A stretch of 64,000 nt of DNA from Luteibacter sp. Sphag1AF (GTDB lineage Bacteria; Pseudomonadota; Gammaproteobacteria; Xanthomonadales; Rhodanobacteraceae). Made by a program: the position numbers and the translations under genes. Positions 1-64,000 of this stretch are shown here, piece by piece; position 1 is the first letter of the stretch; the number at the start of each line of letters is the position of its first letter. The stretch lies in contig NZ_JACHYH010000001.1 of NCBI RefSeq assembly GCF_014192715.1, positions 1,240,001 through 1,304,000 of the forward strand, written 5' to 3'. Below the pieces are notes generated by a model that was not told the origin of the DNA, searched no databases, and saw nothing but the letters and a program-made list of their open reading frames with translations.

Positions 1-352
1 CACCCCGGAGCCGTGCATCCCCATTTCCATGGTGTGCAACAACATCGAGACGCGACTCTGCTTCGCTCAGCGCGGCGTGGGCATCGCCTGCCTGCCCGAC
101 TTTGCCGTGGGCAATGCGCTGGCCGATGGCACGCTGGTAACGGTGCTGGACGATTTCATGGAACGCACGATCCCGCTGAATGTGCTGTGGCCATCAAGCC
201 GACATCTGACGCCACGCCTGCGCGCCTTCATTGATTTCTTCAGCGAGCGGGTGACCATCGCCGATCCTGCCTGCCGCAAACCAGCGCCCGAACCGTCCTC
301 AATCAGATCGCGCGCGGGCCGCGCCACACGGGATACCACACGCAAGGCCTGA
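1..352 (+). CDS. LysR-family transcriptional regulator, C-terminal part (5' end outside window)
   Basis: The reading frame is open from base 2 and ends with TGA at 350-352. The visible residues match the end of a LysR substrate-binding domain: a stretch reading GVGIACLPDFAV, then a 'G-LV-VL-D' segment, a proline-led strand and a final helix of the 'RLRAFIDFFSERV' type. The DNA-binding half lies upstream, so neither target nor ligand can be judged. The roughly 35-residue tail after the domain is basic and low in complexity. The gene converges on the MFS gene that ends at 361. Confidence 0.85.
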   Translation, partial: TPEPCIPISMVCNNIETRLCFAQRGVGIACLPDFAVGNALADGTLVTVLDDFMERTIPLNVLWPSSRHLTPRLRAFIDFFSERVTIADPACRKPAPEPSSIRSRAGRATRDTTRKA

Positions 353-367
353 TTCACTGATCAGGCC
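346..367. terminator. Hairpin between two convergent stop codons
   Basis: Perfect 8-bp arms GGCCTGAT (346-353) and ATCAGGCC (360-367) flank a 6-base loop. The stem contains the stop codons of both convergent genes. There is no T-tract on either side, so it may slow or protect transcripts rather than act as a classical intrinsic terminator. Confidence 0.45.
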
Positions 368-1983
368 ACTTCCGTCGTGGCTCCCATGGTTTCCATCTTT
401 TCGTCCAGAGACTTGATGCTCTTCCGAGGCCCGCGAAGCAGCAGCGCGCCAGCCGCGCATACCAGCATGATGACCCCCGCCATCAGGAACACATCGCTAT
501 AGGCCTGAAGTAATGCCTGCTTGTGAATCACCTGCTGTATCTGCCCCAGCGCCCGCTGCCGCAATGTCGCAAAGGCAGCGCCCTGAAGCGCATCGTCAGG
601 TGCCACCGCATGCCCTGCGAAGCGACTGACCAGTGCAACGATGCGATCCCGATATGCTTCCGCAAACGGCGTCACGTGCTCGCCAATACGCATGGCGTGG
701 AACTTCTCGCGCTCCACCACCCACTGACTGGCAATGGCGATGCCGATGGCGCCACCCACGTTTCGTACCATGGAGAACACGCCGGATGCCGAGCCGAGGT
801 CCGACTTGCTCATGCCCTCGATGGACATCACACCCAGCGCCACCACGATCAGCGACTGGCCAATGCCACGCACGATCAACGACGGCACGATTGTGTTCTG
901 CGCTGATTCCTGGCTGAGATGCATGTTCATAAGACAACCCACCGCCATGATGGAAAAGCCCAGCACGATGGCGATGCGTGGACTGGTCCGCCGCATGAGC
1001 GGCGGCGTGGCGAACGACATGATGAATTGCACGACGCCGTAGGGAATCATCACCACGCCGATATCCCTCGCGTTGAAGCCCTGCACATCGGCGAAGTAGT
1101 TCGGCACGAGAAACACCACGCCAAACACCACGGCCCCGAACAGGAACTGCATGAGGCTGGCCAGACCGAAGTTGTAGCTGCCCAGCAGGCGCAGATTGAT
1201 GAAAGGTTCCTTGCGGCGCAACTCGATCCACACAAACGCCACAAGCCCCAGTGCCGCCGCCATGGCTGCCGACACGATGAAGGAAGATGAAAGCCAGTCC
1301 TTGCGTCCGCCTTCTTCCAGCATGATCTGCAACGCCGACAAACCCAGCGCCATCGCCGCGATGCCACCCCAGTCGCCATGCTTCAGACGCGCCAGTTCCA
1401 GCGGCTTTGCGCGGATGGACCAGCCGATGGCCGCCAGCAACGCGAGACCCGGCGGAATCTGCAGGTAGAAGATGTACCGCCACGAATACATGTCGGTGAG
1501 CCAGCCGCCCAGCGACGGGCCAGCCGCCTGAGCCACGTTGTTGGACACCGCAAAGAGCGCCATGCCCAGCGCGTGCTTTGATCGGGGCAACTCCGTGACG
1601 ATCAGCTGGAACGACAGCGGAATCAGCACGCCGCCAAAGGCACCCTGCAAGGTACGCGCGAAAATCATCGTGCCGATGTTGGGCGCAACCGAACACAGGA
1701 TGGAGAAGACGACAAAGCCCAATGTTCCCGTCATCAATACGCGGCGCATCGAAAATACGCTGGCCAGCCACGCTGACAACGGAATGACGATGATTTCAGC
1801 CACAAGATAGGCCGTGCTGATCCACGATCCTTCTTCGAATGTGGCACCCAGCGAACCGCGGATGTCCGGCAGCGACGCGTTGGTCACGTGGACATTCATG
1901 CCTGCCATGAAACAGCCCACTGCCCCGCCAATGACCGCGACCCAGGTTCGCAGCGAGACGGTGTCTTCGCTGGACGCGCTCAT
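361..1983 (-). CDS. MFS drug transporter, DHA2 (EmrB/QacA) family
   Basis: This 540-residue inner-membrane protein has the 14-helix layout expected of DHA2 proton/drug antiporters. Near the N-terminus it carries 'GMNVHVTNASLPDI' followed by 'GSWISTAYLVAE', the usual first-helix and motif-A region of EmrB-like proteins. The start ATG (1983-1981) overlaps the TGA of the upstream HlyD-type gene as ATGA, which indicates translational coupling. With that adaptor and the NodT-type outer-membrane lipoprotein it should form a tripartite pump across both membranes. The substrate is unknown. The AraC regulator transcribed divergently from the operon is the likely local regulator. Confidence 0.9.
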   Translation of the reverse strand: MSASSEDTVSLRTWVAVIGGAVGCFMAGMNVHVTNASLPDIRGSLGATFEEGSWISTAYLVAEIIVIPLSAWLASVFSMRRVLMTGTLGFVVFSILCSVAPNIGTMIFARTLQGAFGGVLIPLSFQLIVTELPRSKHALGMALFAVSNNVAQAAGPSLGGWLTDMYSWRYIFYLQIPPGLALLAAIGWSIRAKPLELARLKHGDWGGIAAMALGLSALQIMLEEGGRKDWLSSSFIVSAAMAAALGLVAFVWIELRRKEPFINLRLLGSYNFGLASLMQFLFGAVVFGVVFLVPNYFADVQGFNARDIGVVMIPYGVVQFIMSFATPPLMRRTSPRIAIVLGFSIMAVGCLMNMHLSQESAQNTIVPSLIVRGIGQSLIVVALGVMSIEGMSKSDLGSASGVFSMVRNVGGAIGIAIASQWVVEREKFHAMRIGEHVTPFAEAYRDRIVALVSRFAGHAVAPDDALQGAAFATLRQRALGQIQQVIHKQALLQAYSDVFLMAGVIMLVCAAGALLLRGPRKSIKSLDEKMETMGATTEVA

Positions 1984-3092
1984 CGTGAATGTGTGTCGAT
2001 GGTAGTGACCACGGACATGCCCGGACGCAACAGCGCTGCGCTGTCGCCATCCAGCGCGATGCGCAGCGGCATGCGCTGTACCACCTTGGTGAAGTTGCCC
2101 GTAGCGTTGTCCGGCGGCAGCAGCGCGAACTCCGCGCCGGAGGCCGGTGCGAAGCTTTCCACATGGCCGTGCACCACACGCCCGCCCAACGCATCCACTT
2201 CCACATCTACCGGCTGTCCGCGCTGTACGCGGCCGAGCTGGGTCTCCTTGAAGTTCGCCACCACATACGTCTGTCGCGGCACGATGGCCAGCAATGGCGT
2301 GCCCACGGCCACATATTGACCAGCGCGGAGGCTGCGCTGCCCGACCATGCCAGCAGCGGGTGCACGGATCTCGGTGTGTGCAAGGTCGAGGCTGGCCAGA
2401 TCAAAGGATGCCTGCGCCTTGGCCAGCTCCGCGTGCGCCCCATCCAGTGCCGCCTGTGCACGAACACGATCCGTACGCAGCGAGGTCAGAGCCTGCCGTG
2501 CCGCCGAAAGGCGTGCGCGCGCGGCAGCGGTCGCGGACGCGCTCATGGCGGCATCCGCCTGCGCGGCTTCCCATTGTTGCTCGCTGGCGATCTGTTCGCG
2601 TCGCAGCGACTTCTGCCGATCCATCTCCAGCGACGCCTTGCGCGCCGCTGCCTCACGCGCTTCCAGCTCGGCTTCAGCGGCGGCAATCTGGCTCGTCTGC
2701 TCGGCGGCCTGCGCATCCAGATGGGTGATGGCGGCCTCCCGACCTGCGATATCTGCTTTGGCTGCGGCCACGTTGCTGGTTGCGAACGCCACGTGAGCGG
2801 CGTAGTCGCGGTCGTCGATGTGTGCCAGCACATCACCGGCCTTCACTTCCTGGTTGTCCTGCACCAGCACGGTAGCGACGTAGCCGGATACACGCGGACT
2901 CACACTCACAATATCGGCTCGCACGTATGCGTCGTCCGTGCTCTCGTGATAGCGCGCGACGATCCACCAGTACATCAGCGCGGCAACAAGGACCACGACG
3001 CCCGCCGCCATCGCGAGCACGGCCAGCGGCTTTCTGCGCGCCCAGGAGCCGGCTTCGCCGACGATCACGTGAGGAGCATTTCGGTTGATCAT
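1980..3092 (-). CDS. HlyD/EmrA-family periplasmic adaptor (membrane fusion protein)
   Basis: This 370-residue protein has a short cytoplasmic N-terminus, one membrane anchor at about residues 23-43, a beta-barrel/lipoyl segment with 'ESTDDAYVRADIVSVSPRV' and 'VQDNQEVKAGDVLAHID', a long alanine-rich coiled coil (about 95-210), and a second lipoyl half ending in 'GRVVHGHVESFAP'. This is the EmrA pattern. It links the MFS pump to the outer-membrane channel. The start has an AGGAA ribosome site in good position. It lies 14 bases downstream of the NodT-type gene and overlaps the MFS gene by 4 bases. Confidence 0.9.
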   Translation of the reverse strand: MINRNAPHVIVGEAGSWARRKPLAVLAMAAGVVVLVAALMYWWIVARYHESTDDAYVRADIVSVSPRVSGYVATVLVQDNQEVKAGDVLAHIDDRDYAAHVAFATSNVAAAKADIAGREAAITHLDAQAAEQTSQIAAAEAELEAREAAARKASLEMDRQKSLRREQIASEQQWEAAQADAAMSASATAAARARLSAARQALTSLRTDRVRAQAALDGAHAELAKAQASFDLASLDLAHTEIRAPAAGMVGQRSLRAGQYVAVGTPLLAIVPRQTYVVANFKETQLGRVQRGQPVDVEVDALGGRVVHGHVESFAPASGAEFALLPPDNATGNFTKVVQRMPLRIALDGDSAALLRPGMSVVTTIDTHSR

Positions 3093-3106
3093 GGATATTC
3101 CTGGAA

Positions 3107-4561
3107 TCAGTGTGATGTGCCGGATAGGAGGATCGACGCTGTGGTGTCGGCGCGTTGCCAGCCCCCACCCAGCGCGCGAAACAGACCCACCTGCGCAACG
3201 GCGACATCCGCATGGGAGGCAGAAACGGCCTGGCGCGCCGCCACGTCACTGCGTTCGGCATCCAGCAGGTCGATGGCGGTGGATGCACCGAGCGAATGGC
3301 CGATTTGTGCCAGTCGCAGCGCTTCGCTGGCCTGGTCGCTTGCACGTTGCAGCGCTGCGTAGTGCTGCTGTGCGGCGGCGTAGCTCGTCAGCGCCATACG
3401 GACGTCTGCGATGGCGTGCAGGATGGTCTTGTCGAACAACGCCAGCGTCGCCTGCTGGTCGGCGTGTGCACCCGCAATACGCGCACGCGCCACGCTGAGA
3501 TTCGGAAAGCTCCACGACAACAGCGGACCCACGCGCCAGACAGTCGACGAACGCTGATCCAGTCCACCGATAGTCGGCGCTGAACTCAACAAACCTGCGC
3601 CAAGCGATATCGACGGATACAACTGCGACGTGGCGACATCAATGCCCGCCGTGCTGACCTTCAGTCGCTCGTCCGCCGCACGCACGTCGGGACGACGGCG
3701 CAGCAAGCCGGCGATGTCCCCGGTGGGCAGGGGGGAAGTGAGACGGGGAACGGCGTGACAGGACGTCACATCGTCCGGGAGCGTCGTCGCCGACGTGCCC
3801 ATCAGCAATGCCAGCTCGTAGATCGCGTTGTCGTGAGCGGCCTGAAGCGGCGGAATCGCGGCGGCCGCTTCCTCGGCCAGCGCCTGTGTTCGCACCACGT
3901 CCAGCTGATTGCCCGCGCCGATGGCCCGCATCTTTGCGTGCAGCGCCGCGCTTCGGCTCAACAAATCCAGGGATCGCTGCGCGTCGGTGGCACGCACGGC
4001 AAACGCACAGATGTCGATGTAGGCACGCGCGGCTTCCGCCGCCACGTCGATACGCACACCATCGGCGTGCGCCTGCGTTTCTGCCGCGCTGGCGCGCGCC
4101 GCGCGGATGGTCGCGCTCTGGCGGCCCTGGATGTCGGTATCCCATGCGAAGTCCAGACCCGCGTCGTAACGCATGCCGGTGCGAATCGGCGTGTCGTTGA
4201 GCGCGGCACCCACCTGATCGGCCAGGGTGCTCCCGTAGCCTGCACCTGCCGTCACACTCGTGCTGGGCAGCCGTGCACGGCGACTTTCGTCGATCACACT
4301 GCGCGCTTGCGCGACGCGTGCGGCAGCCACCCGGATATCAAGGTTGTCGCGCAGCGCATCGTCCACCACGCGGACCAGGACCGGGTCGTCGTACAACGTC
4401 CACCAGGCGTCGACCGGGGCGTCGGAAGACACGCCGTTCAACGGCTTCACCAGTACATTGCCGCTCTCCGGCGTGCGGGCAGAAACACTGACACTGCCTG
4501 TCCGCGCACAGGCACCGAGCAGAAGCAGCAACAGGGGGAACGCGATGTATCGGCGCACCAT
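3107..4561 (-). CDS. NodT-family outer-membrane efflux lipoprotein
   Basis: This is a 484-residue TolC-like channel with a lipoprotein signal peptide: a hydrophobic core followed by the lipobox LLGAC, giving Cys at about residue 18. Two TolC-type repeats are visible, each with long alanine-rich helices and conserved segments such as 'LDFAWDTDIQGRQ' and 'RRRPDVRAADERL'. It is the first gene of the operon and supplies the outer-membrane exit for the pump encoded by the two downstream genes. A 21-bp inverted repeat (4574-4594) lies just upstream of the start and overlaps the leader. Confidence 0.9.
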   Translation of the reverse strand: MVRRYIAFPLLLLLLGACARTGSVSVSARTPESGNVLVKPLNGVSSDAPVDAWWTLYDDPVLVRVVDDALRDNLDIRVAAARVAQARSVIDESRRARLPSTSVTAGAGYGSTLADQVGAALNDTPIRTGMRYDAGLDFAWDTDIQGRQSATIRAARASAAETQAHADGVRIDVAAEAARAYIDICAFAVRATDAQRSLDLLSRSAALHAKMRAIGAGNQLDVVRTQALAEEAAAAIPPLQAAHDNAIYELALLMGTSATTLPDDVTSCHAVPRLTSPLPTGDIAGLLRRRPDVRAADERLKVSTAGIDVATSQLYPSISLGAGLLSSAPTIGGLDQRSSTVWRVGPLLSWSFPNLSVARARIAGAHADQQATLALFDKTILHAIADVRMALTSYAAAQQHYAALQRASDQASEALRLAQIGHSLGASTAIDLLDAERSDVAARQAVSASHADVAVAQVGLFRALGGGWQRADTTASILLSGTSH

Positions 4562-4573
4562 CGGACAGGCCTG

Positions 4574-4594
4574 AAATGAGAACGGCCCTCATTT
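4574..4594. promoter_or_regulatory. Inverted repeat in the nodT/araC divergent region
   Basis: The sequence is AAATGAG, 7 bases, CTCATTT: perfect 7-bp arms. It sits 13 bases before the NodT-type start codon and 55 bases before the AraC start codon. It is a candidate operator covering the leader of the efflux operon. AraC proteins often prefer direct repeats, so the binding protein is uncertain. Confidence 0.4.
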
Positions 4595-4648
4595 GGCCAC
4601 GGCGATCACTTGTCATCCATGCTTCGGTAAGACCACAATCGTCGCGAA

Positions 4649-5437
4649 ATGGACAATCCGCGCACTCTCGAAGCCTGCGAAGCCTGTGATCGCCCCGTAG
4701 CGGCACTTGCCGACGACTATGCGCACGGCGCAGAGGTTTCGCCTCACAGTCATCGGCGTGCGCAGCTCATTCACAGCGTGACTGGCGCAATGACTGTCAC
4801 CTCGACAGGCGGTCGCTGGGTGGTGCCTGCCGGCAAGGCGGTCTGGATGCCCGCAGGCATGTCGCATCAGATACGCATGGCGGGTGATGTGCGCATGCGC
4901 ACCGTGTTTGTACGCGACGATGCGCGCGAGGGCCTGCCGAAGATCTGCGAGGTCATCGGTGTGTCGGCGCTGTTGCGGGAAGCCATCCTCGCGGCGATGG
5001 ATATTCCGCTGAACTATGCCCGCGAAGGCCGCGACAGCCGTGTCATGGAATTGATCCTGGATGAACTGGAGCAGGCCCCACGCCTGTCCATGCACGTGGC
5101 GTTTCCCAAAGATCCGCGCCTGATGGCGGTATGCCAGCACCTTCTCACCCGGCCAGCTCACGCACCCTCGCTGGATGAACTGGCGGCACGCATCCACGTC
5201 AGCGGCCGCACACTCTCGCGACTGTTCGAGCGCGAACTCGGCATGACGGTCAGCGCATGGCGGCGGCGCATGTGCATTCTGCTGAGTCTTCCACGACTCG
5301 CCGAAGGTGCGTCACTTGCTGAGGTCGCCATGGAATTTGGCTATGACAGCCCAAGTGCCTTCACCGCCATGTTCAAGCGGGAGCTGGGCATGGCGCCCAC
5401 GATGTACGTGGCGAGCAGGGATTCCCTGCACCGCTGA
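4649..5437 (+). CDS. AraC-family transcriptional regulator with cupin sensor domain
   Basis: This 262-residue protein has an N-terminal cupin fold (about 25-110, with 'SPHSHRRAQLIH' and 'VVPAGKAVWMPAGMSHQI') and a C-terminal AraC DNA-binding domain (about 160-258). The second helix-turn-helix shows the family signature 'LAEVAMEFGYDSPSAFTAMFKRELGMAPTMY'-like spacing: FGYDSPSAF, then F-R-G--P. Cupin-type AraC proteins next to efflux operons commonly respond to small aromatic or drug-like molecules. Being divergent from the NodT-EmrA-EmrB operon, it is probably that operon's regulator. Confidence 0.88.
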   Translation: MDNPRTLEACEACDRPVAALADDYAHGAEVSPHSHRRAQLIHSVTGAMTVTSTGGRWVVPAGKAVWMPAGMSHQIRMAGDVRMRTVFVRDDAREGLPKICEVIGVSALLREAILAAMDIPLNYAREGRDSRVMELILDELEQAPRLSMHVAFPKDPRLMAVCQHLLTRPAHAPSLDELAARIHVSGRTLSRLFERELGMTVSAWRRRMCILLSLPRLAEGASLAEVAMEFGYDSPSAFTAMFKRELGMAPTMYVASRDSLHR

Positions 5438-5460
5438 TCCGCCTGCGGGAGCGGGCGCAA

Positions 5461-5490
5461 AAAAAGCCTCGCGAATGGGCGAGGCTTTTC
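5461..5490. terminator. Bidirectional intrinsic terminator between araC-type gene and glnA
   Basis: The 7-bp stem GCCTCGC (5466-5472) / GCGAGGC (5479-5485) is preceded by a run of A and followed by TTTT. This makes a Rho-independent terminator readable in both directions, placed between the convergent AraC gene (ends 5437) and glnA (ends 5524). Confidence 0.8.
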
Positions 5491-5523
5491 CGGTTGCGGC
5501 GGAGCGAACCCCGCCGCGGTCGA

Positions 5524-6936
5524 TCAGATGGCGTAGTACATCTGGAACTCAAGCGGATGCGTGCTTGCGCGGTAGCGGGTCACTTCCTGCATCTTCAGCG
5601 CGATGTAGCCGTCGATGAAGTCGTCGGTGAACACGCCGCCCGCCTTCAGGAAGTCGCGATCCTTGTCGAGCGCAGACAGCGCTTCGTCGAGGCTTGCGCA
5701 CACCTGCGGGATGTTCTTCTCTTCTTCCGGCGGCAGGTCGTACAGATCCTTGTCGGCCGGTGCACCCGGGTCGATCTTGTTGATGATGCCGTCCAGGCCG
5801 GCCATCATCAGCACGGTGAACGTCAGGTAGCCGGACTGCATCGGGTCCGGGAAGCGGATTTCGATGCGACGACCCTTCGGGCTGGACACATACGGAATGC
5901 GGCAGCTGGCCGAACGGTTGCGTGCCGAGTAGGCAAGCATCACCGGCGCTTCAAAGCCCGGCACCAGACGCTTGTAGCTGTTGGTGGTGGAGTTGGCGAA
6001 CGCGTTGATGGCCTTGGCGTGCTTGAAGATGCCGCCGATGTACCACAGCGCCAGCTGCGACAGGCCGCCGTACAGATCACCCGCAAACAGGTTCTCGCCG
6101 TTCTTGGACAGCGACTGGTGCACGTGCATGCCCGAGCCGTTATCGCCAACGATGGGCTTCGGCATGAAGGTTACGGTCTTGCCGTTCTGGTGAGCCACGT
6201 TCTTGATGACGTACTTCATCGTCATCAGTTCGTCGGCCTTCTTCACCAGCGTGTTGAAGCGCGTACCGATTTCGCACTGGCCCGCGTTCGCCACTTCGTG
6301 GTGATGCACTTCCACCACCTGACCCAGCGACTCAAGCACCTTGCACATGTCGGCGCGCAGGTCGCCCAGGCTGTCCACGGGGCTGACCGGGAAATAGCCA
6401 CCCTTCACGCCCGGACGATGGCCGGTATTGGTGCCGTCGTACTTGTAGCGCGACGACCAGGCCGCTTCTTCGGAGCCGATTTCATAGAACACGCGGCCCA
6501 TGTCGTTCTGCCAGCGCACCGAGTCGAAAATGAAGAACTCGGGCTCCGGACCAAAGAACGCCGTGTCGGCAATGCCGGTGGACTTCAGGAAAGCTTCGGC
6601 GCGCTTCGCGATGGAACGCGGATCGCGGCCATAAGCCTGCATGGTGCTCGGCTCAAGCACGTCGCAATGCAGGATCAGCTGCTTGTGTGCGCTGAACGGA
6701 TCGAGATGTGCCGTTTCCGGATCGGGCATGAGGACCATGTCCGACTCGTTGATGCCCTTCCAGCCCGCGATGGACGAACCATCGAACATCTTGCCGTCTT
6801 CAAACGTGGACTCATCAATCTGATGAGAGGGGAACGTGACGTGGTGATGCTTGCCGAGGATGTCGGCGAAACGAAAATCGACGAATTCGATTTCTTCGTC
6901 CTGGATCAGGTTCAGCACTTTCGCGGCGGCGGACAT
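5524..6936 (-). CDS. glnA: Glutamine synthetase, type I (GSI-beta)
   Basis: This 470-residue cytoplasmic enzyme makes glutamine from glutamate, ammonia and ATP and forms a dodecamer in this family. The ATG at 6936 is chosen because the protein then begins [11 protein letters not shown], as in other GlnA proteins, with GAGG in place. Visible motifs are the N-terminal '[10 protein letters not shown]', the ATP-grasp region 'FFGPEPEFF', 'GSGMHVHQS', the flap '[13 protein letters not shown]' and the C-terminal adenylylation site '[10 protein letters not shown]', whose Tyr is modified by GlnE in this class. The length is normal. A sigma-54 promoter and an NtrC site lie directly upstream, so nitrogen control is expected. 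Confidence 0.97.
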
Positions 6937-6969
6937 AGAACAAACCTCAGTGGATGGCGGGATGCTTTT

Positions 6970-6985
6970 AGCAAGGCGTGTGCCA
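6970..6985 (-). promoter_or_regulatory. Sigma-54 promoter of glnA
   Basis: On the minus strand the sequence reads TGGCAC-ACGCC-TTGCT, an exact match to the -24/-12 consensus TGGCAC-N5-TTGCW. It implies a transcript start near 6960 and a leader of about 24 bases before the glnA ATG. Confidence 0.85.
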
Positions 6986-7047
6986 AGCGGGGATGCCAGC
7001 AGGATCAAGCCTTTGCATCATAGACGGCCCTGGCTGCGGTGACCAGT

Positions 7048-7064
7048 TGCACCAATATGGCGCA
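7048..7064. promoter_or_regulatory. NtrC (GlnG) enhancer site upstream of glnA
   Basis: TGCACCA-ATA-TGGCGCA is one base from the palindromic NtrC site TGCACCA-N3-TGGTGCA. Its centre lies about 96 bp upstream of the predicted sigma-54 start, the usual enhancer distance. Confidence 0.75.
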
Positions 7065-7304
7065 ATAAGGAGCGCAAACGCACCACGGCGGCACAGATCC
7101 CCATCGCCTCAGCATGGACCCGCTGGCAAGCGCACCGGAACCGCGTGCGCCCGTACCGGAAGTTGCCCTACTATCGCGATATGCAGTCTTTGGGCGCGCT
7201 TTGGAAGCATGCCGCCGCCGCCCGATGCCGGATACCCGGTATCGGCGACAAAACCGGAGACTGCGGGGGCACAACAACATCCGGGCATTTCAGGGGGAAA
7301 GCGC
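7065..7304. other. Non-coding stretch between the glnA enhancer and the borosin locus
   Basis: I see no convincing gene here. It must hold the promoter of the borosin locus on the plus strand, but I could not find a clean -35/-10 pair. At 7227-7246 there is a GC-rich imperfect hairpin (GCCGGATA-CCCG-GTATCGGC). It resembles in position and composition the hairpin at 8377-8398 that precedes the next precursor gene. A strong ribosome site (AGGGGGAA) ends the stretch just before the ATG at 7305. Confidence 0.4.
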
Positions 7305-7412
7305 ATGTTGGACACGATCAGACTGCTCGAAGCCATCGGTAGCGATGCGTCGCCCTGTCGCGCGTCGGCGATCAACATGTTCGTCCAGCACGGCGCCCAA
7401 GTTACGTTCTGA
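7305..7412 (+). pseudogene. Decayed borosin-type precursor peptide
   Basis: The frame starts with ATG behind AGGGGGAA and encodes MLDTIRLLEAIGSDAS, matching the two intact precursors (8447, 8810) at 15 of the first 21 residues. It then diverges and stops after 35 codons. Directly past the stop, in the +1 frame, the sequence resumes as DVARSPPS, resembling AVAHGDPS of the 8810 precursor. Comparing the two, a net loss of about 11 bases after the A-Q codons explains the frameshift. The core region is lost. The alternative is a real 35-residue peptide, but it would lack most of the helical leader that the methyltransferase should bind. Confidence 0.65.
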
Positions 7413-7525
7413 CGTTGCACGGTCACCGCCATCAGTTACCGGAAGTAACTGCCTCGAACGCTCACAAGAATGCAGGCGCTGCAACATCCCGCAGCGCCAC
7501 ACCCCTACATACAGACTGACCATTC

Positions 7526-8362
7526 ATGACCACGCCCCTTATTCCGCCGTCCACCAAACCGTCCCGCGGCAGCATTGCCTGCGTGGGGATGGGCATGACG
7601 CTCGGCTCGCATCTGACGCCGCTGTCGCGCAGCCATATCGAGCAGGCTGACGTCGTGTTCGCGGGACTCTCCGACGGCATCGTCGAAATCTGGCTCAAGC
7701 GCATGAACGATGATGTGCGCAGCCTTCAGCCCTATTACAAGGAAGGCAAGTCGCGCCTGCAGACGTATCGTCAGTGGGTTGACCTGATGATGGACGAGGT
7801 TCGTGCAGGCAAGCGCGTGTGTGGCGTGTTCTACGGCCATCCGGGCATCTTCGCCTGGTCGCCGCACAAGGTCATCGAAGTGGCGCGTGCCGAAGGCTTT
7901 GATGCGCACATGGAGCCGGGCGTCTCGGCAGAAGACTGCCTCTATGCGGATCTGGGCATCGACCCGGGCCGCTTTGGTTGCCAGCATTTCGAAGCCAGCC
8001 AGTTGCTGCTGTTTGAACGCCGCATCGACCCCACCGGCTATCTGGTGCTGTGGCAGGTGGGTCTTGTGGGCGACCAGTCGCTCGCGCGCTTCCAGACCGG
8101 CTCGGCGTATCGCCAGGTGCTGGTGGATCTGCTCGCAGAGGACTATCCGCTGGATCACGAGATCATCGTGTATCGCGCGGCCACGCTGCCCATCGAGAAA
8201 CCGCGCGTGATCCGCGTGGCGCTTCGCGATCTGCCGGAAGTGAAGATGACGGCAGAAGAGACCGTCGTCGTTCCGCCGGTATCCACGCCGAAGCCGAACC
8301 TGGCCATCCGCGCGCGACTGGATGCACTGGACAAGCAACACGCACAGGGCGAAATCGCCTGA
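7526..8362 (+). CDS. Split-borosin-type peptide backbone alpha-N-methyltransferase (tetrapyrrole methylase fold)
   Basis: This 278-residue SAM-dependent methyltransferase has the tetrapyrrole-methylase (class III) fold. The N-terminal glycine loop is CVGMGM (19-24); GHPGIFA is at 104-110 and EPGVSAEDCLYADLGIDP at 130-147. The last two blocks, together with 'LSRSHIEQADVVF' and the 'YPLDHEIIVY' strand, are what I recall for SonM of Shewanella oneidensis, which N-methylates the backbone of a separate precursor (SonA). Tyr71, Arg77 and Tyr81 lie where borosin enzymes carry catalytic Tyr/Arg residues. The gene stands between a decayed precursor and two intact ones. No cobalamin, siroheme or diphthamide genes are nearby, which argues against a tetrapyrrole or diphthine role. 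Confidence 0.85.
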   Translation: MTTPLIPPSTKPSRGSIACVGMGMTLGSHLTPLSRSHIEQADVVFAGLSDGIVEIWLKRMNDDVRSLQPYYKEGKSRLQTYRQWVDLMMDEVRAGKRVCGVFYGHPGIFAWSPHKVIEVARAEGFDAHMEPGVSAEDCLYADLGIDPGRFGCQHFEASQLLLFERRIDPTGYLVLWQVGLVGDQSLARFQTGSAYRQVLVDLLAEDYPLDHEIIVYRAATLPIEKPRVIRVALRDLPEVKMTAEETVVVPPVSTPKPNLAIRARLDALDKQHAQGEIA

Positions 8363-8376
8363 TCGACTTTCATCAA

Positions 8377-8398
8377 GCCGATGCCGGTCGGCATCGGC
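8377..8398 (+). promoter_or_regulatory. Intercistronic hairpin between methyltransferase and precursor gene
   Basis: Perfect 9-bp arms GCCGATGCC (8377-8385) and GGCATCGGC (8390-8398) enclose a GGTC tetraloop. No T-tract follows, so it is not a standard terminator. It could partly terminate transcription or stabilise the downstream precursor message, letting the cell make more peptide than enzyme. That role is inference. Confidence 0.5.
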
Positions 8399-8446
8399 AT
8401 GCGTCACCCGCAAGCTACGTGACCATCTAAGGACCAGGAGAAGCAC

Positions 8447-8665
8447 ATGCCAGACACGATCGAGTTGCTTGAGGCCATCGGCCGCGATGCATCGCTACGC
8501 CACGCATCACCCGCCGCACTGAGCATCCTGCTGGACGAGGCCCACGCCTCGGGCACCCTTACCAGGGCCGTGGCTTCCGGCGACACTTCGGAACTGGCAC
8601 GGGAATTCAGGGCATCGGACACCTTTGTGCCACAGAGCATTCAAACGTTCTTCATCGAGTTCTGA
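8447..8665 (+). CDS. Borosin-type precursor peptide A
   Basis: This is a 72-residue peptide. The N-terminal two thirds (DTIELLEAIGRDASLRHAS, then helices through A-V-A-S-G-D-T-S-E-L) form a small helical domain like the binding domain of SonA-type split-borosin precursors, which also shows an 'LGQDAQL' start and a 'V-x-x-G-D-x-x-x-L' end. The C-terminal tail FVPQSIQTFFIEF (60-72) is hydrophobic and rich in beta-branched residues, which suits backbone N-methylation, so it is the likely core. The ribosome site is AGGAG with good spacing. The gene lies 84 bases after the methyltransferase. No protease or exporter is adjacent. Confidence 0.8.
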   Translation: MPDTIELLEAIGRDASLRHASPAALSILLDEAHASGTLTRAVASGDTSELAREFRASDTFVPQSIQTFFIEF

Positions 8666-8809
8666 TTTCAACGGCGAGTCGCAACACGCACTATCAAGAA
8701 CTGGCGTCGCTGGCCGTCACCCTGCTCTGCCGGGCTGATGGCCTTATTGCCAAAAGTTTTTCAGGCACGTCAGGCAATCGCATGACGATTACAGGAACAG
8801 GGGAAACAC

Positions 8810-9106
8810 ATGACAGACACGATTGATTTGCTGGAAGCCATCGGCCGTGACGCATCGCTGCGTCACGCATCTGTGGACGATCTGACCGCGGCACTCACCA
8901 ACGCACAGGCCTCCGAAGCACTCACCGCTGCCGTCGCTCACGGTGATCCGTCGCTGCTGTGCGCCGAGTTGGGTCACAAGCCGATGGTCGTTCCGCAGAT
9001 CTCGCAGTCTCCGGGTCACGAGGAAGAAGAGCGTCAGCCGGACGAAGAGAACGATTCGACTGAATCGCCGGCTCCCGACAAACTTGCTTCTTCGCGCGTC
9101 CACTAA
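8810..9106 (+). CDS. Borosin-type precursor peptide B with acidic tail
   Basis: This 98-residue paralogue aligns with precursor A without gaps for the first 66 residues (about 38 identical), including LLEAIGRDASLRHAS and a shared VPQ at 61-63. After VPQ it reads ISQSPGH and continues into a strongly acidic tail (about 70-83, mostly Glu and Asp) and a polar end. Precursor A stops nine residues after VPQ, so the two peptides differ sharply in the region expected to be modified. The ribosome site is AGGGGAA. The start codon and context match precursor A closely, pointing to a local gene duplication. Confidence 0.78.
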   Translation: MTDTIDLLEAIGRDASLRHASVDDLTAALTNAQASEALTAAVAHGDPSLLCAELGHKPMVVPQISQSPGHEEEERQPDEENDSTESPAPDKLASSRVH

Positions 9107-9117
9107 ACCGCACCCGC

Positions 9118-10893
9118 ATGCGCCGGCTGCCGGGCCGATTCAAAGCACTGTCCGCTCTGGCGGGCATGGCTCTGTGCGTGCTCGTGCAGACCGGTCATGC
9201 AACGACACCTGTGGTTGATGCGGCGGCCACGCTCAACGAAGCGGAAAGCATCCGCACCAAAGATCATCCACGCTTCGTGCGCCTGCTGGAACAGGTTCAG
9301 GCACACGCGGACGAACTCGCACCCAGCGTCCAGTGGCATCTTCGCTACCTGACCGCGTGGGAAGTGATGTTCAGTGGCGACTATCCGAAGTCGGAAACAC
9401 AGCTGCATGAAGTGATCGAGCGCTCGGGCGATCCCGTGCTCGTCGCCAAGGCATCGGCCCTGCTGCTTACCAACCTGGGTGCCAACCGCCGCTACGAGGA
9501 AGCGTACGCGCTGGCCAATCGCCTGACTTCCGGGTTGCCCGATGTAAAGGACCCCGTCGCCCGTTCCATGCTGCTGATGAACCTGTCGCAGATGCTGGAC
9601 CTGGCGGGCCAGACCGATTTGTCCATCCAGTACTCACACATGCTGGAGAACGCGCTTGCCCCCGGCGAAACACTTTGCCATCCGCATTCGCTCCAGGTGG
9701 CCGCGCTTTACAACGGCAGGCGACTGAACTCCAGCAGCGCGGAAATTCAGCGCGCCATTGATACCTGCGTCGCCGGCAACCAGCCGGTGCTGGCCAACAC
9801 GAACTGGCTGGTGCTGGACAGCCTGTATATCGCGGAAAAAAAGCCCGCCAAGGCCCTGGCATTGCTAGATCGCATCGCTCCGAGCATCCGCACCAACCAG
9901 TATTTCCCGCACCTTTTATCGCTGTACTTGCAGCGCGCGCAGAGCCTCGCGCAGCTGGGTGACGACGAAGGCGCACGGAAAGCAGCGCTTGAAGTGGTAA
10001 GCATGAGTAGCGCTGTCGAGATCAGCGAATGGCTGAAAGAAGCGTACGAAGTGCTGTACGGCATCGAGAAGCGACGTGGTAACGCGGACGCCGCGCTGGC
10101 GTACTACGAAAAATATCTTGCCCAGGACAAGGGCTATCTCAACGACGTGAGCGCACGCGCGCTCGCGTACGAAGTGGCACAGCAACACATGCTGGTGCAG
10201 AAGTTCGAGACCGAGCGACTCAACAAGCAGAACAACATCCTGCGACTGCAACAGGCACTGGACACCAAGGCTGTGGAAACAAGCCGGCTGTACATTGCGC
10301 TGCTGCTGGTGATCCTCGCGTCCATCGTCGTACTGCTGTTCCGCCTGAAGCGCTCGCAGATGCGCTTCAGGGAACTGTCGTGCCGCGACGGGCTCACGGG
10401 CATCCACAACCACCAGCACTTCATGAGTGAAGCCGAACGCCTGCTGCGCGCGAAGGAAAAGAAGGGCGGCATGGCCTGCCTCGTTTCTATCGACCTGGAC
10501 CATTTCAAGCAGGTGAACGACACCTACGGACATGCGGTAGGCGATGCCGTGCTGCGACGTACCGTGTCGGCCTGCCAGACCCATCTGCGCAGTACCGACC
10601 TGTTCGGACGTCTCGGCGGTGAAGAGTTCGGCATCCTGCTTATTGGTTGCTCACGCGAGGAAGGCGTGGCCATTGCCGACCGCATCCGCATGGCCATCGC
10701 AGCCACGCCTGTGGAGGAAGACGGTCATGTGGTGTCGTTCTCGGCCAGCGTGGGCCTGGCCTGCACAGGCGCTTCCGGTTACCAGTTGCAGAAGCTTTGC
10801 CGCGACGCCGATGCGGCGCTTTATCGCGCCAAGCGCACGGGCCGCAATCGCGTGATCGCCGACAACGATACCAACCGGTTGATTGTGGCCTGA
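9118..10893 (+). CDS. Membrane TPR-GGDEF diguanylate cyclase
   Basis: This 591-residue protein has a signal peptide ending near GHA (about 28), a periplasmic alpha-helical TPR-like region (about 30-370), a transmembrane helix (about 388-408, LYIALLLVILASIVVLLF) and a C-terminal GGDEF domain. The active-site motif is GGEEF, with RSTD ten residues before it at the spacing of the product-inhibition I-site (RxxD). It should make cyclic di-GMP in the cytoplasm in response to a periplasmic signal. It starts 11 bases after precursor B on the same strand and may be read through from the borosin locus. The ATG at 9118 lacks a clear ribosome site but gives a complete signal peptide. Confidence 0.9.
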   Translation: MRRLPGRFKALSALAGMALCVLVQTGHATTPVVDAAATLNEAESIRTKDHPRFVRLLEQVQAHADELAPSVQWHLRYLTAWEVMFSGDYPKSETQLHEVIERSGDPVLVAKASALLLTNLGANRRYEEAYALANRLTSGLPDVKDPVARSMLLMNLSQMLDLAGQTDLSIQYSHMLENALAPGETLCHPHSLQVAALYNGRRLNSSSAEIQRAIDTCVAGNQPVLANTNWLVLDSLYIAEKKPAKALALLDRIAPSIRTNQYFPHLLSLYLQRAQSLAQLGDDEGARKAALEVVSMSSAVEISEWLKEAYEVLYGIEKRRGNADAALAYYEKYLAQDKGYLNDVSARALAYEVAQQHMLVQKFETERLNKQNNILRLQQALDTKAVETSRLYIALLLVILASIVVLLFRLKRSQMRFRELSCRDGLTGIHNHQHFMSEAERLLRAKEKKGGMACLVSIDLDHFKQVNDTYGHAVGDAVLRRTVSACQTHLRSTDLFGRLGGEEFGILLIGCSREEGVAIADRIRMAIAATPVEEDGHVVSFSASVGLACTGASGYQLQKLCRDADAALYRAKRTGRNRVIADNDTNRLIVA

Positions 10894-10903
10894 CGCCACG
10901 CGG

Positions 10904-11689
10904 TCATTTGCCAGTGCGTGTGACGGCCTGACGACGCACGCGGCGTTCGTCGCGCACCACGAACCACGCTCCTGCGAGCGTCATCAGCGCCAGCACGAAC
11001 CAGGTGATGGCGTACTGCAGATGATTGTCCGGGAATGAGATCACCGTGAGACCACCCACCGGGGACTTCGCCGGATCGGCATGCCCATCGGCCTCGGCGT
11101 CGATGAAGTACGGCGCCACGTTGCCAAGATGACGCGATGCGGCGATGGCCTGCACGTCGCGGGACACCCAGCGATCCTGCGCAGGATCGTTCTTCTGCAG
11201 CATCGCGCCATGCGGTTCGCTGATGCGCAGCAGTCCCGTGATGGTCACCTCGCCCGTGGGGCCAGCCGCACAACCACCCTTCACGCCGCACCAGTCGCTG
11301 GTGACGAAGCCACGGTTGATAAGCACGGTCTGCCCGTTGGCGGTGGTCAGCGGCGTGAGCACCCACGAGCCGCTGCCAAGCTCGGTGCTTGCCCGCACGC
11401 GAGCTTGCTGATCGTTATGGAGGGTGCCGGTAATGCGGACGTGGCGGTATTCGTCGCTGGCCGCCGTGATGGACGGCCAGCGGTCGGGGCCGGGTGCCTC
11501 GACCGCCGTGTCATGTACCCGCTGATTCACGCGGGCAATGAGATCGTGCTTCCAGCCCAGGCGGTAAATCTGCCACGCGCCAAGAGCGATGAAGCCTGCA
11601 AAGAGCAGTGTGCCGACGAGGCCAAGAAGGGTTAGCGCCATGGGACCGCGCGGCCCGCGTTGAACCTCGTCGTTCACAGCCTGACTCAA
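10904..11689 (-). CDS. SURF1-family oxidase assembly protein
   Basis: This 261-residue membrane protein has two helices, one near the N-terminus (LTLLGLVGTLLFAGFIALGAWQ) and one near the C-terminus (YAITWFVLALMTLAGAWFVV). Between them is the SURF1 periplasmic domain, with 'W-Y-R', 'GSWVLTPL' and 'VLINRGFV' blocks. SURF1 proteins help insert haem into haem-copper oxidases; here the partner is the bo3-type enzyme just upstream. The TTG start at 11689 overlaps the cyoD stop as TTGA. An ATG at 11641 just before the first helix is a possible alternative. Neither has a strong ribosome site. Confidence 0.88.
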   Translation of the reverse strand: MSQAVNDEVQRGPRGPMALTLLGLVGTLLFAGFIALGAWQIYRLGWKHDLIARVNQRVHDTAVEAPGPDRWPSITAASDEYRHVRITGTLHNDQQARVRASTELGSGSWVLTPLTTANGQTVLINRGFVTSDWCGVKGGCAAGPTGEVTITGLLRISEPHGAMLQKNDPAQDRWVSRDVQAIAASRHLGNVAPYFIDAEADGHADPAKSPVGGLTVISFPDNHLQYAITWFVLALMTLAGAWFVVRDERRVRRQAVTRTGK

Positions 11690-12099
11690 GGCATGTTTTT
11701 CATGGCCGCGGCATCGTCGTGCATCATGCCGGGCATCATGTTGTCGTTGAGGTGGTACATGACCCAGATGGAACCGGTCAGCGTGATTACCACCAGTACC
11801 AGCGTGAAGATCAGAGCCAGCATGTTCCAGCCGCCTTCCGAGCGCGCGTTCATGTGCAGGAAGTAGATCATGTGCACCACGATCTGCACGGCGGCAAGGC
11901 CGAGCACCACCGAAGCGGTGGTCGCGCTGCTGGTGAAGACATGGCCCATTACCACCCAGAACGGGATGGCGGTGAGGATCACGGCGAGCACGAAGCCCGT
12001 CATGTAACCCTTCATCGTGCTCGGGCTGTGGCCGCTGTCGTGATCGTGGCCGTGATCATCATGGCCGTGACCGTGCGTTGTGTCGGTGTGGGTGCTCAC
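11686..12099 (-). CDS. cyoD: Cytochrome bo3 ubiquinol oxidase subunit IV
   Basis: This 137-residue subunit has three membrane helices ([62 protein letters not shown]). The preferred start is GTG at 12099, giving [12 protein letters not shown], because it overlaps the cyoC stop as GTGA; a longer reading would run into cyoC. The N-terminus is unusually rich in histidine and aspartate ([13 protein letters not shown]), and the C-terminal tail has several methionines and histidines (MMPGMMHDD). Both tails could bind metal, perhaps copper, which is inference. CyoD is an assembly and stability subunit. Confidence 0.9.
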
Positions 12100-12734
12100 T
12101 TCAGCACTCCCATCAGGTAAACGAAGCTGAAGACGCCGACCCAGACCACGTCCAGGAAGTGCCAGAACATCGACAGGCACATCAGGCGGCGACGGTTTTC
12201 ATGGATGAGGCCCTTCTTGCCGACCTGCACCATCAACGTGATCAGCCAGATGATGCCGAACGTGACGTGCAGACCGTGCGTGCCCACCAGGGTGAAGAAC
12301 GACGACAGGAATGCGCTGCGACCCGGGCCCGCGCCCTCATGGATGAGGTGCGAGAACTCCCAGAGCTCGATGCCGAGGAACGCGGCACCGAACAGGCCGG
12401 TGATGGCCAGCCACAACAGCGTCTGGCTCTTGCGGTTGCGCTGCATCTCCAGCACGGCGAAGCCATACGTGATCGAGGACAGCAGCAGCATCGCCGTATT
12501 CACGGCAACCAGCGGCAGCTCGAACAGGTCGGCACCCGAAGGGCCGCCCGCATAGCTGCGACCCAGCACGCCGTATACGGCGAACAGGGTGGCGAAGATG
12601 AGGCAGTCGCTCATCAGGTAGAGCCAGAAGCCGAGGAGCGTCCCGTTTTCCGGGTGATGATCCTCGGTCATCCAGAACTGGAGCTTTTCCGGATTGGCCG
12701 CGGCGTTCGCGGCGATTGCGTGTGTATCAGACAT
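12096..12734 (-). CDS. cyoC: Cytochrome bo3 ubiquinol oxidase subunit III
   Basis: This 212-residue protein has five membrane helices and the family blocks '[19 protein letters not shown]', '[29 protein letters not shown]' and '[20 protein letters not shown]'. It is subunit III of the haem-copper quinol oxidase. Its ATG overlaps the 3' end of cyoB by 8 bases, and its own end overlaps cyoD by 4 bases, so the operon is tightly coupled. Confidence 0.95.
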
Positions 12735-14721
12735 GGGCGGCCAACAGCTCCGTACGCGCTGCCTCCTCGCGGGCGACTTCGTCCGCCGGGATGTAGTAGT
12801 CGCGCTTGTAATTGAACGTATGCACGATCGCGGTCACCACCAGGCTGACGAAAGCGAGGATGGCGAGCGGCCACATGTGCCAGATCAGGGCAAAACCGAT
12901 AACCAGGCTGATACCCGACAGGACGATACCGGCCCAGGTGTTCTTCGGCATGTGGATGGGCAGATAGCCTTCCAGACGACGCTCGTGACCGCGCTGCTTC
13001 ATCTGATACCACGCGTCGCCGTCGTGGATGATCGGAGTGAAGGCGAAGTTGTACGGCGGCGGCGGCGAGGACGTCGACCACTCAAGCGTACGGCCATTCC
13101 ACGGATCGCCGGTGTAATCGCGAAGCTGCTCGCGACGACGGTAGCTGACGACCAGCTGGATCAGGAAGCACGCAATGCCGATGGCAATGAGGAACGCACC
13201 GAAGGCAGCGATCTCGAACCAGATCTGCAACGAGGGGTCTTCAAAGTGGCTCATGCGACGGGTCACGCCCATGAAGCCCAGCACGTACAGCGGCATGAAC
13301 GCGAAGTAGAAGCCGATCAGCCAGAACCAGAACGAGCACTTGCCCCAGAACGGATCGAGCTTGTAACCGAACGCCTTCGGGAACCAGTAGGTGATGCCGG
13401 CCATCAGGCCGAACAGCACGCCACCGATGATCACGTTATGGAAATGCGCAATCAGGAACAGGCTGTTGTGCAGCACGAAGTCGGCGGGCGGAATCGCCAG
13501 CATCACGCCGGTCATGCCGCCGATGACGAAGGTGACCATGAAGCCCACGGTCCACAGCATCGGCACGTCGAACGTGATGCGACCGCGGTACATCGTGAAC
13601 AGCCAGTTGAAGATCTTCGCACCCGTCGGGATCGAGATGATCATCGTGGTGATGCCGAAGAACGAGTTCACGCTGGCACCGGAGCCCATCGTGAAGAAGT
13701 GATGCAGCCACACCAGGTACGACAACACGGTGATCACGACGGTGGCGTAAACCATCGAGGCGTAACCGAACAGGCGCTTCTGGCTGAAGGTGGACACCAC
13801 TTCGGAGAACACGCCGAACACTGGCAGCACCAGGATATAGACCTCCGGATGGCCCCAGATCCAGATCAGGTTCACGTACATCATCGCGTTGCCGCCAAAC
13901 TCCGTCGTGAAGAAGTTGGTGCCCACATAGCGGTCAAGCGCCAGCAGCACGAGCACGGCCGTCAGCACCGGGAAGGCGGCAACGATCAGCACGTTGGTGC
14001 ACAGCGCGGTCCAGGTGAAGACCGGCATCTTCATCAGCGACATGCCCGGCGCGCGCATCTTCACGATGGTTGCGATCAGGTTGATGCCGGAGAGCGTTGT
14101 TCCCACGCCCGCTATCTGTAGCGACCATATGTAGTAGTCGACACCGACGTCGGGACTTTGCGCGATACCGGACAAGGGCGGATACGCCAGCCAGCCCGTG
14201 CGCGCGAACTCACCCACGAACAACGACATCATGACCAGAGCCGCACCGGCGGTGGTCATCCAGAAGCTGAAGTTGTTGAGGAAGGGGAACGCGACGTCGC
14301 GCGCGCCGATCTGCAGCGGCACCACGAAGTTCATGAGGCCGGTGACCAGCGGCATGGCCACGAAGAAGATCATGATCACGCCATGCGCCGTGAACACCTG
14401 GTCGTAGTGGTGCGGCGGGAGGTAACCCACCGAATCACCGAACGAGATGGCCTGCTGGATACGCATCATGATGGCATCGGAGAAGCCGCGAAGCAGCATC
14501 ACGATACCCAGCACCATGTACATGATGCCGATCTTCTTGTGGTCGATGCTGGTGAACCACTCGTTCCACAGGTAGCCCCACGCACGCTTGTACGTCAGGA
14601 AACCGAGAAGAGCAGCGCCACCCAGTGCGACGGCACAGAAGGTCACGAGGAGAATCGGCTCGTGGAACGGAATCGCCTCCCAGGTGAGGCGGCCGAATAG
14701 CAGCTTGGTTAGATCTGGCAT
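12727..14721 (-). CDS. cyoB: Cytochrome bo3 ubiquinol oxidase subunit I
   Basis: This 664-residue catalytic subunit is the same size as E. coli CyoB. It binds the low-spin haem and the haem-copper oxygen-reducing centre and pumps protons. The [10 protein letters not shown] block carries the copper-ligand His and its cross-linked Tyr; 'WLHHFFTMG' gives the two other copper-ligand histidines and '[11 protein letters not shown]' the haem ligands. The start is taken as the ATG at 14721 ([22 protein letters not shown]). Another ATG two codons upstream (14727) is equally possible. The gene follows cyoA by 40 bases. Confidence 0.96.
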
Positions 14722-14761
14722 GGTCATGACCGGTAATACGAAGGTGTTGTCCGGGGGGCCG

Positions 14762-15829
14762 TCACAGAGGACGGCCAGCCGGCGAAACGGGGGAGCCGGT
14801 GATGTCCCGGCCAACGCACAGGGCGCCGACGTAAGACTTGACCGGTGCGTCGACCAGACCGAGGCGGTTGCGCGTGGCGCTGTCCAGCGAGGTGACGTTG
14901 TACGCACCCACGATGCCGGCACCGCCCTGGGCGTCCATGGCCATCATGTCGCTGACGCACATGCGGTTCGCTTCCACACAGCGGTTGACGATGGCCTTGT
15001 ACAGGCCGTCGGACACGCTGCCGTAGCGGTGCACGGGGTCTTTCTCGCTCGGCTGTTCCAGCTTCAGGTAGCTGTCGCGGTCCAGGGCGTCGGGGCTGGC
15101 CTTGGCTTGGGCCACCCACTTGTCGAAGTCGCCCTCGCTGACACCCAGGAACTTGAAGCGCATGCCCGAGAAGCCCGCACCGCTGTAGTTGGCCGAGAAG
15201 CCTTCATACGAACCGGGCTTGTTCATCACGGCGTGCAGCTGGGTCTCCATGCCCGGCATGGCGTAGATCTGGCCAGCCAGCGACGGCACGAAGAACGAGT
15301 TCATGACCGTGGAAGCGGTGATCTTGAACTGGATCGGGCGATCGACCGGGGCAGCCACTTCGTTGACCGTGGCAATACCCTGTTCCGGATAGAGGAACAG
15401 CCACTTCCAGTCCAGCGCGACCACTTCGATCACCAGTGGCTTCACATCGGCAGGAATCTCACGACCCTCCGAGATGCGGTCCAGCGGGCGGAACGGGTCG
15501 AGCTTATGGGTGCTGACCCACGTCACCGCGCCCAGCGCGATGATGATGATCAGGGGAGCCGACCAGATCAGCAGTTCCAGCACCGTGGAGTGGTGCCATT
15601 CCGGATCGTACTCAGCGTCCTTGTTGGAGGCCCGGTATTTCCAGGCAAACAACAGGGTGAGGAAAATCACCGGAACGATGATGATGAGCATCAACACCGT
15701 GGAAATAATGATCAGGTTGCGTTGCTGTACCGCCACGTCGCCTGCCGGGGAGAGCAGGACGGCGTTGCAGCCCGAGAGAAGGAGGGCAACGAACGGGATC
15801 AGTAGTCCGCGCAGAGTCTTAATGGACAT
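14762..15829 (-). CDS. cyoA: Cytochrome bo3 ubiquinol oxidase subunit II
   Basis: This 355-residue lipoprotein has a signal sequence ending in lipobox LLSGC (Cys about 21), two membrane helices (about 38-60 and 85-108) and a periplasmic cupredoxin-like domain ('[25 protein letters not shown]'). As in quinol oxidases, the CuA cysteine ligands of cytochrome c oxidase subunit II are absent. It is the first gene of cyoABCD-surf1. The ATG at 15829 is chosen because it gives a proper lipoprotein signal; reading further upstream gives an unlikely extension. Confidence 0.94.
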
Positions 15830-16010
15830 TGCCTGACGACATAACCGTGGGAAGAGGGGAAAAGTACGCCTATAGCCCAGTTTCGAGAATAGGACATTTT
15901 GTCTCATCGCTTTGTGATGGCGTTTTGTGGCAGGGACCTTGTAGCAATTTTGACGTCTATGGTGCGATGCTGGGGTCACTGGATGCTCACACCCAAAATC
16001 GGGGTTACCG
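15830..16010. promoter_or_regulatory. Divergent promoter region between cyoA and an MFS gene
   Basis: This 181-base intergenic stretch must drive the cyo operon leftward and the transporter rightward. It is more AT-rich than its surroundings. An 11-base inverted repeat GACA-TTT-TGTC lies at 15893-15903. I see no FNR/ANR-type TTGAT-N4-ATCAA site and no unambiguous -35/-10 pair. Confidence 0.4.
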
Positions 16011-17345
16011 ATGACGACCATTGCACATGCTGGTACCGGGGGTTCCGCAGGAGCGGAACGTGATGTTCGCAACCTCCACGCCGCTCACGCGGCGGTGGCT
16101 CCCGGCGAGATTGCCGTAGGCGTCGTCATTGGACGAGCCTCTGAATACTTTGACTTTTTTGTTTACGGCATCGCTTCGGTGCTGGTGTTTCCGGCGGTGT
16201 TTTTTCCGTTTCTGAGCCCGCTGGACGGCACGCTGCTCTCCTTCACCATCTTCTCCTTCGCGTTCATCGCCCGGCCGTTCGGCACCATGCTGTTCATGGC
16301 CATCCAGCGCCGCTGGAGCCGGGGCACCAAGCTGACCGGCGCCCTGTTCCTGCTGGGCACCGCCACGGTCGGCATCGCCTTCCTGCCGGGATACGCCACG
16401 GCAGGCTCCAAGGTCATCGTGATCCTGTCGGTGCTGCGCTTCCTTCAGGGCATTGCTTTTGGCGGCTCATGGGACGGCCTGCCGTCGCTGCTTGCCCTGA
16501 ACGCGCCCAAGAACAAGCGCGGCTGGTACGCCATGATAGGCCAGCTCGGCGCCCCCATCGGCTTCTTCATTGCCAGCGCCCTGTTCCTTTATCTGTGGCT
16601 GCAGCTGTCTCGCGAGGACTTCCTCGGCTGGGGCTGGCGTTATCCGTTCTTCGTGGCCTTCGCCATCAACGTGGTGGCGCTGTTCGCCCGCCTGCGCCTG
16701 GTGGTAACCGAGGAATACACCCAGCTTCTGGAAGAACGTCAGCTGGAGCCCATCGGCTTTGGCGAAATGGTGCGCTCGCAGGGCTACAACCTGTTCATTG
16801 GCGCTTTCGCGGCCCTGGCCAGCTACGCGCTGTTCCATCTGGTCACGATCTTCCCGCTGTCGTGGATTGCGCTGCACTCGGCCCAGTCCATCCCGGCCGT
16901 GCTGACGGTCCAGATGATCGGTGCGGTGGTCGGAATCATCGCCACGGTGGCGTCGGGCCGCATCGCCGACCGCATCGGCCGTCGCAACACGCTGGGCACG
17001 CTGGCCATCCTCATCGGCCTGTTTGCGCTGATTACGCCATGGCTGCTGGACGGGGGCCGGATTGCGCAGGACGCCTTCATCATCGTGGGCTTCGCGCTTC
17101 TGGGCCTGTCGTACGGCCAGGCCGCCGGTACCGTGACCGCCAACTTCGCCCGCCGCTTCCGCTATACGGGCGCCGCGCTGACCTCCGACTTCGCCTGGCT
17201 GATCGGCGCGGCATTCGCCCCGCTGGTGGCCCTGAGCCTGTCGTCCCGCTTCGGCCTGGCAGCCGTCAGCGTGTACCTGCTCTCCGGCGCAGCCTGCACG
17301 CTGCTGGCCCTGCGCATCAACAGGGCGATCGAAGCGCAGAACTGA
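16011..17345 (+). CDS. MFS transporter, metabolite:proton symporter (MHS)-like
   Basis: This 444-residue protein has about 12 membrane helices. The opening 'GVVIGRASEYFDFFVYGIASVLVFPAVFFP' and the motif 'GRIADRIGRRNTLG' between helices place it in the MHS branch of the MFS (relatives of ProP and citrate or shikimate permeases). The substrate cannot be read from sequence. It is divergent from cyoABCD and shares its promoter region, which hints at joint control. A strong terminator follows. Confidence 0.85.
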   Translation: MTTIAHAGTGGSAGAERDVRNLHAAHAAVAPGEIAVGVVIGRASEYFDFFVYGIASVLVFPAVFFPFLSPLDGTLLSFTIFSFAFIARPFGTMLFMAIQRRWSRGTKLTGALFLLGTATVGIAFLPGYATAGSKVIVILSVLRFLQGIAFGGSWDGLPSLLALNAPKNKRGWYAMIGQLGAPIGFFIASALFLYLWLQLSREDFLGWGWRYPFFVAFAINVVALFARLRLVVTEEYTQLLEERQLEPIGFGEMVRSQGYNLFIGAFAALASYALFHLVTIFPLSWIALHSAQSIPAVLTVQMIGAVVGIIATVASGRIADRIGRRNTLGTLAILIGLFALITPWLLDGGRIAQDAFIIVGFALLGLSYGQAAGTVTANFARRFRYTGAALTSDFAWLIGAAFAPLVALSLSSRFGLAAVSVYLLSGAACTLLALRINRAIEAQN

Positions 17346-17365
17346 CCCGATGGGTCATCCTTGAG

Positions 17366-17390
17366 AAAGGGGCCGCAAGGCCCCTTTCTT
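17366..17390 (+). terminator. Intrinsic terminator after MFS gene
   Basis: Perfect 9-bp arms AAAGGGGCC (17366-17374) and GGCCCCTTT (17379-17387) enclose a GCAA tetraloop, followed by CTTTG. It can act in either direction and serves both the MFS gene and the small gene that ends at 17428. Confidence 0.85.
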
Positions 17391-17427
17391 TGTGGGAGGA
17401 AGCTGCTCCCGGCTAATCTCCTTTGGG

Positions 17428-17817
17428 TCAGCAAGGGCCGTTGCGCCCCGCAACATAAGCATCGACGTCCCGCGCGCTGTAGCCAAGCAACCGCCCTGTC
17501 AGACCGAAGAACGCATCCGCTCCCAGCCATTTCAGCATGCGCCCGTCGGTGGACTTGTCGATGGCCAACATCTGCAACACGGCGATTCGCCAGGTTTCGT
17601 CGGGCAATGAGAAATAATGGTGTTCGACGCCCCACGCCGGACAAATATGCCACCGGTGCACGAACGTGCCGGCGCGCACATGTGCAAAGAAGACGTCGCC
17701 TTCTCTGCCGTCCATCGGACAATCTTTCTCATAGCCGAACATGGCAGCGGGCTTCTTACCCGCCAACATCAGCGAAAGCTCTCGCCCGGCGTGGGGGCTG
17801 ATCTTTCCTTCGGTCAT
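17428..17817 (-). CDS. Hypothetical protein, 129 residues
   Basis: I do not recognise a family. The product is soluble, with no signal peptide or membrane segment. It has clustered aromatic and His/Cys residues in the middle (HRWHICPAWGVEHHYFSL) and a helical C-terminal half. The ATG at 17817 has AGGCG upstream. Codon use and composition resemble the neighbours. It stands alone on the minus strand, with a 9-bp inverted repeat 63-113 bases upstream of the start that might be its operator. Confidence 0.6.
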   Translation of the reverse strand: MTEGKISPHAGRELSLMLAGKKPAAMFGYEKDCPMDGREGDVFFAHVRAGTFVHRWHICPAWGVEHHYFSLPDETWRIAVLQMLAIDKSTDGRMLKWLGADAFFGLTGRLLGYSARDVDAYVAGRNGPC

Positions 17818-17879
17818 TCCGCGCCTATGCCGGTCAGCGCCAACGTTGCGAACGCAAACCTGATTCCTGTCAGTCCGTG

Positions 17880-17930
17880 CATGAGGCCTTCCATTCCATG
17901 GGGAGGCGCAATCATGAATCGGGCCTCATG
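17880..17930. repeat. Widely spaced inverted repeat
   Basis: CATGAGGCC (17880-17888) and GGCCTCATG (17922-17930) are exact complements separated by 33 bases. They lie in the otherwise empty 255-base stretch between two minus-strand genes. It may be an operator pair or a long-range RNA stem. Nothing else recognisable is in 17818-18072. Confidence 0.35.
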
Positions 17931-18072
17931 TGGCCGGCATCAGGCAAGCAGGTAGCGAAGGTAAGCGCCACCCGTTATGTCAGGTAGTCCGGTGAGACTG
18001 GTGGAGCGGCGGACGCCCGGTCGCGAGTAATGTCGCTTACCTGAGCTCGGGGTCTACTGCCTCAAGTGAGAC

Positions 18073-19617
18073 TCAGTGCCCCGGCGTACCACCGGACGCA
18101 AACGGCGGGCGGGTGAACCAGATGGCGATCATTGCCAGGCCGAACATCAGGCCGAAGATCCAGAAGACATCGTTCACCGCCAGCGTCGCGGCCTGCAGAT
18201 TGACGATCTGGTTGAGGGCTGCGTTGGCCGGAGGGCCCTGGACGCCGAAGGCCTGCATCTGGTTGAGGTATTCGGTGGTGACCTGACCGCTGTCGACGTG
18301 CTGGGCCAGGATGGCGTGGTGGTACGTGGTGCGATGGCTGTACAGCGTGGTGCTGACGGCCGTGGCGATGCTGCCGGCCAGGGTCCGGAAGAAGTTGGAC
18401 AGCCCGGATGCGCTTGCCACTTCGGAGTCGGGAATGCCCGAAAGGATGATCTGGTTGATCGGCACAAAGAACAGCGCGACGCCCGCGCCCATCACCAGTC
18501 GTGGCAGGGCCATGTCCCAGTAGCTCGCTGTGGTGTTGAGGCCGGCCATCCAGAACGAGCACGCCGCGAACATCGCGAACCCGATGGTGTTGAGCAGGCG
18601 CAGATCGAACTTGTTCTGGAAGGCGCCGACCAGGGGTGAGAGGAAAATGGCCAGCACGCCGATGGGCGCCACGACGAATCCTGCCCAGGTCGCGGTATAG
18701 CCCATCACTTCCTGCACCCACGCAGGCATGACCACGGTGCCACCAAAGAACGCGAACATGCCCAGCGACAGGCACAGCACGCCAATGGCGAAGTTCCGCC
18801 GGCCGAGCAGGCGCAGGTTTACCACCGGATTCTTGTGCATCAGTTCCCATGCAATAAGGAACGTGATGCACACGAGTGCCACGATGGCCAGCACGACGAT
18901 CAGGTGCGAGGAGAACCAGTCGTTGTCATTGCCGTTGTCCAGCATGAATTGCAGCGAGCCCACCCCAACGGCCAGCAGGAACAGCCCCACGGCGTCTACC
19001 GGCACTTTGGCTGTCTTCGATTCGCGCCCGCGCAGCAGCGTGAAGGTAATGATGATGGCGAACAGGCCGACCGGGATGTTGATGAAGAAGATCCACGACC
19101 AGTGATAGTTGTCGGTGATCCAGCCACCAAGAATGGGCCCGAATACCGGCGCCACCACGACGGTCATGGCCCATAGCGCCAGCGCCAGCGGCCGGCGCGC
19201 CACGGGATAGTTGTTGAGCAGCAACGTTTGCGACAGCGGCACCATCGGCCCGGATACCGCGCCTTGCAGCAGCCGGAATACGATCAGCATGGTCATGCTG
19301 TTGGACAGGCCGCACAAGACGGAGAACACGACGAACAACAGCACGGAGAAGCTGAAAGTGCGCACCTCACCGAACCGGCGGGCGATCCAGCCGGTCAGCG
19401 GCTGCATCACGGCGCTGGCCATGGAATAAGCACTGATGGCCATGGTGCCTTCCGTGCTGCTCACGCCGAGGTTGCCAGCGATGGTACGCACCGACACGTT
19501 GACGATGGACAGGTCCAGCACTTCCATGAAGGTGGCCAGCGCCACACCCGCCGTCAGCAGCGCCAGCGCGCCACCGCGCAATGGCTCAGGGGTGGCCCCT
19601 TGCCCGCTCGCCGCCAT
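18073..19617 (-). CDS. MFS drug transporter, DHA2 (EmrB/QacA) family, second set
   Basis: This is a 514-residue, 14-helix DHA2 antiporter. Typical blocks are 'FMEVLDLSIVNVSVRTIAG', 'SAYSMASAVMQPLTGWIARRFGEVR', 'FRLLQGAVSGPMVPLSQTLLL' and the motif C region 'PVFGPILGGWITDNYHWSWIFFINIPVG'. The ATG lies one base after the stop of the EmrA-type gene, so the three-gene set reads nodT-emrA-emrB on the minus strand. With 361-4561 it makes two complete EmrAB-NodT systems within 22 kb; the two EmrB proteins are clearly different sequences, not a recent duplication. Confidence 0.92.
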   Translation of the reverse strand: MAASGQGATPEPLRGGALALLTAGVALATFMEVLDLSIVNVSVRTIAGNLGVSSTEGTMAISAYSMASAVMQPLTGWIARRFGEVRTFSFSVLLFVVFSVLCGLSNSMTMLIVFRLLQGAVSGPMVPLSQTLLLNNYPVARRPLALALWAMTVVVAPVFGPILGGWITDNYHWSWIFFINIPVGLFAIIITFTLLRGRESKTAKVPVDAVGLFLLAVGVGSLQFMLDNGNDNDWFSSHLIVVLAIVALVCITFLIAWELMHKNPVVNLRLLGRRNFAIGVLCLSLGMFAFFGGTVVMPAWVQEVMGYTATWAGFVVAPIGVLAIFLSPLVGAFQNKFDLRLLNTIGFAMFAACSFWMAGLNTTASYWDMALPRLVMGAGVALFFVPINQIILSGIPDSEVASASGLSNFFRTLAGSIATAVSTTLYSHRTTYHHAILAQHVDSGQVTTEYLNQMQAFGVQGPPANAALNQIVNLQAATLAVNDVFWIFGLMFGLAMIAIWFTRPPFASGGTPGH

Positions 19618-19618
19618 T

Positions 19619-21028
19619 TCAGCGACCGCGCTTCACGGGTGGCGTGGGGTCATCCACCATGTTGGCCTTGATGATGGCCTCGGCGCGGGCGTCCGCTTCG
19701 CCAAGCTCCTGCTCGTAAACCGCCGTGCTGGCGAGGGGTTTCTGCCGTGGCGTTTCCGCCAGCACCCGACCATCGCGGTTGTGCGTGTCGACGGTCACGT
19801 CCGTGGAAAGGCCGATGCGCAGCGGCCACTTCTTCAGGTCCTGCGGGTCCAGGGACACACGCACCGGCACGCGCTGAATCACCTTGATCCAGTTGCCGGA
19901 CGCGTTCTCGGCCGGCAGCAGCGAGAACGCACTTCCAGTGCCCGCATTCAGACCCACGACCTTGCCGTGATAGGTCACGTCCGAATACATGTCGGTCTTG
20001 ATCTTCACCGGCTGGCCGATGCGGATGTGCTCCAGTTGGGTTTCCTTGAAGTTGGCGTCCACCCACAGATCGGACAGCGGAACGACGGTCAGCAGATCCT
20101 GCCCCGGCTGCACGCGCTGCCCCACCTGGACCTGCCGGCGCGCCGCATAACCTTCGATGGGAGAGACGATGGCGTTGCGCCCACTGTTCACCCACGCATT
20201 CTGGAATTGCGAGCGCGCCTGAATCACGGCGGGGAAATCATGGATGTCTGTGCCATCGACCTGGGAATGGGCCGCCGCTGCCTGTTTCTGGGCCTGCTGA
20301 AGCGCCGCGTAGGCCGCTTCCATCTGCCGCTTGCCGCTGTCCACTTCTTCCTTGGCCGCCGCCCGGCTGGCCAGCAGCGGGCGCCGGCGCTCATAGTCGT
20401 CACGCTGCATTTCGTATTGCGCGCGACGCTGCGGGATGGCCGCGTCGGCCTCGGCCGCCTGATGACGCGCCTGCTGGGCCTGACGTACCGCCTGGGCGAG
20501 CTGGCCCTCGGCGTTCATCAGGCTGTCTTTGGCATCCACCGGGTCCAGCCGGACCAACACCTGCCCCGCGTGCACGCGCTCTGTTTCCTCCACGGCCACT
20601 TCCACCACGGTGCCCTGCACCCGCGACGATATGGTGACCATGTCGCCTTTGACGTAAGCATCGTCCGTGGTCTCGCGCTGGCTCATCACGAAGATGTAGT
20701 AGAGCAGCCACGCGAGGCCGGCGAGGATGAAGACGGCCGCGATGATGATGAGAACGATGTTGCGCTTGCGCTTCTCGCGGCGTTCGTCTTCGGGCGACTT
20801 CTTGTTGCTGTCTTTTTTCTGCTCGTCCCCTTCTTTCTGCTCGTCCCCTTCTTTCTGCTCGTCGTCATCGTCTTCGTGCTTGTGCGAGGCGTGCGCGTGC
20901 TGCGCCTGGTCACCCTCTGCCGGGGACACATCACCGTACTTGTGCAGATACTTGAAGCGGTACTTGAACGGCAATGGCGCCGTACGCTCGCTGTCCGGCG
21001 GTGTGCGGTCGTCGTTCTCGGCGGTCAT
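19619..21028 (-). CDS. HlyD/EmrA-family adaptor with long charged cytoplasmic N-terminus
   Basis: This 469-residue adaptor carries a DDAYVKGDMVTISSRVQG block, a coiled coil (about 170-280) and the second lipoyl half. Compared with the 370-residue paralogue at 1980, it has about 60 extra residues before the membrane anchor (about 94-116). These are rich in His, Glu, Lys and Asp and include a repeated EGDEQK unit encoded by an 18-bp tandem repeat. The extension should sit in the cytoplasm. It overlaps the NodT gene by 4 bases (ATGA). Confidence 0.9.
   Translation of the reverse strand: MTAENDDRTPPDSERTAPLPFKYRFKYLHKYGDVSPAEGDQAQHAHASHKHEDDDDEQKEGDEQKEGDEQKKDSNKKSPEDERREKRKRNIVLIIIAAVFILAGLAWLLYYIFVMSQRETTDDAYVKGDMVTISSRVQGTVVEVAVEETERVHAGQVLVRLDPVDAKDSLMNAEGQLAQAVRQAQQARHQAAEADAAIPQRRAQYEMQRDDYERRRPLLASRAAAKEEVDSGKRQMEAAYAALQQAQKQAAAAHSQVDGTDIHDFPAVIQARSQFQNAWVNSGRNAIVSPIEGYAARRQVQVGQRVQPGQDLLTVVPLSDLWVDANFKETQLEHIRIGQPVKIKTDMYSDVTYHGKVVGLNAGTGSAFSLLPAENASGNWIKVIQRVPVRVSLDPQDLKKWPLRIGLSTDVTVDTHNRDGRVLAETPRQKPLASTAVYEQELGEADARAEAIIKANMVDDPTPPVKRGR
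20819..20862 (-). repeat. 18-bp tandem repeat inside the EmrA-type gene
   Basis: Two exact 18-bp units (20819-20836 and 20837-20854) and a third partial unit encode repeated Glu-Gly-Asp-Glu-Gln-Lys in the cytoplasmic N-terminus. Such units can expand or contract by slippage without shifting the frame. Confidence 0.8.
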
Positions 21029-22524
21029 CGGGTGGTGTCCTTCGCGGCGGGGGCCGGGAGTGCCGGCAGGTCGTCGGCGTGATAGCCGCCGCCCAGTGCG
21101 TGGATCAGGGCCAGGTTGGTCGAGAGCATCTGGCCCTGCAACTGAAGCTGGCCGTCCTGCTGCTGCATGAGCTGGAGCTGGCTGCTGAGGTACTTGCGGT
21201 CGTCGTCGATGCCGCGGTCACGGCGATCCTTCACCCGCCCGGTGGAGGCGGCGGTGGCGGCAAGCTGTCGATCCTGCTGCACCCGCTCGGCATCCAGGCG
21301 AGTGAGGCCGACAATGCGCTGGGCCACATCCTGCGCCGCCTGCACGATGGCGCGGTTGTAGCCCGCCACGGCCAGATCAAGCTGCGCCTGCGCATTCTCG
21401 AACTGCGCATCCAGCCGTCCCCCGCTGAAGATCGGCAACGACACGGAGGGACCGATGCTGCCCACGGCCAGGTCCGTGCGTGTGCCCGAGCCCAGGTCTG
21501 GATAGGTGCGCAGAAAGCCGCCCAGGGCCATGAGGCTCACGTCGGGGTAGTACGAGGCGCGGGCCTGATCAATCGAACGCGCCGACGCTTCAATCTGCCA
21601 GCGCGCGGCGGCGATGTCCGGCCGGCGCGCCAGCAGGCCCAGTCGCGCGTCGGGTGGCAGGGCAGTGTCCGGCGTGGGCAACGGGCGCGGTTCCAGCGGC
21701 CCGAGGTCCGCCGGCGCCACGCCGGCGAGGGCCGCCAGTTGCACCTGATCGAGCGTCACCCCCGCTTCCACCGAGGCGAGGCTGCGCCGCTGCTGGGCCA
21801 GTTGCACCTCGGCGCTGTCCAGCGTGGTCGGATCTTCCACGCCCGCATGCACGCGCAGCGCCACGAGGTCCCGGTATTGCGACGCGGCGTGTTCCGCACG
21901 ACGGGCAATCACGAGGCGAGCCTGCATCGCCTGCCAGTCGAAATACGTGTTGGCGACGTTGTACTGAAGCGAACTGGCCGCCACCGCACGCTCTGCCTCG
22001 GCGGCTTTGGCCTGGCCCACCGCGGAAGCAACGGCAGCCTTCTGCTTGCCCCAAAGATCCAGATCCCACGTGGCCAGTGCCCCGGCCAGTCCGCTGTTGC
22101 TCCAGCTTTTGCCAGGGCTTAGTTCAAATCCCTGCGCGCTGCCCGATGCGCCCGGAATGCCGCCTGCCACGGTCACGTCGCTGTAGCCATGGGTGCCGCC
22201 GACCACGCCCTGGACCTTCGGCATCAGCTCGGCCTTCTGGGCCTCCACGGCCCGTTGTGCCGACCGATAACGCGCTTGGGCCTGCTCCATGTCGGGGGAG
22301 CCGCGCATGGCCAGGTCGATGATCCGGTCAAGCTGGGGGTCGTGGTAACGATGCCACCATTCCGGCTCGGGCCAGCCGGCCATGCCGGTGGGAAGTCCGG
22401 CCAGCGGCACCTGTTCGCGCGGCGCGAATGCCGGCGGGCGAACGTCAGGGGCGCAGGCGGTAAGACACGCGGCGAGGACACACCAGCCCGCCACGCGTCC
22501 GGGCCACGATGAAAGTTGCGGCAT
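21025..22524 (-). CDS. NodT-family outer-membrane efflux lipoprotein, second set
   Basis: This 499-residue TolC-like channel has a lipoprotein signal (lipobox LTAC, Cys about 24). Blocks such as 'PEWWHRYHDPQLDRIIDLAM', 'ATWDLDLWGKQ' and 'LLARRPDIAAARWQIE' mark the two repeats of the family. It is the first gene of the second NodT-EmrA-EmrB operon. The last third ends in a Gln-rich helix (SSQLQLMQQQDGQLQLQGQ) that is more repetitive than usual. Confidence 0.9.
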   Translation of the reverse strand: MPQLSSWPGRVAGWCVLAACLTACAPDVRPPAFAPREQVPLAGLPTGMAGWPEPEWWHRYHDPQLDRIIDLAMRGSPDMEQAQARYRSAQRAVEAQKAELMPKVQGVVGGTHGYSDVTVAGGIPGASGSAQGFELSPGKSWSNSGLAGALATWDLDLWGKQKAAVASAVGQAKAAEAERAVAASSLQYNVANTYFDWQAMQARLVIARRAEHAASQYRDLVALRVHAGVEDPTTLDSAEVQLAQQRRSLASVEAGVTLDQVQLAALAGVAPADLGPLEPRPLPTPDTALPPDARLGLLARRPDIAAARWQIEASARSIDQARASYYPDVSLMALGGFLRTYPDLGSGTRTDLAVGSIGPSVSLPIFSGGRLDAQFENAQAQLDLAVAGYNRAIVQAAQDVAQRIVGLTRLDAERVQQDRQLAATAASTGRVKDRRDRGIDDDRKYLSSQLQLMQQQDGQLQLQGQMLSTNLALIHALGGGYHADDLPALPAPAAKDTTR

Positions 22525-22599
22525 GGCGATTCCGGATCGGCAAGCGGCGAAGGTAGCAACGGAGGGTGTGCGTATTTTGTGAGCGCAGGAACATGCGGC

Positions 22600-22626
22600 G
22601 GGGCGCTGACTTAAGCTATGCGCCCC
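22600..22626. promoter_or_regulatory. Hairpin in the nodT/uppP divergent region
   Basis: GGGGCGC (22600-22606) pairs with GCGCCCC (22620-22626) across a 13-base loop, directly in front of the uppP leader. Its role is unknown. Confidence 0.3.
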
Positions 22627-22652
22627 AGCCCCTTGAAGGATGTAAGCGCACC

Positions 22653-23447
22653 GTGCCCGATTTTCTCAACGCCATCCTCCTCGGCATCATTGAGGGCGTC
22701 ACCGAATTTCTGCCCATCTCCAGCACCGGCCATCTCCTGATCGCCGAACGCTGGCTCGGCGCGCGCAGCGACCTGTTCAATGTGGTGATCCAGGCCGGCG
22801 CCATTCTGGCCGTGACCTTCATCTACTGGGGGCGCATCTGGGAGCTGCTGGTCAACTGGCGCCGACCGGAAAACCGCGACTACCTGATGAAGCTGATCGT
22901 CGCGTTCCTCATCACCGCAGCGCTTGGACTTATCGTCACCAAGATGGGCTTCAAACTTCCCGACCACATCACCCCGATTGCGTGGGCGCTGGTGATCGGC
23001 GGCGTGTGGATGCTGGCCGCCGAACGCCTGGCCGCCCGCCAGGCAGACCGCACCGAAGTTACCTGGCGCGTGGCCATCCTGGTGGGCCTGGCCCAGATTG
23101 TGGCGGGCGTGTTCCCGGGCACGTCGCGCTCAGCCGCGACCATTTTCACCGCGATGCTCGCCGGTACCAGCAACCGCGCGGCGGCAACGGAGTTCGCCTT
23201 TCTGGTCGGCATCCCCACCATGTATGCCGCCAGCGCCTATGAGCTGTTCAAGCAGTTCCGCCACGGCGGGGCGGTGCAGGAGGACTGGACCGCGCTGGTC
23301 ATCGCCTTCGTGGTGTCCACGATCACCGCGTTCGTGGCAGTGAAGTGGTTGCTGGGCTACATCCGCTCGCATCGCTTCACGCCGTTCGCGATCTACCGCA
23401 TCGTGCTTGGCGCAGCGCTGTTGCTGCTGCTTCCGGCGGGTGGCTGA
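22653..23447 (+). CDS. uppP: Undecaprenyl-diphosphatase
   Basis: This 264-residue inner-membrane enzyme dephosphorylates undecaprenyl diphosphate so the lipid carrier can be reused for peptidoglycan and other polymers; extra copies give bacitracin resistance. Both family signatures are present: EGVTEFLPISSTGHLL (about 12-27) and PGTSRSAATI (about 155-164). The GTG at 22653 is chosen because it gives the standard N-terminus (VPDFLNAILLGIIEG) and normal length, with AAGGA upstream. The downstream regulator gene starts five bases after its stop. Confidence 0.95.
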   Translation: MPDFLNAILLGIIEGVTEFLPISSTGHLLIAERWLGARSDLFNVVIQAGAILAVTFIYWGRIWELLVNWRRPENRDYLMKLIVAFLITAALGLIVTKMGFKLPDHITPIAWALVIGGVWMLAAERLAARQADRTEVTWRVAILVGLAQIVAGVFPGTSRSAATIFTAMLAGTSNRAAATEFAFLVGIPTMYAASAYELFKQFRHGGAVQEDWTALVIAFVVSTITAFVAVKWLLGYIRSHRFTPFAIYRIVLGAALLLLLPAGG

Positions 23448-23452
23448 AACCG

Positions 23453-25006
23453 GTGACAGACCACTATCGTCTGCTGGACCTTGTCGTCGATCTGCCGCGT
23501 CAGCGTGTGGAACGGGACGGAGTCGCCCTGGACGTCAGTGGTCTGAGTTTCCAGTTGCTGGCGTATCTGCTGGCGCAGGGGCAGCGCGTGGTCCGGTTCG
23601 ATGAACTGATCGAACAGGTGTGGGCACCGGCCATCGTCAACGAAGAAACCGTGACGCAGCGCGTGCGTCTGTTGCGTCAGGCGCTGGGCGACGATGCCAG
23701 GCGACCCCGCTATGTGCGGACGGTGCGTGGGCAGGGTTATCAGCTCGGTGCCATGCCAGCGCCTGTGGGCGAGATGGCGCATCGGCCGACGCACCGTGCG
23801 TGGCTGGGAATGGCGGCGGGTGTGGTGCTTCTGGCGGGTGGTGTGCTGGCGTGGACGCTCACACGCGTGCCGCAAGCCGCACCCCCGACGGCCGCACAGG
23901 AAATGCTGGACCGCGCGGCCTGGTACGCCAGCATGGGCCAGCGCGACAACGACAACCGCGCCATCGACCTGTATGAGCACGCGCTTGCCGATGCCCCTGA
24001 TGATCCGCAGGCACTGCTGGGACTGAGCCGCGCTTACAGCGCACGCACCTGTCTTTATAACGATGGCGCCGAATGGGCCACGAAGGCGCAGGTTCTGGCC
24101 GAGCGCGTTTTGCGTGCACGGCCCAATGATGCCGCCGCATGGTCGGCATCGGGTTATGCGCACGATTGCCTGGGTGACCTTCCCGGAGCGCTGGCAGGCT
24201 ACGAGCGCGCCATGGTGCTGGACCCCACCGACGATGCGACCCGCGCGTCGGCCGCCTACCTTTATCAGGAGCAGGGCCGCCTCGCAGACGCGCTGCGCAC
24301 GAATCTGGACATGCGCGGCGACCCGGCCAAGGTCCGGTTTCGCAACGTGGCGGTAGCACGCGAGCTGGAATTGCTGGGCTTCACGGGCGCGGCCGAAGCC
24401 CGCCTGCGCCGCGTCTTTCTGCTGACCCCGGACAACGTGTTCGGCAACATTGCATGGCCATCGTTCCTGTTCGCGCGGGGCCGTGGCGCGGAGGCGCAGG
24501 CGGCCATTCAGAGCGCCGAATCGCACGGCACCCAACGTGCGGAGCTTGCGCAGTTGTCGGGTGAGCTTGCCCTGCTGGACAACAATCGGGCAGCGGCCGC
24601 CACGGCATTTGCCCGTGCGCACGCGCTGCGTCCGGAATCCACCATGGCCGAAACGCTGGCCGGACTGTATGGCCCCGTCCCGCCTTCCCCCACGTGGATC
24701 AGCCACCGGATCTCGGAAACCCAAGCCCGCCTTCAAAACGACGCATGGGCGCCAGCCCGCGTGGAACTGGCGGTACTGACGCTGGCCAAGGGTGATCGCG
24801 AAGCCGCCGCCGCAGCGGTGCAGGCGGCGGTGGATCTGGGCTATCGCGATGCCGCGTGGTTGCGCATCACGCCATTGCTGGCCGGATTGCATGGCGATGC
24901 GGCGTTCAACGCCGCGCTGGCCGCCATCGACCGACGCGTTGCCGCCGAGCGGCAACGCGTGCTGGAGGCACCGTGGTGCCCCCCGGAACTCAAGGCAACG
25001 CCTTGA
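23453..25006 (+). CDS. CadC-like transmembrane regulator: winged helix, TM, TPR
   Basis: This 517-residue protein has an OmpR/PhoB-type winged helix at about 8-95 ('SFQLLAYLLAQGQRVVRFDELIEQVW', ending 'YVRTVRGQGYQL'), one membrane helix at about 116-138 and a periplasmic region of TPR-like repeats to the end. Such membrane-bound regulators bind DNA directly while sensing outside the cytoplasm. The GTG at 23453 lies five bases after uppP, so the two genes are probably cotranscribed and the sensor may respond to envelope state. Its 3' end overlaps the convergent serine hydrolase gene by 17 bases. Confidence 0.85.
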   Translation: MTDHYRLLDLVVDLPRQRVERDGVALDVSGLSFQLLAYLLAQGQRVVRFDELIEQVWAPAIVNEETVTQRVRLLRQALGDDARRPRYVRTVRGQGYQLGAMPAPVGEMAHRPTHRAWLGMAAGVVLLAGGVLAWTLTRVPQAAPPTAAQEMLDRAAWYASMGQRDNDNRAIDLYEHALADAPDDPQALLGLSRAYSARTCLYNDGAEWATKAQVLAERVLRARPNDAAAWSASGYAHDCLGDLPGALAGYERAMVLDPTDDATRASAAYLYQEQGRLADALRTNLDMRGDPAKVRFRNVAVARELELLGFTGAAEARLRRVFLLTPDNVFGNIAWPSFLFARGRGAEAQAAIQSAESHGTQRAELAQLSGELALLDNNRAAAATAFARAHALRPESTMAETLAGLYGPVPPSPTWISHRISETQARLQNDAWAPARVELAVLTLAKGDREAAAAAVQAAVDLGYRDAAWLRITPLLAGLHGDAAFNAALAAIDRRVAAERQRVLEAPWCPPELKATP

Positions 25007-26096
25007 GCACCACGTCGCGGAAGATCGCCTGCGATTGAGGGTGGGCAATCTTCTGGTTGAACGCCTGACTGGTCACGACGACCACCAGCTTTTGCCCGGG
25101 AATCACGAAAACATAGTTGCCGCCGTTGCCGCTCATGGCCCACACCGCCGTGGACACACCGTGTACCGGGAAGTGGAAGCACCACCACAGATACCCGTAG
25201 TCAGCGTCGTCCCGTGCCTGGGCATGCGGGGTCAGCATGGCTTTGACCCATGCCTCGGAGATCACGCGTTTTCCCTGCCATTGGCCACCATCTGCGATCA
25301 TCTGGCCGATTTTGGCGAGATCACGCGAGCGGTAACGGGTGCCGCCTCCGCCCATGCCGATGCCTTCGGGCGACTTGTTCCACTGACTCTGGCGGATGCC
25401 GAGCGGCTTCTCCAGCACCTCCGCCGCAAAGGCCGGCAGCGACATTCGGGTCGCCCGTTCCACCACCGCGCCAGCCACGAAAGCGCCAGCCGTGCAGTAG
25501 GAAAAGGCGCGCCCGTAGGGGCTGTCGGCAGGCCGGGTCATCCACGGTGCGAAACCCTTGATGGGCAGTCCCAGCGCGAAATCCAGCCAGTGCTCGGAGA
25601 CGTACATGCGCTCTTCGTGCCCGCTGGAGAACTCGTTCTCGTCGTCGCACTCCCACATCGAGCTCATGGTCAGCAGATCTTCCAGCGTGATCGTGGCCTT
25701 GCGCGGGTCCGGATTGGCCGGATGGTGGTCGGGGAAATACGCGTAGACGGGGGCCTGCACGTTCGGAATCAGTCCGCGGTCGATGGCCGCTCCGGCCAGA
25801 ATCGCGGTCACGCTCTTGCTGGCCGAGCGTACGTCGTTCAGCAGGTCCGGCTTGCCGTCGTTGAAATAGCCTTCGTAAACGAGCGACCCGTGATCGACGA
25901 TCAGCACACTGCTGATTTTCTTGTACGTGCCGTCGGCCATCCGGTCATTCAGGCTGGCCAGCAATTCGGTGTTCCAGCCCAGCTTGCGGGCGTCCCCGAC
26001 GGTCCATCCATCGGCCTGTTTTTCGGGAATCCGATACGTACCGGCGAGAGCCGGCAGGGTGAGGCAGGCGGCAAGGGCCGCGACGATGAAGCGCAT
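24990..26096 (-). CDS. Exported serine hydrolase, beta-lactamase (class C/esterase) family
   Basis: This 368-residue protein has a signal peptide (MRFIVAALAACLTLPALAG). The nucleophile motif SxxK appears as SASK in 'DVRSASKSVTAILAGAAIDRG', followed by 'ITLEDLLTMSSMWECDDENEF', the usual second block, and a conserved 'YCTAGAFVAG'. The ATG at 26096 is preferred over one 13 codons upstream because it follows GGGAGA and begins the signal peptide. Members range from esterases to D-aminopeptidases, and I cannot assign the substrate. A 15-bp perfect palindrome lies 28 bases upstream of the start. Confidence 0.85.
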   Translation of the reverse strand: MRFIVAALAACLTLPALAGTYRIPEKQADGWTVGDARKLGWNTELLASLNDRMADGTYKKISSVLIVDHGSLVYEGYFNDGKPDLLNDVRSASKSVTAILAGAAIDRGLIPNVQAPVYAYFPDHHPANPDPRKATITLEDLLTMSSMWECDDENEFSSGHEERMYVSEHWLDFALGLPIKGFAPWMTRPADSPYGRAFSYCTAGAFVAGAVVERATRMSLPAFAAEVLEKPLGIRQSQWNKSPEGIGMGGGGTRYRSRDLAKIGQMIADGGQWQGKRVISEAWVKAMLTPHAQARDDADYGYLWWCFHFPVHGVSTAVWAMSGNGGNYVFVIPGQKLVVVVTSQAFNQKIAHPQSQAIFRDVVLKALP

Positions 26097-26123
26097 GGCG
26101 AGGATCTCCCTGTGGTGGAAGAT

Positions 26124-26138
26124 CCAGTGGGCCACTGG
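26124..26138. promoter_or_regulatory. Perfect 15-bp palindrome upstream of serine hydrolase gene
   Basis: CCAGTGG-G-CCACTGG lies 28 bases before the start codon at 26096. An 8-bp hairpin (GGCGCATC 26137-26144 / GATGCGCC 26155-26162) adjoins it toward the end of the LysR gene. The palindrome is a candidate operator and the hairpin may end the LysR transcript, although no T-tract follows. Confidence 0.4.
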
Positions 26139-26195
26139 CGCATCTGAAGTGCCTGATGCGCCGATGAAGAATTCTGAAGGGGCCGTTTTCGCCCG

Positions 26196-27170
26196 TCAGG
26201 CCACCATTTCCAGCTTGCGCTCGGGCTTCATGGCCGCACGCTGCGCCGCGTCCTTGGCCAGTACGCAGGCCGGGGTGCTGGTGCGCTGGAACAGTTCGCT
26301 GGTCCATTCGATGAAGGCCTGGACGCGCGCGGACAGGTGACGCTTCTGCGGATACACGATCCACAGCGGCGAACCGGTGGAGATGGTGTCCTGCATGACG
26401 ATTTGCAGCATGCCCTTGTCCAGCGCACAGGCCGCCAGGCAATGGGGCACCTGGATCACGCCCAGGCCCGCAATGGCGGCCTGAATCACCGACTCGCCGT
26501 CATTGATGAGCATGTGGGCATCCACATCCACGCCCACGCGACCGCCTGGCGTATCGAACTGCCACTGGTACGGCTTGCCTGTGGTCGGGTGAACAAAATT
26601 CACGCAGCGGTGGGTCTTGAGATCGTCGATCGTGGTCGGGGCACCGTGCCGGGCCAGATAAGACGGGGAGGCACAAAGCACGTTGCTGAAGTAGCCGATC
26701 TTGCGAGCAATGAGGCTGGAGTCGGCCAGCTCGCCCATCCGGATGGCGCAATCGAAACCTTCCTCGTTCAAATCAAACGGGAAGTCGCACATCGTCATTT
26801 CCAGACGGATATCGGGAAATTTTTCCTCGAAATCGGCGAGGTTCGGAATCAGCGCCGCCCGTCCGACCGCGGAGGATGCGGCGATCCTCAACTTGCCCGC
26901 CGGCTTGGTGCGGGCGTAGCCGAGCGCCTCCGTCGCCTCACTCAGATCGGCGAGGATCTCCTTGCAACGCGCATAGAACGCGGCGCCATCGTCGGTTAAA
27001 CGCAAGGCGCGGGTAGAGCGGAAAAACAGCCGCGCGCCGAGGCCTTCTTCCAGCCGGGAGATGGCCCGGCTGACGCCGGAAGGGGTCATTTCCAGGTGCT
27101 GGGCCGCCGAGGAAAAGCTCTTGGCCTCAACCACGCGGACAAACACGCTGATCGCGGAAAAATCTTCCAT
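26196..27170 (-). CDS. LysR-family regulator of the adjacent RND efflux operon
   Basis: This 324-residue protein starts at the ATG at 27170, which has GGAG at the right distance. The winged helix-turn-helix (about 1-60) reads 'FVRVVEAKSFSSAAQHLEMTPSGVSRAISRLEEGLGARLFFRSTR'. The rest is the periplasmic-binding-like effector domain. It is divergent from a MexE-MexF-OprN-like operon. In Pseudomonas and Burkholderia that pump type is controlled by an adjacent LysR protein (MexT, BpeT), so the same relation is likely here. The inducer is unknown. Confidence 0.88.
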   Translation of the reverse strand: MEDFSAISVFVRVVEAKSFSSAAQHLEMTPSGVSRAISRLEEGLGARLFFRSTRALRLTDDGAAFYARCKEILADLSEATEALGYARTKPAGKLRIAASSAVGRAALIPNLADFEEKFPDIRLEMTMCDFPFDLNEEGFDCAIRMGELADSSLIARKIGYFSNVLCASPSYLARHGAPTTIDDLKTHRCVNFVHPTTGKPYQWQFDTPGGRVGVDVDAHMLINDGESVIQAAIAGLGVIQVPHCLAACALDKGMLQIVMQDTISTGSPLWIVYPQKRHLSARVQAFIEWTSELFQRTSTPACVLAKDAAQRAAMKPERKLEMVA

Positions 27171-27204
27171 GGGGGTCTCCAGTGACAAGGCAACGGAACG
27201 ATTA

Positions 27205-27258
27205 GTGACTCAGGGTCACAGGCGGAGTGATTCTAAACCTGTTTTTAGCCTGTCAGGC
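27205..27258. promoter_or_regulatory. Operator candidates between lysR and the RND operon
   Basis: Two short palindromes lie in the divergent region: GTGAC-TCAGG-GTCAC at 27205-27219, which fits the LysR T-N11-A type of dyad, and GCCTG-T-CAGGC at 27248-27258. Both lie upstream of the adaptor gene start at 27320. Confidence 0.45.
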
Positions 27259-27319
27259 AAGGACTAGATTGCGCACCCTGAGCCGGTATGCCGGCGTGAC
27301 TTGCCTCCAGGGACTCCCC

Positions 27320-28519
27320 ATGAAGAAGAAACTTCTGTTCGGCACCGCCGCACTGGCCGTGGCCATCGGCTCGGCGCTATGGCTGACCGGGGGACCGCCC
27401 CCCACGCACGCGGCCGAGCCCATGCCCGCCCCGGAAGTGACCGTGGCGCAGGTTCTGCTGCGCACGGTGGACGATTCCAACACGTTCACAGGCCGCATCC
27501 AGGCGGTGGACACCATCCAGATCCGCCCGCGCGTGGGTGGCTACGTGGACACGGTGCATTTCCGCGAAGGTGCCATGGTGAAGAAGGGCCAGTTGCTCTT
27601 CACCATCGACCCGCGCCCCTTCCGTGCGGAGACTGATCGCCTCGCCGCCAACCTCAGCCAGGCGCGCTCGGAACTGGCACTGGCCGAAGCGAACGCCGCG
27701 CGCGGCGCGAAGCTGGTGGAACAGCACGCCGTGTCGCGTGAAGAGGCCGACCGCCTCAACACCGCAGCCGCCAGCGCGCGTGCGCAGGTGGCATCGACCG
27801 GCGCGGCGCTGGACGCCGCCAGGCTCAATCTCAATTTTACCGAAGTGCGCGCCCCCATCGACGGTCGCGTCAGCAACGCGGTAGTGACCCCGGGCAACCT
27901 GGTGACAAGCGCCGATGTGCTGACCAGCGTGGTGAGCGTCGACCCGATGTACGTCTACTTCGACGTGGACGAGCAGACCTTCCTCAAGCTGGACCGTCTG
28001 CGCCGTCAGAACGGCCGTGCGCCCGAAGTGGCCATGGGTCTGGCTGACGAAGACGGCTATCCGCACGCCGGCAAGATCGACTTCATCGACAACCAGCTGC
28101 GCACGGGAGCAGGCACGATTCGCCTGCGTGCCGTGTTTCCCAATGCGGACTCCGCCTATACGCCCGGCCTGTTCGCGCGTGTGGAGCTGCGTAGCGGCGA
28201 GCGTCAGCCACGCGCACTGATCGACGACCGCGCGGTCGGCACTGATCTGGGCAACAAGTTCGTCTACACCGTCGGCAAGGATCGCAAGATCGAATATCGC
28301 CGCGTCACTACCGGTGCGCTGGTGGATGGGCTTCGAGTGGTCGACAACGGCCTCACCGCGGAAGACGTGGTGGTGGTGAACGGATTGCAGCACGTACGTC
28401 CCGGTGTGGAAGTAAACGCCAAGCGCGTTGCCATGGCTACTCGCGGCGCCGATGCCACGAAGCAAGTGGCCGGCACGCCCCGCGACGCAGGCAGCGTCGC
28501 GCTCAATACGCAGGACTGA
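27320..28519 (+). CDS. RND efflux periplasmic adaptor, MexE-like
   Basis: This 399-residue adaptor has an N-terminal signal/anchor (MKKKLLFGTAALAVAIG), then the lipoyl and hairpin regions: 'GRIQAVDTIQIRPRVGGYVD', 'FREGAMVKKGQLLFTIDPRPF', 'LARLNLNFTEVRAPIDGRVS'-like blocks and 'YFDVDEQTFLKL'. The last of these is typical of MexE/BpeE rather than AcrA. The ATG at 27320 sits behind GGGA and is preferred over frame extensions upstream. It is the first gene of a four-gene operon. Confidence 0.9.
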   Translation: MKKKLLFGTAALAVAIGSALWLTGGPPPTHAAEPMPAPEVTVAQVLLRTVDDSNTFTGRIQAVDTIQIRPRVGGYVDTVHFREGAMVKKGQLLFTIDPRPFRAETDRLAANLSQARSELALAEANAARGAKLVEQHAVSREEADRLNTAAASARAQVASTGAALDAARLNLNFTEVRAPIDGRVSNAVVTPGNLVTSADVLTSVVSVDPMYVYFDVDEQTFLKLDRLRRQNGRAPEVAMGLADEDGYPHAGKIDFIDNQLRTGAGTIRLRAVFPNADSAYTPGLFARVELRSGERQPRALIDDRAVGTDLGNKFVYTVGKDRKIEYRRVTTGALVDGLRVVDNGLTAEDVVVVNGLQHVRPGVEVNAKRVAMATRGADATKQVAGTPRDAGSVALNTQD

Positions 28520-28522
28520 TCC

Positions 28523-31500
28523 ATGAAAATCGCTCAATACTTCGTCGACCGCCCGATTCTCGCGGGTGTGCTGTCGGTGTTGTTCCTGATCGCCGGCGGT
28601 GTCGCGGTGTTCAAGCTGCCGATCAGCGAATATCCGGAAGTGGTTCCGCCGACCGTCGTCGTGCGTGCCAGCTATCCGGGTGCCAACCCGGAAGTCATCG
28701 CCGAAACGGTGGCCACGCCGCTGGAAGAACAGATCAATGGCGTCGAGGGCATGCTGTACACATCCTCGCAGGCCACCAGCGATGGCGCGATGACGCTCAC
28801 GGTGACCTTCGCGCTCGGCACCAACCTGGACAACGCCCAGGTGCAGGTGCAGAACCGTGTGTCGCAGGCGTTGCCGCGCTTGCCCGAAGAGGTGCAACGA
28901 CTCGGCGTCACCACGCAGAAGAGTTCGCCTGACCTCACGATGGTCGTGCATCTGACCTCGCCCTCACACCGGTACGACATGCTGTATCTGTCGAACTACG
29001 CACGCCTGCACATCAAGGACCAGCTCGCCCGCCTGGATGGCATTGGCGACGTGCAGCTGTTTGGCGCGGGTGAGTACAGCATGCGCGTGTGGATGAATCC
29101 GGAAAAGCTCGCCGTACGCGACCTGACGACCGGTGACGTGCTCAACGCCATTCGCGAACAGAACATCGAAGTGGCCGCTGGTGCGCTGAACGCACCGCCG
29201 GGTCCGAACACGTCGGCTTTCCAGCTCAACATCAACACGCGTGGCCGCCTGGTCACGGAAGATGACTTCCTCAACATCATCGTCCGCAGCGATGCCAGTG
29301 GCTCGGTCACGCATCTGCGCGACGTGGCGCGTGTTGAACTTGGCTCCAGCAACTACGCGCTGCGCAGTCTGCTGAACAACCAGGAAGCGGTGGCCATTCC
29401 GATCTTCCAGCGTCCTGGTTCCAACGCGATCCAGATTTCCGACGAAGTACGCGCCACGATGGCCGAACTGAAGAAGGAATTCCCGCAGGGCATCGAGTAC
29501 AGCATCGTCTACGATCCGACCGTGTTCGTACGCGGCTCTATCGAAGCGGTGGTGCACACGCTATTTGAAGCCATCGTCCTCGTGGTGCTGGTGGTTATCC
29601 TGTTCCTGCAGACTTGGCGCGCGTCGATCATTCCGCTGGTGGCGGTTCCGGTGTCGCTGGTGGGTACGTTTGCCGTGATGTACGTGGTGGGCTTCTCGCT
29701 CAATGCGCTGTCACTGTTCGGACTGGTGCTGGCCATCGGCATCGTGGTGGATGATGCCATCGTCGTGGTGGAGAACGTCGAGCGTCATATCGAACATGGC
29801 CTCTCACCGAAGGACGCCACGCGTCAGGCCATGACCGAAGTCACCGGTCCCATCGTGGCCACGGCGCTGGTGCTGTGCGCGGTGTTTGTGCCCGCTGCGT
29901 TCATCAGCGGCCTGACGGGCCAGTTCTATCGCCAGTTCGCACTGACCATCGCCATCTCGACCGTGATCTCGGCATTCAACTCGCTGACGCTCAGCCCCGC
30001 GCTGGCAGCCATCCTGCTGAAGGACCGCGACGCACCCAAAGACAAGCTCAGCATCCTCATCGACCGTGGCTTCGGCTGGCTGTTCCGTCCGTTCAACCGG
30101 CTGTTTGAAAGCGGTGCGAATCGTTACGTTGGCACGGTGCAGAAGATCCTGCGTTTCGGTTCCATCGCGCTGGTGCTTTACGCCGGCTTGATCGGTCTGG
30201 CGTGGCTCGGCTTTGCCAAAGTGCCAACCGGCTTCGTGCCGCCGCAGGACAAACAGTATCTGGTGTCCTTCGCACAGCTGCCGGACGCTGCATCGCTTGA
30301 CCGCACGGAAGACGTGATCCGTCGCATGAGCGACATTGCCCTCAAGCAGCCGGGTGTGGAAAACGCCATCGCGTTCCCTGGCCTGTCGATCAACGGTTTC
30401 ACCAACAGCACCAACTCGGGCATCGTGTTCGTGGCGCTGAAGTCATTTGACGAACGTCGCAGCGATGATCTGTCTGCCGGTGCCATTGCCGGTGCGCTGA
30501 ACCAGAAGTTCGCCACGATCCAGGACGCCTATATCGCCACGTTCCCGCCTCCGCCGGTCAACGGCCTTGGCACGATCGGCGGGTTCCGCATGCAGATCGA
30601 AGATCGTTCCGGCATGGGCTTTGAAGAGCTGTACAAGCAGACGCAGAACATCGTGCAGGCAGGCAACACCACGCCGGGTCTCGCAGGCCTGTTCACCAGC
30701 TATCAGGTGAGCGTGCCGCAGATCGATGCCGACATCGACCGCGAGAAGGCCAAGTCCGAAGGCATCAACCTCAGCGACGTGTTCCAGACGATGCAGGCGT
30801 TCCTCGGTTCGCTTTACGTCAACGACTTCAACCGCTTTGGTCGCACCTATCAGGTGAACGTGTCGGCTGAGCCGTCGTTCCGTCATGAAGCCAAGGACAT
30901 TCTTGGCCTGAAGACGCGCAACGCGGCGGGTGATCTTGTGCCGCTGGGTTCGTTCCTCACCGTGCGCCAGTCCAATGGCCCTGATCGTGTGATGCACTAC
31001 AACGGTTACCCGACGGCGGAAATCAACGGCGGTGCCGCCCCGGGCTTCAGCACCGGTCAGGCGCAGGCAGCGATGGAAAAGCTTGTTGCCGAGAAACTGC
31101 CCAACGGCATGACGTATGAATGGACGGAACTGACCTATCAGCAGATTCTGGCCGGCAACACCGCCGTGCTTGTATTCCCCTTGTGCGTGCTGCTCGTGTT
31201 CCTGGTGCTGGCCTCGCTGTATGAAAGCCTGAGCCTGCCGCTGGCCGTGATCCTCATTGTGCCGATGGTGCTGCTGTCTGCGATCTTCGGCGTATGGATC
31301 ACCGGTGGCGACAACAACATCTTCACCCAGATCGGCCTCATCGTTCTGGTGGGTCTGGCCTGCAAGAACGCGATCCTGATCGTCGAGTTTGCACGCGAAG
31401 CGGAAATCCACGGCATGAGCCGCGTGGATGCGGTGCTGGAAGCGGCCCGCCTGCGTCTTCGCCCGATCCTGATGACGTCGTTCGCTTTCATCATGGGTGT

Positions 31501-31717
31501 GGTACCGCTGGTGGTATCGCATGGGGCGGGCGCAGAGATGCGTCACGCCATGGGTGTGGCGGTGTTTGCCGGCATGCTGGGCGTTACCTTCTTCGGCCTG
31601 ATCTTCACTCCGCTGTTCTACGTGCTGATTCGCGGCATGAATGAACGCATGGACGCGCGTCGCCGCGCTCGCCATGAGCGCCTGGGTCTTGGCGCACCCG
31701 TGATCGAGGAGCATTGA
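28523..31717 (+). CDS. RND efflux inner-membrane transporter, HAE1 family, MexF-like
   Basis: This 1064-residue trimeric drug/proton antiporter begins with 'FVDRPILAGVLSVLFLIAGG'. The fourth helix carries GIVVDDAIVVVENVERH with the paired Asp residues of the proton relay. The porter domain shows 'PPVNGLGTIGGFRMQIEDRSG', close to MexF/BpeF. With the adaptor before it (three-base gap) and the channel after it (one-base gap) it forms a complete tripartite pump. MexF-type pumps commonly export chloramphenicol, quinolones and trimethoprim; the real substrate here is not known. Confidence 0.95.
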   Translation: MKIAQYFVDRPILAGVLSVLFLIAGGVAVFKLPISEYPEVVPPTVVVRASYPGANPEVIAETVATPLEEQINGVEGMLYTSSQATSDGAMTLTVTFALGTNLDNAQVQVQNRVSQALPRLPEEVQRLGVTTQKSSPDLTMVVHLTSPSHRYDMLYLSNYARLHIKDQLARLDGIGDVQLFGAGEYSMRVWMNPEKLAVRDLTTGDVLNAIREQNIEVAAGALNAPPGPNTSAFQLNINTRGRLVTEDDFLNIIVRSDASGSVTHLRDVARVELGSSNYALRSLLNNQEAVAIPIFQRPGSNAIQISDEVRATMAELKKEFPQGIEYSIVYDPTVFVRGSIEAVVHTLFEAIVLVVLVVILFLQTWRASIIPLVAVPVSLVGTFAVMYVVGFSLNALSLFGLVLAIGIVVDDAIVVVENVERHIEHGLSPKDATRQAMTEVTGPIVATALVLCAVFVPAAFISGLTGQFYRQFALTIAISTVISAFNSLTLSPALAAILLKDRDAPKDKLSILIDRGFGWLFRPFNRLFESGANRYVGTVQKILRFGSIALVLYAGLIGLAWLGFAKVPTGFVPPQDKQYLVSFAQLPDAASLDRTEDVIRRMSDIALKQPGVENAIAFPGLSINGFTNSTNSGIVFVALKSFDERRSDDLSAGAIAGALNQKFATIQDAYIATFPPPPVNGLGTIGGFRMQIEDRSGMGFEELYKQTQNIVQAGNTTPGLAGLFTSYQVSVPQIDADIDREKAKSEGINLSDVFQTMQAFLGSLYVNDFNRFGRTYQVNVSAEPSFRHEAKDILGLKTRNAAGDLVPLGSFLTVRQSNGPDRVMHYNGYPTAEINGGAAPGFSTGQAQAAMEKLVAEKLPNGMTYEWTELTYQQILAGNTAVLVFPLCVLLVFLVLASLYESLSLPLAVILIVPMVLLSAIFGVWITGGDNNIFTQIGLIVLVGLACKNAILIVEFAREAEIHGMSRVDAVLEAARLRLRPILMTSFAFIMGVVPLVVSHGAGAEMRHAMGVAVFAGMLGVTFFGLIFTPLFYVLIRGMNERMDARRRARHERLGLGAPVIEEH

Positions 31718-31718
31718 G

Positions 31719-33152
31719 ATGGCAATCGTATGGCGTAGTACCGCGTTGTTCGCGGCCCTGGTCCTCGCTGGCTGTGCCAGCGTGGGGCCGGATTACAAAG
31801 CTCCGGTGGAAGCACCGGTCACGCTTCAGGGCATGGATGCGGCTCACCAGAACAGCGCGTCGTTTCAGGCTCGCTGGTGGGAGCAATTCAACGACAGCAC
31901 CCTGAATGCACTGATCGGTCGTGCGGCGAAGAACAGCCCGGATCTGAAGATTGCCGTGGCGCGGCTGGATGAAGCGCGCGCACTGCTTGGAACCGCGAAG
32001 TCGCAGCAGATTCCCGACATTGAAACGCAAGCGGCGTACTCGCGCAGCCGTCAACAGCAGCCCGGCTTCACCGATCAGCGCAATACGGTGACCAGCTATC
32101 AGGCAGGCTTCGATGCGTCCTGGGAAGTGGATCTGTTCGGTGGTGTGCGTCGGTCGGTGGAAGCCGCCGGCGCGGACGCCGCTGCGAGTGCAGCATCATT
32201 GCAGGATGCGCAGGTCACCCTGTTCGCCGAAGTGGCGCGCAATTACTTTGACCTTCGCGGTACGCAACTGCGTGTGGAGGTCACCCGTCGTGACATCGAA
32301 AACCAGCGCGCGTCATTGAAGGTGATCGACGCACGCGCCGAGGTAGGCACGGGATCGGAGCAGGACGTTGCAAGCGCGAAGGCGCGGCTTGCGGCGGTGG
32401 AAGCGCAGCTCCCGTTGCTGGAAACGCAGGCGCAGGCCGATACGTTCCGTCTGGCGGTGTTGCTGGGCGAGCGCCCGGGTGAACTGGACATCGACCTGTC
32501 ACCGGCGACGTTCCGCCCCATTGATGTCAGCCTGCCGATGGGTGGTGCTGATGAGGTGCTGTCACGTCGTCCGGACATTCGCGTCGCCGAGCGCGAGCTG
32601 GCTGCCGCCAATGCGCGCATTGGCGTAGCGAAGGCGGATTACTTTCCACATGTGTCGCTCGGTGGCTTCATCGGATTTCTGGCGGGAAGGAGTAATGATT
32701 TTGGCAGTCCCGGTACGCGTGCCTGGTCGCTGGCTCCCAGCATTTCCTGGTCGGGCCTGAATGTGCAGCGTGTGCGTTCAGGCGTGAAAGCCAGCGAGGC
32801 AAGGGCGGATGCTGCCCTGGCCAACTATCAGCGCACCGTGCTTCGCGCACTGGAGGATGTGGATAACTCGCTGGTGTCATTCAACCAGCAGCGCACACGC
32901 GTGCAGAAGCTGATGGAGCAGGCCACTTTCAGTCAGCGTGCGGCTGCACTGGCAAAGATTCGCTATGAATCGGGTGCGACGGACTATCTGGAATGGCTTG
33001 ATGCAGAGCGCACGCAACTGTCGGCTGAAGATCAGCTGGCCGAAGCGGAAGCCGCAATCAACATCAGCGCAGTGGCTTTGTACAAGGCGCTGGGTGGCGG
33101 CTGGGAAGCGTGCGGTGACGCGCGCTGCACGCAGGTGGCCGCAACGCCATGA
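31719..33152 (+). CDS. RND efflux outer-membrane lipoprotein, OprN/NodT-like
   Basis: This 477-residue TolC-family channel has a lipoprotein signal (lipobox LAGC, Cys about 19) followed by 'SVGPDYKAP'. It has the two repeats of the family, with 'SWEVDLFGGVRRSVEAA' and 'LSRRPDIRVAERELAAANARIG' segments. It completes the MexEF-OprN-like pump. Its stop overlaps the start of the SDR gene as ATGA. Confidence 0.92.
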   Translation: MAIVWRSTALFAALVLAGCASVGPDYKAPVEAPVTLQGMDAAHQNSASFQARWWEQFNDSTLNALIGRAAKNSPDLKIAVARLDEARALLGTAKSQQIPDIETQAAYSRSRQQQPGFTDQRNTVTSYQAGFDASWEVDLFGGVRRSVEAAGADAAASAASLQDAQVTLFAEVARNYFDLRGTQLRVEVTRRDIENQRASLKVIDARAEVGTGSEQDVASAKARLAAVEAQLPLLETQAQADTFRLAVLLGERPGELDIDLSPATFRPIDVSLPMGGADEVLSRRPDIRVAERELAAANARIGVAKADYFPHVSLGGFIGFLAGRSNDFGSPGTRAWSLAPSISWSGLNVQRVRSGVKASEARADAALANYQRTVLRALEDVDNSLVSFNQQRTRVQKLMEQATFSQRAAALAKIRYESGATDYLEWLDAERTQLSAEDQLAEAEAAINISAVALYKALGGGWEACGDARCTQVAATP

Positions 33153-33925
33153 GCACGCGCAGCGCGGATATCCGGCCCTTCCCTTCCCGCATGGGCCGCC
33201 GCGCCATCGTTCCGGAGCCACCGCTGTCTCAGCGCGTGGCTCTGGTCACCGGCGCCAATCGTGGCATCGGTCGCGAAGTGGCGCGACAACTCGCAGCGCT
33301 TGGCGTCACTGTAGTGATGGGATCACGTGATCTGTCACGGGGCGAAAAGGCAGCCCGTGCATTGCGCGAAGAAGGCGGCGATCTCTTGCCGCTTCGACTG
33401 GACATCACGCGGCCGGAAGATGTGGATGCGACAGTGGAAGCCATCCGCACGCGCTATGGACGTCTGGATATTCTGGTCAACAACGCCGGCGCCCATTACA
33501 CGCACGGCGAACGTGCCACGACCGTCGACATGAATGAAGTGCGTGCCGCGCTGGACACCAACCTGCTGGGCGCGTGGCGCTTGAGCGAAAGCGTTGTGCC
33601 GTTGATGAAGTTGCATGGGTATGGCCGGATCGTCAACGTGTCCAGCGGTTGCGCCAGCAATGTGGCCGCCGGAGACATGTGCCCGTCCTATCGCGTGTCA
33701 AAGGCCGCCTTGAACGTATATACGCGGATTCTTGCCGAGGAACTGACCGGCAGCGGCATCCTGGTCAATGCGGTGTGTCCTGGCTGGACGGCGACGGACA
33801 TGGGTGGAAGTGGTGGCCGTGCCGCGACAGTGAGTGCAGATGGCATCGTGTGGGCCGCGACCCTGCCAGACCGGCAAGCGGCCAACGGCGCCTTCTTCCG
33901 CGACCGTCAGCGGATCGCCTGGTGA
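33149..33925 (+). CDS. Short-chain dehydrogenase/reductase (SDR)
   Basis: This 258-residue oxidoreductase has the Rossmann dinucleotide loop TGANRGIG (about 31-38), 'NNAGAHY', the catalytic Ser in VNVSSG and the YRVSK (YxxxK) motif. The first 25 residues are an extension before the fold. It is translationally coupled to the efflux channel gene, so it is the fourth gene of the pump operon. It could detoxify a compound that the pump also exports, or generate or remove an inducer, as oxidoreductases near MexEF-type operons are thought to do. This is inference. Confidence 0.88.
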   Translation: MSTRSADIRPFPSRMGRRAIVPEPPLSQRVALVTGANRGIGREVARQLAALGVTVVMGSRDLSRGEKAARALREEGGDLLPLRLDITRPEDVDATVEAIRTRYGRLDILVNNAGAHYTHGERATTVDMNEVRAALDTNLLGAWRLSESVVPLMKLHGYGRIVNVSSGCASNVAAGDMCPSYRVSKAALNVYTRILAEELTGSGILVNAVCPGWTATDMGGSGGRAATVSADGIVWAATLPDRQAANGAFFRDRQRIAW

Positions 33926-33932
33926 CCCACGC

Positions 33933-33955
33933 CACGAATTAATCGTGCCATTTTT
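33933..33955 (+). terminator. Weak intrinsic terminator after the RND operon
   Basis: A short stem CACGA (33933-33937) / TCGTG (33943-33947) with a 5-base loop is followed by CCA and TTTTT (33951-33955). Confidence 0.5.
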
Positions 33956-33967
33956 CCGATTTCTCTT

Positions 33968-34006
33968 AGAGCCGCGCGCGCGTCCGATGACTATCGTGGC
34001 GGCTCT
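33968..34006 (+). promoter_or_regulatory. 5' leader hairpin of the fimbrial adhesin gene
   Basis: AGAGCCGC (33968-33975) pairs perfectly with GCGGCTCT (33999-34006), 17 bases before the ATG at 34024. A GGAT ribosome site lies between hairpin and start. It could modulate translation or message stability. Confidence 0.4.
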
Positions 34007-34023
34007 GGGTAAAGACGGATCTC

Positions 34024-34959
34024 ATGGACATGAAAGCATGGATGGGCGTGGTCATCGTGACCACCGGGTGGATGGTGACGCTGTCTGCCCGCGCGTCCTG
34101 CGACGACTATCCCGTGCAGGGACAGCCACAGCAACTGACCTTCACCACGCAGACTCCACCGATGACGCTGAATGTCGGTGAGGTCATTGCGCAGGGCGAA
34201 TCGTCACCCTCGTATCGGGTGAGCTTCTGGTGCCGTTTCCCGCAATCGGCATTCCGTCCTGTGACCTATGCAGCGCCCACGGCGGCAGGAGCAAACATCT
34301 TCGCTACCGAAGTGCCGGGCGTCGGCATCCGCATCTATGTTGGCGGCGACAATACGCCATGGGATGTGCTGCCATTTTCCAAGTCGCAGTCCGGTGCGCT
34401 GTGGGCGGTCTACAAGAATGCCCGCTACCGCGTTCAGCTCATCAAGACGGGCGACATCCGCAGCGGCACCATCGCGGGTGGCATCGTGGGAAACGGTGGT
34501 GTGGATGGCATCGACCAGCTCAGTGTCCGGCTGGCACCTGTGCGCATCGAAGCGCCGTTGCCCACCTGTACATTTCTTTCTGCCAGCCTCGCTTTTCCTC
34601 TGGGAGTGGTCGACCTCGAAGATATCGCGCGGGAGGGTCACAGCCACTGGGTCGACGGTCGCCTGGCGGCGGGCGGTTGCCAGCACGTCAACCAGGTAAA
34701 CATGCGGTTTGAAGCGCAGAAGGACGCCGCGAACCCCGCGCTGTTCGCCGCCACCGGAGGCAGTGGCGGCGTAGGTATCGAGTTGCGCAGCGTGCGACCG
34801 GATGCGCCGGCAGACCCGTCCGGCGCAACGCCGATTGTTTTCACCCCGCGCGATGCAGGACAAACCTACGACTTCCGCGCGCGCTACGTGCGCGATGGCT
34901 TGCCACTGAAATCAGGGCCGGGCAACGCCAGCATCACCGTTCGCGTGTCGTACGACTGA
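34024..34959 (+). CDS. Orphan type-1-fimbrial-like adhesin/pilin
   Basis: This 311-residue exported protein has a signal peptide ending in ARA before SCDDY. The C-terminal half looks like a type 1 pilin domain: a Cys pair (CTF... and GGC, about 179 and 219), 'FPLGVVDLEDI', 'GVGIELRSV', then 'YDFRARYVRDG' and a final alternating strand 'NASITVRVSYD' that would serve as the polymerisation or chaperone strand. The N-terminal half (about 25-170) could be an adhesin (lectin) domain, as in two-domain FimH/F17G tips. No usher, chaperone or other pilin gene lies in the window. Confidence 0.65.
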   Translation: MDMKAWMGVVIVTTGWMVTLSARASCDDYPVQGQPQQLTFTTQTPPMTLNVGEVIAQGESSPSYRVSFWCRFPQSAFRPVTYAAPTAAGANIFATEVPGVGIRIYVGGDNTPWDVLPFSKSQSGALWAVYKNARYRVQLIKTGDIRSGTIAGGIVGNGGVDGIDQLSVRLAPVRIEAPLPTCTFLSASLAFPLGVVDLEDIAREGHSHWVDGRLAAGGCQHVNQVNMRFEAQKDAANPALFAATGGSGGVGIELRSVRPDAPADPSGATPIVFTPRDAGQTYDFRARYVRDGLPLKSGPGNASITVRVSYD

Positions 34960-34964
34960 CCGGA

Positions 34965-36131
34965 TCAGCGCTGGATCATGTGCGCAAACCATGCCCAGCC
35001 GCGCAGTTTCGCGGTGATGAGTTTGGCGCATGTCAGCATTGGCACGGCCAGCAGCGCGCCAGGAATGCCCCACAGCCAACCCCATACCAGCAGCCAGATA
35101 AGGATGGCCACGGGAGACAGACGCATGCGCCGCCCCTGCAACATCGGCGTGATGAGATTGCCTTCGACCGCCGTCATGCCTGCGAACGTCATGGCAGGAA
35201 GAATCGCCGGTCCCAGCTCCTGGAAGTGAAGCACGCCCACCACAGCCAGAATGGTGGTCGTTGTGATCGCACCGACGTAAGGAATGAAGTTGGCCACCAT
35301 GGCCACGGTGCCCCACAGCAGGGGATCAGGCACGTTGTACGCCCAGAGCATGCAGGCCGTCAGCAGGCCCAATGCCATGTTGATGGCTGCCGTCAGCAGC
35401 AGGTAGCTGGAAATTTCTACCTGGATACTTCGCACAATCGACACCGTGTGCCGCTTGTACGCAAAGGTGGGCGATATCTCCACGGCGCGCCGCAGTATTT
35501 CGTCGCCGTATACAAGAAAGAAGAACACCAGCAATGCCACTGTCAGCACGCTGGCGAGCACCTTCGGTGCGTTGGATACCACATCCCACGCAGTGAACGA
35601 CACGGCGGGTGTGCCTGTGCTGGCTGCGCCGCGCCCCGTCGTACCCCCGACAAGATTCTGCGTGGCGCGGCTGGCCGCCTCCAGCTGCTGCGTCATCGGT
35701 TTGATCTTGGGCGCGAAAGTACGGATGGCCTCCGGCGCCTGATGGAACCAGTTCATGGCCGGCGTGGCAATCATGCCGACGCCACCGGCCAACGCGCCGA
35801 TCAGCGCCACCATCACCACCCACGCGGCGAGCCAGCGCGGCACGCGAAAGCGCGCCGCAGTTACCACGATGGGATTGAGTGCCAGGCCGATGAACGCGGC
35901 CAGCACCAGGGGAATCAGGAGTGATTTGCCAATCGTGATCGTGAAAATCAGCGCCAGCAGAATCATGCCGGTGAGTGAGATGCGAATGGCTTTCAGGTGA
36001 CGCGAAATGCGCCGCGTGCTGCGGCTGCTGCGTGGGATGCGTCGTGATTTGGGTTGCAGCGTGGTGACCGCCATACCCGGCGCCGCCGTGGACGGCAAAG
36101 GGGTGGGAAGCGGACTGTGCGCGTCACTCAT
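34965..36131 (-). CDS. AI-2E (PerM) family membrane transporter
   Basis: This 388-residue inner-membrane protein has about seven helices. The long cytoplasmic N-terminus is basic (RRIPRSSRSTRRISRHLK). Family blocks are 'LIPLVLAAFIGLALNPIV', 'VANFIPYVGAITTTTILAVVG' and 'LITPMLQGRRMRLSPVAILI'. The family includes TqsA and various ion or small-molecule exporters; the name does not prove autoinducer-2 transport. Its ATG overlaps the stop of the 98-residue gene upstream. Confidence 0.88.
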   Translation of the reverse strand: MSDAHSPLPTPLPSTAAPGMAVTTLQPKSRRIPRSSRSTRRISRHLKAIRISLTGMILLALIFTITIGKSLLIPLVLAAFIGLALNPIVVTAARFRVPRWLAAWVVMVALIGALAGGVGMIATPAMNWFHQAPEAIRTFAPKIKPMTQQLEAASRATQNLVGGTTGRGAASTGTPAVSFTAWDVVSNAPKVLASVLTVALLVFFFLVYGDEILRRAVEISPTFAYKRHTVSIVRSIQVEISSYLLLTAAINMALGLLTACMLWAYNVPDPLLWGTVAMVANFIPYVGAITTTTILAVVGVLHFQELGPAILPAMTFAGMTAVEGNLITPMLQGRRMRLSPVAILIWLLVWGWLWGIPGALLAVPMLTCAKLITAKLRGWAWFAHMIQR

Positions 36132-36424
36132 GGATCGGTGTCACCGGAGGAATTGAAGAGGCTGCCCGCAGCCAGCGAAACCAGCTGCCCCACCAGATCT
36201 GAAGCGCCGCCGGCTACCAGCGTGCTTACACCCGGCACGGCAAGCGGATTCATCTTGACGTTGCTGAGGAAAAATCCCACGCCTGCGGCCATGCCCATGA
36301 CAGTGAGAGGGTGTTCGTAGCCCTTGGCCACCAGCGCGGCTGCCGGCTCCGTGGTTTCCACGCGCGCCACCGCCATGCGTGCCCGGGCTTCGGTCACCGC
36401 CGCCATGTTGCTCAGAATTCCCAT
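36128..36424 (-). CDS. Small protein in the yqjD-yqjE-like operon
   Basis: This 98-residue protein is alanine- and glycine-rich, with one or two weak hydrophobic segments (PLTVMGMAAGVGFFLS; LVGQLVSLAAGSLF). It sits between a YqjE-like and an AI-2E gene, five bases after the former and overlapping the latter by four bases. In E. coli the third gene of the yqjDEK set has the same position, but I see no clear sequence match to YqjK. Function unknown. Confidence 0.65.
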   Translation of the reverse strand: MGILSNMAAVTEARARMAVARVETTEPAAALVAKGYEHPLTVMGMAAGVGFFLSNVKMNPLAVPGVSTLVAGGASDLVGQLVSLAAGSLFNSSGDTDP

Positions 36425-36429
36425 GTTAC

Positions 36430-36912
36430 TTACCCCTGTTCGCGTTCGCCTTCCGCCCGACCCTGCTTTACTGCATCGCGGGCCAGCGTGGCCAGTTCAG
36501 CGCGTGTGGCCGGAAGGGTAAGCCAGTGCATGCAACGGCGAAACACCAGGATCGCCCCGATCAGCAGGATCAGCTGCAAGGCCGACAAAGCACCCAGCGC
36601 CCAGGCCCATGATCCAAACCATTGCGCCAAACCCCACCCCGCGAGTGCGAGCAGGGTCAGGCCCAGCGCCACCGCAAACACGATGGCAGCCAGACCCATG
36701 AACAGCATCAGCACGACGCCGCTGCGGGCAAGCCCAATCTCAGCCAGCAACAACGACCACTGCGCTGCGAAGAGATGTTTCAGCCCGGTGCCCAGGCGAC
36801 TTACGTCGCCGAGCCATTCCGGCCGTTGGAACGGGACACCGTCAGAACCGGCCGTTGCGCGTTCGCCGTCGCCCGGATCAGCTGTGTTGGCGTTGGTACC
36901 GTCTTCAAGCAT
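36430..36912 (-). CDS. YqjE-like holin-superfamily membrane protein
   Basis: This 160-residue protein has two hydrophobic hairpin regions (about 66-92 and 100-122) flanked by an acidic N-terminus and a charged C-terminal helix. The layout and the position next to a DUF883 gene match the YqjE/phage holin family 3 proteins. In enterobacteria these are membrane proteins of the general stress and stationary-phase response. Confidence 0.75.
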   Translation of the reverse strand: MLEDGTNANTADPGDGERATAGSDGVPFQRPEWLGDVSRLGTGLKHLFAAQWSLLLAEIGLARSGVVLMLFMGLAAIVFAVALGLTLLALAGWGLAQWFGSWAWALGALSALQLILLIGAILVFRRCMHWLTLPATRAELATLARDAVKQGRAEGEREQG

Positions 36913-36942
36913 GCCCGTCCCCTGGACGCAGATTAACCAGCA

Positions 36943-37332
36943 TCAGTTACGGAAAATGCGGCCTGCGAGCCAGCCTGCGGCAACCGCGATAGCCAGCGAC
37001 TGTACCGGCTTTTCGCGCACATATTCACGGGCGGTGTCGAGCCAGTCGTTCGCCTTGTCCACGGCATCCCCATAGACCTCCTGGCCGCGAAGCTTCACTT
37101 CTTCAGCCTTTTCGGCTGCGCGGGTAGCACCTTGCGCCGCCTTGTCGGTGGCCTGATGCAGGCCCGCTTCGACACGGTCAGCGGCGCGGTCTACAGCTTC
37201 TTTCGTATGGTCGACGGCGTCGGACGTGGCCTGCTTGACGCGCTCGGCACGAGCCTCGATGCGCTCGGCGGCAGTGGCAGCATTAGCGGCTGCATTCGCG
37301 GCATTGGCGGCGGATTCGACGGACTTGTTCAT
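36943..37332 (-). CDS. DUF883 (YqjD/ElaB-like) membrane-anchored stress protein
   Basis: This 129-residue protein has a long alanine-rich amphipathic helix (about 5-95, heptads of Ala, Glu, Lys, Asp) and a C-terminal anchor 'REKPVQSLAIAVAAGWLAGRIFR', the DUF883 signature. E. coli YqjD and ElaB bind ribosomes to the inner membrane in stationary phase. The ATG at 37332 has GGAG upstream and gives the usual N-terminus; longer reading frames upstream are not conserved-looking. Confidence 0.82.
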   Translation of the reverse strand: MNKSVESAANAANAAANAATAAERIEARAERVKQATSDAVDHTKEAVDRAADRVEAGLHQATDKAAQGATRAAEKAEEVKLRGQEVYGDAVDKANDWLDTAREYVREKPVQSLAIAVAAGWLAGRIFRN

Positions 37333-37490
37333 AACTCGATTCTCCGATGGACGATAGGGCGGCGCATGCGTATCAGGGCGGTGTGCAGCAATGGGAACCA
37401 TATGGACATGTCGCGGCAGGCGATCCGTGGGGATCGCCCACCGCGCGTCCGTTAGTGGGCAGGTCGGCCAGTGAGCCGTCCTTTCCGGTA

Positions 37491-37649
37491 TCACACGCTT
37501 CGACCGCGGAAGAACGAAATGATGGCAAGGATCAGAAACACGACAAACAGAATCTTGGCGATACCAGCGGCCGTGCCGGCAATGCCGCCAAAGCCGAGTA
37601 CCGCAGCAATGATCGCGATGACGAGGAACACGAGGGCATAGTGCAGCAT
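37491..37649 (-). CDS. DUF1328 (YtjA-like) small membrane protein
   Basis: The 52-residue product [19 protein letters not shown]... contains two hydrophobic helices separated by [13 protein letters not shown] and ends in FFRGRSV. This is the whole DUF1328 family pattern, including the GFGGIAG loop. It lies 158 bases upstream of the DUF883 gene on the same strand, so it may head the stress operon. E. coli YtjA is a small membrane protein of unknown function. Confidence 0.85.
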
Positions 37650-37807
37650 GACGGGTCTCCCAGGACTGCCGGTTTCACCAGAGAAGACATTTGCTCTGGC
37701 GCCCGAACATTTAGACCCGCGTGGCGCGCATGCGACGTGAACGCTGCATGGCTCCGTACAGCTTGCTTTCCGAGCGTTCAGCCAGCGCTGGTCCGTTCAC
37801 CCGCTCG

Positions 37808-38431
37808 TCACGCCTTTACCTTCGGATTCAGGCTGTAAGTGCCCGTAATCGTCGCTTCGTCAACCACGTGCCCCTTTATTACGTCACGAAGCTCCTGAAG
37901 GGAGAAGCCATTTTCGAGCGGCACGGTTTCCACATCCAGCGCATAAACATGGAAGTGGTAGTGATGGACGATGGAATCGTTCCACGGCGGGCACGGGCCA
38001 TCGTAGCCGTGGTAATGGCCTTCCATATCCTTATCGCCCTTGAACCAGCCGGTATAGTCGTTCAGCCCCTGCACGGAGCCCGGCGGGCCCACGGGATGCT
38101 TCTTGCCCCGCGGCACGATGCCTTCGCCGCACGCACCTTCGCCCAGTTCGCGACATTCCAGCGGAATGTTGGCCATCAGCCAGTGCGTGAACTCACCGCG
38201 CTTCAATGAGGCGGGAACGGTGCGACCTTCCACGTTCACATCGTCGGGGCGCGTCGGTACATCGGTGTCGATGCAGGCGATGGCAAACGATTTGACCGTG
38301 GCAGGCACTTCGGTCCAGACCAGATGCGGCGTTGCATTGTCGGACGGCGACACCGGATCGCCCGGCGCCATGAAGGCGAAACGCGGCGGAATCGGCTTGC
38401 CGTTCTGGAAGTTGTCGCTTTTTACCTGCAT
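37808..38431 (-). CDS. YbhB/YbcL-family (phosphatidylethanolamine-binding-like) protein
   Basis: This 207-residue soluble protein of the PEBP fold shows the ligand-pocket motifs DTDVP (DPDxP-like), 'FTHWLMANIP', 'GPPGSVQGLNDYTGWFKGD' and 'HHYHFHVYALD'. No signal peptide is visible, so it is likely cytoplasmic. Bacterial members are poorly defined; a few inhibit kinases or proteases. It follows the sorbosone-dehydrogenase-like gene on the same strand by 19 bases and may be cotranscribed with it. Confidence 0.88.
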   Translation of the reverse strand: MQVKSDNFQNGKPIPPRFAFMAPGDPVSPSDNATPHLVWTEVPATVKSFAIACIDTDVPTRPDDVNVEGRTVPASLKRGEFTHWLMANIPLECRELGEGACGEGIVPRGKKHPVGPPGSVQGLNDYTGWFKGDKDMEGHYHGYDGPCPPWNDSIVHHYHFHVYALDVETVPLENGFSLQELRDVIKGHVVDEATITGTYSLNPKVKA

Positions 38432-38450
38432 GTCTGGTCGCTCCTGTTAC

Positions 38451-39539
38451 TTACTTTGAATACGTTACGCGATAGATGGCGCCGTTGAGGTCGTCGCTGA
38501 CGAGCAGGCTGCCGTCGGGCAAAACCTGCACATCGGCTGGCCGTCCGGTGGCTTTCTCATCTTTGACGAAGCCCTCGATCAGCGGCTCGTAGCTCACCAC
38601 CTTGTTGCCGTTCAAGCGGGCAACCATCACGCGATAGCCGGATTTCTTCGTACGATTCCACGAGCCGTGCTGCGCAATGATGAGCGCGTCGCGATAGCTG
38701 GCGGGGAACATGGTGCCTTCGTAAAAGCGCAGGCCGAGTGCGGCGACGTGCGCACCAAGCTTGTATACCGGCGCCGTATAGTCTTTGCACGACTTGCCCT
38801 TGCCGAACTCCGGATCAAGCGTGTCGCCCTGATGGCAATAGGGGAAGCCAAAATGCTCACCCTTGTGGGTGATGTGATTGAGTTCGTCGCTGGGCATGTC
38901 ATCACCCATCTCGTCGCGACCGTTATCGGTAAACCACAGCGTCTTGTCGCCCGGGCGCCACGTAAAGCCCACGGTGTTGCGAATACCGAAGGCGACGTCT
39001 TCCACCCCGGTGCCATCCGGATTCATGCGGATGAGCTTGGCGAACCCCTCGCGATCACAAACGTTGCAAGGCGCGCCGATGGGCACATACAGCTTGTTGT
39101 CCGGACCAAAGGCGATGAAGCGCCAGCCGTGATGGGTTTCGGTGGGCAGCTTGTCGTAAACAACCTGTGGCTGGGGAGGCGCGTCGAGATGGTTTTCGAT
39201 ATCGCGCAGCACCACGATCTTGCTGACGGCCGACACATACAGATCGCCATTGCGGAACGCCACACCCACGGGAAGTTGCAGGCCGGTCGCGATGGTCCGT
39301 ACCGTGTCGGCCTTGCCATCACCGTTCGTGTCGGTCAGTGCATACACCTTGCCCACATCGCGGGAGCCCACAAAGACGGTGCCTTTGGCACCCACCGCCA
39401 TTTCGCGTGCGTTGGGCACCTGATCGGAATAGACCGAGATGTGGAAGCCCGGTGGCAGGGTCAGCGAGTCAAGTGGCGGCGTGGCAGCCAGTGCGGGCGT
39501 GGCCAGAAAGGCCAGGGCAAGGGTCAGCGGAAGGCGCAT
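38451..39539 (-). CDS. Exported sorbosone dehydrogenase-like (PQQ-type six-bladed propeller) protein
   Basis: This 362-residue protein has a signal peptide (MRLPLTLALAFLATPALAA). The body is a beta-propeller of the soluble aldose/sorbosone dehydrogenase type: 'LPPGFHISVYSDQVPNAREMAV', 'VFVGSRDVGKVYAL', 'APCNVCDREGF', 'WFTDNGRDEMGDDMPSDELN' and 'HGSWNRTKKSGYRV'. Relatives bind PQQ and oxidise sugars in the periplasm. No pqq genes are in the window, so cofactor use is unproven. The ATG at 39539 follows GGAG and is preferred over one 13 codons upstream. Confidence 0.85.
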   Translation of the reverse strand: MRLPLTLALAFLATPALAATPPLDSLTLPPGFHISVYSDQVPNAREMAVGAKGTVFVGSRDVGKVYALTDTNGDGKADTVRTIATGLQLPVGVAFRNGDLYVSAVSKIVVLRDIENHLDAPPQPQVVYDKLPTETHHGWRFIAFGPDNKLYVPIGAPCNVCDREGFAKLIRMNPDGTGVEDVAFGIRNTVGFTWRPGDKTLWFTDNGRDEMGDDMPSDELNHITHKGEHFGFPYCHQGDTLDPEFGKGKSCKDYTAPVYKLGAHVAALGLRFYEGTMFPASYRDALIIAQHGSWNRTKKSGYRVMVARLNGNKVVSYEPLIEGFVKDEKATGRPADVQVLPDGSLLVSDDLNGAIYRVTYSK

Positions 39540-39642
39540 GGATCGTGCTCCGTGTCTGGAAGCCGGATCGTACTTCACTTAACGGTGCGCACAAGCGCGC
39601 CGCGTGGGGAAACGATGGATTCTGGACGAAGGAACGCGAAGG

Positions 39643-40653
39643 TCAGGTATGCGCGTTCGCCACGGCGGCGAAGCGGGCAGCGATGTAGTCGTCGGTGAAG
39701 CTGGTCATGCTGAAATCGCGGATGAATCCGCAATGGCCACCGTAGGTGGCGATATCCAGTTCCACTTGGGGAGGCAGGCGTAATTGCTCGAACGCGTCGA
39801 CAGGAATGACCGGATCGTCCCGCGAGGTGAGGATCGTGGCCGGGATTTTCAGATCCATAAGCCGGTCGCCTGCGACCGAGTAGCCTTCCAGATACGCCTC
39901 CAGCGACTCGAAATCCGTGTGCCGCAACACCAGCGAGCGGGTAAGTTCGCGCAGGCTCTGTTTCAGCTCGGTGAGCTCGAAATACTCACGTGACGGAAAG
40001 GCCTTCTGCTTGAGGCGCAATGAGCGGCGCCACTTGTTCATGAAGTACGCCTGGTAAATCCATGGCGCCTGCTCTTCCAGCGAAAACAGCCCTTCGCCCG
40101 GATCAATGATCGGGCAGACCGCCAGCACATAAGACAGCGGAAGCCCCTGCGAGCCAGCCAGCATGGCGGCGCGCAAGGCAAAGTTTCCGCCCAGCGAGAA
40201 TCCGGCCAGCGCCATCGGGCGCTGCGGGTAGAGGCGGGCGATCTCGCGAAGCGCGATCACCACTTCGTCGATGCGGCAGGAGTGGAACAGCGCCTCGTTC
40301 AGACCATAGCTGTCGCCGTGATCGCGGAAGTTCAGGCGAAAAATGTCCCACCCGTCTTCCAGCAGACGGCTGCCGGTCTGCAGGACATAGGTCGAATCAA
40401 CACTGCCCTCCCAGCCATGGAACAGCACAGCCAGCCCGCGACTGGGAGCGCCGGTGTGCTGCGGCGTGAACTTGCCGCTCAGCCTGTCACCGCCACCCAC
40501 GTCGATCAGCACATCCTGCGCACCCTCACGGACGCGTTGCGCCCGGCGAGGCAACAGCTGCCGGCGCACGCCACTGGACGACAGCATGGTCTGGATGTGG
40601 CCACTGCGCAGTGGCCACGGAGGAAGGAAGTCGGCGCCGCTGGGAAGACTCAT
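39643..40653 (-). CDS. YheT-family alpha/beta hydrolase
   Basis: This 336-residue hydrolase opens with 'FLPPWPLRSGHIQTML', the N-terminal signature of YheT/ABHD1-3 proteins. It carries the nucleophile elbow GFSLGG (about 149-154), an acid in 'TSRDDPVIP' and the catalytic His in 'YGGHCGF'. The family acts on acyl esters, and its coupling to an acyltransferase gene (4-base overlap with the PlsC-type gene) suggests a lipid role. Confidence 0.9.
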   Translation of the reverse strand: MSLPSGADFLPPWPLRSGHIQTMLSSSGVRRQLLPRRAQRVREGAQDVLIDVGGGDRLSGKFTPQHTGAPSRGLAVLFHGWEGSVDSTYVLQTGSRLLEDGWDIFRLNFRDHGDSYGLNEALFHSCRIDEVVIALREIARLYPQRPMALAGFSLGGNFALRAAMLAGSQGLPLSYVLAVCPIIDPGEGLFSLEEQAPWIYQAYFMNKWRRSLRLKQKAFPSREYFELTELKQSLRELTRSLVLRHTDFESLEAYLEGYSVAGDRLMDLKIPATILTSRDDPVIPVDAFEQLRLPPQVELDIATYGGHCGFIRDFSMTSFTDDYIAARFAAVANAHT

Positions 40654-41450
40654 ACCGACGAATCGGCGTCCAGCGCGGCGGCAATGCGTTCCCGCGAGGT
40701 TTCGGCCATGCGGCGGCGAGCGTCCGGGGTAGCCGGCACGGGCTCGAGGAAATGCACTTCAGCGTCCAGCGGCGCTTCGCCCAGAAGGCGAATGATGTTG
40801 CCGAGGAAGCTTTCGCCTTCGCGGAAACCGATGTCGATCAGGCGACGACCGTTGCGCGCGAAACGCAGCGCCACGGGCTGAACCGGGACGTCGGCATCCA
40901 GAGCGGCCTGGAAAATGCGGGCATGGAAAACGCGCAACACACCGTTGTGGCCGGTGCCGCCCTCGGGGAACACGGCGACGGATCGGCCTTCACGCATCCG
41001 CTCGACCATCACGCCCATCACCGAAGCCAGCGAATGGTTGTTGCCGCGACGGTGGAAGATCGTGCCGCCACGGGCGGCCATCCAGCCCACCAGGGGCCAG
41101 CGGGCAATCTCGGCTTTGGCGACGAAGCAGGCGGCGCGCTGGGTATGCACCAGTTCGATGTCCAGCCACGAGGTGTGGTTGGCCACGAACAGAACCGGGT
41201 CCGGCAGCGGCGTACCAAAACGGCGGCTGCGGAATCCAAAAATTCGCAGCAGGCCGGTCGACCAGAAGCGGATGGTCCGGTGCGCCAGTGGCTCGCGGCC
41301 GTTGCGCATCACGCCGCCAGCCCAGCTCAGAATGAAGGCGCAGACGAAAATGCCGAATACGATATGCAGCAACAGCAGCGGCACCCGCCACAGATAACGT
41401 AGCGGACGAACGCGGTCGCGAGGCGGCAAGGTGTCGGTGGTAGCTTCCAT
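40650..41450 (-). CDS. 1-acyl-sn-glycerol-3-phosphate acyltransferase-like (PlsC family)
   Basis: This 266-residue protein has an N-terminal membrane segment (LLLLHIVFGIFVCAFIL). The acyltransferase motifs are NHTSWLD (HX4D) and FPEGGTG, with 'RGGTIFHRRGN' between them. It should transfer a fatty acyl group to lysophosphatidate or a similar acceptor at the inner membrane. The ATG at 41450 is preferred over a TTG one codon upstream. Confidence 0.88.
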   Translation of the reverse strand: MEATTDTLPPRDRVRPLRYLWRVPLLLLHIVFGIFVCAFILSWAGGVMRNGREPLAHRTIRFWSTGLLRIFGFRSRRFGTPLPDPVLFVANHTSWLDIELVHTQRAACFVAKAEIARWPLVGWMAARGGTIFHRRGNNHSLASVMGVMVERMREGRSVAVFPEGGTGHNGVLRVFHARIFQAALDADVPVQPVALRFARNGRRLIDIGFREGESFLGNIIRLLGEAPLDAEVHFLEPVPATPDARRRMAETSRERIAAALDADSSV

Positions 41451-41558
41451 CAAGCGTGCAAGAGTAACGAGGCCAGCGCTTCGTCGCTAGGGGAAGTAAG
41501 GAATTTCTTAAGACGCATGCAAGAATCCCGTGCTATCGAAGGCGCTGTCGCCCCGCGA

Positions 41559-42035
41559 TTACCGCGTCGACAGCGGTAGATTTCCCGAGTCCTTGACCGT
41601 ACGCAAGACAAAGCTTGTGTTGACGTCGGCCACGCCTGCGGCATTGAGAAGTTTATCGAGCAGGAAGCGCGAGAATCCTTCCAGATCCGCAACATAGACG
41701 TGCAGAAGGTAGTCCATGTCGCCGGTAAGCGCATGGCAGGCCACCACTTCTTCCCAATCCCGGACCCGCTCGACAAATCCCTCGATGGAGCTTCCGTCGT
41801 GTTTGGCCAACTGCACGCGCACGAAGGCCTGGAGGCCGAGGCCCACCGACTGCGGATTCACCCGCGCGCCGTAGCCAGCAATGACGCCGTCCGCTTCCAG
41901 GCGCTGGACCCGGCGCAGACAGGCTGACGCCGACAGGTTCACGACATTTGCCAAGTCGGAGTTAGTCATGCGGCCGTCGGTCTGCAAGGCGGCCAGAATC
42001 CGCAGGTCGATACGATCCATGGCGTGGTCTTGCAT
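41559..42035 (-). CDS. Lrp/AsnC-family regulator
   Basis: This 158-residue protein has an N-terminal helix-turn-helix ('MDRIDLRILAALQTDGRMTNSDLANVVNLSASACLRRVQRLE') and a C-terminal RAM/ligand-binding domain ('HALTGDMDYLLHVYVADLEGF'). The ATG at 42035 has GAGGAC at the right spacing; a second ATG five codons later is less well supported. It is divergent from phhA and probably regulates it, perhaps in response to aromatic amino acids (inference). Confidence 0.9.
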   Translation of the reverse strand: MQDHAMDRIDLRILAALQTDGRMTNSDLANVVNLSASACLRRVQRLEADGVIAGYGARVNPQSVGLGLQAFVRVQLAKHDGSSIEGFVERVRDWEEVVACHALTGDMDYLLHVYVADLEGFSRFLLDKLLNAAGVADVNTSFVLRTVKDSGNLPLSTR

Positions 42036-42057
42036 GATTAATGTCCTCAAAGTCACA

Positions 42058-42086
42058 TTGACACAATTTTATTGCACCACCATACC
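42058..42086 (+). promoter_or_regulatory. phhA promoter with an operator-like palindrome in the spacer
   Basis: A consensus -35 TTGACA (42058-42063) is followed after 17 bases by a weak -10 CATACC (42081-42086). The spacer begins with CAAT-TTT-ATTG (42064-42074), an AT-rich dyad of the kind bound by Lrp/AsnC proteins. Confidence 0.5.
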
Positions 42087-42172
42087 CCTGGCATGCAACA
42101 AAGCAAACTCATTGCGCGTTTGCCGCGCTACGCTGGATGTCAGATCAAGCTGCGCCTTATAAGGAGGCCCCC

Positions 42173-43060
42173 ATGGACATCCCCCGTCGCGTCGAACACC
42201 AACAGACCGATCGTGGCTACGTGCCCGTGTATGCCACAGGAACTGTGGAGCAGCCGTGGTCCAGCTACTCGCGTACCGACCATGAGGTGTGGGACACGCT
42301 CTTCAAACGCCAGCGAGAGATGCTGCCCGGGTATGCCTGCAAGGAATTTCTGGAAGGCGTAGAGCGTTTTGGCCTGGGCGACGGCGGCATTCCCCGCTTC
42401 GACGACCTGAACAAGGTGCTGCGTGCGGCGACCGGCTGGGAAGTGGTGGCCGTGGAAGGGCTGCTGCCCGATGAGGTGTTTTTTGACCATCTTGCCCATC
42501 GCCGCTTTCCGGTGAGCTGGTGGATCCGCCGGCCGGATCAGCTGGATTACCTGTCCGAGCCGGATCTGTTCCACGACCTGTTTGGCCATGTGCCGCTGCT
42601 GCTGAACCCCGTGTTCGCCGATTACATGGAGGCGTACGGCAAGGGCGGCATGAAGGCTCACGCCATCGGGCCGGAGGCGCTGATGAATCTGACGCGCCTG
42701 TACTGGTACACGGTGGAATTCGGCCTGATCCGCACGGATGCGGGTTTGCGCATTTACGGCGCAGGCATCGTCAGCTCCAAGGGCGAGTCCATCTATTCCA
42801 TTGATTCGGCCTCTCCGAATCGCGTCGGATTTGACCTTGAGCGGGTGATGAGCACGCGCTACAGGATTGATTCCTACCAGCAGACGTACTTCGTGATCGA
42901 CAGCTTTGAGCAGCTTTTTGACGCCACCGGCCCGGACTTCACACCCATTTACGAGCGTCTGACCCAGCGGGCTCCCGTCGCCGCTGGTCAAATCCTGACC
43001 ACTGATCATGTTTTCACCACAGGAAATCGCGAAGGCTGGGCCACAAACGCGGACAACTGA
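42173..43060 (+). CDS. phhA: Phenylalanine 4-monooxygenase (hydroxylase)
   Basis: This 295-residue cytoplasmic iron enzyme converts phenylalanine to tyrosine using tetrahydropterin and oxygen. The iron ligands are visible as His134 and His139 in FHDLFGHVPLL and Glu182 in YWYTVEFGL. The ATG at 42173 has a strong AAGGAGG site and the correct N-terminus. The size is as for other bacterial monomeric hydroxylases. No phhB (pterin dehydratase) follows. The adjacent Lrp-type gene and the promoter dyad suggest amino-acid-dependent control. Confidence 0.96.
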   Translation: MDIPRRVEHQQTDRGYVPVYATGTVEQPWSSYSRTDHEVWDTLFKRQREMLPGYACKEFLEGVERFGLGDGGIPRFDDLNKVLRAATGWEVVAVEGLLPDEVFFDHLAHRRFPVSWWIRRPDQLDYLSEPDLFHDLFGHVPLLLNPVFADYMEAYGKGGMKAHAIGPEALMNLTRLYWYTVEFGLIRTDAGLRIYGAGIVSSKGESIYSIDSASPNRVGFDLERVMSTRYRIDSYQQTYFVIDSFEQLFDATGPDFTPIYERLTQRAPVAAGQILTTDHVFTTGNREGWATNADN

Positions 43061-43133
43061 ACCTCATCTCAACGGCCGCCTAACAATCAGCCCCGTAGGA
43101 TGGAAGGCAATCCCACTCATTGAAGAGCGCACC

Positions 43134-43373
43134 GTGGTTGTCTTCGACATTCCCTTTGAATCGGTTGGTCCCGGTCTCTGGCTGCTGCAGAAAAACGAGT
43201 CGGAGTACGGGGAGTTCTGTTCGCGTGACGATGCGCTGGAATGCGCGATCACCGAGGCCCGTCGACTTGAGGCAGCCACGCAAACCTCAAATGTGGTGTT
43301 GAACATTGAAGGCATCGATGGCGTGTGGCGTGCCTTCGACACTTCCATCAAGCCGTACCACCGCCTTTCCTGA
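43134..43373 (+). CDS. Small conserved-looking protein, about 80 residues
   Basis: The frame encodes VVVFDIPFESVGPGLWLLQ..., a short alpha/beta protein with 'FCSRDDALECAITEARRLEA' and 'NVVLNIEGIDGVWRAFD'. The layout (strand, 'DDAL--A' helix, strand ending G-DG-W) is like DUF2188-type small proteins. The start is uncertain: no ATG lies close, and GTG at 43134 is the best candidate, with GAAGAG upstream. It may be cotranscribed with phhA, which ends 73 bases earlier. A strong terminator follows. Confidence 0.6.
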   Translation: MVVFDIPFESVGPGLWLLQKNESEYGEFCSRDDALECAITEARRLEAATQTSNVVLNIEGIDGVWRAFDTSIKPYHRLS

Positions 43374-43394
43374 GACCACATCAACACCCGCAAG

Positions 43395-43423
43395 AAAACG
43401 CGCCCTCGAGGCGCGTTTTTTTT
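43395..43423 (+). terminator. Intrinsic terminator of the phhA transcript
   Basis: The 10-bp stem AAAACGCGCC (43395-43404) / GGCGCGTTTT (43410-43419) with a 5-base loop is followed by further T residues to 43423. Confidence 0.92.
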
Positions 43424-43521
43424 GCCCTACGCAAACGCGGCCAATCCGCGTACGCGGACTACACGGTTTTGGCATGTGATGAGAAACGACAGCGCACGAT
43501 GTAGCTACGTTTCGGGAGCGG

Positions 43522-43658
43522 AAAAAATAAAACCCCGGCATCCAGGGGAGGAGATGCCGGGGTTGCAGTCGGACCCAGGCCAGCAGGGGAACTGGCGGGG
43601 CCCGGGACAATCGGTAACAACAAACGCCGATTGCCAACAGGTCGCTTCGCAGCGATCG
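43522..43658 (-). ncRNA. Tandem small RNA copy 1 (C-rich, anti-Shine-Dalgarno loops)
   Basis: This is read on the minus strand from a start near 43658. The 5' hairpin is TCGCT-GCGA-AGCGA (43655-43642). A second stem pairs CAATCGG with CCGATTG. A third is GCCAG-TTCCCCTG-CTGGC (43596-43579), closed by GGGCCC/GGGTCC. The last stem is CCCCGGCATC / GATGCCGGGG (43562-43533) with loop TCCTCCCCTG, followed by TTTTATTTTTT (43532-43522): a Rho-independent terminator. The product would be about 137 nt. It recalls C-rich-loop RNAs such as sX13 of Xanthomonas, but homology is untested. Confidence 0.78.
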
Positions 43659-43664
43659 AATACT

Positions 43665-43692
43665 TAGATAAGGGGAGCGCGACTAAGTTCAA
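43665..43692 (-). promoter_or_regulatory. Promoter of small RNA copy 1
   Basis: On the minus strand, TTGAAC (43692-43687), a 16-base spacer and TATCTA (43670-43665). The same arrangement recurs exactly at copy 2. Confidence 0.7.
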
Positions 43693-43707
43693 GGAGACGA
43701 GGACGTT

Positions 43708-43725
43708 TGATGGCATTCGTTCAGG
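43708..43725. promoter_or_regulatory. Conserved upstream box of small RNA copy 1
   Basis: An 18-base box TGATGGCATTCGTTCAGG lies 16-33 bases upstream of the copy 1 -35. It is repeated with one change upstream of copy 2 (43927-43944) but is not evident at copy 3. The conservation suggests a regulator site, or simply the extent of the duplicated unit. Confidence 0.5.
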
Positions 43726-43739
43726 TAAAAAACGTACCC

Positions 43740-43876
43740 AAAAAAATGCCCCGGCATCCAGGGGAGGAAATGCCGGGGCCTTGTGTCGGATCCAGGCTGG
43801 CAGGGGAACCAGCGGGACCCGGGACAGACGACAAAGGAACACGACGTCTGCCAACAGGTCGCCCTCGCGGCGATCA
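43740..43876 (-). ncRNA. Tandem small RNA copy 2
   Basis: Same plan as copy 1, with changed stems and constant loops. The 5' hairpin is TCGCC-GCGAG-GGCGA, a T-A pair replaced by C-G. The second stem is CAGACG/CGTCTG instead of CAATCGG/CCGATTG. The third stem is GCTGG/CCAGC (inverted relative to copy 1) around the same loop TTCCCCTG. The terminator is GCCCCGGCAT / ATGCCGGGGC (43779-43748) with loop TTCCTCCCCTGG and a run of seven T (43746-43740). These paired changes are strong evidence for a functional RNA on this strand. Confidence 0.78.
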
Positions 43877-43882
43877 CTGACT

Positions 43883-43910
43883 TAGATAGGGCGTCACGGA
43901 TGAAGTTCAA
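43883..43910 (-). promoter_or_regulatory. Promoter of small RNA copy 2
   Basis: On the minus strand, TTGAAC (43910-43905), a 16-base spacer and TATCTA (43888-43883), identical in layout to copy 1. Confidence 0.7.
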
Positions 43911-43926
43911 CGCGGGAGACGAAAGT

Positions 43927-43944
43927 TGATGCCATTCGTTCAGG
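43927..43944. promoter_or_regulatory. Conserved upstream box of small RNA copy 2
   Basis: TGATGCCATTCGTTCAGG is the same 18-base box as at 43708-43725, with one substitution. It lies 17-34 bases upstream of the copy 2 -35. Confidence 0.5.
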
Positions 43945-43956
43945 GAAGAACGCCGG

Positions 43957-44092
43957 AAAAACAAAACCCCGGCATCCAGGGGAGGATTCGCCGGGGTTTA
44001 CGTCGGACCCGAGCCAGCAGGGGAACTGGCCAGGTCCGGGGCAATCGGTAACAACAAAACCCGCTTGCCAACAGGTCGCTTCGCAGCGATCG
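43957..44092 (-). ncRNA. Tandem small RNA copy 3
   Basis: The 5' hairpin is identical to copy 1. The second stem pairs with one internal mismatch. The third stem is GCCAG-TTCCCCTG-CTGGC, with an outer GGACC/GGTCC stem. The terminator stem is AACCCCGGC / GCCGGGGTT (43998-43965) with a larger loop that still contains TCCTCCCC, followed by TTTTGTTTTT on the minus strand (43966-43957). The -10 is TATCTA, but the -35 reads GGGAAC, so this copy may be weaker. Its promoter abuts the stop codon of the SGNH hydrolase gene. Confidence 0.72.
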
Positions 44093-44098
44093 CGTGTA

Positions 44099-44126
44099 TA
44101 GATACGGGGCGAGTCGTGAAGTTCCC
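44099..44126 (-). promoter_or_regulatory. Promoter of small RNA copy 3
   Basis: On the minus strand, GGGAAC (44126-44121), a 16-base spacer and TATCTA (44104-44099). The -35 has lost its TTG relative to the other two copies. Confidence 0.5.
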
Positions 44127-44129
44127 GTG

Positions 44130-44837
44130 TCACTGACCTTCGTTATTCGGTGTCTGTTTAACTTCAGCCGATTTTGCATGCAGTTCCAGCCATGGTTCGA
44201 CCTTGGCCGTCCAAATGGCGTAGCCCGTGCGATTCATGTGCAGGCCATCTTCGATGAAAAGCTCCGGACGCGGCTCGCCGTGGGCATCCACCATCTGCGG
44301 AACGATATCGATGAACGAGACGTCCTTCTGTCTGGACGCCCATTCGCGAATAAGTGCGTTGCTCTTCAGAATGTTGGGTAGCAATGCGCGGCGCGACACG
44401 CTCGGCTTGATGGAAATGAAAGCCACGGGAACGTGCGGCTGATCTTTGCGAACGCGCCCAACGAAGGCTACGAAGTCATCGCGCACCTGTTCGGGCGTGT
44501 CGCCGTTCATCAGATCGTTGTCGCCGGCGTACAGCACGATGGCGGCCGGCTTGTACGGCGTCACGATGCGACCCGCAAAGGCAGTGGCGTCGTCGAGGTC
44601 AGACCCGCCGAAACCACGGTTGATGACACGAAAACGGGGGAAGTCCGTGGAAAGATCTTTCCAGAAGCGGATGGACGAACTGCCGATGAAGAGCACGGCC
44701 CCGGGGGCGGGAGCGGAGGCCTTGTCCTGGGTTTCGAAAGCCTGGATGTCCGTTTCCCACTTGCTGTGGTCCGGCCCCCTGGCAAGGACAGGAGCGGCCA
44801 GCAGAAGAGCGGCGGCGGCAATGAGCAGTCGTTTCAT
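44130..44837 (-). CDS. Exported SGNH/GDSL-family hydrolase
   Basis: This 235-residue protein has a signal peptide (MKRLLIAAAALLLAAPVLA). The SGNH blocks are GSSSI (nucleophile Ser, about 52-56), 'NRGFGGSDLDD' (Gly), 'YAGDNDL' (Asn) and 'DGLHMN' (catalytic Asp/His). It is probably a periplasmic esterase or deacetylase. The gene overlaps the RES toxin gene as ATGA and so belongs to the same operon as the toxin-antitoxin pair, an unusual partner. Confidence 0.9.
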   Translation of the reverse strand: MKRLLIAAAALLLAAPVLARGPDHSKWETDIQAFETQDKASAPAPGAVLFIGSSSIRFWKDLSTDFPRFRVINRGFGGSDLDDATAFAGRIVTPYKPAAIVLYAGDNDLMNGDTPEQVRDDFVAFVGRVRKDQPHVPVAFISIKPSVSRRALLPNILKSNALIREWASRQKDVSFIDIVPQMVDAHGEPRPELFIEDGLHMNRTGYAIWTAKVEPWLELHAKSAEVKQTPNNEGQ

Positions 44838-45550
44838 GAGTTACCTTTTGCTGGGGACTTGGATTCTTTGGTCCGTTCCACGGCCTGCACCTTCAATACG
44901 GCGGCAATGCGCTTGCCATCCCATCGGTAGATGAGGTGCTCGGCCTGCGTGCAGGGCGACATCAGGTCGGGGAAGAACGCGGCGACGCACACGCCGCCGG
45001 GGTCACGCACGCTGTCGTACACGATGCCGTTGGAACCCTCGGCGCGCAGCTGGCGAGCCAGCGTCACGCTGCGGGCGTAGCTATCCGGGTCGTGAGCATC
45101 AGGCCAGCCTCCGCGCAGATCATGCAGGCGCCCCTGAATACCCATCGTGTAGCAGCGCATTTCGATGTCGGTGGGCGGCTCGTGGGTGGCGGCAAGGAAG
45201 TTCTGCCTGTGGAACACGGTTTCTTCGATGGCCGTGGCCAGCGAATGCGCGGCGTAGAACACACCCCAATGGCCGTCGGAAAAGCGGCTGCCTTCCGGGC
45301 TCAGGTGAGTAAAGGCGGCCATGATCGGCGTGGTGCCGTGGCCCGACACCCGACGCTCTGGCGGCACCAGGCGCAGCGCGCCGATTTCTTCGCGCAGTCG
45401 CGGGTTAGTCAGGGATTCGACGGCCAGCACGGCGTCGATATCTGCCGGGTCGGCAATCCGGTCAAACACGCCCACGGGCGGAAACCGGCTGGCGACAATC
45501 CGCCAGGCACGCGCCCAGCGAATCCGCCGGATCGGCGGCGATTCGCTCAT
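44834..45550 (-). CDS. RES-domain toxin of a type II toxin-antitoxin system
   Basis: This 238-residue protein has the RES fold: an N-terminal 'RAWRIVASRFPPVGVFDRIAD' block with conserved Arg, then 'DGHWGVFYAAHSLATAIEETVFHR' and 'SNGIVYDSVRDPGGVCVAAFFPDL' with the late Ser/Arg region. RES toxins studied so far (MbcT, the Photorhabdus and Pseudomonas RES proteins) destroy NAD+. It is directly downstream of, and overlaps, its Xre/MbcA-type antitoxin gene. It looks full length. Confidence 0.88.
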   Translation of the reverse strand: MSESPPIRRIRWARAWRIVASRFPPVGVFDRIADPADIDAVLAVESLTNPRLREEIGALRLVPPERRVSGHGTTPIMAAFTHLSPEGSRFSDGHWGVFYAAHSLATAIEETVFHRQNFLAATHEPPTDIEMRCYTMGIQGRLHDLRGGWPDAHDPDSYARSVTLARQLRAEGSNGIVYDSVRDPGGVCVAAFFPDLMSPCTQAEHLIYRWDGKRIAAVLKVQAVERTKESKSPAKGNS

Positions 45551-45951
45551 CCGTTCCAGCCGCGCTGGGCGTCCAGGTATTGGCGCACCACATACAGGTC
45601 AGCCACATTGCCCGAAAGCATGCGGGCCAGTGCCGGCGCGCCGCCGAACAGCGAGGCGTCATTGGGCTTGCGAATCCACGCGTCAGCCTGATCGGAGTCG
45701 GGGAACAAAATCTGCAAGTCCTTGTAAATGCCCAGCAGATAACTGATGCGTTCGATCACATCGCGTGACGGCGTGCCGTCCTGCTGGCGTTTCCATTTGT
45801 AGAACGTCGATTCGGGCGGATCACCCAACAGGGTGCGCTGCTCGGCAACACGCAGATCCCAGCGCTCGGCCAGCGCGAAGAATGCGCGGAGGGCCGGGCC
45901 ACCCAGATCCGCCATTGCGGGAGGGCTTTCACCGTGAACGACTGCGTGCAT
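45547..45951 (-). CDS. Xre/MbcA/ParS-type antitoxin of the RES toxin
   Basis: This 134-residue protein has an N-terminal helix-turn-helix ('LAERWDLRVAEQRTLLGDPPESTFYKWKR') and a C-terminal toxin-binding MbcA/ParS/Xre domain ('LLGIYKDLQILFPDSDQADAWIRKPNDASLFGGAPALARMLSG'). The motif 'WIRKPN...FGG.AL..ML.G' is the standard partner signature of RES toxins. It should also repress its own promoter; an 11-bp inverted repeat brackets the promoter immediately upstream. Confidence 0.9.
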   Translation of the reverse strand: MHAVVHGESPPAMADLGGPALRAFFALAERWDLRVAEQRTLLGDPPESTFYKWKRQQDGTPSRDVIERISYLLGIYKDLQILFPDSDQADAWIRKPNDASLFGGAPALARMLSGNVADLYVVRQYLDAQRGWNG

Positions 45952-45954
45952 CGC

Positions 45955-46003
45955 GAGCTTTCCCTGTGAAGTTAAGCGACATCATACTCCATAGGGAAAG
46001 CTC
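45955..46003. promoter_or_regulatory. Operator of the Xre-RES operon
   Basis: GAGCTTTCCCT (45955-45965) and AGGGAAAGCTC (45993-46003) are perfect 11-bp inverted repeats 27 bases apart. The inner copy overlaps the AGGGA ribosome site of the antitoxin gene. Between them, on the minus strand, lies TATGAT (45986-45981), a likely -10. Binding at both arms would block the promoter and ribosome site together. Confidence 0.7.
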
Positions 46004-46060
46004 CTGCTTGCAGGGAATCGTAGGCGCTGCGAGTCAGCGATTCCGTGCGCGACCTCACGA

Positions 46061-47800
46061 TTAGCGGCGCGCGGCAATCCAGGCATCCACCTGTTGCTCC
46101 AGCACCGGCAACGGCACGGACCCCAGCGCCAGCACGGTGTCGTGGAACGCGCGAAGGTCGAATTTCTCGCCAAGTTCGCGCTCGGCGCGCTCGCGCAACT
46201 CGCGGATTTTCAGATAGCCCAGCTCATAGGACAGCGCCTGACCCGGCCAGCTGATGTAGCGGTCCACTTCGTTGGCAATTTCGCGCTGGCTGAGCGCCGT
46301 GTTGACGGTGAGGTAGTCGATGGCCTGCTGACGCGTCCAGCCCAGGTGGTGAATGCCCGTATCCACCACCAGGCGGCAAGCGCGCCACATCTGATAGGTA
46401 AGGTAGCCGAATCGCTCGTAAGGAGTGTGGTAAATGCCCATCTCCTGACCCAGGTATTCGCTATACAGCGCCCAGCCTTCGCCATACGCCGAGATGTAGC
46501 TGTCACGACGGAATTCCGGCAGTCCCACCTGCTCGTTGCTCAGAGCCAGCTGAAGCGCGTGGCCAGGCATGGACTCATGCAGCGTAAGCGCCGGCATGTT
46601 GAACAGGGGACGGGACGGCAGATCGTAGGTGTTGACCAGATACACGTCCGCGCCGCCGCGGCCGGACGTGTAATACGGCGCGATATCCGCCGGTACCGGC
46701 TCAATGGCAAAGCGCTGACGGGGCAGCAGGCCGAAGTAACGGCCGAGCTTCGCGTCCACCTGCTTGGCAACCCAGGCGGTACGCATCAGCAACTCGTCGG
46801 GCGTCCTGGCGTAGAACTGAGGATCGGTGCGCAGGAAGGTCAGGAATTCCGGAAAGCTGCCCTTGAAGCCGGTTTCCTTCATGGTCGACACCATCTGCTC
46901 ATGCAGCTTCGCTACTTCGCGAAGGCCGATGGCGTGGATGTCATCGGGCGAGAGCGTCAGCGTCGTGTATTCCAGAATCTGCTGCTGGTAGTACGCCTTG
47001 CCGTCGGGCAAGGACTCGGCAGCCAATGTGGTGCGCGCCTTCGGCACGTACTCGTCGCGGAAGAAACGCAACAGCTTCGCGTACGCCGGGATCACCTGTT
47101 TGCTGATGACATGGCGGGCATCGGCACGCAGCGCGTCGGCATCGGCCGCCGGAATGCTGGCAGGCATGGAGGTCAGAGGATCGTAAAGCGCACTTTTCTC
47201 GGGCGCGGTGAGGTTGGCCACGGCGGCAATGGACACATCTCGCCCATTCAGAACCTCGCGGGGAACGGTGAAACCGCGCGCCAGCCCGAGGCGCATGTTG
47301 GCGATTTCCTGGTCGATATACGCCGGAATGTCGCGCAACCGCGTGACATAGCGCTGATAGTCGGCCTTGGTGTGCAGCGAATCGCCGCCCAGCTGATAGC
47401 CAATGTCGGACCAGAAGGCCGAGTCGCTGTTGAAGGGCATCTGCCACTGCGCGAAGCGCTGCGTCGCGACGAAATTGGCGATCTGCGCGCGATAGATCGC
47501 GAAATCGATCTGCGTATTCGGGCTCAGGGACTTCGGATCCATCTGATCCAGTTTCGCCAGCACGTCGGACCAGTAGCGGAGCTTGCGCTCCTGGCTGGCG
47601 GCGTCGACCTGATCCAGGCGTCCACTGCCCGGCTGGGATTCGCCCGATGACTGGATACCCGACTGACCATTCCGCCACGCCCACTCGGTGGTGTAGATGT
47701 TCCTGAAGGCGGCGTCGGCGGAAGTGCTTGCTGGCTCAGTGGCATGTGCCGCGCCGGTGGCCAGGGCAGCCAGCAGCAGGCATCGGGTCCAACGATTCAT
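46061..47800 (-). CDS. DUF885-family exported metallopeptidase-like protein
   Basis: This 579-residue protein has a signal peptide ([20 protein letters not shown]). The DUF885 hallmark HESMPGH (zinc-binding HExxx-H type) is at about residue 420, followed by '[19 protein letters not shown]', where the Glu would complete the metal site. '[23 protein letters not shown]' is another family block. Members are predicted zinc peptidases of unknown substrate. The ATG at 47800 is chosen for its signal peptide over one 16 codons upstream. Confidence 0.88.
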
Positions 47801-47884
47801 GCGTAACGTCCGGGAAAAGCAGAAGAAGGCATCGATGATCGCATTCACGGGCGCGACTGGGGGGTGCCGAAAGTCCCCGGCGGG

Positions 47885-48589
47885 TTACTCGAAGCCGTCG
47901 TAATCGCCGCGCATGATGGCCAGATAGGCCGCCACGTCCCGACCGGCCACGGGTTCAAACGTTTCACCCGGCAGACGGCAGGCGGCGATGCGATCGGGCC
48001 GGAAATTGCGGAACTGCTGCCGCATGCGGCACCAGCTGCCCAGCGTCCATGCCCCGCCCCAGAACGACAGGCACAGCGGCTCGACCTCGCGCACGCTGGT
48101 ACGGCCCTCACCGTCGCGATAATCCAGACAGAGCACGTGCCGCGTAGCGATGGCCGCGTGCAGCTGATCGAGCAGCACGGCCACCTTGGACTGTTCTGCG
48201 TCTCGCCAGATGGGTGCATAAATGCGCGACTGACGCGACTTCTCGCGCAGGTCCGGGGGCAGCACCGCCTCGATCTTGATGAGCGCGGACTGCGCCTCGC
48301 GCGCCAGCCGCTCGCCTGCAAACGCGCGGACAAAACGCGTCCCGGCGACCAGTGCTTCCAGTTCGTCTGCGGAAAACATCAGCGGAGGGATATCCGAGCC
48401 CTTGCGCAGCACATAGCCGACACCCGCCTCACCCTCGATAGGAACGCCGGACAATTGCAGGTCGGCAACATCGCGGTAGACCGTGCGCAGCGAAACCTCC
48501 AGCGTGGCTGCCAGCTGACGCGCTGGCAGCGCCGTGCGCCTGCCGCGCAAGGCATTGATGATGAGGAACAGACGGTCAGCTCGACGCAT
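47885..48589 (-). CDS. YafY-type WYL-domain transcriptional regulator
   Basis: This 234-residue protein has an N-terminal winged helix-turn-helix ('RRADRLFLIINALRGRRTALPARQLAATLEVSLRTVYRDVADL') and a C-terminal WYL domain ('HVLCLDYRDGEGRTSVREVEPLCLSFWGGAWTLGSWCRMR'). WYL proteins often sense nucleic acids or nucleotides and control DNA damage or defence genes. It lies downstream of a DJ-1-like gene on the same strand and may regulate it. Confidence 0.9.
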   Translation of the reverse strand: MRRADRLFLIINALRGRRTALPARQLAATLEVSLRTVYRDVADLQLSGVPIEGEAGVGYVLRKGSDIPPLMFSADELEALVAGTRFVRAFAGERLAREAQSALIKIEAVLPPDLREKSRQSRIYAPIWRDAEQSKVAVLLDQLHAAIATRHVLCLDYRDGEGRTSVREVEPLCLSFWGGAWTLGSWCRMRQQFRNFRPDRIAACRLPGETFEPVAGRDVAAYLAIMRGDYDGFE

Positions 48590-48667
48590 GAATTGATCTT
48601 TGCGGAAGAAGCAGGCCGGCGCCAGCGCCGGAAGGCAGGGTGCATGGGAAGCATTGCGAACACACTT

Positions 48668-48880
48668 TCAGCGGGCCGCGCCACGCGGCCGGTGGGCATA
48701 AAGCCGAAGGGTGCGCGCGGTGCTGGAGCGGAGCCGTGCCACGCGTTTGTCGGCCGGCGCGAGGGCGGGAGCCTCAGGTGCGGGCTCTTTCGCGGCGAAC
48801 TGATACTGCCCATCAAACAGGAGGCCGCGCTGACCGAGCGGGGCATACGCTTTGGCGAGACGATCAAGAAAACGGTTCAT
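48668..48880 (-). CDS. Possible small protein, about 70 residues
   Basis: The frame from ATG at 48880 has a good GAGGGAC ribosome site and lies 12 bases after the DJ-1-like gene on the same strand. The product (MNRFLDRLAKAYAPLGQRG, then a Pro/Ala/Glu stretch and an Arg-rich end) has no known domain. It could be a real small cytoplasmic protein or chance coding. Confidence 0.4.
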   Translation of the reverse strand: MNRFLDRLAKAYAPLGQRGLLFDGQYQFAAKEPAPEAPALAPADKRVARLRSSTARTLRLYAHRPRGAAR

Positions 48881-48892
48881 TTTCAATGTCCC

Positions 48893-49372
48893 TCAGGCAG
48901 TTGCCGGGTGGCCGTGCTTGAACAACCGGTACCAGCTTTCGCGGTCACCGGGCTCGTACAGATCCAGGGCGGCGATGACACCGCGGGCAAACTCCAAGCC
49001 TCCGTGCTCGGGCGCGCACACATAACGTGAGCCGCCGGCCAGGTGAGAGGTGGCCAGCATGGCCGAGCCGCTGGCGGCGACGGTGCCTCCCGCATCGTGG
49101 ACGCGCTGCGCGGCATGTGCGGCGTAGTCCAGACGACCGCGTTCCCACGCATGGCCACCCGGCAACACGATCAACGCCGCGTGCGCGGGTTCCAGGGCAT
49201 CGAGCGTTTCATCCGGCGTGACCCGCAAGCCACTGGCTGACTGCACCGGGGTCATGGTCTGCGCGATCACCCTCACCCGCCAATCGCATGGCCGACGAAT
49301 TTCGTAGAGCGCCAACGCCGTCTGCCAGTCGGCAAATCCGTCGAAAATCAGGAAATACACTGCATCGCGCAT
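48893..49372 (-). CDS. DJ-1/PfpI-family protein lacking the usual cysteine
   Basis: This 159-residue protein has the DJ-1/PfpI fold: 'AVYFLIFDGFADWQTALALYEI', 'ALIVLPGGHAWE' and an elbow region reading TVAASGSAMLA. In active members the elbow is of the type A-x-C-x-G; here no Cys is present, so the usual glutamine amidotransferase, protease or glyoxalase chemistry is unlikely. It may have a sensory or binding role. The ATG at 49372 has GAGAGGGG upstream and is preferred to a GTG at 49402. Confidence 0.82.
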   Translation of the reverse strand: MRDAVYFLIFDGFADWQTALALYEIRRPCDWRVRVIAQTMTPVQSASGLRVTPDETLDALEPAHAALIVLPGGHAWERGRLDYAAHAAQRVHDAGGTVAASGSAMLATSHLAGGSRYVCAPEHGGLEFARGVIAALDLYEPGDRESWYRLFKHGHPATA

Positions 49373-49508
49373 CACCGTGCCCCTCTCCCATTCCGTGGAC
49401 ACCAGTGTGTTCCCCTCCTGCTGACAACGTACTGTCAGCAGCCCCTCTGGCGCGGTTCATGCGACCCACGGACAATGCGGTCTTTCGCGCCAGGAATCCG
49501 CCCCGCTC

Positions 49509-50534
49509 ATGTCACGCCCTATTTCGCTGATCCAGTTCCTGATCGAGGAAAAACGCGCAGGTCACATCAATGCGCAGCTGAGTCTTCTCATTGAAGTGGT
49601 CGCGCGTGCGTGCAAGCGCATTTCGGTGGCGACCGGCAAGGGCGCCCTCGGCGGCGTGCTGGGAAACGCCGGCACCGACAACGTGCAGGGCGAGGCGCAG
49701 AAGAAGCTCGACGTCATTTCCAACGAGATCCTGCTCGAAGCGAACGCCTGGGGTGGCCATCTGGCGGCCTGTGCGTCGGAGGAAATGGAAGATCCGCAGC
49801 CCATTCCGGACATGTACCCGAAGGGCAACCACCTGCTGTTGTTCGATCCGCTGGACGGTTCGTCCAACATCGACGTGAACGTGTCGGTGGGTACGATCTT
49901 CTCGGTGCTGCGTTGCCCGGATGACGTGACCGAACCCAAAGTGGAGCACTTCCTCCAGCCCGGCACCGCTCAGGTGGCGGCCGGCTATGTGGTTTATGGT
50001 CCCAGCACGATCCTGGTGCTGACCTTCGGACACGGCGTGCACGAGTTCACCCTCGACCGCGAGCACGGCAGCTTCGTGCTGACCAAGCGCGGCATGATAA
50101 TTCCCGAGGACACCGGCGAATTCGCCATCAACATGTCGAACCAGCGCCATTGGGAAGCACCCGTGCAGCGCTATATCGGCGAGCTGCTGGCCGGCACCAC
50201 GGGCCCGCGCGGTCGTGATTTCAATATGCGCTGGGTGGCCTCGATGGTGGCCGACGTGCATCGCATCGTGACCCGCGGCGGCGTGTTCATTTACCCGATC
50301 GACGCGAAGATCAAAGCCAAGGGCGATACCGGCAAGCTGCGCCTCATGTACGAAGCCAATCCCATGGCCTTCATCGTGGAACAGGCGGGCGGTGCGGCCA
50401 CCACCGGACGCGAGCGCATCATGGATCTTCAGCCCAACGCCCTGCACCAGCGCGTGCCGGTGTTCCTGGGCTCGAAGAACGAAATTGCCATTGCCACGCG
50501 GTATCACACCGAAGCTGACGACACGCGCGACTGA
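49509..50534 (+). CDS. fbp: Fructose-1,6-bisphosphatase class I
   Basis: This 341-residue gluconeogenic enzyme hydrolyses fructose 1,6-bisphosphate to fructose 6-phosphate. The metal-binding motif [20 protein letters not shown] is at about 117-136, and the substrate-binding '[33 protein letters not shown]' and '[16 protein letters not shown]' follow. It has the usual length for a proteobacterial class I enzyme. A strong terminator follows. Confidence 0.96.
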
Positions 50535-50541
50535 CGTCGCC

Positions 50542-50568
50542 GGGCGCGCCCGATGGGGCGCGCCCTTT
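50542..50568 (+). terminator. Intrinsic terminator after fbp
   Basis: Perfect 10-bp arms GGGCGCGCCC (50542-50551 and 50556-50565) around GATG, followed by TTT. Confidence 0.85.
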
Positions 50569-50648
50569 CCAAGCCATATTGTCGCCTCCGGCCTGTCGCT
50601 CGCGCAGGTGACGATCACGCATCATCACGCCCTGCCCCAAGGCTTTCC

Positions 50649-51566
50649 ATGTCGCTGCGCCGCGCCCGCCCTCTCCTGATCATTTTGACGACCGCGCTGC
50701 TGGCCGGCTGCTTCGGCACCAAGCCCAGCACGCCGCCGAACCCGTTGCCGGTACTGAGCCCGACGCCGCATATCGGCCTCGCGCTCGGCGGCGGTGCGGC
50801 CAAGGGCTTTGCGCACATCGGCGTCATCAAGATGCTGGAGGCCAGCGGCATCCATGTGGATGTAGTCTCGGGCACCAGCGCGGGCAGCGTCGTGGGCGCG
50901 ATGTATGCCAGCGGCATGGATGCATTCGCGTTGCAGCAGCAGGCGTTTTCACTGGATGAGTCGAAGATCCGCGACGTGCGCCTGTTCTCCGGCGGCCTCG
51001 TGCAGGGACAGAAGCTGGAAGACTACGTCAACGAACTGGTGCACCACCTGCCCATCGAAAAACTGCGCATGCCGTTCGCCGCCGTGGCCACCGAGCTGGA
51101 AACCGGCGAACGGGCCATCTTCGTGCGTGGCAACACTGGCCAGGCCGTGCGGGCGTCCAGCAGCATTCCTGGCGTGTTTGAACCGGTGGCCATCGGCGGC
51201 AAGCATTTCGTGGATGGCGGCGTCGTCAGCCCGGTTCCCGTGGATGCGGCGCGCCAGCTGGGCGCGAACATCGTGATCGCGGTGGATATCTCATCCAAAC
51301 CCAGCGGCAGCAATCCGGACGGCATGATGGGCATCGTCGGGCAGTCGATCACCATCATGGGCAAGAAGCTGGCCGAGCAGGAACTGAGCCGCGCCGACAT
51401 CGTCATTCGTCCCAAGGTCGGCACCATCGGCCCCACCGATTTCGATCAGAAGAACGTGGCCATCCTGGAAGGTGAGCGCGCCGCGCTGGCTGCCATTCCC
51501 GCCATCCGCGCCAAGATCGCGGAGAAGACCGCTGCCATGGGGCAGCTGCCTGCTCCAGCGCATTGA
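50649..51566 (+). CDS. Patatin-like phospholipase, lipoprotein
   Basis: This 305-residue lipoprotein has a signal peptide with lipobox LLAGC (Cys about 21). The patatin motifs are the oxyanion loop GLALGGGAAKGFAHIG (about 43-58), the nucleophile GTSAG and the catalytic Asp in VDGG. The C-terminal half resembles RssA/NTE-type bacterial patatins. It is anchored to the membrane from the periplasmic side and likely cleaves phospholipids or lysophospholipids. The ATG at 50649 is chosen because it starts the lipoprotein signal. Confidence 0.9.
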   Translation: MSLRRARPLLIILTTALLAGCFGTKPSTPPNPLPVLSPTPHIGLALGGGAAKGFAHIGVIKMLEASGIHVDVVSGTSAGSVVGAMYASGMDAFALQQQAFSLDESKIRDVRLFSGGLVQGQKLEDYVNELVHHLPIEKLRMPFAAVATELETGERAIFVRGNTGQAVRASSSIPGVFEPVAIGGKHFVDGGVVSPVPVDAARQLGANIVIAVDISSKPSGSNPDGMMGIVGQSITIMGKKLAEQELSRADIVIRPKVGTIGPTDFDQKNVAILEGERAALAAIPAIRAKIAEKTAAMGQLPAPAH

Positions 51567-52154
51567 TCAACCCGCCGCCGGACGGCCGAGTGCCATGGCT
51601 GCCTGACGACCGCTCTTGAGCATCTGCTCAGACAGAGCCTCATCGTCTACCGCACGGGCCAGCGCAAGGCTGCCCACCAGCGAGCCATAGACCGCGAGCG
51701 CGCGGGCCTGCCTTGCCTCCCGCGTGAGGTCTTCAGGCAATTGGTCACCAATCAGCTCGACCATGGCTTTCACGCCGCCGGTGAATACCTCGCGCGTGGC
51801 CGCCGTGCGGCGGCCGATTTCCGGCGCCAGCGCCGCTGCGGCACACCCGCTTTCGGGGTGATCGCGATGCTGCGTGCTGAGGTAATGGTCTACCAGGGTG
51901 GCCAGACCGTCATCACCCGTCGCCACCAGCGCGCGAAGCGCATCACGGGCGGCGCAGAATCCACCCGTCAGCGTTTCGCGCACCAGATCCTCCTTGGAGG
52001 AAAAGTGGTTGTAGAAGCCGCCCTGGGTAAGGCCAACGTCGTTCATCAGGCTGACCACGCCCACCGCCTCGATGCCTTCAGCACGGAAACGTGACGCTGC
52101 CGCATCCAGGATGCGTTGGCGCGTTTGCTCTTTGTGCCCTTTGTCGTAGCGCAT
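51567..52154 (-). CDS. TetR-family repressor
   Basis: This 195-residue protein has an N-terminal helix-turn-helix ('TRQRILDAAASRFRAEGIEAVGVVSLMNDVGLTQGGFYNHFSSKEDLV', typical of the AcrR/TetR_C_33-like group) and an all-helical ligand domain. It is divergent from an SDR gene, with nested palindromes between them, so it most likely represses that gene. Its stop codon directly follows the patatin gene's stop on the other strand. Confidence 0.9.
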   Translation of the reverse strand: MRYDKGHKEQTRQRILDAAASRFRAEGIEAVGVVSLMNDVGLTQGGFYNHFSSKEDLVRETLTGGFCAARDALRALVATGDDGLATLVDHYLSTQHRDHPESGCAAAALAPEIGRRTAATREVFTGGVKAMVELIGDQLPEDLTREARQARALAVYGSLVGSLALARAVDDEALSEQMLKSGRQAAMALGRPAAG

Positions 52155-52186
52155 GATCAGGCCGCCTCTTGCGTTTTCAAATTATG

Positions 52187-52213
52187 GTCATCATATTGGA
52201 TGACAGTCGTCAT
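52187..52213. promoter_or_regulatory. TetR operator candidate between tetR and SDR genes
   Basis: Two overlapping palindromes are present: GTCATC-ATATTG-GATGAC at 52187-52204 and ATGAC-AGTC-GTCAT at 52200-52213. Three GTCAT-type half-sites in 27 bases lie midway between the two start codons. Confidence 0.6.
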
Positions 52214-52263
52214 TGCAAAGCAGCGGCGACGCCATTCTTTCCTTTCGAGACCCGGGAATCACC

Positions 52264-52974
52264 ATGAATATCAAAGGCTCTGTCGCACTTGTCACCGGCG
52301 CCAATCGCGGATTGGGACTGGCATTCGCCAAGGCGCTGCTCGCCGCGGGAGCGACGAAGGTTTATGCGGGAGCACGCAATCCGGCCAGCGTGCCCGGGGA
52401 TGTCGGGCTCACGCCTGTGCAACTGGACGTTACCGATCCGGCCAGCGTGGCCGCCGCGGCCGCAGCGCTGGGCGATGTGCAGATCGTGATCAACAACGCC
52501 GGCATCAGCGGTCACGGTTCGGGCCTGGCCAGTGACAACGGCGAGCGCGCATTGCGGGATGTTTTCGAAACCAACTTCTACGGCGTACAGCGGGTGGCGC
52601 AGGCGTTTGCGCCTATTCTTGCCCGCAATGGCGGCGGTGCGCTGGTGAACATGCTTTCGGCGCTCAGCTGGACGCATGTGCCCGGCATTCCGGCTTACTC
52701 CGTGTCGAAGGCAGCCGCGTGGTCGCTGACCAATGCGCTGCGCCACGAGCTGCGTGATCAGGGCACGCTGGTGGTGGCCGTACACGCCGGATACATCGAC
52801 ACGGACATGGTCCGCGCCGTGGACGCTCCGAAGGTCAGCCCCGAAGAAGTGGCCCTGCGCACCGTGGAAGGCATCGCTGCCGGCACCGAGGAAGTGCTGG
52901 CTGACGACACGGCCCGCGCCGTGAAGGCGGGTCTCAATGCCAACCCGGCCGTGTACCTCGCGCCGTTTGCCTGA
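52264..52974 (+). CDS. Short-chain dehydrogenase/reductase (SDR), TetR-controlled
   Basis: This 236-residue oxidoreductase has the cofactor loop TGANRGLG (about 11-18), 'INNAGISG', the Ser in 'NMLSALSW' and the YSVSK motif. The ATG at 52264 begins the canonical N-terminus. Paired with a divergent TetR gene, it probably acts on a small molecule sensed by that repressor. Confidence 0.9.
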   Translation: MNIKGSVALVTGANRGLGLAFAKALLAAGATKVYAGARNPASVPGDVGLTPVQLDVTDPASVAAAAAALGDVQIVINNAGISGHGSGLASDNGERALRDVFETNFYGVQRVAQAFAPILARNGGGALVNMLSALSWTHVPGIPAYSVSKAAAWSLTNALRHELRDQGTLVVAVHAGYIDTDMVRAVDAPKVSPEEVALRTVEGIAAGTEEVLADDTARAVKAGLNANPAVYLAPFA

Positions 52975-52981
52975 CCACTGC

Positions 52982-53014
52982 GGCGGGCAGCCGGCACATG
53001 CCGGACTGCCCGCC
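52982..53014. terminator. Bidirectional hairpin between SDR and autotransporter genes
   Basis: A long stem GGCGGGCAG-CCGGC / GCCGG-A-CTGCCCGCC, with a single bulge and an ACAT loop, lies between the two convergent genes. No T-run is present. Confidence 0.6.
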
Positions 53015-53024
53015 TGAGCGTGCG

Positions 53025-55928
53025 TCAGATATTCCAGCGCAATCCAAGGGTGGCGTTGTAACCCCGGAAGCCGTTGCTGCCGATGGGCGCAAGATAATCG
53101 CCTTCGCCATACAGCGACCAGTTCCGCGCGAATCGCCAGGTGGCGCCCACACCCACGCGGTACTGATTGCCTGCGCGCCCCATGTCGAACGCCGTGCGGT
53201 ACGTGCCGGCGCCGGCAACCAGCGCACCGCGACCGCCTGCGTTGCGGATCACGTCGACGCGCGCATAGGGCGAGAACGTCGGGTCCACGAAGCGGCCGAT
53301 ACGCATGCCCACACGCTGGGTCAGCCGTCCGACACGCGTGGCGCCCACTTCCACACCATCGCGATCGGTGAAAGCCTGCGTCCGCAGGGACTGCCAGCTT
53401 GCCTGCACCTGTGGTTCCACCATCCAGCCCTCGCCCATGGCGAAGGGATGTCCAAGCTCCACGGAAACAAACGAGTCGGAGCCGCGCACTCTGGCCACAT
53501 TCTCGCCACGCAGGTCGGTGCCCACGTCACCGCGGAACTGGCGGCCACCGGCAATGGCGTCAGCGTAGAAGCCACTTTCATCCTGCCAGGTGAGCCATGC
53601 GGACACGCCGCTGGCGTCGTATCGTGCACGGCTGTTGCCATCGGCCGCCGAAGGCGTGACGTGGATCGTGCCCTTGTCCAGCGCCCACCCGGCACGCAGC
53701 ACAGAGGTATCAGCAGCAAACGCAAGAAGACTGCCGCCCAGCTGCAACGCGTTGTCCTGCTGGCGGAAGTTGTAACCGAAGCGATCAAAGCTCAGGTCCG
53801 TGCGATAGGACTGACGGGCGCCAACGTAACGCGCGAATACTTCGCCCCCCAGATCGCCGGACGGCACCACGTGGCGGATTTCTCCCAGGCGCTGATGCAG
53901 CGTGTCCATCAAACGACCGCCATACGCTCCCAGCGCCAGCGGTGTCACCAGATAAGCCGGCAACTGCGGCACTACGGCCGGACGCATGCCTTCGGGCAAG
54001 CCCTCGCCGGGGCCTGGACCCGCACCCGAGCCTGAACCCGCTCCAGGGTCCGAGCCCGGGTCGGGCCCCGGAAACAAGGGGCCGCAAGGCTCAACCTGAC
54101 AAACGTAGCGATTGCCGAGTCGATAGTCCCAGTTCAACGGTCCCGCCAGAGCGCTCTGCGTGGGATCAACCTCGCCGGGACCGAAGGCCTGCAACTCGTA
54201 CTGGAACGGGCCGGCTGCCACGTAACCTTGAAGAAGCGCGAAGGCGTCAGCACGCGACTGGCCACTGACCTGCACGAGCGAGATGCCCTCGCTGGCGTCG
54301 ATAACGCCGTTGTGATTGCTGTCGGTGAGGGCGCCGGAACCCTGCGCCTCGACGTCGAGCATCGTGGTGCCGGACGTGGTGACGTTGCCTTCAATCAATA
54401 CCCGATCCGATATATCTGGCAGGCGGCGGGGGTCGCCAAGACGAGCCCGCATCGAAATGACGCCGCCCGAGCCGCCAAGATCATTGGCTACACGCAGCGA
54501 CGACCAGGTATCGGGCTCGCCCTCGAAGGCCACGAGGCCATCGAGCCCCAGGGCGCCGATGGACGAGTCACCCGTCAGCGCCCACGCGCTGCTGCCGTCG
54601 ACATTGACCGATTCCAGCCCCATGCCACGTCCGGTCCACAGGGCATTGTCTTCCAGCGAGATACGGGCGGCTCCGCCCGTCGCCACGAGGGCGTCACCCA
54701 GTGCAGAGGAGCGGATCACCTGCAATGTCATGTCCGCACCCGCCGCTGCGTCCAGCAGGGTGGTGCCGCCGTGCAGATGCGCATCTTCTGCACGCACATG
54801 GCTGCGTCCGCTACCCGCCGTGATGAGTGTTCCCGTGGTGCTGGTCAGCTCACTGTTGATCACATTCACGACCGTCGGCGCCATGCTGCCGCCGTGCACC
54901 TGAAGCGCGACGGCGCCGTCACGGTCCACGGCAATGCTGCTGCGGTTCTGCACCGTCACCGTCGCGCCATTACGCGCCTGAATGGCCGGGGCATTGCCGT
55001 GACTGAGCAGCTGGGTGTTGTCCACCGTCACCGAGGCATCGTTGGCCGACACGGCGCTGGCATTCCCATTCGTGGTGACGGAGGTACTGGAAAGATTCGC
55101 GCGCGCACCGGCCGCGGCAACCACGCCGTGCGCACCGTCCCCCGTCGTCTGGATGCCGCCATTGGACAGCGTGGCCTGTGAACTCACACCGGTGACCGTG
55201 ATGCCGGCTGCATCTGCGCCTCCGGTAACGATCGTGGAGCCCGCGAGGATGGCCACCGCGCCATCGCGCATCGCCACACCTGCAGCGCCCTGGCCCTCGG
55301 TTTCAATGCGCCCGCCCTGCACCGTGATGCGGCTGCGCGCGCCGTCCCCAACCAGGGCATGTGATCCGGCGCCATGCGTGAGCACATCCACATTGCCATT
55401 GAGCGTGGCGCTGGCCTGATCCGTCACGTGCAAGCCGTAGACGTCGTCGGCCATGGTTTCGATTTCGGCCTTTGAAATGGTGACCACGGAACCCGCACCC
55501 GTGGCGCGCACCGCGTGCGCCCCCTGCCCCATGGTCTGGATGCGCATGGGGTTGCTGCTGTCCACGCCTGCGATGGCAACGGTCGCGCCCGCCTGCGCTG
55601 AGGCACCGAACGCATTGGCTCCCGAGGTGAAAATGTCACCGCCTGTCACGGTGATGGTCGAGTCGAGGCCTTCGCTGGTCACGCCATAGGCATCGGCGCC
55701 GGAGGTGCTGATGAATGCACCGCCCGTGGAGTTGATCAAGCCGCCGTCGTGCGCCCAGAACCCATGCTCATCGTCTCCTGTCGTGAAGTAATTGCCTGGC
55801 GGTGGCGACACGATCTGTCCACTGCCCGCATTAACCTGTGCGACCGATACGGTGGGAAACAGCAACGTGGCCAAAGCCAGCGCAAGCGCGCGCCGCGGCG
55901 CGCCCACGTGTGTGGGAACCGTGAACAT
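53025..55928 (-). CDS. Autotransporter (type Va secretion) outer-membrane protein
   Basis: This 967-residue protein has a signal peptide (ALALALATLLFPTVSVAQV region), a passenger of about 600 residues made of short repeated strands (the 'T-x-G-x-x-A-x-G-V' type, expected to form a beta-helix), a Pro/Gly/Asp/Ser linker (GPDPGSDPGAGSGSGAG) and a C-terminal autotransporter beta-barrel of about 270 residues ('GGEVFARYVGARQSYRTD' to the end). The last residues are LGLRWNI, so the final residue is Ile rather than the usual Phe or Trp. The ATG at 55928 has GGAGG and starts the signal peptide. The passenger function is unknown; adhesion is plausible. Confidence 0.9.
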   Translation of the reverse strand: MFTVPTHVGAPRRALALALATLLFPTVSVAQVNAGSGQIVSPPPGNYFTTGDDEHGFWAHDGGLINSTGGAFISTSGADAYGVTSEGLDSTITVTGGDIFTSGANAFGASAQAGATVAIAGVDSSNPMRIQTMGQGAHAVRATGAGSVVTISKAEIETMADDVYGLHVTDQASATLNGNVDVLTHGAGSHALVGDGARSRITVQGGRIETEGQGAAGVAMRDGAVAILAGSTIVTGGADAAGITVTGVSSQATLSNGGIQTTGDGAHGVVAAAGARANLSSTSVTTNGNASAVSANDASVTVDNTQLLSHGNAPAIQARNGATVTVQNRSSIAVDRDGAVALQVHGGSMAPTVVNVINSELTSTTGTLITAGSGRSHVRAEDAHLHGGTTLLDAAAGADMTLQVIRSSALGDALVATGGAARISLEDNALWTGRGMGLESVNVDGSSAWALTGDSSIGALGLDGLVAFEGEPDTWSSLRVANDLGGSGGVISMRARLGDPRRLPDISDRVLIEGNVTTSGTTMLDVEAQGSGALTDSNHNGVIDASEGISLVQVSGQSRADAFALLQGYVAAGPFQYELQAFGPGEVDPTQSALAGPLNWDYRLGNRYVCQVEPCGPLFPGPDPGSDPGAGSGSGAGPGPGEGLPEGMRPAVVPQLPAYLVTPLALGAYGGRLMDTLHQRLGEIRHVVPSGDLGGEVFARYVGARQSYRTDLSFDRFGYNFRQQDNALQLGGSLLAFAADTSVLRAGWALDKGTIHVTPSAADGNSRARYDASGVSAWLTWQDESGFYADAIAGGRQFRGDVGTDLRGENVARVRGSDSFVSVELGHPFAMGEGWMVEPQVQASWQSLRTQAFTDRDGVEVGATRVGRLTQRVGMRIGRFVDPTFSPYARVDVIRNAGGRGALVAGAGTYRTAFDMGRAGNQYRVGVGATWRFARNWSLYGEGDYLAPIGSNGFRGYNATLGLRWNI

Positions 55929-56123
55929 GGAACCTCCAGAGTGTTTTGCACGGCAGCAGAGCCGCGCGTAGGAGGCGCCATGGTCACGAGACAGCCAAAC
56001 GCAAAACAGGGCCAAATTCTGAAAAAAACCGTTTTTATGCGGCGAAGGACTACAGCCCCTTGTCGGTGAGGCTCAACGTCCCGATGTCTTTGAGACCTTA
56101 TCCTCCACGCAAGGGTCCAACTC

Positions 56124-56987
56124 ATGACAACGCAAGCGAACGCGGCGGCATCCGGGCAATTCCTTATTGGCGGCGACATCGAGGTCAATCGCCTCGGTTT
56201 CGGTGCGATGCGTATCGTAGGTAAAGGTATCTGGGGCGAGCCGGAAAACCCTTCCGGTGTGCGGGCAACGCTCGCGAAACTCCCCGAACTCGGCGTCAAT
56301 CTGATCGACACGGCCGACAGCTACGGCCCCTATATCAGCGAAGATCTGATCCGCGAGGTTCTGCATCCCTACAAGAACACGCTGATTGCCACCAAGGGCG
56401 GCCTCACCCGCCATGGACCGGATATCTGGGCGCCTGTGGGCCGTCCTGAATATCTGCGTCAGTGCGTGCTGATGAGCCTGCGCCGCCTGAATGTCGAACG
56501 CATCGACCTGTGGCAGCTGCATCGTGTCGATCCCAAAGTGCCCGCCGAGGAACAGTTTGGCGTGATCGCCGACATGCAGAAGGAAGGGCTGATCCGTCAC
56601 GTTGGTCTGAGCGAAGTCGATGTGTCGCAGATTGAAGCGGCGCGCAAGCACTTCGAGGTGGTCACCGTGCAAAACCTCTACAACCTCGCCAATCGCCAGA
56701 GCGAGGAAGTGCTGGACTACTGCGACAAGCACGGCATCGGCTTCATCCCGTGGTATCCGCTGGCTGCGGGCAAACTTGCGTCGCCCGATTCAGTGCTCAG
56801 CAAGATCGCCACACGACTGCATGCCAGCAATGGTCAGGTCGCATTGGCCTGGCTGCTGAAGCGCTCGAAAGTGATTCTGCCCATTCCCGGCACGAGCAGC
56901 GTGGACCACCTGCTGGAAAACGTGGGCGCGGCCCAGCTTGAACTCAGCGAGGACGACTTCGCCGCACTGGAAGCGGCCGCCAAATAG
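56124..56987 (+). CDS. Aldo/keto reductase
   Basis: This 287-residue NADPH-dependent oxidoreductase has the catalytic tetrad: Asp and Tyr in '[10 protein letters not shown]', Lys in 'ATKGG' and His in 'QLHRVD'. The C-terminal cofactor site reads '[19 protein letters not shown]'. It resembles the YajO/AKR11-13 type enzymes that reduce reactive aldehydes. The gene is flanked by an AT-rich promoter region shared with the divergent autotransporter gene. Confidence 0.92.
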
Positions 56988-57042
56988 GCCCTCGGGTAAT
57001 TTAGCGCCAATTTTCAGAATTTTCTGATTCCCCCTGCCGGAG

Positions 57043-57073
57043 CGACTGCCCAAGATGATCGGGCAGTCGTTTC
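57043..57073. terminator. Intrinsic terminator after the aldo/keto reductase gene
   Basis: CGACTGCCC (57043-57051) pairs with GGGCAGTCG (57061-57069), followed by TTTCT. A second 8-bp dyad, CCGGACAC / GTGTCCGG (57085-57092, 57111-57118), lies closer to the convergent ABC permease gene and may end that transcript. Confidence 0.7.
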
Positions 57074-57148
57074 TGGTGGGCGTACCGGACACCCCATCCG
57101 GTTCTAATCCGTGTCCGGCCATTCCGCCGGTGCGCCCGCCTCCTTGCA

Positions 57149-58378
57149 TCAAACGGTGCGCGTAGCCTCCACGGGCGGCACTTTCGACGCGCGCATCGCC
57201 GGCGCCAGCACCGCCAGTTGTCCAAGCAGCAACAGAATCAGCGCACCGATCACCACGTAGCTCAGCGCCAGCGCAGAGGTTTCAAACTGGGACATCAGCC
57301 AGCGGTTCATCACCACCGCGAGCACCACGCCCACCGAGACGCCCCCCAGGCTGATGAGAAGATTTTCGGTGAGGAAGTAGGAAAGAATGTCGCGACGCGT
57401 CGCGCCCAGCGCACGGCGAATACCAATCTGCCGACGCCGCTGTCCTACCCAGAAGCTGGTCAGACCCACAATGCCCGCTGCAGTCACCCCGAGCAGAATG
57501 AGGCTGATGCCACCCATCATCCATGCCAGTCCACGGTCGCTTCGATAAGCCTCTTCGCGAATGTCGGTAAAGGCGATCACTCCGTGCGGCTCAGGAATGA
57601 CGCGACGCCTGCTGATCGCCTTCAATGCGGCAGGCACACTTTTCAGCAACGCATCACGCTGGCCCGGCTGCGCCCGCACGACGAAAAATACCTGTGACCA
57701 GGTCAGATGCATGGGTACCAGCGTCACGTCTTTCCAGCGGGCGTCTTCATCAATGCTTGTTTCAGCCGACTGCAAATGCTCCACGATGCCGATGATGGTG
57801 CTGGGTCGTGCCGCCGAGTTACCGATGTACATCACCTTGCCCAGCGCCGACCCTTCCGGAAACAGGCGCGTTGCCAGTGATCGCGTCACCATCACCACCG
57901 GCGCATCGGGAGTGCCATTCTCTTCCAGCGAACCGATTTCATCGCTGCGGAAGTTGCGCCCTTCCACCAGCCGAAGCCCCAGCGTATTGACGGCGTGGTC
58001 ATCCACGAAATACACCGCCGTGGCCAGATCGCCGTTTCCGACATCTGGCTTCGTGCGCACGCCGCTTTGCCAGCCGCCGCCCATGAGCGGGAAATTGTTG
58101 GTGGGGTAAACGTCCGCCACGCCCGCCAGGCTGCGCAGCGTCGATACGTCGGCAGCCTGGCGCGCGGGCACATCCGCGATGGGGCCCACCCACTTGTTGT
58201 TGACGACGATGAGGCTGCTTTCGTCGATGCCGGTGGGACGCGACAGGCGCTCAATGCGTGCGTGAATGATGAAAAGCGCGTTGCAGACGACGGCCAGCGT
58301 CAACGCAATCTGCATCGCAATCAGTGTGGTGCCGGCCTTGTGATGACCCAGCGCGGCGAGAATCGGTTTGATCTGCAT
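57149..58378 (-). CDS. ABC transporter permease, MacB/FtsX type (second of a pair)
   Basis: This 409-residue protein has an N-terminal helix (about 18-40), a MacB-like periplasmic core domain (about 50-270) and three C-terminal helices with the FtsX signature 'RRRQIGIRRALGATRRDILSYFLTENLLIS'. Such permeases work in mechanotransmission or lipoprotein/drug export with a cytoplasmic ATPase. The ATG at 58378 starts the family N-terminus (MQIKPILAALGHHKAGTT). It follows the companion permease gene by 14 bases. No ATPase gene is in the window. Confidence 0.88.
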   Translation of the reverse strand: MQIKPILAALGHHKAGTTLIAMQIALTLAVVCNALFIIHARIERLSRPTGIDESSLIVVNNKWVGPIADVPARQAADVSTLRSLAGVADVYPTNNFPLMGGGWQSGVRTKPDVGNGDLATAVYFVDDHAVNTLGLRLVEGRNFRSDEIGSLEENGTPDAPVVMVTRSLATRLFPEGSALGKVMYIGNSAARPSTIIGIVEHLQSAETSIDEDARWKDVTLVPMHLTWSQVFFVVRAQPGQRDALLKSVPAALKAISRRRVIPEPHGVIAFTDIREEAYRSDRGLAWMMGGISLILLGVTAAGIVGLTSFWVGQRRRQIGIRRALGATRRDILSYFLTENLLISLGGVSVGVVLAVVMNRWLMSQFETSALALSYVVIGALILLLLGQLAVLAPAMRASKVPPVEATRTV

Positions 58379-58392
58379 GAGGCCGCCGTCGG

Positions 58393-59697
58393 TCAGTTGG
58401 ATTTCAATTGCCACGCCGGCTGCACCTGAGCAGCGCGCCACGTGGGATAGAAGGCGGCCAGCAACGTACTGGCCAGGGCAACACCAACGGTGAGGCACAA
58501 CAGCGAGATACTGAGGTGCGCCAGTTTCGCAATGGCAGGCTCGAACACCAGCCCGATGCCCAGCACACCCACACCCGTCAGCAGCACACCAAGCACACCA
58601 CCGGCCAAACCCACCGATGCGGCCTCCACCAGGAATTGCGCATAGATGTCGCGGCGGGACGCTCCCAGCGCGCGACGGACGCCGATTTCTGGCGCGCGGC
58701 GCATGAACTTGGCCAGCAGAAGGCCCACGACGTTTACCAGGCAAATGACAAGAAATGCGAGTGCAATCAAAAGACTCATGCGCGCCTCGGGCGGTACGAC
58801 GTGGCGGAATGCCAGCCATTCCATGACGTTGCGCAAACGCACGTTGGGCTCCCAGGTGAAGCGCCCGGCATCGCGTTGCTGATTGGAGTAGTCACGCAGG
58901 AAGCGCCTATAGTCAGCCGCCGCTGCGGCAGTAGGTAACTCCACCCAGAGGCTGACGAAGATGCATTCGGAACGGATGAAATTGTCCCAGCCCGGCTTGG
59001 ACGGGCGATTGCACACGTTGCCACCCTCAGGCATCCGGTGATCGTCGATGGCACGGTGGAAAGGCATGTAGAGCTCGCCCAGATCACCGAAGCCGCGATG
59101 ATTATCCAGGTCGAAGAAGCGCGGACGCGCATCCCAGCGCTGCGTCACGCCCACGATGCGGAACTTCGCCCCATCCAGGTCCAACTCGCGCCCCACACTG
59201 TTTTCACCGTGAAACAGGCGGTCATTCAATGTCTTTCCTATAACAATGACGCGGGCACGGGACTCGTCGTCTTCAGCCGACCAGGGGCCACCGTACTGAA
59301 ACGGCACGTCAAACATCGGGAACATGTCCGCGAAGGCGGCGTAGCCCCTGACCGGTGAGGCAAGCTGGGTCGGATCATCACTTACCACCGACGCACCGAT
59401 GGGATAGAGCGCCGTCTGCCGTTTGGCCCTGTGCGCATTCATCAGCGCCAGCGAATCGCGCCAGGTCAGCCAGGGCATGGGCTCGCTATCTGATTCCCCG
59501 GGTCCGTAGTTGTCCAGCTGCGCGATGTACAACTGCGATGACTTCTGCGGAATGGGATCGCCGGAGGTGGCGCGAAACACCGAGTACGTCGTCATGGACG
59601 CCGCCACACCCACTCCGATGACCAGCACCATAAGTGCCGTGAGCACCGGATTGCGGCGCAGGCTGCGAAACCCGAGCTGGAGGTAATACCCGAACAT
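58393..59697 (-). CDS. ABC transporter permease, MacB/FtsX type (first of a pair)
   Basis: This 434-residue permease has the same plan as its neighbour: 'LGFRSLRRNPVLTALMVLVIGVGVAASM' N-terminal helix, periplasmic domain and C-terminal three-helix FtsX part with 'RRAPEIGVRRALGASRRDIYAQFLVEA'. The two proteins are distantly related and would form a heterodimer. The start has AGGGA upstream, and the gene heads the operon with no ATPase or adaptor before it, so the motor must be encoded elsewhere. Confidence 0.88.
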   Translation of the reverse strand: MFGYYLQLGFRSLRRNPVLTALMVLVIGVGVAASMTTYSVFRATSGDPIPQKSSQLYIAQLDNYGPGESDSEPMPWLTWRDSLALMNAHRAKRQTALYPIGASVVSDDPTQLASPVRGYAAFADMFPMFDVPFQYGGPWSAEDDESRARVIVIGKTLNDRLFHGENSVGRELDLDGAKFRIVGVTQRWDARPRFFDLDNHRGFGDLGELYMPFHRAIDDHRMPEGGNVCNRPSKPGWDNFIRSECIFVSLWVELPTAAAAADYRRFLRDYSNQQRDAGRFTWEPNVRLRNVMEWLAFRHVVPPEARMSLLIALAFLVICLVNVVGLLLAKFMRRAPEIGVRRALGASRRDIYAQFLVEAASVGLAGGVLGVLLTGVGVLGIGLVFEPAIAKLAHLSISLLCLTVGVALASTLLAAFYPTWRAAQVQPAWQLKSN

Positions 59698-59789
59698 GCT
59701 TCGTCCCTGTAGACGTCTTTACCAATATGGCTGCAAGCGTCGTGCCACCGCTGAAATGAGCCATCATGCGGCATGACGTGGCCAGGCGG

Positions 59790-59826
59790 TTGTCCGCGGA
59801 CAAAGCCAGCGCGGACAGGGCGGACA
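59790..59826. promoter_or_regulatory. GCGGACA repeats and palindrome upstream of alginate lyase gene
   Basis: A perfect 14-bp palindrome TTGTCCG-CGGACAA (59790-59803) is followed by two further GCGGACA half-sites (59811-59817, 59820-59826). Their position between two divergent genes, about 110-150 bases before the lyase start, suggests a multi-site operator. Confidence 0.5.
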
Positions 59827-59937
59827 CCGCCGTTGTCAACGCAGACGATTCCGTGGCGATTTCTTTCGACACCATGCCTGGCTTACGTTATGCCGTTTCC
59901 CCGCTATCCTGAAGCACTGCGTCTCAAGGTGCTTCTC

Positions 59938-61002
59938 ATGTCCCGTGTTTCGATGCTTGCCACTGCGTTGCTGGCCATGTTCGTTCCATGGGTAAGCCAT
60001 GCGGCCAGCGCGATGTCTGTGCCGTTTTCACCCACGTCGCCGCGTGCCGGCTCCTCTGACATCACCTGCCCGTCCGCTGGCACGCCCGTCATCGAGCTGA
60101 CCGTCACGTCGCGATACGGTTCGGATGGTCCGCAACGCGACACGGAAGATGCCGCCGCCGAGGCAGAGCAGGATGCGCAGATGGCGCCCGTTCGGGCATA
60201 CGCGCGCAACGTCGTGGCAGCCGCGAATCGTTATACGCGTCGCGGTCACCTCGCCGATGCTGATTGCGCACTGGCACTGCTGCATGCATGGGCCGGAGCC
60301 AACGCGCTCACTCACCCCACGAACGCCAATGCGGAATTTGAGCGCGGCAGCACACTGGCCGCGCTGGGACTGGCATGGTTGCAAATTGCGCCAGCCGTCA
60401 AAGACGACCCTCGTGCCTCGGTCGTCCTTTCGTGGATGCACGGACTTGCCAGCGCGAGTGCGCAGTACTTCGACAGCACATCGGGTTTACGCGGATCGCG
60501 CAACAATCATCTGTACTGGGCCACGCTCGGCACCGCCAGCGTCGCGGTGGCAACAGGCGACCAGGCATTGCTCGACGGCACAGCACGTGTGTATCGCGAC
60601 GCTGTCTGTGGCGCTACGCCGGAAGGCGCGCTGCCACTTGAAGTGGGGCGTGGCAAGAAGGCGCTGAGTTATCACCTGTTTGCGCTGGATGCACTGGTGC
60701 CCTTGGCGGCCATTCTGCAAGCCAACCATGTGGATGCCATCCACGCCTGCGACGGCGCGTTGCAGCGCGTGGTGAATTTCTCGCTGACGTCCATCCATGA
60801 CCCGTCGACCATGGCGAAGCTTGCCGGCAAGCCTCAGGAAGCGTTTCCGGGCGGCGCGCCGAATAATGGCCGGCTCGCCTTCATCGAGCTGTATCACCGA
60901 TGGTTTCCCGGACGCGCCCCCGGGGAAAGCGATCTGCTCGCGCGGCGCCCGTTCGTCTCCACCAACATGGGTGGGGACCAGACACTTTTGTATTCAAGAT
61001 GA
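59938..61002 (+). CDS. Alginate (polymannuronate) lyase, AlgL-like, exported
   Basis: This 354-residue protein has a signal peptide (MLATALLAMFVPWVSHAAS). The AlgL/PL5 catalytic blocks are visible: RNNHLYWA (NNHxYW), 'LPLEVGRGKKALSYHLFALDALVPLA' (Arg and Tyr region) and earlier 'HAWAGANALTH'. PL5 enzymes cut mannuronate-rich alginate in the periplasm. No alginate biosynthesis genes are nearby, so it may serve foraging or another polyuronate. The ATG at 59938 has AAGG upstream; an ATG at 59890 would only lengthen the signal. Confidence 0.82.
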   Translation: MSRVSMLATALLAMFVPWVSHAASAMSVPFSPTSPRAGSSDITCPSAGTPVIELTVTSRYGSDGPQRDTEDAAAEAEQDAQMAPVRAYARNVVAAANRYTRRGHLADADCALALLHAWAGANALTHPTNANAEFERGSTLAALGLAWLQIAPAVKDDPRASVVLSWMHGLASASAQYFDSTSGLRGSRNNHLYWATLGTASVAVATGDQALLDGTARVYRDAVCGATPEGALPLEVGRGKKALSYHLFALDALVPLAAILQANHVDAIHACDGALQRVVNFSLTSIHDPSTMAKLAGKPQEAFPGGAPNNGRLAFIELYHRWFPGRAPGESDLLARRPFVSTNMGGDQTLLYSR

Positions 61003-61053
61003 CCGCCCGGCATGCGACACTTCCGCCCTCGACAAGCGCTAGTGGGGGGCGGC

Positions 61054-61353
61054 ATGCAGTTTCTGAGTTTGAGTGATTTCGCGAACCTGTTGAATCAAAC
61101 GTTCACGGTAAACATGGATCACGATGGCAATACGCCATTCGTTCTGGTGGAAGCCCGTCCGCTGGAGGGCGCAGCGCGCCTGCGCGACGCCGTTCGCGAC
61201 CCATTTTCGCTGCTTTTCCGCAACGAGGCTGCCATCGTTTTCCCGCAGAAAACCTACGCGATGAAACACGCCGCATTGGGCGAGTTCGGCATCTTCATCG
61301 TGCCCATCGCCCGCGACCGCACCGGCTTCATTTACCAGGCGATATTCAACTAA
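61054..61353 (+). CDS. DUF6916-type small protein
   Basis: This 99-residue protein begins MQFLSLSDFANLLNQTFTV and ends 'YQAIFN', with a central 'FSLLFRN' block. The layout (short helix, then strands, LVEA..L, FSLLFR) is that of DUF6916 proteins, which tend to occur beside tail-collar (Mdp) genes, as here. The ATG at 61054 follows a run of G. Its end overlaps the convergent GNAT gene by 4 bases. The function is unknown. Confidence 0.7.
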   Translation: MQFLSLSDFANLLNQTFTVNMDHDGNTPFVLVEARPLEGAARLRDAVRDPFSLLFRNEAAIVFPQKTYAMKHAALGEFGIFIVPIARDRTGFIYQAIFN

Positions 61354-61904
61354 TCCGCGCGGCCCGGTGCCCAGCGCATCAGTAAATGATGCCCATTGAC
61401 CGCGCCGGCCGAAAAACCGCACGCCTCGTATAAGCGCCGTGCGGCGGTGTTGTTGATCTCCACGTACAGCGTGACGGCGGGCGGCCCGAAAGGCCCCACC
61501 ATCGACTGAAGCCATGCGATCAGCGCGTGGCCCACACCGTGCCCGCGTGCCTCGACCTGTATGGCAATGTCGATCAGGTGTATTGCCTGTGTACCGACAT
61601 CGACGTAGATGCGCCCAATATCCTGGCCGTGCTGATGCACGACCAGGAAATGAGCGTTTGGAAACTTCATCACGTAGTGCTTGTGTTGCAGGGCGAACTG
61701 CATGTCCACGAAGGGCTGGCGAGCCTCCACCGGCCATCCGGCGGCCTCCAGCTCAGGCGCGCGCACCTGGCCGTACAGTCGCCGAAGAAATGGCAGATCA
61801 GCCGACGACGCCTGCCTGAGCGACAGGCCGAACTGCCCGAGCGCCGCACCGATCCATGGATCGGGCGACGCCACGGGGAAGCTGAGTTCGCCCGATGCCA
61901 GCAT
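61350..61904 (-). CDS. GNAT-family N-acetyltransferase
   Basis: This 184-residue protein has the GNAT acetyl-CoA site 'IAIQVEARGHGVGHALIAWL' (Q/R-x-x-G-x-G/A type) and a C-terminal 'NNTAARRLYEACGF' block. The N-terminal 30 residues precede the fold. It is the last gene of the Mdp operon, its ATG overlapping the previous stop (TGATG). It could modify the Mdp proteins or their partner; this is inference. Confidence 0.85.
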   Translation of the reverse strand: MLASGELSFPVASPDPWIGAALGQFGLSLRQASSADLPFLRRLYGQVRAPELEAAGWPVEARQPFVDMQFALQHKHYVMKFPNAHFLVVHQHGQDIGRIYVDVGTQAIHLIDIAIQVEARGHGVGHALIAWLQSMVGPFGPPAVTLYVEINNTAARRLYEACGFSAGAVNGHHLLMRWAPGRAD

Positions 61905-62434
61905 CAGGGACGCTGCGGGTAATCGCCATACAGGCAGATGCAGAAGTTCACTGCCAGATAGGGCTGCTGGTTGTTGTGCGACTGGTTGCCACCGACGATA
62001 CCGGGGACGCCATTCGCGAACGGCGTACTGACCAACTGCGCTGAAAACGGCACGAACGTGCCCGGAGCGGTGAGGGAATCGTTGTTGGCGGGCGTGGCGT
62101 GTTTGTTAGCCGCAGTGCGCTGGTTATAGATATTGATCGGATGGGTGTGAGCTGGCATCTCGCTGGAAAGCAGCGTGTGGGTCGCTTCACCTGCCTGCTC
62201 ACCCACAGCCCACGGCGACAGGCCCGGGCCCTGACCCTGACCGCACGCTGCGTTGTTCTGGAAATTGGGTAGACCGAAAGTCGAGGTGCCATTGCCACCG
62301 AACTGCGTACCCAGCAGAGAAAAAAGAGCCGTGTTTTGCTGGACTGTCATGATTTGGCCCGCACAAAACGCCCAGTTCACAGGCGCAAAGTTGAAGCCGA
62401 AGATCTGAATTTCACCGGTATATGGATCGCTCAT
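61904..62434 (-). CDS. Tail-collar (Mdp-like) protein, third of three
   Basis: This 176-residue protein has an N-terminal phage tail-collar domain ('GEIQIFGFNFAPVNWAFCAGQIMTV', then 'ALFSLLGTQFGGNGTSTFGLPNF') and an 'LPAHTH'-like segment ('MPAHTHPI'), ending 'NFCICLYGDYPQRP'. Homologues are called microcystin-dependent protein-like or MdpB. They usually come as tandem paralogues, without other phage genes, in Xanthomonadales, Burkholderia and cyanobacteria. The function is not established. Confidence 0.88.
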   Translation of the reverse strand: MSDPYTGEIQIFGFNFAPVNWAFCAGQIMTVQQNTALFSLLGTQFGGNGTSTFGLPNFQNNAACGQGQGPGLSPWAVGEQAGEATHTLLSSEMPAHTHPINIYNQRTAANKHATPANNDSLTAPGTFVPFSAQLVSTPFANGVPGIVGGNQSHNNQQPYLAVNFCICLYGDYPQRP

Positions 62435-62479
62435 GCGACGTTCCCCTGGAATGCGTGAATGAATGGTTGGCGAAGCGGA

Positions 62480-63013
62480 TCAGGGACGCGACGGATAAAC
62501 GCCTTCAAAGCAGATACAGAAGCGCGTGGCCAGGGTCGGCATGACGTTGTTGTGCGGCAGGCTTTGGCCAGAGATGGACAGCGAGCTCGAATTGAGCGCC
62601 GTGGGGGTCAGCCCGTTGAGCACCTGGGTGTAAAGCAGGTCGCCACTGACCACACCAGGTATGTTGGTCGCGCTCGGCGACTTATCCGTAGCCGCTGCGG
62701 TGCTGGCCTGAAACGTGTGCGAGTGAGCAGGAAGCTGGGCCTGGGTCAGCGTCACCGATTCCGTACCGCCGATCTCACCGAGCGTACGCGGGCTGACGCC
62801 CGTAGCATCGGAACCGTTGTGCAGGGGAACGCGACCGCGAAGGTCCGGCAACGCGAACGTATGTACACCATCGCCACCCCAGGTCGTACCCAGCAGGGTA
62901 TACAGAGTCTGGTAGTCGCTGATCGAAAGCAGCGCACCGTCGCAGTCGAGCCAGCCGATCGGCGCAAAGTTGTACGGAAAGAGGCGAATTTCGCCTATGA
63001 AAAGTGAGCTCAT
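62480..63013 (-). CDS. Tail-collar (Mdp-like) protein, second of three
   Basis: This 177-residue paralogue reads 'GEIRLFPYNFAPIGWLDCDGALLSI', 'TLYTLLGTTWGGDGVHTFALPDLRGRVPLH', then 'LPAHSHTF' and a 'RFCICFEGVYPSRP' end. It shares the frame and domain order of its neighbours but differs in the variable middle region (about 95-150), which in tail fibres is the exposed part. It lies 18 bases after the first paralogue. Confidence 0.88.
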   Translation of the reverse strand: MSSLFIGEIRLFPYNFAPIGWLDCDGALLSISDYQTLYTLLGTTWGGDGVHTFALPDLRGRVPLHNGSDATGVSPRTLGEIGGTESVTLTQAQLPAHSHTFQASTAAATDKSPSATNIPGVVSGDLLYTQVLNGLTPTALNSSSLSISGQSLPHNNVMPTLATRFCICFEGVYPSRP

Positions 63014-63031
63014 GATTGTCTCCGGGCGGCG

Positions 63032-63523
63032 TCAGCTACGCGAGGGATAGATGCCCTGGAGGGCAATGCAGAAGTTGAGCACGCTGTACGGCTGCATGTT
63101 CGGATGCGGCAGGCTGCTACCCGCATTGCCGATGGCGGCGATGGAAACGGGGTTGCCTTTCGCATACATCGGCACAGACGTCGTGGCGAAGTAAGCTTTG
63201 TCCGGGCTGCGGGCATCGGCCGTTGCCGTGGTGGCGGTGGCGGTATGCACGTGAGCCGGAATTTGCTGGACGGTCAGTGTCACCGTCTCCGTACCGCCGG
63301 GGGTACCCAGGGGCAGCTGTTGGCTAAAGCCCACCGGGGTACGACCGCGCAGGTCGGGAAGTTGGAAGTTTGTCGTTCCATTGCCGCCGTAATACGTACC
63401 GACCAATGAAAAAAGAGCCTGATTCTGCGTAATCGGCAAAAGCATGCCGTTACAGGCAGCAAAGTTTCTGGGCACGAAGTTCAATGCTGTGAGTGTGATC
63501 TGTCCAACAAATGGATCAGCCAT
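63032..63523 (-). CDS. Tail-collar (Mdp-like) protein, first of three
   Basis: This 163-residue paralogue reads 'GQITLTALNFVPRNFAACNGMLLPI', 'ALFSLVGTYYGGNGTTNFQLPDLRGRTPVGF', then 'IPAHVHTA' and an 'NFCIALQGIYPSRS' end. The ATG at 63523 is behind AAGGGGGAA and begins the conserved domain; the open frame upstream is not part of the family. It is the first gene of a four-gene operon with two more Mdp genes and the acetyltransferase. Confidence 0.88.
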   Translation of the reverse strand: MADPFVGQITLTALNFVPRNFAACNGMLLPITQNQALFSLVGTYYGGNGTTNFQLPDLRGRTPVGFSQQLPLGTPGGTETVTLTVQQIPAHVHTATATTATADARSPDKAYFATTSVPMYAKGNPVSIAAIGNAGSSLPHPNMQPYSVLNFCIALQGIYPSRS

Positions 63524-63586
63524 GGATTCCCCCTTGGATTCGCCGACAGATCGATACGGTCTATCGTGCTTATCTACTCTGGCGTA

Positions 63587-63615
63587 CTCCCGGTTGCTTG
63601 ACAAGCAACCGGGAG
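63587..63615. repeat. Perfect 13-bp inverted repeat between mdp operon and exported-protein gene
   Basis: CTCCCGGTTGCTT (63587-63599), a 3-base centre and AAGCAACCGGGAG (63603-63615). It lies 64 bases upstream of the first Mdp start and 155 bases before the divergent gene. There is no T-run, so an operator or a cruciform/REP-like element is more likely than a terminator. Confidence 0.6.
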
Positions 63616-63769
63616 GATCGAAAATGCGTGACGTGCCGCACGCTTTGAATGACGTCGGCATGACAGGGGACGGGGCTCGCACCGCAATCATGGGTAGCTC
63701 GTTCCATCCAGGGTAACTACGGAACGAGTGACCTGCCGGGGCATCGGCGGGCCATGGGGGAAGGGAAAA

Positions 63770-64000
63770 ATGCGACATACGTCTTCGGCGCATCGCTCAG
63801 CGATGCGCTTTTCATGCTCTGTGATCCGGCGCTTTGCAGCGCGGACGGCACTGACACTTCTGGCCCTGCTGGCGATGCCAGCCACCGCCCTGGCGGTCTG
63901 CCCTGACTTCCATGTGCCGGATGCGAACACCACTCCCTCCACCTCGCCCATGGCTAATGGCGGCAAAATCGTCATTGATGCCACGGCCTGCGACAACGGT
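63770..64000 (+). CDS. Start of an exported protein (runs off the window)
   Basis: The first 77 codons are visible from ATG at 63770, with GGGGGAAGGG upstream. They encode a long basic N-terminus and a signal peptide ending near 'MPATALA', then 'VCPDFHVPDANTTPSTSP'. The mature part begins with a Cys a few residues in, but there is no lipobox. The mature protein opens with short polar strands, as in surface repeat proteins. It is divergent from the Mdp operon and may be functionally linked. The full domain content cannot be seen. Confidence 0.7.
   Translation, partial: MRHTSSAHRSAMRFSCSVIRRFAARTALTLLALLAMPATALAVCPDFHVPDANTTPSTSPMANGGKIVIDATACDNG

What the first reader, a model, noticed from the sequence alone, without database searches (positions are those of the whole stretch)
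7305..9106. Split-borosin RiPP locus: peptide backbone N-methyltransferase with separate precursor paralogues
A stand-alone tetrapyrrole-methylase-fold enzyme with GHPGIFA and EPGVSAEDCLYADLGIDP blocks is flanked by small paralogous genes. Their products share a helical DTI-LLEAIGRDASLRHAS leader and a V-A-x-G-D-x-S-x-L end, like the binding domain of SonA in Shewanella. This is the layout of split borosins, in which the enzyme methylates backbone amides of a separate peptide. Split borosins are known in only a few characterised cases; this one has multiple precursors with different C-termini and no obvious protease or exporter, so its product would be new.
Basis: partly seen in the sequence, partly recalled or inferred. 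Interest (0 to 1): 0.9.

Follow-up and report, generated by a model that had tools for sequence, protein, structure and literature searches.

The report
Methylated-peptide genes beside a diguanylate cyclase
A soil bacterium carries an enzyme and small partner peptides of the backbone-methylated 'split borosin' type, and in related bacteria the peptide gene usually sits directly in front of a membrane sensor that makes a bacterial second messenger, which suggests that the peptide is a signal rather than an antibiotic.

Summary
The enzyme (7526-8362) is a SonM/OphMA-family peptide backbone N-methyltransferase: E=3e-76 to SonM, 1e-4 at best to a cobalamin enzyme, key active-site residues kept. 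The 72- and 98-residue peptides have SonA-type borosin-binding leaders; a 35-residue vestige lies at 7305. Methylation is untested. The locus is common: 162 of 233 family genomes have the enzyme.

Such a sensor lies near 90 of 104 methyltransferases, including SonM-like Shewanella ones. Four genes fuse sensor, GGDEF and methyltransferase. At 17 sensor-cyclases with no methyltransferase in the stretch fetched, 11 still have the peptide gene directly upstream. Two loci carry the sensor on histidine kinases. The core tracks the sensor better than the enzyme.

Best reading: a split borosin whose modified peptide regulates its adjacent TPR sensor, hence c-di-GMP. The enzyme-peptide pair is a known kind, and a GGDEF-bearing borosin architecture is already in print. 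The ligand-receptor reading is inference.

The parts
7305..7412 (+). vestigial precursor, 35 aa, leader start only
   Evidence: precursor profile matches 22 residues, E=0.0057
7526..8362 (+). SonM-type peptide backbone N-methyltransferase, 278 aa
   Evidence: PDB 7ltc E=3.3e-76; key residues kept
8447..8665 (+). precursor 1, 72 aa, no acidic tail
   Evidence: precursor profile E=1.2e-22
8615..8662 (+). putative core region of precursor 1 (residues 57-72, SDTFVPQSIQTFFIEF)
   Evidence: position after the SonA-like leader; inference
8810..9106 (+). precursor 2, 98 aa, with acidic tail
   Evidence: precursor profile E=9.2e-37; helical to residue 54 in the predicted model
8978..9016 (+). putative core region of precursor 2 (residues 57-69, KPMVVPQISQSPG)
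   Evidence: position and comparison with relatives; inference
9118..10893 (+). TPR-sensor diguanylate cyclase, 591 aa: signal-peptide-like 8-28, TPR region, membrane helix 390-408, GGDEF about 421-591 with GGEEF
   Evidence: near 90 of 104 methyltransferases

Best explanation
A split-borosin signalling operon. The SonM-type enzyme docks the helical leader of the small precursors and methylates backbone amides in their C-terminal cores. The resulting N-methylated peptide, or the methylated precursor itself, is the ligand or regulatory partner of the TPR sensor encoded 11 bp downstream; binding alters the cytoplasmic GGDEF domain and so c-di-GMP. Shown by sequence: family membership of enzyme and leader, conserved gene order, fusions, precursor-sensor pairs kept where no methyltransferase is adjacent, sensor swap to histidine kinases, co-occurrence across genomes. 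Inferred: the methylation here, release by a protease encoded elsewhere, passage across the membrane (perhaps eased by N-methylation), binding, and the sign of the effect.
For: SonM match 3.3e-76 and residues; SonA as best profile hits. Sensor near 90 of 104 methyltransferases. Four sensor-GGDEF-methyltransferase fusions. 11 of 17 sensor-cyclases without a methyltransferase in the fetched stretch have a precursor directly upstream. Median gap precursor to sensor 12 bp in 84 pairs. TPR sensor on hybrid histidine kinases in L144 and L145 with precursors in front. 69 of 69 sensor-positive family genomes are enzyme-positive, 0 of 20 listed negatives are. Core tracks sensor.
Against: 14 of 104 methyltransferases lack the sensor and 13 of 121 sensors lack a recognised precursor. 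Precursors show no signal peptide and the TPR part is predicted periplasmic, so how they meet is unexplained. No protease or exporter is conserved. The covariation test does not control for shared ancestry. No wet evidence.
Confidence: 0.6

Rival explanations
1. An ordinary split-borosin natural-product cluster: the peptide acts outside the cell, and the cyclase only couples its production to c-di-GMP.
For: The only mature borosins named in the texts seen are fungal bioactive peptides. GGEEF in 98 of 100 such cyclases fits an active enzyme of any role.
Against: No conserved exporter or protease; precursor-sensor pairs exist without an adjacent methyltransferase; sensor kept on histidine kinases.
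Confidence: 0.2
2. An intracellular regulatory module: methyltransferase and precursor form a complex that regulates the cyclase from the cytoplasmic side, for example reporting S-adenosylmethionine supply, with no secreted peptide.
For: Fusions place the methyltransferase next to GGDEF, C-terminal to it; precursors lack a signal peptide.
Against: Core distance tracks the sensor more than GGDEF or the enzyme; kinase-borne sensors keep the precursor.
Confidence: 0.15
3. A tetrapyrrole, cobalamin or diphthine methylase with unrelated small ORFs beside it.
For: Shared fold family TP_methylase; weak NCBIfam matches far below their cut-offs.
Against: SonM and OphMA matches are better by more than 40 orders of magnitude; precursors co-occur.
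Confidence: 0.01

Closest known systems
Type IV split borosin SonM-SonA of Shewanella oneidensis (PMC8429565; parts 1-4 of 10 and passages read)
   Same: Separate methyltransferase of similar size, BBD-type leader in register, key active-site residues kept; 48% identity to SonM. SonM-like loci L068 and L069 also carry the TPR-GGDEF gene.
   Different: Two intact precursors plus a vestige; acidic tail after the core of precursor 2; different core sequences; the SonM positions 68, 173, 178 and 234 differ. Whether MR-1 itself has the cyclase was not checked.
Borosin architectures with a GGDEF domain (PMC11395268, Fig. 1 legend, passage seen)
   Same: GGDEF linked to a borosin methyltransferase, as in the fusions L127, L129, L132, L133.
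   Different: The legend only names the domain; in the window the genes are separate. The original papers were not held.
RcbAB of Vibrio vulnificus (PMC12282931, abstract and passages read)
   Same: TPR-GGDEF cyclase encoded with a partner that controls it; the TPR part represses the cyclase.
   Different: The partner is a TPR protein, not a RiPP precursor; no methyltransferase mentioned in the passages seen.
Peptide signal and receptor pairs of Gram-positive bacteria (recalled)
   Same: Small peptide gene next to its receptor; TPR or histidine-kinase receptors.
   Different: Here Gram-negative, backbone N-methylation expected, mostly cyclase output; binding not shown.

Membership tests
Split (type IV-like) borosin | Stand-alone methyltransferase of the SonM/OphMA family, without fused core or clasp | tested here: met
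   278 aa, PDB matches
Split (type IV-like) borosin | Active-site residues of SonM | tested here: met
   Y58, R67, Y71, Y93, F99, E146, W166, Q167 identical; R68, E173, Q178, I234 differ, which the paper describes as clamp or nearby residues or a cofactor-pocket residue
Split (type IV-like) borosin | Separate precursor encoded beside the enzyme with a borosin-binding domain | tested here: met
   profile finds SonA first, E=0.0011; fold search ranks SonA first but no E below 1
Split (type IV-like) borosin | Backbone N-methylation of the core | not testable with these tools
   needs co-expression and mass spectrometry
Diguanylate cyclase | GGDEF domain with intact active-site motif | tested here: met
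   Pfam GGDEF 2.6e-41; GGEEF
Peptide-receptor signalling pair | Conserved adjacency of peptide and sensor genes | tested here: met
Peptide-receptor signalling pair | Peptide and sensor covary | tested here: inconclusive
   partial correlation 0.25-0.32, ancestry not controlled
Peptide-receptor signalling pair | Peptide binds the receptor and changes its output | not testable with these tools
   needs binding and c-di-GMP assays

The most novel reading that the evidence does not exclude
Split borosins of this kind are N-methylated peptide signals: each precursor is paired with its own TPR-sensor receptor (diguanylate cyclase or histidine kinase), and one methyltransferase can serve several precursor-receptor pairs in trans. 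This would be a ribosomal, backbone-methylated peptide signalling system feeding c-di-GMP in Gram-negative bacteria.
Probability: 0.45. Interest if true: 0.85.

Novelty: new member of a known kind. Interest (0 to 1): 0.58.

Why it matters
In the passages I saw, no function is given for bacterial split borosins; the paper most likely to address it (Lee 2024) was not held. A conserved, sometimes fused or kinase-swapped sensor next to the precursor makes a specific function testable in tractable laboratory strains. If right, it would also explain why no exporter or protease gene accompanies these genes and why a protease-resistant, possibly membrane-permeable peptide would be useful.

Tried and rejected
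Tetrapyrrole or diphthine methylase: rejected. The 35-residue ORF at 7305 as a working precursor: treated as a vestige. Efflux genes 3-7 kb upstream as an exporter for the peptide: their clusters occur in at most 4 of 70 loci. Other neighbours as partners: apart from enzyme (69 loci), GGDEF cluster (67) and precursor (42), no cluster occurs in more than 16 of 70 loci. PDB search with the 72-mer alone: nothing up to E=1. VIA-align second look: switched off.

Prior art: borosin with diguanylate cyclase, 0 papers; RiPP, diguanylate cyclase, methyltransferase and precursor peptide, 0; TPR-GGDEF, 0; borosin with GGDEF, 1, PMC11395268; further. The library lacks most subscription papers, so this is no proof of absence.

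Errors of mine: the fourth protein was read from 7306, one base out of frame, so those rows say nothing about the vestige; one search gives the right frame. One search stopped on a parsing error and was redone.

Full report
Observation. The enzyme is 7526-8362, 278 residues. Two intact small paralogues follow, 8447-8665 (72 aa) and 8810-9106 (98 aa). A 35-residue ORF at 7305-7412 carries only the first part of the leader. In the window's own genome (G000, 4.18 Mb) one enzyme match and three precursor matches exist, all at this locus. G109 in the family search has the coordinates of L032, Luteibacter jiangsuensis, and is listed as same genus as the window, so the source is most likely a Luteibacter (inference).

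What the enzyme is. Among PDB sequences the best match is SonM (E=3.3e-76, residues 15-266), then OphMA relatives (about 1e-50); cobalamin methylases reach only 1e-4. Pfam gives TP_methylase (1.8e-20); NCBIfam gives only matches far below cut-off. Residues that PMC8429565 (parts 1-4 of 10) ties to the core peptide, the cofactor or the active-site locks are identical here: SonM Y58, R67, Y71, Y93, F99, E146, W166, Q167. In an alignment of 80 sequences (SonM included) the first seven of these are the same in every row that has a residue there. SonM R68, E173, Q178 and I234 are replaced by L, D, R and E; 73 of 80 rows have R at 178 and 76 have D at 173. Identity to SonM is 48% (122 of 255 columns).

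What the peptides are. The 72-mer alone finds no PDB sequence up to E=1. A profile of 71 related precursors (L053:7461-7889 and L058:6836-7135 of the 73 unique ones were left out) has seven SonA sequences as its best PDB matches, E=0.0011 to 0.0042, in register over the leader. The predicted model of the 98-mer (mean pLDDT 69.9, pTM 0.42) is helical to residue 54, with no helix or strand after it. Foldseek puts SonA chains at ranks 1, 2 and 4, but the best E is 2.3, so fold evidence is supporting only. SonA is described as a five-helix borosin-binding domain 1-53, a linker 54-61 and a core 62-71. After residue 56 the 98-mer reads KPMVVPQISQSPG plus an acidic tail, the 72-mer SDTFVPQSIQTFFIEF without a tail. 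Related cores fall into groups: PQ(I/S)xQxPGHEE plus acidic tail; hydrophobic FYSIQMP- or CCLMLP-like plus acidic tail, with repeated cores in L042, L051 and L058; and short ones such as TNSTI-A-YD without a tail.

Distribution. At the thresholds used, 162 of 233 family genomes, 204 of 398 order genomes and 10 of 369 class genomes (own genome included) have the enzyme. The locus is common in this family.

What was missed. Gene 9118-10893 starts 11 bp after the 98-mer and encodes a signal-peptide-like segment, a TPR region, a membrane helix at 390-408 and a GGDEF domain with GGEEF. The window's genome has 19 matches to it, but the other 18 cover only residues from about 385 on, so the sensor part is unique there. 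In 70 loci, 67 have a member of its cluster; that cluster was joined by single linkage and takes in some other GGDEF genes, and the next most frequent cluster other than enzyme and precursor is in 16 loci. With profiles for enzyme, precursor, sensor part and GGDEF, 113 enzyme matches were found. I left out 9: one duplicate (L112), and eight within 2.5 kb of an end of the held sequence, of which five have the sensor and three do not. Of the remaining 104, 90 have the sensor on the same strand within 4.5 kb and 92 a GGDEF domain: 64 of 65 sensors in the named loci plus window, 26 of 39 in the wider order and class set. The 14 without it are in L047, L123, L131, L138, L140, L142 (two enzymes), L143 and L146-L151; L131, L138 and L140 have a GGDEF gene without a sensor match. 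Only 3 GGDEF matches lie outside that zone in these loci (1.28 Mb in all, zone included). Enzymes 76% identical to SonM in Shewanella and Parashewanella (L068, L069) have a SonA-like peptide and the sensor-cyclase. Four genes are sensor-GGDEF-methyltransferase fusions (L127, L129, L132, L133). Of 100 sensor-cyclases, 98 have GGEEF, one GGDEF, one (L069) neither; 69 have an RxxD at the inhibitory-site position.

Peptide and sensor are the tighter pair. I fetched 20 sensor-cyclases at places where one search listed no methyltransferase. Three turned out to have one; of the other 17, 11 have a precursor directly upstream and 6 do not. In 84 precursor-sensor pairs the median distance from precursor stop to first matched sensor base is 12 bp (range -7 to 224). 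Of 121 distinct sensors, 86 have an upstream precursor by the first profile. A second profile, made from SonA and nine peptides that I had picked by eye, adds 11, of which nine are its own seeds and two (L137, L141) are independent. Eleven more have a recognisable short ORF judged by eye, and 13 have none. In L144 and L145 the TPR part sits on hybrid histidine kinases with a precursor in front (L145 by profile; L144 by eye). Two cysteines of the sensor are invariant in 67 relatives and present in at least 90% of 54 diverse sensors, which fits a periplasmic disulfide (inference).

Co-occurrence. Of 107 family genomes searched with the sensor, 69 are positive and all 69 are enzyme-positive; the 20 negatives that the tool listed are all enzyme-negative, and 18 further negatives were not listed and not compared. 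At class level 6 of 369 are sensor-positive at 1e-15, of which 5 are enzyme-positive; in one of these, G777, sensor and enzyme lie on different contigs, and the sixth genome, G677, is a weak match (8.7e-19). At E below 1e-60, 4 of 4 are enzyme-positive (Fisher p=2.8e-7; 0.0004 without the window's own family). The tool scored at most five candidates per genome, so sensors may have been missed.

Covariation. In 80 of the 84 pairs (four with precursors under 80 residues dropped), core distance correlates with sensor distance after removing GGDEF and leader distances (r=0.32, 0 of 500 permutations), less with GGDEF (0.09, 6 of 500). In 66 sets with exactly one methyltransferase: sensor 0.25 (0 of 500), GGDEF 0.14 (3), methyltransferase 0.00 (243). 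In the 50 nearest the window: 0.27 (0), 0.13 (15), 0.13 (32). Suggestive only; shared ancestry is not controlled.

Mechanism. Most likely the enzyme methylates the cores, using the leader as dock, and the product regulates the TPR sensor and so c-di-GMP. A precedent for TPR control of a cyclase is RcbB of Vibrio vulnificus, whose TPR part represses GGDEF while a partner from the same operon relieves it (PMC12282931, abstract and passages). How the peptide is released and meets a periplasmic domain is open.

Known or new. The enzyme-precursor pair is a new member of the split borosins: the sequence features tested are met, methylation is untested. The legend of Fig. 1 of PMC11395268 names a GGDEF domain among borosin architectures, so part of the link is in print. 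Imani 2022 (PMC9019853) and Lee 2024 (PMC11221551) are not held; Cho 2022 was not looked up. A search for borosin with diguanylate cyclase found nothing in the held library. The ligand-receptor reading may be new, or already proposed in papers that I could not read.

Noticed in passing
L058:6836-7135, L042:6950-7213, L051:7045-7308: Precursors with repeated hydrophobic cores (for example FVALMPP-FSAALMPA-FSVALMAP in L058; CCMMLPA-VCCMMLPG in L051), seen.
   Followed up: no
L142:3829-5448 and 1241-3829: Two methyltransferase domains in one 545-residue frame, followed by a TIR-TPR protein instead of the sensor-cyclase.
   Followed up: no
G200:C10:35319-46501: Five sensor matches in tandem within about 11 kb in one genome, as in a lineage-specific expansion.
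   Followed up: no
L131:6042-7610, L140:6047-7594: A flavin amine oxidoreductase gene lies between a GGDEF gene and the SonA-like precursor and methyltransferase in two related loci.
   Followed up: no
window 1980-4561 (-) and 4649-5437 (+): Efflux-type genes (outer membrane efflux protein by Pfam; the membrane-fusion look of 1980-3092 is by eye) beside an AraC-type regulator; not conserved with the borosin genes.
   Followed up: partly
L047:5962-6813: A Luteibacter methyltransferase with neither precursor nor sensor in the 12 kb held; it may act in trans.
   Followed up: no
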